Assembly (NCBI GenBank): GCA_016987375.1
Contig: PJRA01000412.1
Span: forward strand, 391,693-444,579
From: Brachionus koreanus
Taxonomy: Eukaryota > Rotifera > Eurotatoria > Ploima > Brachionidae
DNA length: 52,887 nucleotides
Direction of reading: 5' to 3'
A program made the position numbers and the translations under genes. Below the pieces are notes generated by a model. It was not told the origin of the DNA and made no database searches. It worked only from the letters and a program-made list of their open reading frames with translations. Below are positions 1 to 52,887 of the stretch, piece after piece; position 1 is the stretch's first letter; every line of letters starts with the position of its first letter.

Positions 1-1856
<1,856 letters not shown>

Positions 1857-2222
1857 TACCCCATTTCATTCCCATTTCGATGAGCTCTTGTATGTTACTG
1901 CTGGTCTGTCTACCTTACCTTGTCTTTGGGGTGTCCATTAAAGCGCTTTTTTTGCTATTTTTTTCTTTCATTCGAAAAGTCTTTTGTTCTTAATAGTTCT
2001 GAATATGTTTTTTCGCTGGCTTCCAGTGTGAAAGGTGTTCAGAAATTTTTTTTCAGATTCACATATTCCCCAACAATCACCACCGTACATCAGTATTGTT
2101 TTTACTACAAAGTTGCACAGTTTTAGTTTTCTTTTCTTGCTGTGACTGGTTGATTTCAAAGCTGGTCGAAATTTGGCAAAGGCACTCTTTGCTTTAACAA
2201 GCCTATTCTTAATATCATTCAA
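1857..2222 (-). mobile_element. Dead non-LTR retrotransposon (LINE) fragment, 3' end of the RT ORF
   Basis: On the minus strand, bases 2222 to 1968 translate to 84 residues with the pattern found after the reverse-transcriptase core of endonuclease/RT LINEs: IKNRLVKAKSAFAKF, then KLKLCNFVVKTILMYGGDCW. Past a stop and a frameshift, bases 1930 to 1865 continue the same protein: WTPKT, then GRQTSSN, then LIEMGMKWGK. This matches the usual C-terminal motif of such elements (W-T-P-Q-G-K-R-x-x-G-R-P, then the M-G-x-x-W motif). Several frame breaks mean it is inactive. A second decayed copy of the same C-terminal segment lies at 25885-26066. Confidence 0.7.
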
Positions 2223-3904
2223 TTTAGTTAGTTTAACTAAATTTTAAAAATAAAAATAGAAAATAATTTGGAAAAATATTTTATTCTTTTTGTAGACTTG
2301 GTGAATGTCTTGTTCTGATAAAGAAAAGATAATTTAATATTTTTAAAATAATCGTTAAAAGGAAATCTTTTAGATAAAATATCTTTTAATATTTTCAGAT
2401 CAATATTCTATATTAATAAAGTATTATTTTTTGTCTTTTATTATATGAGAAAAATTATTTTAAGTTAAAGGGTTAGTATTTTTTTTAAATATATTTTATT
2501 ATATGGGTTATTAGGATCTTTTTAAATTTATAGTGATTTTATTAAAAGTAATATTTTCATAAAAAAATTGTATTAATAAATAAGTTTAGTAATAAATGAA
2601 AATAATTCTTCCAATGACTTTTAATTTAAAATTCTGGTCTAGAAAAAAAGTAAATTTATCTAAATTAAATTAAAATATTGAGTTTATATTATCTCCTTTC
2701 TTTGAAAAAAAAACATAAATTTCTATTTTATTCAGTGCTTAACACTAATAAAATTGCTTGATGCAGAAAATCAAAATATTGAATTATGAAAGGATAAATA
2801 TTTAAGTTGAATTGACATGATAGTATTTATTCTTATCTATGATAATTTATTAATTCAAGGCAAAAGAGTAAAGAAAGAAAATAAAATAATAATAAAATAA
2901 ATATATTTTTAATTTTTTCCAAAATAGAGTTAAAAGCACAGCTAACATACAATTCAAAATAGGTGTCTAAAAATTCAATTATCTAATAAAAATTTATGAT
3001 CAGGTATAAAAGCCCATTACTAAAAATTAAGAAATTATTTGAACTTTTTAGCAATATTTCAAACTTGGTTTGTATTCGGATATATTGTACTCAGTCTACT
3101 AAGCAACGGTTCCTACACATTGTCACAAATCACAATTGAATACTACAACACAGACACAAATAATTAATTTAACAACTGAACATTTATATTTATAGTTAAA
3201 ATATGATTATACAATAAATTTTTTTAAATAATTTTTTTTTTAATTTTAATTTCTTAGTATGATTATTAAAATTTATTAATTAAATTCAATTTGAAATATC
3301 TACATATCATATTATTTAAATAAACTAGCTTAATAGTTGTTTTTAATTCATGGTATTTTACTAAATTATTCATATTTTTCATTCGGTTTAGAATAAATCC
3401 ATATTTTAAGGACAATAATGTTTGTATTATGTTCAAATATTTTACTATATAATTAAAATAGATTTAGAATGTCTAGACTTGATCAAAATTGAAATCAATG
3501 GAGTTTGTTAAAACAATTGATGCATAAATTGAAAAAAGAAAATAAACCAAAAATTGTTGTTAATTCAATTTATTTGATCAAAATAATAAAGATATGAAAT
3601 TTACATTTTAAATTGATAGGATTCAAATTCAAACTAAAACAATTTGATGTAATTAAATTTTATTTAAGATTAAAAAATAAGATTTTTTGAGGTAGAAAAA
3701 GACAAATTCCGCAAAAACTTTTTACAAAATTAAATAGACAATAAGTTAAATTTCGGAATCTAGCATATTCTTAAACATAACAAAAAAAAACTATTAACAA
3801 ATTAAAAAAAAAATCATTTAATTAAATACTCGTTAAATTCCCGAAATTTTTAAAGAAAAAAATCGCTTTGTAATTATTAAAATCTCTAATACTTAAGCAT
3901 GCAT
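2223..3904. other. Intergenic, no gene seen
   Basis: About 1.7 kb of AT-rich DNA without any reading frame of note. It lies downstream of the syndecan gene, which is on the minus strand, and so should hold that gene's 3'UTR and polyadenylation site; several AATAAA-like words occur but none can be singled out. Confidence 0.5.
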
Positions 3905-5566
3905 TTAAGCGTAAAATTCTTTAGTCGGAGCTTTGATGTAAGCATAATTGAATGAGCCGTCATGATTTGGCGACGATGACGACGAATCACTGCTCAAAAT
4001 ACTACAACTCTTTTTAAGACTGGTCGAATGATTTGCGTATTTGAGCAATCTACTACCGGTCATAGCATTTCCATTTAATAGTCCTGTGGTAGCAGAGCTT
4101 GTCGAACCAGTGCTTAGATTTGTATTTGGAGAAACAGATGATGAAGACATGAGGGTTACATTTTGACCTTTTGGCTTAAAATTTCCATATATAGGAGAAT
4201 TTTTGGCATTTGAAATATAAGTAGAATCATCTAGCTTATTTTTTTTCATTCTATAAATTATGAAAAACAGCAAGACCATGGCGGTTATTACACCAACCAA
4301 AAGTCCACCACATATGCCTGCAATTAGAGCCGGACTCTTTAGCAATTCTTTTATTGTTAGGCCAATAAAGGTAGAATTGAGTGGAGCTTTTAATTCAGGC
4401 TCTCTAACATCTTCTAATTCGTAATCATTCCTATTATTGAATAACTCATTTGATAAATCAAAATAATTATCATATAAGTAGTCATCTTGTTTGGTAAACA
4501 AATCGTCTTTAATAGGACCAAAGTTATCATTTAAACTAGGCTTTGAAATAGATGGAGTTTGTGGATTGAGAATATGGATTGGTTGCTTAGTTGTCGTAGT
4601 AGTTGTTGTTGTTGCCTCACTTATTGTTGAAAGAGTGACTGATGCTAGATTTGGCACATTATTATTGATTTTATTTGAGACAGTGGCGTCAATTTTTATT
4701 TCTTTGTTCATAATTCCTAATTCATTGGTATTTAATGATAAATCTTTAAACTTATCTTCTAGTTCTGGTTCTGGTTCATAAAGAGAACTATAGAACTCAT
4801 CATAATAATCATAATTATCATAATAATAGCCCATATCAGTAAAATTTCCGTACTCTTCTTCTAAAAAATTAGATGAAGCAATCGTGGCCAATATTAAAGG
4901 CACAGTACTAGTAGGCTTACTAATAATTTTATTTTCTTTAGCTTTAAACACATTTTCTTGTCTTTCATTATTTAAATTTAAGTCCAAAGTTTCAGTGAAC
5001 AATGTTTTGTGAAGCGTGTTATCTGAAATATTTTGAATTGCAGATTTATTGCTTATTGTGTTAAAATCAGACCAAGTTTGGATTATTTCTATGGGTTTAG
5101 AAGTAGTGTTGATGAATAAGAAGTTAAGAATGGACAAGGATGATTTAGTCGTGTGTTGGGTTGTGGTAGATGGAGTTGTGGTAACAATACCTTTAGAATT
5201 AGACATTTCATAATAGTCATTATCGTCCAAGTCTTGGTAATAATCATAGTCAAATTTATCTGACGATACATTTTGAGAAATAGTTGGTTTGGTCGCTGGA
5301 ATATTAAAGTCAAATAGATTAGGTTTAATTTTAATCTCCTGTGTTTCATCTTGATAGTAATCTGTATAGTAGTCATCAAGCTTATAAAAGTCATCATAAT
5401 ATTCATCATAGTCATAGTAATTGTTGTTGTATTCATTGGTAACATTCTTGCTTTTAAGCATAAATTCGGTGTGGAGTAGCGATCTATCGCCTTGCTTTAT
5501 TTGGGCTATTGACGCCGCGCTGATTAATTGAAATAAAGAAATAAAAAAAAATTTTTTGTATGTCAT
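3905..5566 (-). CDS. SDC: Syndecan, intronless, with long cytoplasmic V region and no Ser-Gly in the ectodomain
   Basis: A 553-residue type I membrane protein. Residues 1-21 look like a signal peptide (MTYKKFFFISLFQLISAAS). The ectodomain (about 22-411) is Thr-rich and acidic, with tyrosine clusters at 46-71, 106-119, 247-263 and 363-368, a run of eight Thr near 319-326, and seven N-glycosylation sequons (Asn 41, 99, 153, 173, 179, 241, 397). The membrane helix at 412-438 contains GICGGLLVG, matching the small-residue dimerisation motif of syndecans. It is followed by the C1 region RMKKNKLDDSTY (439-450) and the terminal C2 motif EFYA (550-553), preceded by KAPTK as in vertebrate syndecans. 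EFYA binds PDZ proteins such as syntenin. The variable region between C1 and C2 is about 99 residues of Ser/Asn-rich sequence, against roughly 10-25 in vertebrates. No Ser-Gly dipeptide, the usual glycosaminoglycan attachment site, occurs outside the membrane. The syndecan identity is firm from the tail and the membrane segment. Confidence 0.9.
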   Translation of the reverse strand: MTYKKFFFISLFQLISAASIAQIKQGDRSLLHTEFMLKSKNVTNEYNNNYYDYDEYYDDFYKLDDYYTDYYQDETQEIKIKPNLFDFNIPATKPTISQNVSSDKFDYDYYQDLDDNDYYEMSNSKGIVTTTPSTTTQHTTKSSLSILNFLFINTTSKPIEIIQTWSDFNTISNKSAIQNISDNTLHKTLFTETLDLNLNNERQENVFKAKENKIISKPTSTVPLILATIASSNFLEEEYGNFTDMGYYYDNYDYYDEFYSSLYEPEPELEDKFKDLSLNTNELGIMNKEIKIDATVSNKINNNVPNLASVTLSTISEATTTTTTTTKQPIHILNPQTPSISKPSLNDNFGPIKDDLFTKQDDYLYDNYFDLSNELFNNRNDYELEDVREPELKAPLNSTFIGLTIKELLKSPALIAGICGGLLVGVITAMVLLFFIIYRMKKNKLDDSTYISNAKNSPIYGNFKPKGQNVTLMSSSSVSPNTNLSTGSTSSATTGLLNGNAMTGSRLLKYANHSTSLKKSCSILSSDSSSSSPNHDGSFNYAYIKAPTKEFYA

Positions 5567-7761
5567 TTTCGATTAAAATTGAACTCCGTGTTTGAATGTG
5601 TTTTAAAAGCCCATCGCACGAATGCACAAATATTTTTATTTATTATTTTTTTCGATATTTGTTGAGGTATATCTAAAAAATCTACACAAAAATATTTAGT
5701 TTAAAATTAGACTTTTTGTTGTTGCTATTTTAGTTCTGTTGATTTGACTTGTTTGGTTCTTACTGAGCAAAATAAATCGAGTGCGAAAGACACAGCAGTC
5801 TTCGCACACATTTCTTCAGAAGAAACAATTAATATCTTATTCTCATAAAGTTTGGAGGCTTTATATTTGTTAAGCTAATTAATGGTTAAGCTTAAAAACA
5901 AATTTGACACAAATTGAAAGCCTAAAATTAGTTAAAGTTATCTAAAATTAATTTAATTTTAAATTCTGCTGGTTTGATTATCTTGGTCCAGATTTAATTT
6001 TTTATGTCTACATAGCAATATTGACTTTACAATTTAAGCCTTAGGAGTCAAACTTTAAGCACTTGAGCTTGTCTTGTAACAAAAATTAATTTAATTTATC
6101 TATCAGATGTTGATATTTGATTTGAAAAAAAAAAAATTTTTTAACAAGTTGAGAACTAAATGAGCTATATGCTTAAATCAATTGAAATTTTTGTCTGAGC
6201 ATTTTTAATCTATAGATATTCACTCAAGCTTAAAAGGGCTTAGGAAAACATTTGTTAAAAACAAAATTAATTTTGACTAATCTATGTGATATAATAAATA
6301 ATACAAATAAAACTAGTCAAAGTGTCTGGTTGAATGGTGTCAACTGGGGAAGAGTAATTAAGTCCAGATTTAACAAATTTGTTAGTCTAAATAAAAAACA
6401 AAATGCATTATTTATAGCGGTTATTCTCTCTTGATATAATGCTCATTGTTTGTAAACAATAAATCTTACATTCTCATGTTTATCTCTTTGATCATTTTCA
6501 TAAATGTTAATATTTGACCGTTATTCTAAACGATTTTGAATATATTTGAGAACGGAAAGTGTTATGCAAAAAGGTGGGTTAGAAATCTATTCAAATCATA
6601 AAAGAATTGCGACTGAATAGTAAAGACCAGAAAGGCTTGAGTTTGATCAAGATACACCGCCATAGGTTTGATTACAAAGCAACAAAAAATTTGTCTCTAA
6701 ACTAGACGTTGCCATTTATAATATGTTACAATAATTTTCATTTTAATAAGATATTGACCAGACCCTATCTAAAGATAAATTTATTTAAATTTTAATTAGT
6801 GTGGCTTTAAGAAACACCGAAAGAATTTTAAAAATTTGATTTAAAATTTTAGAAAAAAAATTTTAAGACCCAAAAATTTTTTTTTTGTATTTTTTTATTT
6901 TATTTTATTTACATCAATCTCGCTAGTTTATAAAATAGCTTAAATCTTAATCAAAACAATCTTTTCGCCGAATCTTTCTTGATTTAATAAGAAAAATTAA
7001 ATTGAAAAAAAATATTGCAATAATTTAATTGTGATTTGAAAAACGAGCTTGACAAAAAGCTTTATTATTTTTCTAAATTAAAAAAAAGGACAGCGGGCTA
7101 TTGCTATTGTTTTATGCTAGATTAGGTGGTTAACAATTCAATTTAAGAATTTTGCTTGGAACCATAAATTTTTTCAGTTTTTTTGACTTAAGTGATATAA
7201 TCTTTTAAGCGATTTTTGCTTAATAATTGTCCAAGCATGTGTAACAATTAGTTATATATATCCCGCGGATTTAGACTAATTTAGCACCACTGCTCTCAAA
7301 TAACAAAATCTAACCACTTGAAAAAAATAATTAAGACGATAAATCAACATATTTTTCAATATACTGTACACAAAAAAGTTTTAATAAGATTGCTTGTTTT
7401 AATATTATTTACCTTTGTTTTTAAATTATCACATTTTCTCATATCGAATTCACATAAATAATTAAAATAAATCTTAATTAAAATGTCTATTCATACATTT
7501 AATATTTGAATTTTTAATTAAAAACAAACATATATACAAAATTTATTTGGTCAATTGTTAAGGAACATAATATTTGAACATGATTTCATATTAATAAATC
7601 TCAAAATAATTAAGCTCACATGGTTAATTTTGTGAAACCAAACTAAAACACAAATTGTTCCAATTTATTTTAATAGAATAAAATAAAATAAAATCAAGAT
7701 TCCTTAAATAAAAGCTTGAAAAAATATATAATATTAACAATAACATTAGAAAATACCCAAA
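5567..7761. other. Intergenic, presumed syndecan promoter side, no gene seen
   Basis: AT-rich DNA upstream of the minus-strand syndecan gene. The longest open stretch (about 6252-6434, plus) is 60 codons without database-like features and has no splice context. I see no RNA gene, tandem repeat or recognisable element. Confidence 0.5.
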
Positions 7762-8525
7762 AAAATAAAATACCTGGGAGTGATGATCAATTCGAAAAAC
7801 GACAACAGTGATCATGTCGAGCAAAGGATAAAAAAAACAATAAAAAGCGTATACAGCATCGGAAACATTGACGTAATGAATACACCACTAAAAACAAATA
7901 TCAAAACCCGCCTCTACAAGATATTCTGCCGACCAATACTCACCTATGGATGCAAGGCAATCAAGCTTAACCAAATTCACTTGAAAAAAATTAAAACAAC
8001 AGATGGCAACTTGGTAAAGAAAATGTTTGGACTCTGCAAGAGATTAAGAACAACAAAACTGATAGCGGCCATTAATATGAAACCAATGGAGAGAATATTG
8101 GTAAAGAGAAAACTATCTTTCATAATGAGACTAGCAACAACAAATTTACAAAAACACTAGTGAACAATATCCTAAATGAAACAAGAGATAAAGAAAATAG
8201 AACTAGCAAAAAATCCTTGATAAATGAAATGAAAATCATCCTAGAAGAAAAAGACAATATAGAAAATATGGCAGCAAAAGCAAGAGATAGGATAAAGCTT
8301 GAAAACAAGCTTAATAAAGAAGAAAGCAAAGATGGAAAGATGGCGTCGATTAGGTATCTTTTTAGAGAATCGAGTGAGAAAAACAGAAAAATCCTAGAAC
8401 TACTCCTCAAATCATATTAAAATAGATTTTATTTTACTATATTTAATTTTTTATTTTTATTTTACTTTTTTTTTTAACATCGCTCATGAGGTGTTTTCTG
8501 AATAATAATCATAATAATATAATAT
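7762..8525 (+). mobile_element. 5'-truncated LINE, copy A, with RT C-terminus, 3'UTR hairpin and microsatellite tail
   Basis: From 7762 the plus strand reads KIKYLGVMINSK, the beta-strand motif after the RT catalytic core. It continues through TRLYKIFCRPILTYGCKAIK to about 8115, typical of the RT thumb and connection region. A one-base loss near 8135 shifts the frame. The last about 86 codons (8160-8420) are Lys/Glu-rich and end in LELLLKSY before a stop at 8418-8420. The 3'UTR is T-rich, then ACATCGCTCATGAGGTG forms a short imperfect hairpin at 8481-8493, followed by CTG and an (AAT)n-like tail. A shorter copy with near-identical sequence from 8137 onward lies at 33808-34192. The 5' truncation is the usual mark of incomplete target-primed reverse transcription. 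Confidence 0.75.
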
Positions 8526-11500
8526 TGTTACTAAATTAAATTAATTTCCCTTGGATTCTTCTTGTATGCCTAGAAACTTTAAAAGACCTTAAGGTTTTAA
8601 CTAAAAGCGACATTTGAAAAAATGCACTTACAATAGTGCTATAAAATTTTAGAATATTAAATATGATAAACATTCAAAATACAAACAAATCTTTAATAAA
8701 AAAAATGGTAAAATTCAGCACTGTTTCTGTAAAAAAAGACTTAAATTGTCAATCCATTTATTTAATAATTAATTAAATTCACATACTCATATCATCAACA
8801 AGATATTTACGATCAAGTAAGGCAGTATAAAATTGAGCAAATAAAATCTTATAAAGAATGGTATGCAAGTTACTTGAAAATAAAGATGCTTAGTATGTGT
8901 ATTTTGAACTCTAATTTGATTAGATTTGAATGCAAAGACGCAATTCGAAACATAAGAGTTGGACTGAAGCGGTCTGTTAAGATATACAATGCATTGAAAA
9001 TTAGTTTATTGATTCATCAAGTAGAAATTTGGCATAAATTTGTAATTAGTTTTACGAGGCATCGAGCAAGCAAAATATATATGTTTGATATTAAAACGGT
9101 ATTAAACTTAATTATATTGGTTTTCTTTTTAGAATCATGCATTGGGGGCCTCGGCGATCAATATCAAACTAGACAGACATTAGCAAAAAAATCAATTGTT
9201 TTAAATATTAAACATAAAATTAATGCAAAAGAGCGAGTCAGAGAGAAAAAAAGAAAGAATAAATGAATAAAAATGTCAATTGATTCAAATAAATACAAAC
9301 AAAATTCGATTCAATTCAAGTCGTTTTGTAGCCCCGGAACGACCCACTCACATACAAAAAAAATTAATTAATATCTCAGCTAAATTATTGTGTAGGACTT
9401 TCTTGACTGACTCGAATTGAGTCTGCTCTCAATTTGAAATCAACAACCCAAATCGTTTCTCGCTAACCCTTATGAAAGGATAATTATCAAAACTGAATAA
9501 TTCAGACTTAATTACTTCTTAAAATTTTGATTAACTTATGACTGAGACAATTTTTTTTCTTGCTATGAAAAATAAACTTAGTTTAATTTTCTTATTAGAC
9601 TTAAAACCAAACTTAAACGTAAAATTTCAAAATAGTCATATGTTGAGGAATTGTTTGTTTCTGCTTTATTGGTTTTGGATAGAGTTTTTGTTTATTTGTT
9701 TATTTCAACAGTAAGCTAGATTTTAAAATAAACAGTAAAATTTCAACAAATTTAAGCTTAATCTAAAAAAAAATCGGTTAATTAATACAAATCGACCATT
9801 TTGTGAAAAAAGAATTCTTTAAATTTAAAAATTAACTCAATCATAAAACCTCTTTATTTAATTAAATTAAGCTTGCTCTTTTTGTATTCTAAATACTAAA
9901 TTAACTCTAATAATACAAAATTTTTTAATCTATCGATTTTGTCATTAAAAACTTGTTGCTATTAATACTCAAACTTTAAAGTTATCGATGCATAATAAAA
10001 AAAAAGAATTATATTATATTGAATCTATTAGTAAGAGAAATTAATTTTTTACTTGGAATTATTAGATTTAATTTTTGAAAACAAAAAAAAACTTGATCAA
10101 TCATCTTTTTTGTATGTATTTTTTCTCACAATTTAACAATGTTTATAATTAATGACTAAAAAATTTATAATTTTGGGTTTGTCGGAAGTAAAATACAGAA
10201 AGTTGACTTAAAATTTAGTTCTTATATTTAAATCTCTTATCATAAATATTTTTTAAGTTATGAAAAACAAAGGTAATCGTTATTAAAAAGGAAAAAGGCA
10301 AAGCTTTAATAAAAAAATATATATGAAAAAAATGATTATTAACTTAATGGACTGAGGTGGTGGTTTATTATGAGCCATTAAACTACGTATAAATAAGAAA
10401 TCATAAGATTCAGTTTAAAAAAAATGGATTTATTTTAAAAAATCTTTAACAAGGCTATAATAATTAAAAATTTGCATTTAATATGGTAATTTAATCGAGA
10501 CATCGATATGAATTTTAATTTCATGAAAAATAGAATTGAAATTAAATTTTGACAGTCTTTATCGAGTAATTTCAATAGACTAAAAGATCGAATTTTTAGT
10601 CACATGAACCAATATGAGCTGCTAATAATTGACGCACTATTTTATTTATCTAAAGTAGTCTGGTCACAAAAATATTTTCTCTCAAATTTTAAATTTAGGT
10701 TTTAAAGCGCACATGATCAAAAAAATAGAAGCCCTTATAATTTTAATAACAAAGTGTGTGTGTGTGTGCGTATGTGCTATTTTTGAAGGCTTAAAATCTT
10801 CGAATTTTAGTGCTAAATCCTTTAAAATTTGGTATAATAAAAATAAAAAATTAATCTCAAATACTTAGCATTCATTTAAGAAAGATTATAGCACTTTTTT
10901 GTTTTGATCATTTAAAATTTTAAACGAACATTTATCATTATTTTTTTTTATAAATAATCTATGTCTGCTTAAAAATAAAAACTTGACTGAGAATCTTTTT
11001 TGTTAATAAAAATTTGACCAATTTATAATACTTTTAAATGTGTTTCTCTTTTTAGCTTGAACAGTTCTAATGAGAAAATAATGGTTTTTAATTTAATTCG
11101 ATCTACAACAGAATGATTTTTAAAATAACTTCAAAGTGTTTCTGAACTTGAATACTTAAAGCAGCCTTGTAATCTAACCGCCCAAACTGTTTTTTAATTT
11201 AAGATAATTGCCTAGACAAGTCAAGCTTTAATAATAGAATCCATAATCTAATAACCCAAATCTTTTGAGAAACTTGAACAGAGCACTCAGTTTATCGATT
11301 AAAATTTCAAATTTCATCCTTAAACTTAAACGATTGAAATTCGAGTCAAACTATCAAAGTACAAAATTTAATTTTTCACCATCAACACAATTACTTATTT
11401 CTTTTTTCTTGTTTTTTTTTTTAAATTAGGTCTTTAATAATTATATTTACAAAATAGTTTAAATTATCTTATTCTTGGTAAATAAAAGATTATTTATGAT

Positions 11501-14500
11501 ATCTCACCTAAAGTTAAATAGCATACGCAGTGTCCAAATTACTATTATTAGTTGTTTTATTAGGCTTTTTTCTAAATATTAGATTTTTTAAAAAATATTT
11601 TGATTTTATGCTTTAAAAATGATATCATTTTCATACTCATAATTCTGTTGTAAATACAACATGATTCATTAATAAGACTTGATTTGTAATTTTTCTGCCT
11701 TTTTGACTTAATCGATCTGTTAAAAAACTAAAATCTCTAAAGAAAAAATTATTATAAAATATTATGCAACATCAATTACCTTAATAAAAAAAAAAACCAA
11801 AAAATCATTATTTCACGTTTACAAAGTTGGACAATTTTTTTTGATAAATTGGTGCCTTATTATTTGTTCCATAAGCTTTAAATTATTTTCCCTCAGGATT
11901 AATGAAAGCATAAATCAATTTTCTTTTTAACTAGAGCAAAATAATTGGCAAAATATAATTAAAACGTAGTGAAGCTGAGAAAATTACACTTTGAAAATAA
12001 AGAAGTACTTTTCCAACATGCATCTATGATTAGAGGAATTATTAGGCTTAAATGATTTAGGAACCAAGCAATGAGACGGGATATTTTTCTAATCGAAACT
12101 TTGCCTTAATTAAATGGTAATCCTAATTTAATCAATTTTTTTTAAATTAATCTAAGCTTCAGATTATCTCTTTTGAGATCAATTGATTTACGCAATTTTA
12201 CAAATATTAAATTTCAGTCTCAAAAACATTTGGTATGCATAAGTGTTGCGCATAACTTAAATATAAAGTTGGTTGCTTAAATGACCCGAGGGAAGCTCTT
12301 ATCATTTGATATGATGATAAAATCTTTTCCTGATTCTTGGAATTCGACACTAAACAATCTATATTATAATTAATAGCATTCTCCATTAAGAACATATCTC
12401 TCGGGAAGGCAAATAAAAACATTTTAAAAATGTTTATAAACACACGCGTGCTTCATAGCTTTTCGTGGTCATTAAAAACCTGTTCTAGTTTTCAATATTT
12501 TTATCATTAAATAAACAACTTATTTTTATAAATAAAAATATGATGATCATGTTTACATTTAGACCAGCAATTTTTAATTGTATACACACTTATTGATCTA
12601 TCTTTTATTATTATCAAAACAAAAAAAAATATTTCTTTTTAGCTGTTGTCGATAATTTAACAAATATTTTCCTTTTAAAAACTTGAACATTTTAAAAGTA
12701 AAATCTGTCTTAAAAAAATTATTTCAAAAGGCTATTAATCTAGACACTATGATGCTTTGTATGTTTTAATTTCTATTTCTAAATTTAGCTTATCATTTAT
12801 TAGTGAACTAAACTAAACCCCGAGATATACTTCAGTCTGAATTTAAACAAATTCTAGGGCTTTCTTAGATAAATGATAGAAATAAATTTATTGATTGATT
12901 ATTGGTGAAAAGGCTTATTTTGCTTAAGGCGAGAATCAGGCTTATCTCAAGTGGTTAATTAATTTGATTCCTGTAGACCGTCTCGGTATTAGTTACAAAA
13001 TAGTATGTTGGATATTTTTTTATTTATTATTCAAGCGCTGATATTAGACCGGTCGTCTGTTTTGATGGAATTTGTGATATAAAAATATTTAGATTTGCAT
13101 CAGTTTTATCGATTTAAATAAAATTTGTTAAAATAAATTTTAATGGACGTATCCTGATTATTTTGTACAAACAAACAAATCATATGATAAATAGGAATTT
13201 TATGAACACAAATGTGCGAACAACTGGGAATAATTAAATTTTAGGGATTAAGTCGAAAATATTCCGATTAATCACCTTTAAATTAAATGACATGATTCCT
13301 CTCAAAGTTTCTATAACCCTTCAGCTCAAATAATCAGTTACTTATCAAAAAATGAATGAATGATATTACTATCAGCTTGTTATAAAAAAAATATGGTCTA
13401 TTTCAATTTATTCTCTTTTAGATAATAAAAAAAATATTTTAAAAATAGGATTTAACAAATTCTCAAATCACTTCGCATGTTTGTTAAAAGCTCTATTAAA
13501 AAATTTAGCTTCTCGAGTGATTAAAACATATTCAATAAATCGCTAGGAACTATTTCTTGCTAATTACCTCTAATGATGTAATTCGACTATAAAAAATTTT
13601 TTTGAAAAAAAATTGATTTTTTTTTAAATTAATAAAATCTGAATATTTTGAAAATTCTTTATAACTAAATTAGGACTGGTAAACCACAAATAAATTATTT
13701 AATTACTTTAAATTTTTAAAGAAGTTGTTTCAAAAATAACTTAATTTAAATTCTAAATTTAAAATTGGATTGATAATTAGCTTTTTATTGCAATATTTGG
13801 GATAAAATTTTATAGGCCTTGAAATAATGGATCCCAAAAATGGAACAATGCTAATTGTCTTTTATCCACAAACACTTTTTTGAATAAATTATAAGTATTA
13901 ATAAAATATTTATTTTGGCTTAATTAGCCCCCAAAATTTGATCACTTTTTAAAGTATTAAATAAATCAAATTTCTACAAGCTTGTTCTAAAATCACCTAA
14001 TCTTTCTGCAAATGGCAAATAATATTTTCTTTTTTTACTTCAAATAGATAGTAAAGCTTTGTCATTAATCTTGATTTTTATATTTGTCAGGCTTCGTTTA
14101 AACTATTGACTCAATTGCAGCATATTTCTTTAAAAAATAAAGTTAAAAAACTATTAATGAATATGCATTAATTTGAAATTAAGCAATATCTAAACAAGTA
14201 AATATCTTTCTTCAGTGAACTTTAAAAATGATTTCAAAAAGCCTGGAAAATGCCTAAGCGGCAATATTTCTAATGCTGCTACAATATTCAACTAGAAAAA
14301 ATTATGAAAATAAAATTGGCCAAATATTAAATTATTATTTAGTTATGTAATGAATCTTTATAAATCAAAAGTATTTAAATAAAAAAACCTTTAACTGTTT
14401 TAGTTATATCCAAAATAACAAGCTAATAAGATCCTTTGTTTCAACACCACTTGAAAAAATTTCTAAAACTACTTTTGAAAATTTGAAATGTTGTTTTACA

Positions 14501-17500
14501 AAGGTATTTCGAGTATTTTTTAAATTAATGAACTAAATTTCTTAAGACTTCTGATGGCTCAAACAAGGCTTCGTGCATTTCTGCGAAGTCGTGGAAAGCA
14601 AAAACTCATTTTCTAAAAATTTCCTGTCTTTGCCATCGGTTCAAAAGTTATAAATTAGACCGACATTTTTTAAAGTTCTTTAAAACTAGCTATATGAAAA
14701 AATTTGAAACACAAATACTTCAAGAAAGTTCAAGTGTTAAATGCGCATCAATCATAAATACTTGTTTTATGATTAACTTTATTGATCTAGAGACAAACAT
14801 TCAAATTTCTTAGGCTAAAATTTCAAAAGAATTTAAAATAAAAATAGAACATTCTTTTGGAATAATTTATATCAATTAGCTTTGATCAAAATATTTGATT
14901 ACATTTTTTAAACAAATTTCACAATTTCCGATATTTAAATTGCTTACAATTGTTTTTAAAATATCACGTTCCATTTTAATGATTGCTTAATCTAACAACA
15001 ATCGATTTTTATCTTATTCTCATGCTGTTTTAGTCATAATTTATAAGATTACCTATTCTAATCTTAAAACAAATACCAAAATCATAAATTTGAAGATAAT
15101 ATATTTAACCTGATTTTCACAATATGAAATATCTTACAGTTCATGAATTTTTTTCATTTCTAAATAATTTAAAACTTGGTCAAATCTCAAATTAATTAAA
15201 ATATAAATTCAAACGAAGTCGATCAAGTTTAAATATTCATATTTCAATCTAGTACATTAATTCAATCTAGTCTTTCTATATGACCTAATAGTTTGAGTTT
15301 TGTCAGCAGTAAATAATTATTAAATTTTAAATCAGTATGTTAATTTTAGATCTCAAAGACTTCAGATAAGAAAAATATCTTGTTTTAATCGAAAATTAAA
15401 AAAATTCAAAATCCTGAATAATTCAACTAAGATAACTTAGAAATAAATTCAATTATTTGATGCCACTAAATTGCTTGTTTTTTTTTGACATTTGACAACA
15501 AAATTGTATGATAAATTAGTCTGGTAAGCGCATGAGCGAATAAATAAAATTTCAGACAGGACAGGATATTAAGTTTCGAATTTCTTTCATTTTCTGTCCC
15601 TTTTTCGTCTAACTACTAATTGATCTCTTGTTTCCAAAAAAAATTGTTTACTCTATAAATAAAAAAATTAATTTTTGAAAAATGAGACCTTTTTTTTCTA
15701 ATAAAATTTCAAAGCGAGAGAAATTGAAATCAAATAAGCTAGCTCTTATTGTTTCAGCTGTCTAGTTCTTTGTTTGGTTCAATAATGTCCATTTTAATAC
15801 TAGCAAATCCACTTGAAGTTTGATAAGGCCGAGTTTTTATGAGAAATTAACAGCCTGAGGCCACTTCTGTCATGTATAGATAGACCACTCATTTAGTGAT
15901 AATAGACCAGCGCCAATATTCTTTTCTGATCGCTCTAAACTTGAATATTTAATATTATAATAGCAAGATAAAAACCATAATCATCTCGCTCAATTCTAAA
16001 TTTCAAGTAGACTGTTTGCTAAATTTTTTTAAAAGTTCTATTCTGATAAAATACATACAGTTTGAAGTGTTTGATACTTTGCTTATAATTTATGGTCAAA
16101 ATAGACGGTATCATTGCGAATAGAAAAAAATATATGAATCAAATAAGATCGTATATTTTGCATAAGCATCAAATTTAAATTCGAATTACGTGACCCGAGA
16201 TCTAAATTTATTTAATGACTGTCCAGTTTAATAAACCTTAAAAATTCTCTAACAAAATAAAACTTAGCTAAATACTATCTAGCGCATATTTTATTCAGAA
16301 TTAAAATCATCTATCTGATCCAAAGTATAGTAGAATTTTTTTTAATGAGTGACCTGGAATCATCTATCATTCCAGTAGATTAACAATTTAATTTTTTGAA
16401 AATAACAATTAATTTTGGTCATTATGATTATTTTTATTCGTGACATTGAATGTTTTGCCTAGGCTTATAATTAAGACATGAACCGATTGATCAACTTTGA
16501 ACTTAAAAAAAAAACTTATATCTATTAATCTTTTAGAAAATTGATCAATTTTTGTGACAAAGCAAAAATTTAATGATGTTAAATATTAGAAAATTTTAAT
16601 AATTTAGTTTGTTCTCTTAGAACAACTCATTTAAAAGGAATAAAATCATAAACAGCATTATATTCAATTTAGTATGTAAAAACATTTAAGCTATTCTTTT
16701 ATATACTGATGTAACTGAACATTTGACATTCTTAGCATTTAATAAAAATTTTAATTCATTTTTAGTATTTAAAAATTCTCATTTGTCTACATTTAAATGT
16801 ATTTCTCACATCACACAAACAAGAAGCTAAGATTTCATTAATTTTGCTAGAAAATTCAAGTCATAAACTTAATTTTTGTATTATACAAATGTTCAAGATT
16901 AGTTTTGTTTATAAAGAATAAGTAAGAAAGAAAAAAATTTCGATTTGTCATAAACTAAGCCTTAAATTCTTAGATTTGTAGAGGCAAAGTTTATTAACTA
17001 GAAGAAAATTTATGAAATTAAAAATGACTTTTAGAAATATATAAAAGCTAACTTTTAATGGAAAAAAAATAGAAAATTCTCTTAGAAAATTGAAAATTAC
17101 TTAAGCAATAAATAAAAGTTTGTTTTAAACGAATCGATAATTCTACTTGTTTTTCTACAACCAAATCCATATTTTTTCGGCTAATTAGGAAATTGATCTT
17201 GAGTGATTTAAAGCTTATTGAGAAAAATATGATGCAATAGCCATAAATATAATGATTTTCCAAGATAATATTTTATCTCTTATCTTTACAAGTCTATTTT
17301 TTTTCTATCAAATCTGCATTGATCATTAGCATACAATTTACCATATTTTTAGACGTCAAAATTCAGCCATAAAAAAATTTTACTGATTAAATTTTACTAT
17401 TCTTAAGCCTTGAAAAAATGAAAAAATTTAAAGTGATTAGTACAAAAACAAACCTCAATTAAAAAAGACACTAAAGTTCTAGATGAATGATTTATTTTGG

Positions 17501-20500
17501 CTTTTAACAAATAATTTTCCAGTGTCGTCAAGATTTATTGCATTTTTTGAATCATGTTTAAATTAAATACAAATTTAAAATTAAAAAAAAAAGTGTCTTG
17601 AAATAATTTATGAATGTAATTGCCACTAATGGATTGTAAATATACGATCTTATTTGGCATTTAAAGCATTATTCGAAAAATTGGGTTAAATTTTTAGTCA
17701 TGAAGCCTAAAAACACATTCACTATGGTACAAATGTTGGACAAGTTAAAAGCATTTTATCGAGTTGTCTAATTACTTGAGCATAAAATTATTTTCAATAC
17801 TAGCAAATTTTTACGTGATAAAAATCTGTTGTTAGATTTTTCAAAAGTCATTAGTCAAGTGCTTTAAGACACTTTCAAATTTGTTTTAGCTTGTAAAATA
17901 AAAAACACATTGAAAAAGCTTTTTTGTCATAAAATTAATCAACTTTATGCAATAATTGTATTGAGAGTGAGGCAAGCTTTAGGTTAAAAGTGATCGCCAA
18001 AAATAATTGAAATTTTTTTGAAGATTTTGCCCAATTATTTGTTTGATTTGATTGTTTTAAAAAAAAACAACTAATCTGTAATTACCTCTGGTCTCTAAAT
18101 AAAATATACAAAACAAAAATCTTAAATAAATAAAGTTTCGAGAGATGAAAGATATGTAATTATCGTCTTGTTGGCTATCTATCGGATCTAAGTAAATCGT
18201 TCATTCAATCTTAATAAACAATCAAAATGCTCAACCAATGGCTTACATTCAGGTCTTTAGAGTTCTGACCAAAATATAGTTAAATCAATTTTTTTGATAA
18301 AATTAGAGCTTTGAATAGCCTGATGGATAATTCATTAATTATATAAAAATTAGGAGTATGTTTTATATTTACTGAATAACAGAATTAAAAAATTTTATCA
18401 TAAACAGTGTTTAAATTGAAAACTGAAATCTGAAATGACATATTTTCAAAAAAAAATAGCATTTCATTTTAACTTTTGCTTTTTCTTTCGATCAAATAAT
18501 GACAAATAAAGCTATTATATTGACAATATTTTTAATTCTTGTCATGAGCATAAATTGCCATTAAATTATGAACGTATTGTCAACATTGTAAAGATCAATT
18601 AAATCAGATAAATTAGTTTTGTTGAACCTGTCGTTTTTTAAATCAGTCTTGTTTATAAAAACTAATTAAAGATATGTCATTTGAAGAAAACAAAAATAAG
18701 CTATTAAAAATTAAATTATTAATTAATTTCTTTAAAAATAAAAGCTTTAAAAAAAACAGAAATGTATAAAATATCTATTAGACAAAATCATATACTAATA
18801 TAGTTTAATGATAATTTTTAGAATTTTAAAAATTTTCATTGTTCAAAAAAATACAAAAATAAAGATCTTGTAACACATTGTCTCAATTTAATTTAATCTT
18901 AAATATACAAATATTGAACACATTTTTTGATAAAATCAATTTTTAACTAAAACTTGAATTAAACGAAAAAATGGAAAAATAATAAATAATATTCATTTAT
19001 TAATTGATTACATCCTTTGCATATTAAAACAAATATAAACTTGAATTTTCCCTTGTTTATTCATTTTACAGAAATAAAATGAAATAAATATAGCAATAAT
19101 TTTCTAATTTTTGACTGAACTAATAAAAAAAATATCATAATTGAAATTTTATTATAAAATTTCTAGTCAAAACAAATTGAGAAAATAAACTAATTCTTTT
19201 TAAAACAAATAAAAAATTTTATTTTGTGACACTTGAAAATAGTTTTCTGATGTAAAATTTTAAATTCTATTTAGAAAATTTAGATTAATCTGGCTTAATT
19301 ATTGACTTTCAGTGGTCTTGTTTTTTAATTGAATTCATATTATAAACTTCTAACTAAATGCACCTCTTTAAATATTTGGTTGTTTTTTTTGCGCTTATTG
19401 ATTTTAGCATTTAAGCATAGTTAAAAGACTTTAATATTTATTTTTTGAATTAGACACTAGCCAGACTTAAGCGAACTGCTTTTAGACTCTTAAAAAAATA
19501 CTGATAAAATATTTCAGTATTTTCAAGCAATTTTACGAAATCATGAAAATTTCAATTAATAAATGGCAAATTAAATTCTCTTAAGTGCTAGTATAGAGTT
19601 AATCTTGATTTAGCCCTTTAAAATTAATTATCAATCAATTCTTGGTTTTCATCGGGCGTTTGTTCTCAAGAAAAATTATGTTTTCTAGTCACGAATTTCA
19701 GAAATTCAGGATCAATTAAATTAAATTTCCTTTTTTAAGCGTTCTCAAATACTAAACAAACTAAAGTTTATCATACATTTTTTTCTTCAAATAGGCTTTT
19801 TAAAATTTTCAAAAAATAATGAATCAAAAAATTAAATATATTTTCTTTTTTTTTTATTAATAATCATCAATAAAAAAATTTATTAATTTATTAGAATATT
19901 ATGTAATAACTGTAAATCCTCGTAAGAAAAATCGATTTTTTATTTATTTGATTTATTTTATTAAAAAATATTGTTTTGAAATAAAAAAGCCCCTGTGACA
20001 AGCAGTATTAGACCATTTTTTATCCAAAAATAAAGAATAAACTGTGTATAAGTTAGACGTTAATGAAATCGAAAGAACTTGAATTTCTATTTTCATTATG
20101 TTATAAAATTAGATAATAAACTTTATCTGAACTGAATTATTTTGAAAATTCTTCTGAAATTGAATCCTAAAATTATTTATATTTTAAAATCAATTCGAGA
20201 CATTAGATAAAAGTGCAATGATATTAATTCAAAATTTTAATTAAAATTTAGTAGTCGAAATTTTTTTATATTTTTCTTTCTAATTTTTATTAGTATTGAG
20301 AAAAAACCATTTGAAACAATAAAAATACAATTTGTACAAAATTAATTTATCTGAACTATTAGAAAAAAAAAATGCTTACGATTTTACAAAAAAACAAACA
20401 TTTAATTGATAAAAAAAAAATTCTATTAATTTAAAATTTTAAATAAAAAGTTTATAAACTATGATATTTTATGTAGAGCTAAATATTCAGTATCAAAAAC

Positions 20501-21334
20501 AATTAAAATTTAATTTTTTATTAAAAATCAAAGAATTGAATTTAAAATTATTAATTAAATTTTTTATTTAAAAATCAAATTTATTTAAATTTAGCTAAGG
20601 TTACCTTTTGCTAGGCTAGTCTTGAAACACTATGTTTTGCTTTAAAAATTTAAAAATAGAGATGATTGCTTTTAGTGTAAATTTCTTTAGATATTTTTAA
20701 TTTGAAAAAGTATTTTAAGCTTTTAATTTAATTCATACATTTCAATGGATTTAAATTTTTCATTGTTTTATTCAAGCGTGAATTTCTTCATCAATATTTC
20801 TAATTATTTCATGGAGCTATCAAAAAATAAAGTTCAACTTCAGGTTTATTTGAAAAATATTTTTCTTATTAACAGAAAACAAAAATGCTTACTTATTGAT
20901 CTTTAAATAATTTTTTTAAAAGAATTTATTTTTTATTTTAAATTCAATTTTAATATCATATTAATTTAAATTATTAAAATTAGTTGATTAAAATTCAAAA
21001 ACTCTTGAATAAACAAAAAAGTAATAGGATAAAAATTGAACATTTGTAAAAAAAAAAAAAGTGAATTTTATTTTGCATTAGATAGCCAATTTAAGATCTA
21101 TGTGGCAAATTAAAATAAAGTTTAATTATTAATTTCAATACGCTCTAAATGCATTCACTGTATTTAATATTTGAATCATAAATTTATCACAGAATAAAAT
21201 TTCCTTCTTTATTATTTGTATGTACAATATACTCTTGTTTATTATCAAATCAAAATTTCTACCTTAGAAATTATTTATTATTTCCAGAATTTTTAATTTA
21301 AAATATTTATTGTCCAAAATTTCCAGTATTGATC
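8526..21334. other. Gene-poor 12.8 kb block
   Basis: Extremely AT-rich DNA with dense stops in every frame. The longest open frames (about 8886-9266 plus; 12207-12443 minus; 17048-17263 minus) show no family motif or exon-like borders. A (GT)n microsatellite sits at about 10754-10770. At about 12870-12900 there is AAATTTATTGATTGATT, which resembles the repeat tail of some LINEs, but no coding part precedes it. I found no tRNA-like or rRNA-like segment by eye. Confidence 0.5.
10754..10770. repeat. Short (GT)n microsatellite
   Basis: A run of about eight GT units followed by CGTATGTGC inside otherwise AT-rich, non-coding DNA. No further significance can be seen. Confidence 0.8.
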
Positions 21335-24300
21335 ATGTCTCTATCGGCAATTTACATTCTCGATTCAAAAGGAAAAGTAAAAAATTTCAATTTTATTTTT
21401 AGTCAAAAAAATAGCCTCTACTGTTTGATTGTTCAATATAAAGGTTTTGATATCGCGGAATTATAGAGGCGATGTTGAAATGAACACCATTGAAAGGTTC
21501 ATGCAGCTTTTGCTTGAGCAAGAAGATGAGAACAACTTGAACCCAATTATTCAGCATGGAGATGTGGCCTTTATTTATGTGAAGCATACAAATGTTTATC
21601 GTTAGTTGATTTTTTTTATCCATAATTGTACAGACTAATAAACTTGCTAATTTAGTTGTTGCTGTTACCAAGATAAATACAAACGCAACCTTGGTTTTAT
21701 CGTTTTTATACAAAATAATTAAAGTGTTCTGTGAGTATTTCAATGAGCTAGAAGAAGAAAGCATAAGAGACAATTTTGTCATCATTTATGAACTATTAGA
21801 TGAATTCATGGACTTTGGGTATCCGCAGACTACTGATTGTAAAATTCTGCAGGAATACATTACCCAAGAGGGACATCAAATCAATTCGACCAAACTACCT
21901 CCTGCAGTTACTAACGCTGTTTCATGGAGAGCAGAAAATATTAAATACCGAAAGAATGAAGTTTTTTTAGATGTTATCGAGTCTGTAAATATTCTAGTAA
22001 GCGCATCCGGAAATGTTTTAAGAAGTGAAATCGTCGGAGCAATCAAAATGAGGGTCTATCTTAGTGGTATGCCCGAACTTCGACTTGGCTTAAATGACAA
22101 AATATTGTTTGAAAATATTGGAAGTAAGTTTAAATTTTTTAATGGTAAAAATATTTAAAACAACAATAAAAAATATATTTTTTTAACTTAAAAAAGGATT
22201 AAAATCTAAAATTTTGCTCAAAATTTGGTTTTTTGAAGTTTAAGCTAAAAAAATGTCAAATATTTTTCTAAATTTTATTCAAATTTAAGAAAAAAAGTTC
22301 TTTCTTAAAAGTTTTTTTTAGTTAGTATAAGTTAATTATAAAATTTTGAAATATTGCTTTTTATGCGTCATAAATTTTTAGAGTTGGATAATTATTGTTT
22401 TTATTGATATTCAGGTAGTACATTGCAAGAAGGAATTACTCAATTTATGTAAAAATTGTGTCTAGCGGAACAAGATTTTACAAAATGTCTCTTGAGTTTG
22501 TTATGTGTCCTTGTAGAGCTAGCTGGTCCTGAATAGTTTGAGTTTGAACTATAGTGCAACAGGTTGCACTAGACTACGAGATTAAAATTTTTGAAAATTT
22601 AAATTATTGAATGATATCCCATTTTCTTTGATATGCTACAGTGTCAATCCAAGTTTCTTAAGGCTATCTTTAACTCATGTTACTGATGATTGATACGAGT
22701 TTTGTAGCTTTTCTTTGTATATCTTAAATTTTTTAAATGAAAAATTTTCATTTAAAATGTACGCATTCCAGAATGGATCACACATCCGTTGTACATATTA
22801 TATTGAATGTTCTAGTTTTCCAATTTTCAAAAATTTTTTTTAGTTTTCCAATGAAAAAATTTGCCTTGAGAATGGATCCAGAGATATGCTCTTTCCATTT
22901 CAGGTCTTCTAGTTCCCATTCTCATTTTTTGTATTTCTTTTGTTGAATTTTTGATAAATACTTAACAATTCGCTATTGTCAGCAAAAATTTTACAGAGAA
23001 TGGACAACCCGTTTGGCAAGTCATTAATGAAGATTATATTAACAGTAATAAGCGTAAAACAGAACCTTGTGGTACACCGCTCAGAACTGGTTTCCAGACT
23101 GACCTTGATTTCATGAACCCATTTTGACTTTTTGAAATTAGGTTGTTTTTATTAATTAAAATCAATCGTAAAATTATATTTAAAGAAAAAAATTAAAATT
23201 TAATCAAAAAATGAGGATTTTTAGATTTTTAATTATCAAATTTTTTTTTCATTAAAATAAATCACAACTTTTAAATTTATAGATAAATATAATTCATTTT
23301 CTTGCTATAATTTCTTGACTTATCTACTTTCTAAAATCACTGTTGTTTCGTTTTTATTTCTCTTTATTGTTATTTCTACTCATATTTTTTTCCAATGTTT
23401 TTTTCCCTCTTTTGTCAGTATTACTTTTTTTTCTTAAAAGTACGTTTCTGAATTTTCTTTGTCTGTCTATCTTCTTTAAAATAATTTTTGTATCGATTTA
23501 TTTTGGTTTATTTGAATTTATCATTAATTAATTCTTTTTTTTTATATTACAGTGATATCATCAAATTTGTAATTTTTTGAGATGAAGATTGAGGTGGAGG
23601 TGGATGTTCAAATTTTATTATTTAAAATATTTTTTTGATAAATTCTCAACCTTAGCCTTTACCTCCACCTCAGTCTCATCTCAAAAAGTTACAAATTTGA
23701 TGGCATTACTGTATTTTACATTGATTCTCTTTTTTCTTTTAGAGTTTCTAGTTCCAAATTAGCTAGCCTTGACTCATAATTCAAACTTATTATATTTAGA
23801 ACAAGTTTCGTTGTTAGTCTTTGTACTTTTAAAAATTTAGGAATCTGTTTTTTTATTTTTCTTAATAAAAATTTAACATTTTTGTATTTTTTTGTATTAC
23901 TTGACTAAAATTTATTGATAAATACATTTGAAAAATTAAATTTTTCTCTAATCTAAACTGATGAATCCTCTTTATGCCAAGTTTTCAAACTATAAAATTC
24001 GTGGTTGCAAAATCCAATTCAATTCATTCCTCAATTTTAATCTAAATGCTGTATTAACCATCGTTTGAAATAAATTCTATGTAAAAAAATATTCTTTAAA
24101 TTATCATATGAAATATACTATTATTTGAAAAGACTGTTATTTAGCCTACTTTTATTTGATATAGTGCCATACTCATTTCTAAAATTTTTAACTATCCAAA
24201 CTTGTTTTCAGATTTAAAACTTGAAAATATTCATCTCTTAAGACTATCTTTACTCAGTAATTAACTAACCATTTCAACTCTAATTCTAATTTATTTGATG

Positions 24301-25299
24301 ATATAATTTTCATTTCTAATAATGCGAATGGAGTTTTACTTGTAGTTTCATGGGAGTTTGTTCACCTTATTAATTTTATATTATTCAAAAAAGAGGGTTA
24401 AAACGAAGGCTAAACGTCATTCAGACGCTCTAGGGATTTACTTCCAAACTATTTTTTAAATAAAGATTCATGGTAGTTTGTTAATTTAAAGAACAATGCA
24501 ATAAAAAAATTAATTTTAATTGTGATTTTTAGCTTTAAAAATAAGTAAAAAATTTAAAAAAAAATTTAATATGGATGTATTTATTGTTTATTTTGTCAAA
24601 AAGTAGAATTTTTATAGGATTAATTTGAAAATTCATTTAAAGGAGGAAAAAACAAGGCAGTTGAATTAGAGGATGTTAAATTTCATCAATGTGTACGTCT
24701 ATCTCGATTTGAAAATGATCGCACCATATCTTTTATCCCGCCAGATGGTGACTTTGAACTAATGTCCTACAGATTAAATACTCAAGTAAAGCCTCTTTTT
24801 TGGATCGAGCCTGTTATTGAAAGATACAGTCATTCGCGTGTTGAATACATGGTTAAAGCAAAAAGTCAATTCAAAAAACGAAGCACAGCAAATAATGTCG
24901 AAATAATAATTCCAGTACCTTCGGATGCGGACGGAGCAAAATTCAAAACATCGAACGGATATTGTAAATACGTTCCAGAAAAAAATTGTGTCGTTTGGAA
25001 TTTGAAGTCGTTCCCAGGCGGAAAAGAGTATTTAATGAGAGCTCACTTTAATTTACCAAGTGTTCAAGCTGAAGAAACTGAAGGAAAGCCTCCGATTCAA
25101 CTGAAATTTGAAATTCCATATTTTACTACTTCAGGAATTCAGGTTTAAATATGTTAAATCGAATGCCAACAAAAAATTAATTATTTTCAAATTTTTTAAG
25201 GTTCGATATTTGAAAATTATTGAAAAAAGTGGATATCAAGCATTACCTTGGGTCAGATATATCACCCAGAATGGAGACTATCAAATTAGAACAGCTTAA
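21335..25299 (+). CDS. AP1M1: AP-1 complex subunit mu (clathrin adaptor medium chain)
   Basis: Five exons: 21335-21376, 21444-21600, 21656-22123, 24643-25142, 25201-25299. They give 421 residues against 423 in human AP1M1, with every phase closing. The protein begins MSLSAIYILDSKGK. The N-terminal longin-type domain (about 1-140) includes SRNYRGDV and LEEESIRDNFVIIYELLDE. The mu-homology domain (about 168-421) binds Tyr-x-x-hydrophobic sorting signals; the matching pocket residues are visible as NEVFLDV in exon 3 and W406/R408 in LPWVRY. It contains FMQLLLEQEDE where other mu-1 chains also have an acidic loop. AP-1 sorts clathrin cargo between the trans-Golgi network and endosomes. Introns are 67, 55, 2519 and 58 bases; the long one holds an antisense LINE and a MITE. 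A strong 3' splice site (TTTCCAG, ending at 21326) lies only 8 bases before the ATG, suggesting a 5'UTR intron or a spliced-leader acceptor. Confidence 0.96.
22410..23125 (-). mobile_element. Dead CR1/L2-like LINE, antisense inside AP-1 mu intron 3
   Basis: Minus-strand translation, crossing several frameshifts and stops, shows reverse-transcriptase landmarks in the right order. They are WKPVLSGVPQGSVL (about 23097-23055), INDLPNGLS and the catalytic block as FADN instead of FADD (about 23025-22975). Next come the KWxxH / KANFFIGKL segment (about 22905-22840), RRATKLVS-like (about 22710), GPASSTRTHNKLKRHFV (about 22535-22485) and a closing VIPSCNVLPE (about 22445-22415). This order matches Jockey/CR1/L2-type RT C-terminal halves. 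The loss of the second catalytic Asp and the multiple breaks mean it is inactive. It accounts for part of the unusual length of the host intron. Confidence 0.75.
23550..23711. mobile_element. Tc1/mariner-type MITE, 162 bp, with TA target duplication
   Basis: The element is bounded by TA dinucleotides at 23548-23549 and 23712-23713. It starts CAGTGATATCATCAAATTTG and ends in the near-complement CAAATTTGATGGCATTACTG. The inverted repeats extend about 55 bases into each side, through TTTTTGAGATGA and a GAGGTGGAGGT motif with its ACCTCCACCTC partner, leaving an AT-rich loop of about 50 bases. CAGT ends plus TA duplication are the signature of Tc1/mariner transposition. There is no coding capacity. 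It is inserted in AP-1 mu intron 3. Confidence 0.85.
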
Positions 25300-25884
25300 T
25301 TTAAATTAAATATTTTTTTTTTCCTTTCAACAAGTATTTATTTATTAATTGTCGATTTTATAAAAATTGATGAAATTTTCAAAGTGAAACAATATTTTGA
25401 TAAAAATTTAAAAAAATTATTTTGTTCAATAAGTTTTTTTTTATTATTAGGTTCTACTTTTACGTTTTATTATGTTCGAGTCTAAATTTTGGCTCCTTGA
25501 AATTTTAGAAATAAATAAATTTTTGAATTTCAAGTTTATATTTATTTATTAAAACTAAACGCCGTAATAATTATCAAATAATATTTAAATTAAACAAAAA
25601 AAAATAATTTAAAAAAAAATTATTTCTTAAATATTTTATTAAATTCAAAAGGCAACTTTTGGCCGGAAAAAAATATGGAAACAATAAAGAAAATTAATCA
25701 GAAAAGGTTATCTGATGTTCATAATTAAATTTTTATGATCACCTAAGTTTTATAAAGATTATAAAGATTATTATAGTATGTTAACTCTAAAAATATGATT
25801 CTGTAATAAAATTATCTCACCCAGAATTAACTAAAAATTTTAATTATTTTTATTAAAATAGAATTATAGAAAGAATGAAAAAAG
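25300..25884. other. Downstream of AP-1 mu, no gene seen
   Basis: AT-rich DNA with the 3'UTR of AP-1 mu. AATAAATAAA-type words near 25510 could serve for polyadenylation. No coding signal. Confidence 0.5.
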
Positions 25885-26066
25885 GATACCAGAATAAGCC
25901 CTTCAATAGACACCCCAAGTCGGACGTAAGGTTAGAAGACCAGCAGTAACACGGAGGTAAACAATTACAAAAGAGAGCATCGAAATGAGAATAACATGGG
26001 GAAAAGCAAGGTTAGAGGCAAAAGATTAGCAATAAAATAATGACCCTATGCTCCACAAGGAGTGAA
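25885..26066 (+). mobile_element. Decayed LINE 3' fragment, same family as 1857-2222
   Basis: Across frameshifts the plus strand spells the C-terminal signature of endonuclease/RT LINEs: DTPSR then GRKV-like, RRPAVT, ITWGKARLEAKD and finally a CSTRSE-like ending (from TGCTCCACAAGGAGTGAATGA). The ACACCCCAAG and GACCAGCAGTAAC stretches also match the minus strand of 1857-2222, placing both in one family. The poly-A-rich run just after 26066 could be the element's tail. It is clearly dead. Confidence 0.65.
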
Positions 26067-26334
26067 TGAAAAAAAAATATTTTACAAGTTTTTGGACTAA
26101 AATTTAATTACTTAATTTAAACGAAAACGAAATGATTTTAAGTATTTTATTTTTTTTGTATTCTTTGATTTAGAGATATGCTTAAAAATTATGTTGTGTT
26201 ACTAAATTTACTAAGTTGTAATTCTTTAAAACTTAAAAAAAATCAAATGAAAATTTTAAAATTTTTGAAATTTTTTTGATTTTACGTCATAACTGGAAAA
26301 AAAAGGCTTATCAACTACTGCAGTAATTAGTGAA

Positions 26335-27010
26335 ATATTATTAGTGGAAGAAAAATTTGTGCTTAAAGTAGAAAGGGTACTAGATTGTTTTAGAAAAATT
26401 AAGAGTGGTGAAAAGATCTTTCAGAGGAAAACAGAGTCAAATAAACCAATCATTCAAAATCAGAATACTATGCGTAAAGCTTTTGAGAGCAACACCAAGT
26501 TTAGTACTCGCCAATTATCAAATGACCTTTACACACCATAATGAACGATATCTCGTTACCTTAATTTAATTAAAAAACTAACAAACGTTGCCAAGCTATT
26601 CCTCATGATTTGACATATTTCGATATTCAAAAACGCATTGAAATTTGTCGGAAATTACTTATAAATCCTTTGGATGAACAGTTTTAGACGGATAATTTCT
26701 TATGATGATTAGTGTTTCTTCAAGATAACGGTGGACCCTACACAGCTAGAAGAACAATGGCAAAAATAGATGAGCAAGAAAGATCGAACTTCTTCTTAAG
26801 CATACAGGCCAGATTTTCTCTTTTTGATTTTCACCTTTTTGGCTCAATGACTCATTTTCTTAGAAGACGGCATTTTACTTGACCATCCAAGTTGAAGAAA
26901 AGTGACATGGTCTTGAATTAATCGTGAATGGTACAAGAGAAGAATCAGCATATTGAAGTTTATGATCAAAATTTTATTATCATGCTCAAATAAAATTTTT
27001 TTACAAATAT
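26335..27010 (+). pseudogene. Degenerate mariner-type transposase
   Basis: From 26344 a frame of 65 residues resembles the helix-turn-helix part of mariner transposases: RVLDCFRKIKSGEK and TKFSTRQLSNDL. Downstream, in shifting frames, come VPHDLT-like and KRIEICRKLL (about 26610-26660), LQDNGGPYTARRTMAKI (about 26727-26775), and PDF followed by FDFHLFGSM (about 26810-26850). These are the D-containing and final catalytic blocks of the mariner family, where QDNARPH and SPDLAPSDFHLF are usual. Stops and shifts between the blocks mean no functional protein. A second copy of the 3' end lies inverted beyond the gap at 27146-27300. Confidence 0.7.
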
Positions 27011-27079
27011 CTTAGAAATTTTTTAAATGAAAAATTAAATGCATAAAAATGTTTTCATGTTTAGCATAACATGTTAAAC

Positions 27080-27145
27080 NNNNNNNNNNNNNNNNNNNNN
27101 NNNNNNNNNNNNNNNNNNNNNNNNNNNNNNNNNNNNNNNNNNNNN
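27080..27145. other. Assembly gap (66 N)
   Basis: A run of undetermined bases. It lies exactly between two inverted copies of a mariner 3' end, so the true sequence here is probably the centre of a palindrome that was hard to assemble. Its real length is unknown. Confidence 0.95.
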
Positions 27146-27305
27146 AGTTAAGCATTGAATGTTTACTTTGAAAACATGCTTCTGCAATAAATTTTTTACT
27201 GAAAAATATTTTAAAATCTTTTTTCAACGATAACTCTTGAGCATGATCATTTTAATTTGATCGTAAACTTCAATTTGCCGAAGAATCGACCTACTCGCTG
27301 ATAGA
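27146..27305 (-). mobile_element. Inverted second copy of the mariner 3' end
   Basis: The reverse complement of about 27160-27290 aligns with 26935-27060. Shared words include GAAGAATC, ATTGAAGTTTA-GATCAAA, ATCATGCTCAA and CATGTTTTC / TGTTTTCATG. The two stretches face each other tail to tail across the N run. The copies differ at many sites, so this is not a simple assembly echo of one sequence. Confidence 0.6.
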
Positions 27306-27941
27306 TGACTAAAGACTATAAAGCATAAGAGCTTTTTTTTGAAGATTAACTAACTATTGCATTATTTATTGATAAATTTATAAAGATTAAAAAAAAGGAG
27401 AAGAAAAGTAAAGGATAGAAACTAAAGGCGTACAAGATAGTTTTAAATTGTACTATAAAATGAAAAATTTATTTAAAGATTAAGTTGAAATGATTTTAAA
27501 AAAAACTTAAATCCTTTATATTTTTTTGGGTTAATGAAAATTTGCATAAAAGTAGATTCAAATTATCATATCCAAACTTTAAATTGAAAATTTTTACAAT
27601 GCAGGAATTAATGGTTCAAATTATTCAGCAGAACTAATTTAAAAAAAAACGCTAGAACTAAAATAAAAATTTTTTTAAAAATTTATTTATATTTAATTTT
27701 TAAATAGATGAGATCGATTTAAAAGGCAATTAATCAATTATTTGGTAGAAATTACAAAATGAAAAAAAATAAAAAATTTATAGCACAAACAGCAAATATA
27801 AATATACTGCACAATTATCTTTTATAGTAAAAATATAAAATTAGCAAATTCATTTTTTTAATCTCACGCTGAAAAAAAATACTAAAAATGTTAAACGGAG
27901 CTGAATAAGCACCCTTTGACTAATTATCAATTGTCTTTAGA
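27306..27941. other. Intergenic, no gene seen
   Basis: AT-rich stretch between the mariner remnants and the stop codon of the minus-strand membrane protein gene. It should carry that gene's 3'UTR. No element recognised. Confidence 0.5.
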
Positions 27942-29992
27942 TTATTTTCGTTGATTAAATAGCTCAATATTGGATAAATGCATAGTAGCTTGCGAAGTTG
28001 TTTTATCAAATGAATTCTTAAACAATATACAATCATTAGAATGCAAAAATTCACTTAATTTATCTTTTTGACAAGATGCTATATTAACACAATCACATTC
28101 AGGACTTTTCACATAGCTAGATGTTTTTTCACTGTCAACAATTTTTTTTTCCTTTATTCGAATCGAATTTGGCTTTTGATAGGGCAGTCCACCTAGACTG
28201 GATGGAGGTGGTAAATAAATTTTATGACTTGTTAAATTCAATTTTTGTCCGTTCATTATCATATTATTGTACTTTTTTCTAACTTCTTTTTCAGCCGTAA
28301 AAGGAAGAGTATTGTTAAAATTAAGCAAATTTCTTTTTTTTCCATTTCCTCTCACCGATCTATTTAACGATTCGTATTCTATAGGAATTACTGTTTCATC
28401 CAAAAAATTCAGGCTTTTTTCAATAGAAGAATGCTCGCACTTCATTTGATTATTCAATGTATGTCTATATCGCTTCTTATCCAAATTTTGACGTTCATGA
28501 CTATTCTTGGAATACATTTCTTGTGAGCGAACTGCTTTTTTTTTCTTCTGCTCCAAAGATAAAGGTCTTTTTTTCACGGGATTTTTCAGTTCTGGCTGCT
28601 GATAAAATTGAATGTCATTTACATTAACAAAACGCTGTGTGAATTGCCCTGTTTGCGATGGTTTTACAATAATGTCGTAGTCGCTTAGCGGATAAAACTT
28701 GTATCCATAAAAATTCGGTCTATTATTTAAATTAGATTCTTCGTTGGATTCAACCGATTTTTTATCAAAAGACTGATCTGGACTTGTTTCCAAAACATTA
28801 AAGCCAATATCGCTTGGATAGGATAAATTTCTAGATCTTATGGAAACATTCTGGTGCTCGGGTGGACTCGAGACTTCTGGCTTTGGCATGATGTCTTCAA
28901 CTGGATACTTTGGATTTAGATCCAAATTGTTGTAACTCTTCAAGACTTTTCCGCTCATAATGTCGTGTTTAAGTGGCCTGATCATTTTTTGCAAAAAATT
29001 GTTGCGTCTAGTTCGATTAACGTGATAAGCTAGGACAATTGCAATGCATGGTAAATCAATTGTCACTCTGACCACTAAAAAGATCAATGTATAAAATCCT
29101 TCGGTGGTTTCAAGCCAATTCTTTGATTCAAAACTAATAAAAGATTAAAAATAAGCCTTAAACGCTTACAAATGAGTTTTCTGCCAGCACAATATTCAAA
29201 CCAATTTCAGGGAGAATGAACACACCTATAGAAATTATCCAAAATAGGATTAAGTTGAGATTTTCCTAGAAAAAATTGAAATAAAAATAATTTTCTGTAC
29301 CATTTTTTTTTAAATTTACTTTCTGAATGGCAACAATTAGCAAAAATGACATCAAAGTCATTAGCAGGTAGCCCGCTAATAGAAGATAGAGAGGAAAAAA
29401 TTTCGGAGCTTAAATAAAAAAATTACTATCCAAATAAATTAAATTTATTGACAAAATTACAGTTATAAGTCATTAGCTGAACAATGGATAGCAAAGAAGT
29501 TCCACCGTAAGCAAACTTAATTTTAAAGTGTTAATTGAGAAAACATTTTTAAAACCAATTTACCAGAGAGTATATAGAGGCAGCATAGGCAAAGCACAAA
29601 AGCGGGTATCCAAGAACAGTTTTTTTTTTAGGTACATCTACTGATTGAAAGCTTTCAAACATTGGCTTTTTGGACTGGCCGTCTGTGCTGTTTGAATTAG
29701 TTTGATTAAGCAAAGACGGAAATTCGGTCTTGTCTAATTTATTTTCAAAATCATCGTCTCTATTTTGAATAGAATTCAGTTCGATCTCGCTGTTCAAAAT
29801 TTTCATGTCGGAAAAGTTTTCATCATTATTCAAATTATATGAACCAGATCTTGGCAAAATTTTTTTTACACTATGTTTTAATAAGTCTCTGTTCATGTGT
29901 TCTTTTTCTAAATTTAAATTACCCATTTGATTCAAACATTTAATTGTTTTTTGACGAGACCAAAAAGCCTTAAATGAAAAAATAAATTTCAT
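27942..29992 (-). CDS. Four-helix membrane protein with long basic cytoplasmic-type tail, family not recognised
   Basis: Five exons on the minus strand: 29992-29564, 29515-29461, 29408-29320, 29265-29170, 29120-27942. They give up to 615 residues with all phases closing and introns of 48-54 bases. Four hydrophobic segments follow each other: TVLGYPLLCFAYAASIYSLF (exon 1/2), FFPLYLLLAGYLLMTLMSFL (exon 3), LILFWIISIGVFILPEIGLN (exon 4) and FYTLIFLVVRVTIDLPCIAI (exon 5). They are followed by HVNRTRR and about 350 residues rich in Lys, Arg, Asn and Ser without a recognised domain. The N-terminal ~120 residues are polar. The start is uncertain: the first in-frame ATG is at 29992, but TTTCATTTAAG ending at 29969 looks like a 3' splice site. 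The true start may then be the ATG at 29926 or an upstream exon. The hydrophobic layout recalls small tetraspan families, but I cannot name one. Confidence 0.7.
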
Positions 29993-31845
29993 AAAAGAGA
30001 AAAAAAATTTTTTATGATTATTTTTATTTAAAAATAAGAATAAAATGAATTAGATTTAATTTAAAACTAACTTGATCATGCTAGTTTAGAATGTTAGTAG
30101 AAGTGTGATCTAAACTAAAACATTAAGGATTTATTGTTGGAAAATTTTGAATTTGAAGCAATCTTAAAAAAACATTTTATCTAAATATCGATTAGTTTGA
30201 ATAAATTTTTTATGCTTTTTTTTTATTTTCTCAAACAAAAAAACTAGCAATTTAAAATTGAAAATGAAAAGAGGAACAAAAACAATCATATTTTTTGCTA
30301 TAAAACAAAAAATTGTAATTTTCGCTTGTCATTCACATTCTTTTAAATATAATTCAACTTTCACTGATATGAAGCATTATAATTATTTTCATATTATTTT
30401 TTTTATTTATATATTGAAATTATACACTTAAATATATCGAGTCTCATTTTTGGCCCCATTGCCTGCTTCTAAAAGCTCAATTGCATTTGAAAGCGTAATG
30501 TAAACAAAATATAAAAAATAAGTGTTCAAATACTGTTGTGTGACTTTTTTCTTTAAAGGCAAATAAACAAAATTTTTAGAATTTATCTTAGATATTTTAT
30601 TAACTAAGATAAATTTTATGCAAAGGAAATTTAAATCTAATTCATCCAAACACTGTTCATTTTGATTAATAAAACTAATAAATATAATAAAATTTATTGT
30701 CTAATTCAAGTTGACTTTGAATTTTCTCTTTTTTTCCTCTCAAACAATATGAAGTTTTGAAATTTTAATTATATATTGTCTTAATTAAATAAATAATTAA
30801 GGAAATTAATTAATGAACTTTTGGAACAAATATTGCTTGATATTTGATTATTTTCTTTTTATATAACTTCTCCAGATAATAATTTTCCCCAATATTTTAT
30901 CTAAATAATCAAAAATTTCAATGATTCGAGCAAATACACAAAAATTCATGAAAAAATTCATGAATTCATCCAACCTTAGAGACCTATTTTCAGATTAATT
31001 GATATATTACTATTTGAAAAAAAAATTCAAACAATAAACCAAAATAAATCATTTGGAAAAAAAAAAATTTAAAATTAATTTACGTGAAATTAAAATTCTA
31101 AGTTTAAAGAGAAAATTTTAAGCGCCATTTTATATTTTTTTTTTACCATTTTATACTTTAAAAGACAATTACAAATCGTTTATCTCTGTTAAATCACTAT
31201 TAATTTGTGTGATATATTTTATTGCTTTTGAAGTTTTGAGATAATAATATAAATATCTTCAATCAACGATACGATAAAGACATAATTATTGCGGAAAATT
31301 AATATAATTCTTTTTTCTTGGTTTTATCTTTTATTTAAAATTCAATACATTAATCATAGTAATAAAGATACAATTGAAAATTGTGTTTATTTCCCAAAGC
31401 TAAAATGAATAAAATTTTCTGCTTATGTCATTTGCAAATAAATTTGCAACAAAAAACTATTTATTTTTTCTTATATCTGATTTTCATACAATAAATATTA
31501 TATTTATTATTTTAGATAAATAAGAAGATTCAAAAATTTGACTAAAATCTAAAAAAAAAACAAAATCAGAATAAGCTTAACAAAAAAAAATACTAAACTT
31601 TTCTTAGAGTCAAGATTTTTTTAAAATATAATAAAAAATAAAATTCATAATTCAATTTTATTTGTCTTATTTTTAATAGCTCTATAGATCACATGGTTAT
31701 TTTGTTTTAAATTAAATTTAAGTTGAAATTTTAAATTGAATGCATTTATTCATACTCTGGAGAATTTATCGGAAATTTTTTACTAAATATTTAATCGAAA
31801 AGAACCAATTCTCATTTTAATTTAACATCAAACTTTAGTGACAGT
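29993..31845. other. Intergenic between divergent genes, no gene seen
   Basis: This 1.85 kb lies between the start of the minus-strand membrane protein and the start of plus-strand TRAPPC3, so both promoters should be in it. The frame at 30428-30649 (minus, 73 codons) could be an upstream exon of the membrane protein, but I see no supporting homology. No other feature. Confidence 0.5.
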
Positions 31846-32406
31846 ATGAGCAAGCAGAGCGGCAAATACAATGTCACTGATCCACGAAAAATATCTTATG
31901 AATTATTCACACTTACTTATGGATCGTTTGTCATGCAATTGATTAAAGACTATGAAGATGTAGAAGAGGTAAACAAACAATTGGACACAATCGGTTACAA
32001 CATGGGTGTTCGTATGATTGAAGATTTTCTAGCCAGAAATGCTCATATCGGTAGATGCTCTGATTTTCGAGAGACAGCCGAAGTTCTTTCCAAGCAAGCT
32101 TTTAAAATGTTTCTAGGAATTCAGCCTCAAGTAACTAACTGGAACAATTCTTTTGATGAGTTTTCATTAATAATCGATCCAAATCCTTTAACTGAATTTG
32201 TCGAGTTTCCGGATAATGGAAAATTCGAAAATTTACGCTATTCACAAGTCATTTGTGGTGCTATTAGAGGAGCTCTTGAAATGGTTCAGTTAAAAGTTGA
32301 GTGCAGTCTTAAAACAGACCAGTACAAAGGAGATAGCACTTATACAGAAATTAGGGTTAAATTTGTTGAAATAATTGAAGATGCAATTCCCGTCGGAGAA
32401 GATTAA
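31846..32406 (+). CDS. TRAPPC3: TRAPP complex subunit 3 (BET3), intronless
   Basis: A single exon gives 186 residues; human TRAPPC3 has 180. Conserved blocks include ISYELFTLTYGSFV, DYEDVEEVNKQLD, GVRMIEDFLARN, GRCSDFRETAEVLSKQAFKM, DEFSLIIDPNPL and GAIRGALEMVQ. Cys71 in GRCSDF corresponds to the cysteine that is acylated in the hydrophobic channel of mammalian BET3. The protein is a core subunit of TRAPP, the guanine exchange factor and tether acting on Rab1-type GTPases in ER-to-Golgi transport. The ATG at 31846 fits the family start. An AG after a T-rich stretch (31837-31838) lies 7 bases before it, again a possible 5'UTR or spliced-leader acceptor. The stop is 56 bases from the stop of the convergent PWP2 gene, and an AATAAA signal is at 32434-32439. 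Confidence 0.96.
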   Translation: MSKQSGKYNVTDPRKISYELFTLTYGSFVMQLIKDYEDVEEVNKQLDTIGYNMGVRMIEDFLARNAHIGRCSDFRETAEVLSKQAFKMFLGIQPQVTNWNNSFDEFSLIIDPNPLTEFVEFPDNGKFENLRYSQVICGAIRGALEMVQLKVECSLKTDQYKGDSTYTEIRVKFVEIIEDAIPVGED

Positions 32407-32433
32407 GTCAGATTTTTAAGATATTTTAATTAA

Positions 32434-32447
32434 AATAAAATTTTATT
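32434..32447. terminator. Facing polyadenylation signals of TRAPPC3 (+) and PWP2 (-)
   Basis: AATAAA on the plus strand at 32434-32439 lies 28 bases after the TRAPPC3 stop. TTTATT at 32442-32447 is AATAAA on the minus strand, 16 bases after the PWP2 stop. A second minus-strand AATAAA overlaps the PWP2 stop at 32458-32463. With usual cleavage 10-30 bases downstream, each 3'UTR would reach the end of the opposite coding region. Confidence 0.6.
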
Positions 32448-32462
32448 CTTCTATTATTTTAT

Positions 32463-35400
32463 TTAATTAATTAATTTTTTATTTTTAGTCGTTTTAAGAG
32501 AATCTAAATTGTCTTCTTTATCTGATTCGGATTGCATTTCTTCATCTTGATCGCTGTTATAACCATTTTGGCTTCCATTTTCAAGTTTTCTTTTGTTCTT
32601 TAATTTATTTAACGACAGCACATAATCGATTGAATACATATTGGAATCACATCTTGAAATAAAATTTTAATTTAATTAAAATTAGCCAATTTAAATAGTA
32701 GATCAATTTATAATAATTTGTTTTTTTAATAATAATTATCAAATATAACTTCAAAAATTATTAGAGAGTTTTTCTTTAATGTCACACTCAATTTTTTCTT
32801 AAAAAAAATGAATAAATCTAAGAGAACTTAAAAATTTTAAGTAAAAAAAAGTCTAACTAAAAACAAAACGCATATTTTTTTACTAACTTTTAAAGTCAAA
32901 ATATTATATTGCAGTAATTTTAAATCATTAAAAACTTTGAAATTTTGGTACGGTAATTAACTTAATTATTTAGAATTTTTTTTTGCTAATAGTTTTAAAA
33001 ATAAATGAATAAATTTGTTCTAATTTATTTTTTACTTGTAAAAAGAGCTGGTTTTATATCATAACTTATTGAAAAAAAAAAACAAAATAAAACTTTTAAA
33101 GAGAATAAATAGAGCTATATTGGAACATATTACTTTCAAACATATTCAACTTCTTTAATTAAAAATCCACTAATTTGGCAATGTTCATTTTGAATCAAAA
33201 TTCTAAAACGAAAATTTCAAATACAGCTCTGTAAATCTTTTTTTGATACAAAGTTAGTATTTGTCTTTTTTCTGTATCAGAATTTAAGAATTGACACCCT
33301 TTTTAATCATTTTTTTAGAAGTTAGTTAACAAATGATAAAATTAAAAAAAATTTTTTTGATTATTTCTAAAATTTTTGGTCTGAATTTATGAACTGTAAT
33401 TTTTGAATTTTTTTTTATTAAAATGGCAATTTTTTGAAGGATTAACTGAGAAAACATCATGTATTGTAAATCATTTTGAAACCATCTTAAATAAAAGAGA
33501 TCAAATAAGGCTTAAATTAAGGAAAAAAATAAATTCTAATTTTTTTAAAAACATCATTTTTTGAAACAAGTTCCTTTTATAAAAGTGAAAATAATTTAAA
33601 ATTTTTAATTCTTATACCTAAAGCAAAAAATGTTATTCAATTACCTAAAGCATCAAAAGAAAGGTTCGAATACTATGAATTCTGCTCAATTAAATGAATG
33701 GTGTCAAATAAACAAAAATGTTCCATGCTTATTTGAAGAATAATAAATTTAAACACTTGATTGGAATAGCAGCAAGAAAGAAGAATGTAAAGATTCGTAA
33801 ATTTACAAACAACAAATTTACAAAAACACTAGTGAACAATATCCTAAATTAACCAAGAGATAAAGAAAATAGAACTAGCAAAAAATGAAATGAAAATCAT
33901 CCTAGAAGAAAAAGACAATATAGAAAATATGGCAGCCAAAGCAAGAGATAGGATAAAGCGTGAAAACAAGATTAATAAAGAAGAAAGCAAAGATGGAACG
34001 ATGGCGTCAATTAGGTATCTTTTTAGAGAATCGAGTGAGAAAAACAGAAAAATCCTAGAACTACTCCTCAAATCATATTAAAATAGATTTTATTTTACTA
34101 TATTTAATTTTTATTTTTATTTTACTTTTTTTTCTTTTTTTTAACATCATCTGAATAAAAATAATAATAATAATAATAATAAATAAGCTAAAACTGTTGA
34201 AATTGGAAAAAAAAAGAAACAGAGAAAGGCCTTAGAAATACAACCAAATGATAGATTAACTTCACAAAAAAGATTAGCTTCTCCTGTTGAAAGTGTAAAC
34301 AAAAGAAATAGAATAGCCGAGAATGTTGATGAAAAATTGTAAGTAGAAGATGAAAAAAGATAAAAAAGAAGAAAAGCAAACAAATTAAATCAACTTCACA
34401 GTCTGCAAGTCATTCAGCTACATAAGAAATTAAAAGAAAAAGAGATAGACATTAGAAAACTGCTATATAGTTATTTCATTTTATCTTCTTAATTTTACTC
34501 AAAAATTTCTTTTTGATTTGTTTTTAAATTTCTTTATTATTTTTTTTTACTCAAAATATATTTTTTTTAGTTTACTCAAATTATTACTTTATAAAATTAA
34601 AAAAAAAATTATTTATTTATTTCATTTAAAAAATAAATAAATATCAAAATAAAAATTGTTACCGTTTAAGTAATTTCGTAGCTCTTATTTAGTAATTTTA
34701 GAGACCAAAATTAATTAATAGATGAGTAAAAAGGCGTAATCATATATTCCATAATTAATTAATTATTGAGTCAAAAATAATTATGAGCTCGTTCCAGTAA
34801 TAGAAAATGAGCCAATTTAAATTATTCTCAATTTTCTGATAAATTTTCAATTTACTCTTTTTTGCTCAAAATTTTTAAATGCACTAATTTCATTGCAATT
34901 TTACAATCTTTTAACTTTTAAAATTTAAATTTAAAATACTGCAAATAACTGCAAATATGCAATGCAATTAAATTATTGGATTTAAAATTTTTAATCAAAA
35001 AGAGAAAATTGAAAAATAATCAAAAATTTTACTTTGCCCTCCTAATGCATATTTTAATAAATGAACAAAATGTAATTTAACTTACATTTTTCCTAAGTCT
35101 TCGGACTTTTTTGTCAAAGCTTTTTCCAAATTACACAAAATAGAAAGTCTTGTAGCAGCTCGCTGCTTAATTCTATTTCCATGCTTATACAAAACAGTTT
35201 GAGACCAAATCAAATAAAATTCCAAATGTGCTGATTTTTCAATTTGATTAGCAACAAATGCTAGTAGCTTGTCAACATACACATCAGATAATGAGTCAAC
35301 CACGATATCAATTGTCATATGAGGCGTTTTTTCTAAAACCTGAGTAATTAAAGCATCTTCATTGAGTCTTAATGCTTGCATCAATGCCAACGAATAGTCC

Positions 35401-38089
35401 TGATTATCTAAAGTGCTTTTAATTGTTCTGGGAGTGATGTCCATATCGAGATCGAACGGATCAAATATAAGGCTAGTATCTAAAGAGTAGGTTAGCATGC
35501 CTTCGGTAGTACATGCAGACCAAGAGCGTGCAGTTGGTGAGAAACGAACACATGAGACCTGAATTTCGGGCTTGAAAACCCTAGAACTATAATCTCCTTT
35601 TACCACTCCAGGAAGGCTTATTTTATTGTTATCGAGCTCGTTGTCAGGATTCTTCTCCACTAAGTCTAAATTACCCCACTCGGTCATTTTACGTCTATCA
35701 AGAAATTCCTTTTTATTTAAATGAGATTAAAAATTGAAAAAATGTTTAGTTCGAAATAAAAAATTTACATCAATTCCATCGAAGCTTTTATTTTGAGATA
35801 TTTCAAATCGACGCACAAGCATCTCTTCCTTTACATTATAAATACAAATGTATTTTGATTTACCACCAGCAATTATATATTCACCATCCATTGTGTAACA
35901 TAAAGATTTAAAAGATCTTATTAAAATAAAAAAAAAAATATAAAAAAAATTTTCTTAATTTTATTAAAATTTACTTTCCAAAATGCATTTTTTTAGCAGT
36001 TACTTTATCAGTATCTTTTCTGGAATATCCAAGATCATGTTTGCATTCAATTGTGTTTACAATTGCTTGCTGATCTACTTCATTTATGTTAATGGTGATA
36101 ATTTGAGCATCCAAAGTTGAAACAGCCACATGCTTTCCGTCTGGTTTGAAGCAAACAGTCAAAGCGTCTGAGCTTAGCATGTACATTTCTCGACTTCCTT
36201 TGCCCTCAAAAACGTCCCATGTGCGACAAGTTTTGTCCCATGAAGTGCTTGCCAATATTGGATGCACCGCTGGACTGAAAGCAATTCCACTCACAGGTCC
36301 CTCGTGCCCACACAGAGTTTGTAACAAATGACCAGTTTGCATTGACCATACAAATATTTCAAAGACATCAAATCCTCCAGCAGCTATTAACTCTCCACTA
36401 GAATCAATGGACAAACAAGAAAACTGAACTGGTTGAGGTGTAGTAAAAGTTCGAAAATTTCTATATCGATTTAAATCAAATGCTCGTACTGTTCCATCCA
36501 GAGAGGCCGAGCAAACCACTTGACCATTTGATTTGAATTGAATTCCAGTTATTGGTGCATTATGTTCATTAAATGTGACGAAGCACTGTCCATTTAGTGT
36601 GTTCCAAATTTTGACTTTTCCGTCTTCGCCACCAGACGCTATGTACATTCCAGATGGCGAATAAGCCAATTGGGACATGTTATTAAAATGACCCTGTTGT
36701 TTCAAAACATAAGTTTCTGACTGCCATTCCCAGACCAAAAGTTGACCCAAACCTTGACAAGCTAATGCAATCCAATCCCCAGTTTTATTGAATAGACAAG
36801 ATGTAACTGGATGTTGAGATATACTAGTTAAAATTTTGTTAGTCTATTTTTAAAATTCTATCAAAAGCTATTTATTTTTACTTTAAAGAATGAATAAGAT
36901 TAAAACTGGGTAGTTCGTGAAGTAAAAATGAGCCATTTGAAAATCCACTTACAAGGATTCGATTTCCTTTGTGAAAATCACAACTCAACAAAGCAACAGG
37001 AACATTAGCCTCAAGTGCGTCTCTGATTCCGAACCTTTTAAAAATTTAAAAATAATTTTTTTTTTTAATTCCTCTTTTTTTGTCTCAAATACTTGGATTT
37101 TTTTTTGAATTGAACTTTATTTTCTCCTTGATCTTCATCTTCCATTTTTTCATTAATACCATTTTTTTCAATTTCATCTTCTAATTCACTTGTTTTATTA
37201 GCAGACAGTTCATCCGAGTCGGGGCCGATTGCTTCTACTAAATCATGAGTTTTAGGTATTAAATTTTTTAGCTCAGTGTCGGACTCCCATACGTTGAGAC
37301 GGCCATTTTTGCCAATTGTGTAAGCATTTAGCGAGTCTTTTTCAAAAAAACAACCTATTATAGATTCACTGTGACCACCCAGAACGTAGCAATTCAAATT
37401 TTTGAATCCTTGCGTGGCGTAAATTCGTGAACTCATATCTTTAGATCCAACTATTAGCACTTTGGAATCACTGGTCCAATCTAGACAAATATTGTCATCA
37501 TAAGCACCATAGAATGTGCGTATCAACACAAAAGGGTTAAACTCTTTATTTTTTCCGGGCGCATGAAAGAGCAGCACTTTATTCTCTTTGCACACTGCAA
37601 ATTTTCTTGTAAAAATTCAATTCAAATTTTAATTTAAATTGATTGAAAAAATTTACTTTCCATCGGGACTAAATTTTACTGCATGGACTTTTCTTGCAAA
37701 ATTGAATCGATGAATTATTGATTTACTTCTGGTATTGCACAGTAAGCATTCACCTTCTTCATTTACCAATAATATTAGCCAACCATCAGGAGATATTTCT
37801 GTTACTGTGATGTTAAATTGACTTTCAATCGGCAGTGTTTCGGACTTGTTGCTGAAAATATAGAAAAATATTTATTTTCAATGAAAAAAAAGTGAATCTA
37901 ATACTTTTTTAAATCAAAAATTGTAATCCTATTTCCTACTGGACTTAGTATTGAATCATCATCAGGTGTAAAAGTCAAATTTCCTTTTGAATATACGGTT
38001 CCAAGTAAATTGGAAAACTTGAATATTTAAATTTCAATTAAGTATTTTAAAAATTTATTGAAAAACTTTACTCTAAAATTAAATTTCAT
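32463..38089 (-). CDS. PWP2: PWP2 / UTP1, WD40 protein of the small-subunit processome
   Basis: Nine minus-strand exons: 38089-38072, 38017-37905, 37851-37657, 37605-37093, 37034-36882, 36823-35975, 35916-35769, 35708-35086, 32652-32463. They total 933 residues (human 919) and all phases agree. The start MKFNFR joins FSNLLGTVYSKGNL across intron 1, exactly as in human PWP2. Further landmarks are PVGNRITIFDLKNNKS, FHAPGKNKEFNPF, LVWEWQSETYVLKQQGHF, GTVRAFDLNRYRNFRTFTTP, HEGPVSGIAFSP, KKMTEW-type block RRKMTEWGNLDL, and LFDPFDLDMDITP (here IFDPF). The C-terminal Utp12-type helical domain is in exon 8. The tail in exon 9 is acidic (SDQDEEMQSESDKEDN). PWP2 forms the UTP-B subcomplex with UTP12/13/18/6/21 in nucleolar pre-18S rRNA processing. 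Seven introns are 51-60 bases; intron 8 is 2433 bases and contains a LINE. The exon 4 donor (GTATTT at 37092) is the least certain junction. Confidence 0.95.
33808..34192 (+). mobile_element. 5'-truncated LINE, copy B, in PWP2 intron 8
   Basis: Near-identical to 8137-8525, starting at CAACAAATTTACAAAAACAC. Relative to copy A it has lost 15 bases (TCCTTGATAAATGAA) near 33886 and the small 3' hairpin, and it ends in a clean (AAT)n run (34160-34183). It preserves the same coding end LELLLKSY and the same TTTTATTTTACT 3'UTR. Orientation is opposite to the host gene. The high identity of the two copies suggests the youngest transposition events visible in the window. Confidence 0.75.
34193..34460 (+). 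pseudogene. Broken coding-like stretch, Lys/Glu-rich, origin unknown
   Basis: Directly after the LINE tail the plus strand reads as protein-like sequence with stops: TSQKRLASPVESVNKRNRIA, ENVDEKL, stop, VEDEKR, stop, then KRRKANKLNQLHSLQVIQLH and KKLKEKEIDIRKLL. The composition (many codons with G or C, coiled-coil-like Lys/Glu pattern) differs from the AT-rich surroundings. It may be an ORF1-type or transposase remnant into which the LINE inserted. I do not recognise the family. Confidence 0.4.
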
Positions 38090-38507
38090 TCCCAGATTTT
38101 TAATTTTTTTTTATTTTTTAAAAATAAATTATGAATAAAGATTTTAATTTTAAACTTTATTTTAAAGCATGTGCTCCAAGATGTATTACTTGAGTTGATT
38201 TAAGTTTATTTGTTGTAAAACTTACTTAACTATCAATATTGTTTCTATTGAAGTCTCAGGCTAAAATAAAATAAAACAAATTCAATTTCTTTACTAAAAA
38301 CCCAAATACGCCAAGTTTAATTTATTTGAATAAGGAGACTAAGATGGCATCTTTTATTTCATAAAATTTTGTATTCCTTTTAATACAGTTAAAAAATTAT
38401 ATTTAAAAATAGATTGAAAAATTTAGATAGATGGTTCCTTAAAAGGGCATTTCTGTCTTACATATTTCTCACAAATACATTTATAAGATACTTTTAGTTT
38501 AAAATGA
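38090..38507. other. Intergenic, PWP2 promoter side
   Basis: Short AT-rich stretch upstream of the PWP2 start. Unlike several other genes here, no 3' splice site precedes the PWP2 ATG closely. Nothing else is visible. Confidence 0.45.
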
Positions 38508-38911
38508 GAGTTGGGATCAGTACACACTAAACCGATTAAATTTTTTTGATCGCAACTGTATTCGTCAAATCCGGCCAACTAGTATGCGAGTGGCCATTTG
38601 ACCGGTCTCCTAAACGGTCTCATTTTCAGACCACAACCAACTATAAACGGGCGGCCATAAATACGGCCAACAAGTATGTGAGCTATATTTGTTAAATTGA
38701 AATATTTTTGATTGAAATTTTAAAAATATTTTTAAAAATAATCTTTTCTTAAAACAAAATGCCTTTAACTTCAGTTATTTTTTAATCAAAAAAGATTTTG
38801 GTTGGCCGTACTTTTAGGCGGCCAAAATTTAAGGCGGTTTGAGGGACCGGCCGTTTGACCGCAAAAAAGCGTCCGCGATTTGAACCGGTTCGTTTAGACC
38901 GCATCCAACAC
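38508..38911. mobile_element. MITE-like element with GTGTTGG ends (copy 1, degenerate left end)
   Basis: A GC-richer block full of GGCC, CCGGTC and GACCGC words in AT-rich DNA. The right end reads CGCATCCAACAC followed by TA. The proposed left end GAGTTGGGATCAGTAC has one mismatch to GTGTTGG, and both ends continue into an ACTAAAC / CTAAAC word in the inverted sense. It shares the terminal motif with 39948-40074 and 50121-50337. No coding capacity. The right end is better supported than the left. Confidence 0.45.
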
Positions 38912-39057
38912 TATTTAAAATGGTTGTATTAAAAAAATCTTAGCCGTGTTAAAAAATTTGTAAATCAGATAATTGGATTTGTATCTGTATAGTTAATTTT
39001 TTTTCCGTAAAACACTTAAATCAGCATTGCAAATGTATTTTTTGATTACCTGAGGGG

Positions 39058-39615
39058 ACAAAAACAGGCAAAATACACTGTTTGGTAGCTGTTTTTTGGT
39101 AGTTTTCGCGTTTGAAACGTGAGCGTTTTTGGACCAAAAAAACGAGCGAAAAACACTCTAAAAACAAAAAAAAATATTTTATTTAGAGTGTTTTTAAACC
39201 GTTTTGACGCGCCAAAAACAGTTTAAGCCTACAACACACAAAAACAATAATTAATAAAAACAATAATCAAATTATATTCTTAAAAAACTACTAAAAAAAT
39301 CCTGAATAAAAATCTAATGCTCCTGTATTGAATAAAATTAAAAAAAAACAACCTAAAACGCTCTAAGAACAAATAAAAAACACCTCAAACACCAAAAAAC
39401 GTTTAAAAAACACCCTACTTTTTAATATTTTTGAAAAATGTGTTGAATTTTTTTATGTTAAATTTTCTTTTAATTTAAGTATTTATTACATTTTTCTAAA
39501 TTTTTGTCTTTGTACATTTTTTTTTAAACAAAAATAATAAATTTTTTTTTTTCTGGTAGTTTTACCCCCGTTTATCGTATATTTCGTTTAAACAGTGTTT
39601 TTTGCCTGTTTTTGT
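39058..39615. mobile_element. 558 bp element with 26 bp terminal inverted repeats
   Basis: The left end ACAAAAACAGGCAAAATACA (26 bases in all, ending CTGTTT) is complemented at 39590-39615 with a single mismatch (AAACAGTG at one edge, GCCTGTTTTTGT at the other). Internally it is rich in AAAACACTCTAAAAAC-type words on both strands, which further fold on each other. There is no open reading frame. It is best read as a non-autonomous DNA transposon; the superfamily and the target duplication are not clear. Confidence 0.7.
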
Positions 39616-39947
39616 TTTTGTAGAAGTTCTCAAATTGGTCCAAATTGGGACCCAAGACAATAGATATTAATTCATAAAAAATATGATTGTTTGAATATTT
39701 GGTAAAAAATTGCATAGTAAAAGATTTTTAATTAGTATAAAAATTAGTTTAATAGCGAAAAATTTTATTTCCCAAAAATGTTTTGTAAATGCTATATTAT
39801 TCAATTGAGTAAATTTTTTAAAAATGGAAAATTCAAGAAATCCTTGAATTTTTGAGGCATTTAGAGAATGATAACAATAATTAAACTAAATTCTTATTTG
39901 GATATTAGTAACTTAATTACAGTTTTAGCTATTGTAATAACCAAAGT

Positions 39948-40074
39948 AGTGTTGGGTGGCGGCCAAGCCTGGCCGGTCTATCCGCCTTTATCACCGTCAG
40001 TTTAGGCGGGCTTGCTCCTTAATAAAAATTTTTTTTTGGCCGCATCAGCGGCCGCTTGTACGGCTTCCAACACT
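39948..40074. mobile_element. Short MITE with GTGTTGG ends and TA flanks (copy 2)
   Basis: About 125 bases starting GTGTTGGGTGGCGGCCAAGC and ending, in reverse complement, GTGTTGGAAGCCGTACAAGC. The two ends thus agree over about 25 bases. TA dinucleotides sit directly outside both ends (39947-39948 and 40074-40075). The element is strikingly GC-rich (GGCCGG, GCGGCCGC) against the surrounding sequence. No coding capacity. Confidence 0.7.
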
Positions 40075-40255
40075 AAAATAAAAAAAAATTTTTTATTATC
40101 AAACTTTAAAATTGAGCAAAAAAATCCTTTTATTTTTAAAGAAAATCCCATATAGTCCAAATTTTCGAAAACTAAAATTTTTATTCAATTTTGATTAATT
40201 AAATAAATTTATTTTTAAAAAATTTAATTTCTTAATTTTAAGTGATGTGAAGGTT

Positions 40256-41894
40256 TTAAAAAATTCTACATTCGTCATGAAAAGGCTCAAAAGTTTTAAG
40301 ATCGCGCCATGTTGGGGGCAAACCATTCAACAGATGTTTTTCGCAGCTTGTACATTTGGCGTTGAACAAATCTTTAAAATTTTTTATCCATTTCTAAATT
40401 ATAATTTTAGATAGATGTATTAGCGAAAAAATCTCCAACAAACCATCAAATTCCTCAAGTGATTTATTCCAAATTCGGTTTTAAAAAAAGTCCAAGCAAC
40501 TATGCAATTTTTCTCTAGTTTCTCAAAAACCAAAGATTTATTTTTATGATCAAAATCCTAAACAAAATATATAATTTTTGAATTTAAGTAAAAGATCAAA
40601 TACATAAAAACAGATTTCCTCTGATGGCTTATTGTTGGCATAAATATTCAAAATGCGACTGTCCAAAGGACGAACTTGAAGCTTTTCAACACTAGCATCA
40701 AAAAGCAAAAAAACAAATTTAAAATTTTGAGGCATTATTAGCTAAAATATGAAGACTTAAAAAATCAATCGTAAAAAAAATTTTAAATTACATCTAAAAC
40801 AAATTGATGGTCTGATTTTTGAGCAGCTACAACTTTAAATTCAGGACTACCCAGTAAACTAGAAACAAATTTTTCCAGTTCCCTTTATAGAAAAATATCT
40901 ATTATATGAATATTCTTTGAATGGTTAATTAGTTACTCTTTTTTAAAAACTCTACTATGAGGCCTTGTCTTAATTGATTTTAATTCTGAATATGATTGCT
41001 GAAATCGCTTGTAAACACCCAGACTAGTCAGATTGGAGGTTTCTTGAAACTTTGAAAAAAATTTTGTAAAAAGTCTTTACTTAATTAATACTAAATTTGT
41101 CAATAATTACTTTGCTTAAATATCTATATTTGCTTAAAAGAGTAGTGGAACTAGGCGTCTTTTTTTCTTCAAAATTTTGACCAAGTAAAACTGAAAAATA
41201 ATCAGCCTGCCACGGCTGAACATTTGTCGAACCTTGAAACGGAATCAGCATAGTAATAGGCTTTAGATCTTTAATTATTTTTTGTAAATCCCTTCAAAAA
41301 TAATTTAATTCAAATTAATTTTAAAATTAAAATTTACTCAGACGACTTGTTTATGTGATCAATTTTGAATTTCATGAATTCATTGTCTGTCTTTTCAAAA
41401 AATTCAGCTTCGCTCTCGCTCAGGTTTTGATTTTTTTCAAAATTTTCATTTGAACTTGATTGCTCAGTATCGGCTTGGGTATTTGCAGGAGGATTTTGAT
41501 TGTAGGGGTTAGAGACGCTCATTGGAGTTCCAATCGAACTTGTTTGTGCAGTTTGTACAGCTGGAATTGATTTTGGAGCTTCCTGATTCTCACCGAGTTG
41601 TTTGTTAATTTTTAAAATTGCATAGTTATTGGCTGAATTAGCCTTTCCAACATTTTCCAATATTGCATGAATACCTTGTTTTATGTTAGCAACTAGAGCA
41701 ATGGCTTCATACATATCTTGAATTTTTTTAAGATCAGGATCTATGACTGGTTGATTTGGTTGATGAGGCAATGCAGAAGCACCAGACTGTTGAGCCGCTG
41801 GTTGATTGACAAAACCAGCTGAAATCTGTTGGCCTGGTATACCAGCTGGTGTTTGGCGCTGAATCGGATTTTGTATAGCAATGTGAGTTGCCAT
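40256..41894 (-). CDS. MED27: Mediator complex subunit 27
   Basis: Seven minus-strand exons: 41894-41338, 41291-41111, 41049-40937, 40882-40792, 40741-40604, 40557-40444, 40393-40256. They total 443 residues with closed phases and introns of 46-61 bases. The C-terminus is diagnostic: KCTSCEKHLLNGLPPTWRDL and FEPFHDEC match the human ending (CQRCGKFLQDGLPPTWRD, then FHDTC), preserving the Cys-x-x-Cys / His / Cys zinc-type set. Upstream, WTFFKTEFGINHLRNLMKWI matches the helix before it. The N-terminal exon is Gln/Pro/Ser/Asn-rich around a helical core (DLKKIQDMYEAIALVANIKQ). It makes the protein about 130 residues longer than human MED27 (311). MED27 sits in the upper tail region of Mediator, which links activators to RNA polymerase II in the nucleus. 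The middle exons are weakly conserved and were assigned by frame continuity. Confidence 0.88.
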
Positions 41895-43587
41895 TTTTAT
41901 TCAACATAAACTTCTTAAACAGAATAAAATTTCAAATTTCAATTTTTTTTTAATTTAAAAGTGTTCCAAAAATTGTCTTTTTAATTTTTTTTGCTAGTTC
42001 TATCGAAAATTGGTAATTCATTTTTTTAAGTTTTTAAACTTTCATTTTTTTAATTATTTGTTTTTTAACTAAAATTAGTGTGAAACTAAAATTAATCTAA
42101 TAGATTAAAAAGTTTCAATTGCGACAAAATTTAATTATTAAGTTAATTAGATCAGAAATTTTATTCAATTGATACATCTTCTTAGAAAAAAAGAATTTTT
42201 GAAAAAAAATAATGATAATATTGAATTTTATTTACAAAATATAATAGAAATCTCAAAAAATTTCAAAAAAAAATCAAGCATGTAAAATATTTCAATATCA
42301 ATTTTTTGGCTTTTTGGTTTTTAAACATTTAAGCTTTTGTTTAATATTAAACATTTAATTTTGACATTTTGATATCAAATATCAAACGGTTAGATTTTGT
42401 TTTTTAAATTTATTATCTAGTTTCGAATTTTAAATTTTAAAAGCTAATAAAAATTTTATTATTTGTCAAAAAAATATTAAGAATGAAATTAAAATTTAAA
42501 AAAAAATAGCTTAAATATTTAAATGTGAAAAATTGAAAAAAAAATTGGTTGTAAGCATTTTGGAATTTTTTAACTAGAAATAAAGTATTATACTGTAATC
42601 TTACTTAATTTTTCGTAAAATTACATATCTTTACCAGACTTGTTTACTAGAAGTCACAAGTTTTAAGTCGAGTTAATACTTTTTTAACATTTAAAGGACC
42701 GGTGTCAATTTGACACCATCTTTATGCTTATATAACTTATAAATGGTCATTCATAAACACTTAAAAGTTTCTTAATTTGTTACTATGGATAAATTTTTTA
42801 AAATAAAATTAAATGTTAAATTATGTTTCAAAACATTGTTTTTTCACATTTTTTTATTAAATTAAATTGTTTACAAATTAAGGAATATAATTAATTAAAA
42901 ATTTTTTATTATAGGCTTTTTTTTTATTAATATATAATCTATTTGACTCGTTTTTATACTTTACTTTTTTTCAATGAAAATAAAATTATTTTGAAATAAA
43001 AATAAAATAATTTAATAATATTTTTGTTTTAATATATGATTGAAAAAAAATTTTGAATAATGATTACATTTATTTAATAAAAAACAAATAAAGGAATTAC
43101 AAAAGGGGTTCAAAAGGCCCATTAGGCCTTTGAGTGTTAAATAATTTTTTTTTTTTGTTAATTTCATTTTATTTTTTGCATTTTTGATCGAACTTTAAAA
43201 TAACTTTAAATAAGTCAAGTCATAACATTGACTTAAATTTTAGTGACTTATAAACAAGTCTGATCTTTACCAACTAATATTCACGTAAGATTGCCTAAGC
43301 TTATAAAAAATATCGTAAAACTACTTAAAGTAACGTTATTTAGCCAATTCTTGGCCTTTTAAAAAAGAACTATATTTAAAATTGTTTTTTTATTAATTTT
43401 AAAAGAAATACAAAAAAGAATATTCCTACGACTTTTGACTGTATTGAAGGATAAAAATTTTTAAATGAATGAATGTACACTGATTTGATTTTTATAAGCT
43501 CACTAATTAAAATTTGTTTTATTTTTTAAATTTATTTTATTCTATAATACAATTTACTGATTTAATATATATTTTTTAAAATTTCAA
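41895..43587. other. Intergenic, no gene seen
   Basis: AT-rich spacer between MED27 and the Kelch gene, both minus strand. It should contain the MED27 promoter and the Kelch gene's 3'UTR. The less AT-rich word AAAGGGGTTCAAAAGGCCC near 43102 may belong to a repeat, but nothing is recognisable. Confidence 0.5.
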
Positions 43588-46500
43588 TCAATACTCATCG
43601 TCTTTTTTAATTGAGTTATTTTGTTCATCTGAATTTTTTCTTATTAATTGAGCTCTTTGCTTAAAATTGCTTAAATGACGTTGATCATTTATAGGAGGAA
43701 CATAAACCAGACAAGCACCAGCTCTTGGCGTATTCAAAGATTGAATCTAAAGTTAAAAAAATTAAGATGATGTTATAAAAATTGAGCTTAGACAAAGTTT
43801 TACTTTTGTCCATTCATTTTTTATTGGATCAAATCTTTCACATTCATTTCTGAAATGAGAATTTAAATCAAAACCACCAGCAATATAAATATAATTTGTG
43901 CTTAAATTTGATGCCGAAATAGCTTCTCTTGCCCTCATTATATTTGTGATCATTGTCCATTGATCGTTTTTTGGATCATATCTCTCTCCGCAATCATACC
44001 TGCTATTATTAGCTAGAGTACTTGTATTTTCATGCCCACCAATTGCATAGATAAATCCATTCAGAGCAGTGACAGCAACGGCTCCACGACGCTTGTACAT
44101 CGATGCACACACTGTCCATCTATTTGTTAATGGGTTGAATTGCTCCACTGAATTTAAACATACATTGGCGTCTCTACCGCCCACAGCATACAACAAATTA
44201 CCAATCACCGCAATACCTAGAGTGCTTCGAGCATTGCTCATAGACGCCACATAGCTCCAAGTCTTGCTATCCAAATCAAATCGCTCGACTGTGCTCAAAA
44301 AAGACCATCCATCGTGGCCGCCAACAGCATACAAAATAGATGGTTCAGTTCCAATGAATGTTGATTGAAGACCATGTCTATGAGTAATCATGGGTGTTGA
44401 AGTAGACCATGCTTCTTTAATTATGTTAAAACAATCTACGGTGTTCAGTGTTTTAAGACCATCACGACCTCCAACTATATAAAGAAATTCTGAATGTAAA
44501 ATTGCCACGCCGAATTGAAGTCTTTTTAAAGCATTAGTGTTCGTATGACTGGTATTTGGATTGTTTCCACTCGAGTTGGATCCACTCAGTTGTGAACTTG
44601 TTATGCAATTTATACTGGACTTGAACGATGTCCACTTATCTATTCTACAATCGTATTTTTCTATAAAACTGGGAGCTGGTGAAGTACGAGTTGTGTCAAT
44701 GCCTCCGATACATAGAAGATATCCTACCTGAATTAAAATTAATTCATTTAAATAGTCTTGAAAGATATTAGTGTTATTATTTATTATTTAAATTTTTTAA
44801 ACTAAAAATTATAGATTTTTAGACACAAAGATTTTAAATTTTTTATTGAAATGATAAAATGACCAACTAAATTGATAATCGAAATAAATAAAATGAACAA
44901 TATTCTAATGTCTGCCTATTTTAAATTCAATATTCCGATACAATTCCAAATTATAAAGCAAAGTTCTAATGAAGTCAAAAGAATTCTAGATTCACTCCCG
45001 GTACAGACAGTGACAAACCAATTAAGCTTTTCCTGAAAAGCGAAATCTTAGAAACAGTCAATTCCTATCGCTATCTCAGTATGAATAACAGACTTGAGTC
45101 AACAGTGGGGAAGAATAATCAAAAACACGAATAGTGTCTCGTTTCTCATCAAACAACTCAAACAACTCGGCTTCAAATCGCATTTTCTCGTGACTGTCTT
45201 CAAAAGTCTATGTATTAGTCACTTCGATTATAACAGACCCGTTTTGTTATCAGCGATCTGCGAAATTCAATGTGTCTAATAAAAGTTTCTAAATTGCTTG
45301 CCGATCCTTATAACTCTTTATCACAGAAATATAAAAATGTCTACCGCTCTAATTCTTTATTCAGGTTTAAAAAAAAAAGCAAGAACAAAGATCTACAATG
45401 ATAGAAGTATACAAAAATATATACGAACTCTAAGAATATGTAAAACAACACTAAATAACATCAAAATAGACTCGACCTAAAACCTTTTTTTTATTCTTAA
45501 TTCTTAAAAAAAACATATATATAAAGTAATTCACAGATATAGTACTGTAATAATCGGTGTATGTCATTAACTGTGCCATTTATATTTATTCAATAAACTA
45601 AACTAAACTAAATCATTTTAAAAATTAAAAAAATTGAAGAGGATAATTAGAAAAGTCTTAAAGAAAAAAAAAAAGCATTAAATTGTAAGAATAAATTCTT
45701 TTATTTTATAACGATTGAATAATTAATGTTATTTTTTTTAGTTTTAAATATTAATAGTTTAAAATAGGGCAAAAAACTTTTAAAAAATATCACTTAATTT
45801 TAAATATTAAATTAACTTTATATTTTTAATTATTAATTATTTAATATATTGATTATTAATTTTATTTATTTTAATATTATATTATAATTTTAAATATTAA
45901 TATTAAATTAACGCCAGAATTGGCGTTGGAAAAATATCTTTACAGTAAAAAAAAACTCTATTTTTTATCAATTTTTGTAAATAGTCAAGATAACACTTTG
46001 ACACTTTCTTAATTACTTAGCTTTACCCTAAAAAAAAATATTAGAAAAAAAAAATTTTTAAAAAAAAATTAATAAATTATTTCATTCACTTCATTTTAAT
46101 TATTCGAAATAATAAACTTATTAAAAAAAAATATTATTTTATAAATTTCTTCATTAATAACCAAAATTTTCTTTAAATTCAATATCAAAGAAAAGCGATC
46201 ACAGCAGCATTTTGTTCAGAATTCTGTCTTGATTTATAATAAAGAGAAGAAAAAAACAATTAAATGAATAATAATTAGTAAAATTAAAATAGATAAAAAA
46301 ATTAGCATTAAAATTATTTTTATTTTTTTAGTTTTTTGGATAATACTTAAACATTGTCTTATACACTACATTCTTTTTTTTTTATTTTTAAAAATTTTTT
46401 TTTACATCGCCTATTAGGCGTTAACTGAAATAAATAAATAAACAAAGAGGCTCAGACTAGTCACTAAAATAATGAAAAAATCATTGAATTTAAGACTTTG

Positions 46501-47512
46501 ACCGAAGTAATAAGAAAGATTTTTTCGAAACTTGAGACTCTGTTTTTTAAGATTGTATTTTAATTGCCTTTTAGACAACTCTAATAAAAATGTGAAATTT
46601 TCTTACTGTAGATTTTCGGGGCGCAGTCCGACTGTTTGGCGAGGTAATAAACTTTTCCGGAATAAGATGATAGCTCATTGCCTCGAGCATCAGAGACTGG
46701 CATCTACAATTATTTTGCAAAAATTCATTAATTTCTATTTGTTTGGCTAAAAAATTTGATTTAAGTAAAGGAAGTTTAATTTTTGTCAATAGTCGGCTAA
46801 TCGAATCTTTTCGCTCCTGCTTGTTCAGTTCTACCCATCTAAAGAGAGTTTCGTAAACAAATTCTTCAGTTGAAATGTTTAAGTATTCGTCATCGAACAG
46901 CTTAGCCAACTCGTTTTCTTCCAGCTCATTCAAAATCTCCAAATTTAAGACCAATTTTTCAAAATTTTCTAACAAATATTTGTAAGATATTTCCTTTAGA
47001 GTGTTTAGTGATTGCTGTTCACTGAACCTATGAATGGACACACAATTCGATATGCTTAAGTTTTTGCATAGAAAATCGCAGCCAAATTTTACAACATTAT
47101 CTAATTGTAAGAAATTAGCCGCATTTAGGATAGAAAAAATGTTGGAGTCGTTAAGATCGATTTTTCCCGTATAAACGTAATCTATCAATGCCTTGAGCGA
47201 GTCACCATCTATGTCGTTTATCTCTATATCTGTTTTAAAGGACTCGGCAAGATTATTAGTGAACATAGCATAGAAATAGTCGCTTATGGAACTGAGTATT
47301 ACTTTGTGGGCTCTAATCTCCAATGTTTTATTGTTACATAACAGATTAACGTCGCATAATTTACCTTTCTCAAACATAGACTCGATTTTTTTGAATGCAA
47401 ATTTATAATGCAAAGCTTGGTCTATATGTGCACTGGTTTTATCTGACTTGAATGAGTTATGAGAAGAGTTGTAAGCCGTCGGTGAATCGTGTAGAGAGTC
47501 ATGTAGCGTCAT
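43588..47512 (-). CDS. KLHL5: BTB-BACK-Kelch protein of the KLHL1/4/5 group
   Basis: Three minus-strand exons: 47512-46607, 44727-43804, 43746-43588, giving 662 residues. Exon 1 encodes the BTB domain (about 40-150; LCDVNLLCNN, RAHKVILSSISDYFYAMFTN) and BACK domain (about 155-260; IKLPLLKSNFLAKQIE). It ends TAPRKST, joined to VGYLLCIGGID. The PRKSTVG junction is typical of KLHL1, KLHL4 and KLHL5. Six Kelch blades follow with paired glycines and tryptophans, for example FLYIVGGRDGLKTLNTV, YAVGGHDGWSFLSTVERF and YAVGGRDANVCLNSVEQF. Between blades 1 and 2 there is a Ser/Asn/Thr-rich insertion of about 30 residues. Such proteins bridge CUL3 ubiquitin ligase to substrates or bind actin. Intron 1 is 1879 bases and holds LINE remnants; intron 2 is 57. 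TTATTTCAG ends 8 bases before the ATG. The exact paralogue is not decidable by eye. Confidence 0.93.
44960..45612 (+). mobile_element. Dead LINE 3' half with (CTAAA)n tail, antisense in KLHL intron 1
   Basis: The plus strand reads, across frameshifts: ILETVNSYRYLSMNNRLEST, WGRIIKNTNSVSFLIKQLKQ, LGFKSHFLVTVFKSL and SHFDYNRPVLLSA. This is the order found after the RT core of CR1-like LINEs (YLG-x-x-x-D, then LRRLG-F, then S-H-L-D-Y-C). A later Lys-rich segment (KNVYRSNSLF) fits the extreme C-terminus. It closes with a tandem AAACT repeat at about 45594-45612, a typical LINE tail. Several stops make it inactive. Confidence 0.7.
46375..46446 (+). mobile_element. LINE 3' end: hairpin plus (TAAA)n tail
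   Basis: After a T-rich run, ACATCGCCTATTAGGCG contains a perfect hairpin (CGCCT-ATT-AGGCG, 46408-46420). It is followed by TTAACTGAAATAAATAAATA. The same order, ACATCGC, hairpin, CTGAA and A/T microsatellite, ends LINE copy A at 8477-8525. This is therefore a 3' terminus of the same or a related family, with almost no body left. Confidence 0.6.
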
Positions 47513-50120
47513 GAGTTTATCTGAAATAACAAAAAAATTTAAATTTTAAATTTTAGAATAATTTTATTTTAAATATGTCAAAAAAAAAAAAAGAAATGAA
47601 AAAATGACAAAGTACGCTTTGAAAAACATGGCAACTAATTGCTTCAAAGTAGAAATTTCAACCTTCTATATCTGACAGAATTAATTTGAATATTTATATT
47701 TGTTTTGAATAAATAAATTCAATTAAGAAAAAAATTGTCGATTTAAATTGAAATTTAAACTTTTTTAAATTTTTTATAAGTCATTTATTTGGTCACTTTT
47801 ACGTCGAACAAGATCTTTACAATATAAGAAAAATATTTTTTCTTTTTCAAAACTAAATTAATTTTTTTATGATAATTTTACTTGTTTTTGTGTTTATGAT
47901 GTTTTAGAAACAGCTGGCAGGTTCTTAAAAACAAACTTTTAACCATTAATGAGATTTTTTTTTTAAATTTAGTCATTTTTTGATTAATCTTTTATTCAAG
48001 AAAATTTTGAACTTTTAGCTATCAAATAAAACAAAAAATTATTTGACTAATATTTAATTTCAAAAGTAAAGACAAACCAAAAGAATAGAAAACTCTATTT
48101 TATAAATATTTTCATTTTAAAATAAATAAACCATTGAATTAAATTTCAAGCGTTATCCTTTTTTAATGTCAATTAATCAACAACAACAACAAAAATTTTT
48201 TAGTGATGTTTTCTTATAAAATAATGATTTATTAAAACTGTTCAAAAAAAAAAAATTTACTTTTGAATAAATCTTCAATAAATGATTATAAAAATCTCAT
48301 TAATATTTATGTTCTACCCTAAAAAGAACAAACTCAAATTAAATTTACCCAACCAATTTCTATTCAAAAAATATTTTATATGAGTTAAGTTTTTTTTTAA
48401 ATAATGATTACATAATAATTCTTATTTCTATCTGAATTTCTAACTGTTTTAAAATTTTACAAACCTTTTCTTTTAAAATACACGTGCTACTTCTTTACAA
48501 TAAAAAACAAGTTTTTATTTTTTATGAGCTTAATACACCAGTAAATTTTACAATGTTCTGCTAAATCATAAAGCCTAATAAGTTCTCTATTTATTCTCCA
48601 GTTTTTTAATTTATCAAGTAAATCAAAAACAGTTTGAATTTAAAATACAAGTTGAAACATAAATTTAAGAATAAAACTCATCAAAATTATTTGTTAATCT
48701 CGCTTTACTAATTTTTTTTGTGTTGAAAACAAAAATCTTAAAATGTTCAATGAAACTTTTGGTCTGAATTTTCCAGTATTCAAAAAAATTGATTAGCAAA
48801 ATTATATTTCTAGACAGATTTAATAAGAAAAAAAAACTCATAAAGCTAAAATAGTTTATTGTTAAGTAAGCTGCTGAAATAGTTAACAATTTTGTTTTAA
48901 ATTAATGTATTTTTCTTTCTCTCAAGTAGTAACTTTTACGTTTCTCATTTTACGTGGTTGCTTATTATAAAAATAATTTTTCGAGCAAATTAGCAAAATA
49001 ACGAAATAAAGTTTAAAAAAAATTGACGCTAAAAATATTTTCTCATACTATTTAAAGTAATTTAGGCATTAAGTTAAAAATATTTATTTAAAGAGTTAAT
49101 TGAGCATAAAATTGGATTATGTCATCTAAGTAAATTGATTTGGTTTACATTCTATTTTTTTTTCATTTTCAATATTGGAAATTAGGCTTTAAAATTTTTT
49201 AAATTTCAAATAAATAGCAAGAATTAATTGTTCAAAATATTTATAAATAAAGATTTAACAATAAATTATTAATAAAAACAAGTTTTTATTTATTTAATAA
49301 ATAATTGTGAGGGAACACCCTTTGGTTTGTTCGAATAGCATTCGCCTTTGTTTAGACCCCCAAATTTGAAATTTTTAGATTTTTACAAAATAAAAAGAGT
49401 AAAAAAGACGATGAAAAATATTTTTGATTTTTTTATTTTAGAGAATTTACCTAAATGTATTTAATAAAAAGAATTAGAATTAGAATTCTATTTTGAATCT
49501 TATCAAGTATTTGAAAAATTAAGATAATAATTATATTCTTTTGTTTGTTGAATCGGTTTTATCTTGGAAATTATTTTACTTTTAGTATAAATAAAGTAAA
49601 CTTAATATATTTTTTATTTTTACTTTTTTAATGGCTAATTAATTAATTTTCTAATAAGAATAAGAAATAATAAACTTTTTAGTTTAGACATACATATAAA
49701 TGGCTTTATATATATGCATATGTTTTTTTTTTATAAATTTAATTAAATGATTAAATGAATAAGAAAAAAGAGAAGAGAGTCTAAGAGTCTTTTGTCAAAT
49801 CTATTATGATTATTATTTCGTGCTGTTTAATAGAAAAAAAATGATAAATCAGCTAATACAACTTTATTTTTACAGGTGATTCCGTAACTGGAATCATCAG
49901 AATATATAAGTAATAAGACTAAATTTTTAGTTTGCTTGGATAATAGATTTTCGTTTGGATAATAGTAATATTAAACTTAAATATACAAAAAAAAAAAATA
50001 AAAAATAAAAATAAATGATTTTAGAATGTGATTTTTTAAAAAAGATTAGAAAGTTCAAATTTAGTATTCATGAAATATGTTAAGGTTGGTTTTTCCAATT
50101 TTAAAAATATTTACTGATAA
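47513..50120. other. Intergenic, no gene seen
   Basis: AT-rich DNA upstream of the Kelch gene. The bases immediately left of its ATG read, on the minus strand, TTATTTCAG and 8 further bases, so a 5'UTR intron or trans-splice site may start here. A small hairpin TGATTCC-GTAACT-GGAATCA at 49877-49896 is present. Nothing else can be supported. Confidence 0.5.
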
Positions 50121-50337
50121 GTGTTGGGTACCGTCAGTTGCAGTTGATAGTTACTTTGATGGCCGTGTATAAAAATTTAATTAAAAAAATTTCAAATATT
50201 AAAATTTGATAGATAAAAATATTGAGTATAAGAAAAAATAATAAAATTTAGGAAAAAAAATTTAACCCCTACGGCCTTTAAGACGGCAAAAAACAAATTT
50301 CGGCGATCTAGTGACTGCCAATCAGTCTACTAAACAC
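50121..50337. mobile_element. MITE-like element with GTGTTGG/AAACAC ends (copy 3)
   Basis: Starts GTGTTGGGTACCGTCAGTTG and ends, in reverse complement, GTGTTTAGTAGACTGATTGG, with moderate agreement over about 30 bases. Inside there are GGCCG and GACGGC words in an AT-rich core, as in the two elements near PWP2. The sequence ACTGAT occurs just outside both ends (50113-50118 and 50342-50347). No coding capacity. Confidence 0.5.
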
Positions 50338-52680
50338 TTTAACTGATATCAAAAACCGAAAGTTATTTTTCTTTCGACTAGAAGCAACAAGCATTTTTTC
50401 AATTTTTTTTAATTCAAAAATCTATAATCTAATCTATAAATCTATTTTTAAAAAAAAATCTTTAAAATTCTTATAACATTTTTGAAAGAAAATTTTAAAA
50501 TTTACATTTTCCAAAAAAGAAATATTTATCTGAAAAATCTTTAAAGATACGAATTACAAATGTTTCAGGTGCTTCTAGTGTTAATTTTAACAATTAACAA
50601 AACAAGTAAACAATATTTACATTTTTTCAATCAGAAAATATAAGAACAGTAAAATAGTTTTAAAAAACTACTTAAAATCAAAATCAAAAATCAAGAATTC
50701 TGCTTTTAAGCATTAAAGAAACTTAAAGCATAAAAGAAATTGTGAGGTCGTAAATAAAGTTTAGTTAGAGAAATAGTGCGGAACTGCTCTTAAAGACATA
50801 TCTTTTGGACAAATCGAGAAGATAATAAATTAAGTAACCCGTCAAAAAAACGAAATAGAAAATTAAATTGTAATTTTTGTAAGATTATTGAGGATTTGGG
50901 AATTTCAAATATAAATTTTGTGTAAAATTGAATTCAAGGATGATAAGATATATTTTTTAAAACAGTGCATTAGATCTTTTTATTTAAGATAATTTTTGTC
51001 ATTTAGAAAAAAATGCTTATTTAAGATTGAATTTAAATATTCAATTGATTTACAAATAAAAAAGAAAATAAATATTTTATTTCGGGCAAAAAAGGTGTAA
51101 AAAATTATGCATTATTTTCTAAAATATATTTTATTATTTTTAAATTTAATTTATCAAAAAATAAAGCACACTTGCTCAATTTGTATTTGAAATTCACCAC
51201 GCAAAGAAAATAAGATCTTACAAAAATAAAGGTAATCAATGAGGCCACATAATTTTATCAAAATATTCAAATTTTAATTAAAAAAGAGGAATGTGATCGT
51301 AATTTAATTGATGATCACTTTTAGATGACCAAAATAAAATATTTTGTCTAGTCTATCTTTTAATTCCAGGTCAATAGTTAAAAAATTAGCCATCTTAAAT
51401 TAAACAAAATTTTGATAGATCTTGCCAATTTTTTGTATATGCAACAACAACAAAAATGATAGTTGAGTTGATAGTTTGAATGAAAAAAAAAATTTCAACC
51501 TATTTCTGAAATTTAAGATTTCAATCACAATAGACACAGCTAAAAGTTCGAAAATAAGTAAAAAATAAAATAGTTTTAATGAACATGATTCTTCTTTAAG
51601 GCTGTTTGAAGATGAATTTTTTTTCCAATGAATTATTCTAGTGATGGGAGTTCTTTCTTTAGCTTAGTTAGCTAAAAATTAGTCGTAACTAAAATTTAGT
51701 AAGCTAAAATTTTAATGAATTAAAAAATAGCTATAAAAATATGTTTGATATTTATAAATTTTCTTTTATAAATATCAAAGAAATTACAAAGTTTTAATTA
51801 GTTTGATTAGTTTCTTTAGTTATTTAAAATTAATTTATTTTCGAATATAATATAATTTTTGATTGACTAAAGCTCTCACATAGTCGCTTAATATTACCAA
51901 TACAAAAAATAAAGAAATAATATTTTATTAATTTGCCAATAGAATAGAAAATTTTTCCAAAATGCATCTGATTTTGTAATCTATCCTTATTTAGAAAAGT
52001 TTTCCCACAATAAATGATATATCTATCTAAATAAAGGAATGAGACTTTGTCAAGTCTCCAATGAACTTTCCCAGTGGACTGCTAGTTAGACAATATTTTT
52101 TTATTGAAACTTGTACGGACTAGGGATGGTCAAATAAAAATACTTGTAAATTTTCTGATATACAAATTTAAAAAAAAAGTTTAAACTACATTCACTTACA
52201 TTAGCTTTTCGTAGATTTTATGAACGTCATTTAAGCAACCGGATTAGGTCATTTATTGAATATGAGTTAAATAAATTGAATATTTACAATAAAATTGTTT
52301 CAATTACAACCGAAAGACTCGAAATTTGGAAAAACAAGTAACTCATTTATCATTTTAAATAATTTTTTTATTTGTTATCTTTAGAAGCCTAGTTAATCAG
52401 AATAATACTAAAATTAAAATAAATTCAAAATATAATTAAAAAAAATTAAATTTTAAAAAACAAAATATAAAAAATAAAAATACTAAAATGAATAAAAAAA
52501 TTTGAATTTAAATAATTAAATACATTTTTAATATTTTAATAGGATTTCTTAGATAACTTTCTCTTATTTAAGTTACGAAATAGATAACCGAGAAATATTT
52601 GATTAAGTAATTACAATAGAAGACGATATAGAGATTAAAACTCAAAATTCGATATCTATATCGATATCTGATATAGATAA
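50338..52680. other. Intergenic with possible hAT-like MITE pieces
   Basis: No gene. TAGTGATGGGAG at about 51640 and CTAGGGATGGTC at about 52120 resemble ends of hAT-type MITEs, but I could not pair them into bounded elements. A perfect hairpin GAGACTT-TGTC-AAGTCTC lies at 52041-52058. A run of GATATC/TATCGATATC words occurs at about 52625-52690. Confidence 0.4.
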
Positions 52681-52851
52681 TCGATATCTGACACTGAAGT
52701 TGCTGATTCATCCGATGAAGAAGACAGCATAACTGACGAGGAAAAGTACTTAATCTTGAAAAGATTTATTTTACTAAAAACATTAGTCAATCAAAGACTA
52801 ATAATCCGGAAAATATTTTTGGATTTAAAAAAGGACCAAGAAAACAATTAA
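52681..52851 (+). CDS. Possible acidic coding fragment, unidentified
   Basis: From 52681 a plus-strand frame of 56 codons reads SISDTEVADSSDEEDSITDE and continues EKYLILKRFILLKTLVNQRL before a stop at 52849-52851. The Ser/Asp/Glu cluster has a codon mix richer in G and C than the surroundings and looks like real protein. Such acidic patches are common near the N-terminus of piggyBac-type transposases and in nuclear proteins. There is no start codon in the frame, so it could be an exon or a relic. Only weak support. Confidence 0.25.
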   Translation, partial: SISDTEVADSSDEEDSITDEEKYLILKRFILLKTLVNQRLIIRKIFLDLKKDQENN

Positions 52852-52887
52852 AAAAGCTTGGCGTTTTCAAATAATGACTGGATTTTA

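Follow-up and report, generated by a model that had tools for sequence, protein, structure and literature searches.

A second syndecan of the rotifer Brachionus koreanus with a long conserved tail and no Ser-Gly site in its ectodomain

Can a syndecan do without the Ser-Gly dipeptides that normally carry heparan or chondroitin sulfate, and what might its ectodomain carry instead? The question is raised by a gene in a stretch of 52,887 nucleotides from Brachionus koreanus (contig PJRA01000412.1, positions 391,693 to 444,579), which is called the window here. The first-pass annotation had described the product as a syndecan that lacks Ser-Gly, bears four Asp/Tyr clusters and might have exchanged sugar-borne negative charge for sulfotyrosine or acidic residues. 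The features of the gene, in window positions, are as follows.

3905..5566, minus strand: complete coding sequence of the long-tail syndecan, 553 aa, single uninterrupted frame, stop codon at 3905-3907
5501..5566, minus strand: putative signal peptide, residues 1-22, assigned by visual inspection of the hydrophobic start
4325..5500, minus strand: ectodomain, residues 23-414, with no Ser-Gly, one Ser-Ala (S175) and no confident fold
5330..5443, minus strand: acidic tyrosine cluster 1, residues 42-79, from acidity threshold and alignment
5198..5266, minus strand: acidic tyrosine cluster 2, residues 101-123, from acidity threshold and alignment
5123..5206, minus strand: mucin-like Thr/Ser-rich stretch, residues 121-148
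4763..4861, minus strand: acidic tyrosine cluster 3, residues 236-268, from acidity threshold and alignment
4562..4648, minus strand: mucin-like Thr-rich stretch, residues 307-335
4457..4486, minus strand: weaker tyrosine cluster 4, residues 361-370, under the threshold, with Tyr365 and Tyr368 conserved
4256..4324, minus strand: transmembrane helix, residues ~415-437, from the Pfam match and AlphaFold
4214..4252, minus strand: C1-like region, residues 439-451, without the DEGSY of ordinary syndecans
3950..4213, minus strand: V region, residues 452-539, expanded, conserved and Ser-rich
3908..3949, minus strand: C2 and predicted PDZ-binding end NYAYIKAPTKEFYA, residues 540-553, identical in 16 of 16 family members

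A simple base-composition model gives a probability of about 7e-20 that the 553 codons at 3905-5566 (minus strand) stay open by chance. Its start is signal-like, an in-frame stop lies directly upstream, and the homology to the relatives P0001-P0003 spans 100% of the protein length. The topology is that of a single-pass protein with one membrane helix, and the ectodomain contains seven N-glycosylation sequons and two Thr-rich stretches. AlphaFold, run with a nine-sequence alignment, predicted no folded ectodomain; the mean pLDDT was 38.4, and only the membrane helix region was confident. Among solved structures, the only match was a weak one to the syndecan-2 membrane segment (E=0.32). The gene adjoins, on the same strand, a frame at window positions 1-129 (minus strand) that runs off the edge and that resembles the start of elongation factor 1-alpha. 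In addition, two overlapping frames at 7750-8420 (plus strand) resemble, by eye, the end of a reverse-transcriptase-type retroelement.

The syndecan identity stood in part. The membrane segment, the EFYA end and a Pfam Syndecan match (PF01034) over the curated cut-off (34.5 bits vs 25.2, residues 408-451 only) all agree with it, but the C1 region is not an ordinary one, reading RMKKNKLDDSTY instead of RMKKKDEGSYAL and lacking the syndecan motif RMKKKDEGSY, and the protein is therefore filed as a divergent paralogue and not as a typical member. The same divergence was observed across the whole family, which comprises 16 long-tail proteins (the window protein and the 15 relatives found): DEG[STA]Y follows the membrane segment in none of the 16, whereas 120 of 121 ordinary syndecans carry it (the best 120 of 384 and the genome's own). 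At the C2 end, EFYA is present and the predicted PDZ-binding end is shared by all 16. Neurexins have the membrane-proximal motif as well, together with an LNS/EGF ectodomain and an EYYV end; Pfam found no LNS or EGF domain in the window protein, which ends in EFYA and not EYYV.

The tail after the membrane helix measures 116-148 residues in all 16 long-tail proteins against 33-40 in 118 ordinary ones (from the best 120 of 384, omitting P0065 and P0116, which have no FYA end), so that the window protein exceeds the usual length more than threefold. In a tree of 65 columns and 98 distinct sequences out of 137 (identical rows dropped), the 16 long-tail proteins formed one split, with a local support of 1.0 on one side of the root and 0.765 on the other. 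Identities between the window protein and P0001-P0008 ranged from 48 to 99% in the V region and from 23 to 56% in the ectodomain, with P0001 (99% and 56%) and P0008 (48% and 23%) at the extremes. The tail has thus been conserved more strictly than the ectodomain and is a likely seat of the family's own function. No Pfam profile matched the V region over a cut-off.

A Pfam search of the genome (83.26 Mb, 92 contigs) revealed an ordinary syndecan as well, located on contig 30 (G000:C30, L002, 1450-2124, minus strand), with 225 residues, a score of 90.5 bits, one acidic Ser-Gly site (DDESSGYYAYYDD) and the tail RMKKKDEGSYALEETKKPLNAYDYRNCPTKEFYA. No third place exceeded the cut-off in this search, and two fell below it (16.8 and 14.7 bits). 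Both paralogues have uninterrupted coding frames, and they match each other directly over residues 368-457 of the window protein (E=8.3e-6), with no ectodomain match reported before residue 368. Brachionus plicatilis also has both types among its named proteins: the partial long form P0004 (56% identity) and the ordinary form P0011 (72% identity). According to the portions available of a 2006 comparative study (PMC1464127), multiple syndecans per genome are specific to vertebrates and all syndecans have glycosaminoglycan sites, and an excerpt of a 2021 review (PMC8061687) states that all bilaterian invertebrates express a single syndecan. The present genome and the two named proteins of Brachionus plicatilis contradict these statements of a single invertebrate syndecan, and the window protein departs from the statement in PMC1464127 that glycosaminoglycan sites occur in all syndecans. 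Among the titles and abstract openings listed from the open-licence literature, we found no report of a natural glycosaminoglycan-free syndecan or of a rotifer syndecan.

The absence of Ser-Gly was confirmed. After the 22 signal residues, the ectodomain has 392 residues with 33 Ser, seven Gly, no Ser-Gly and one Ser-Ala. By itself this is unremarkable because glycine is scarce: composition predicts only 0.59 Ser-Gly, and 54% of the shuffles had none (P about 0.54). Depletion beyond composition was not significant in any of the 15 family proteins without Ser-Gly (P 0.33 to 0.87), and it is therefore not used as evidence. Counted across the relatives, as had been proposed, Ser-Gly is missing between residue 22 and the membrane segment from 14 of 15 as well as from the window protein; the exception is the distant P0006, which carries three, one of them next to a run of acidic residues; at least one relative may therefore be a proteoglycan. 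This count excludes Ser-Gly at residue 16 of P0002, in the signal peptide, and at residue 4 of P0132. The zero counts of P0004, P0008, P0129-P0131, P0133 and P0135 are weaker, because by eye these proteins show no clear signal peptide at the start and are perhaps incomplete. Because the dipeptide is missing from 14 of 15 relatives, a fault in the assembly and a strictly local loss were both rejected as its cause.

The striking point is how the family differs from the ordinary relatives, not the absence itself. Ser-Gly precedes the membrane segment in 115 of the best 120 of 384 matches to the genome's ordinary syndecan, a best-hit list and not a random sample, and with the genome's own protein added, 112 of 121 have a Ser-Gly that lies within six positions of two or more acidic residues. 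The ordinary relatives without Ser-Gly among these best 120 are P0087, P0116, P0119, P0125 and P0127. Two of them, P0116 (end SSREFFA, with a signal-like beginning) and P0125 (end SSKEFYA, named from the bdelloid Rotaria magnacalcarata), have an ordinary C1 and a short tail. Loss of Ser-Gly is therefore not restricted to the long-tail form, being seen in at least two syndecans that have ordinary tails and ends of the bdelloid type; in P0116 and P0125 it was possibly an independent bdelloid event.

Human xylosyltransferase 1 (XT1) requires Gly or Ala directly after the serine and favours an acidic environment, as described in the part of PMC5992326 concerned. The sole candidate of the window protein, S175 followed by Ala, is not conserved and lies in a non-acidic context (NTISNKSAIQNIS), so that a glycosaminoglycan chain on this protein is unlikely to judge by its sequence; the ectodomain has neither Ser-Gly nor a conserved Ser-Ala. 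Six of the 16 members (P0003, P0008, P0130, P0131, P0133 and P0135) have neither dipeptide in the counted ectodomain, though a clear signal peptide is seen in P0003 alone, and the other five appear truncated at the N-terminus.

The acidic tyrosine clusters proved to be real, exceeding shuffles and being conserved across the alignment. By a simple rule of our own, a tyrosine was scored as an acidic site when it had an acidic neighbour and the net acidity within five residues was 4 or more. The window protein has 11 such sites against 0.8±0.9 in its shuffles, and none of 2000 shuffles reached 11. Three separate Tyr/Asp/Glu stretches, at residues 42-79, 101-123 and 236-268, pass a 9-of-15 threshold; the fourth of the annotated clusters (about 361-370) fails it, though its Tyr365 and Tyr368 are conserved. 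The 13 long-tail proteins set against shuffles have 11-20 sites each, while all 16 have a median of 14 and a range of 1-20. At least four sites were found in 14 of the 16, with two members below four, against 20 of 120 ordinary proteins, of which 67 have none (drawn from the best 120 of 384 and the genome's own, omitting one protein with <50 counted residues). The genome's ordinary paralogue has one site, and among seven ordinary-tailed proteins tested, only P0015 exceeds its shuffles (4 vs 0.3).

Tyr51, Tyr107, Tyr118, Tyr119 and Tyr248 are kept in all nine aligned sequences, and 15 tyrosines of the ectodomain in seven or more; these positions persist in the alignment while the linkers diverge. 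Of 18 ectodomain tyrosines present in four or five of five close sequences, 15 have more than half promoting residues within five positions by a promoting/suppressing-neighbour rule adapted from the text available of PMC7310474, while Tyr247 (0.38), Tyr248 (0.46) and Tyr365 (0.50) do not. The same excerpt credits sulfation predictors with very moderate success. As a sequence rule, the fibromodulin-type pattern of conserved tyrosines among mostly acidic or turn-forming neighbours was also found in the window protein.

Does the animal possess the enzymes for either kind of sulfate? PF13469 matched 17 places in the genome, three of which coincide with better PF00685 matches (L017, L018 and L021), leaving about 14. 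Protein-tyrosine sulfotransferases (TPST) are encoded by one or two genes in well-studied animals; here, about 14 single-frame genes (L009-L016 and further places) are TPST-like, with the standard motif in L009 and L010, the latter resembling L009 by eye. For all three loci compared with solved structures, the best match was a protein-tyrosine sulfotransferase: L009, a TPST homologue, matched protein-tyrosine sulfotransferase 2 (E=1.1e-129), followed by L013 (E=1.6e-44) and L016 (E=1.5e-42). Two loci have a xylosyltransferase domain, with L007 matching xylosyltransferase 1 (E=7.1e-13), and two an EXT domain; L029 is an HS6ST homologue (E=2.3e-48) and L021 an HS3ST homologue (E=1.8e-71). This set of genes should equip the animal to synthesize sulfotyrosine as well as modified heparan sulfate. 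The presence of xylosyltransferase, EXT, HS6ST and HS3ST homologues led us to reject a loss of the entire glycosaminoglycan pathway. The heparan N-deacetylase/N-sulfotransferase profiles PF12062 and PF25119 had no match in the genome, a profile miss that does not show absence, and loss of this enzyme is possible despite the HS3ST and HS6ST homologues. Near-identical gene pairs on different contigs were noticed by eye (xylosyltransferase L007/L008, TPST-like L011/L012 and sulfotransferase L017/L018), which suggests recent duplicated blocks or retained haplotypes. The proposal that the animal exchanged its syndecan glycosaminoglycan is not supported, because it keeps an ordinary Ser-Gly syndecan and several glycosaminoglycan enzyme homologues.

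We consider it somewhat probable that the window encodes a lineage-specific second syndecan of rotifers, probably of monogononts, that has no glycosaminoglycan site and is no longer a standard proteoglycan, being a disordered, probably tyrosine-sulfated and O-glycosylated receptor. By its sequence, this proposed duplicate of the ordinary syndecan retains the membrane helix and the EFYA end, has no conserved xylosyltransferase-compatible site, has lost the standard C1 motif and possesses a long conserved V region; in its ectodomain, for which no fold is predicted, Thr-rich stretches and N-glycosylation sequons separate the conserved acidic tyrosine clusters. In the Golgi, the TPST of the animal would sulfate these clusters, and the sulfotyrosines, together with the acidic residues, may imitate a sulfated sugar chain in short, protein-borne form and bind basic (heparin-binding) ligands, much as the fibromodulin sulfotyrosine domain does. 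The ectodomain would present such ligands and signalling would pass through PDZ partners and the long V region, with the EFYA end still anchoring PDZ scaffolds and the new V region recruiting partners of its own, while the role of glycosaminoglycan carrier would stay with the ordinary paralogue. A bolder version, which we regard as unlikely, is that the duplicated rotifer syndecan became a protein-borne polyanion in which sulfotyrosine replaced sugar sulfate, together with a multiplied TPST-like family, possibly reduced heparan N-sulfation and a new 100-residue signalling tail.

Several other readings were weighed. The function of the glycosaminoglycan-free paralogue may reside in the long tail, the ectodomain being a mere acidic, O- and N-glycosylated spacer whose tyrosines are unsulfated or unimportant. 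A tail conserved far above the ectodomain, the two Thr-rich stretches, the seven sequons and the lack of a predicted fold would all suit such a spacer, but tyrosine positions kept as linkers diverge go beyond what a spacer needs, and shuffles do not produce such clusters; we find this account possible, if rather doubtful. The protein might instead carry a glycosaminoglycan part of the time, on the serine of the Ser-Ala or on some other non-standard serine: Ala at +1 is tolerated by human XT1 in vitro (per the excerpt of PMC5992326), xylosyltransferase homologues exist in the genome and P0006 has three Ser-Gly. This is improbable, as the single Ser-Ala is unconserved in its non-acidic surroundings and six of 16 members lack both dipeptides, five of these looking N-terminally incomplete.

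The remaining two readings question the gene itself. An alternatively spliced ectodomain exon with Ser-Gly could have been missed by the gene model, which we hold to be very improbable in view of the signal-like start, the upstream in-frame stop, the full-length homology in P0001-P0003 and the restriction of ectodomain Ser-Gly after residue 22 to P0006 among the relatives found. An unrelated single-pass protein could have converged on a syndecan-like helix and EFYA end: DEG[STA]Y is absent from all 16, and the protein resembles ordinary syndecans only in the membrane region and at its very end. The Pfam match over the cut-off, the direct match to the ordinary paralogue and the membrane pattern and PTKEFYA end shared with ordinary syndecans argue against it, making convergence scarcely credible.

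A natural syndecan core without a sugar-chain site, beside one that keeps it, separates the roles of core, tail and chain in a small, easily cultured animal. If the tyrosines are sulfated, the pair would allow one to ask directly whether a protein can take over from a sulfated sugar chain as the polyanion at the membrane.

Among known systems, the ordinary invertebrate syndecan (the genome's own and P0011) shares with the window protein a signal-like start, an acidic, tyrosine-bearing ectodomain, a membrane helix of the same pattern and the PTKEFYA end, but differs in having an acidic Ser-Gly site, 216-225 residues, the C1 RMKKKDEGSYAL and a 36-residue tail. Vertebrate syndecans 1-4 are likewise more than one per genome and have distinct V regions, which are short. 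The rotifer duplication is presumably separate from the vertebrate one. Unlike the window protein, the vertebrate syndecans all have glycosaminoglycan sites, as stated in the portion available of PMC1464127. As works-like comparisons only, the N-terminal domains of fibromodulin and osteoadherin also place extracellular tyrosines among Asp/Glu (excerpt of PMC7310474), and the fibromodulin tyrosine-sulfate domain is described in parts of PMC7310474 and PMC9372746 as a glycosaminoglycan mimic that binds heparin-binding proteins; these are, however, leucine-rich-repeat matrix proteins and not membrane receptors, and sulfation is proven for fibromodulin but inferred for the window protein. In its layout of no predicted fold, sequons and Thr-rich stretches, the window ectodomain resembles, by analogy, mucin-type sulfotyrosine proteins. 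PSGL-1 is a works-like example, a mucin-like glycoprotein of the cell surface whose flexible segment bears a sulfotyrosine cluster (excerpt of PMC9372746), though it has three N-terminal tyrosines where the window protein has clusters along its whole ectodomain.
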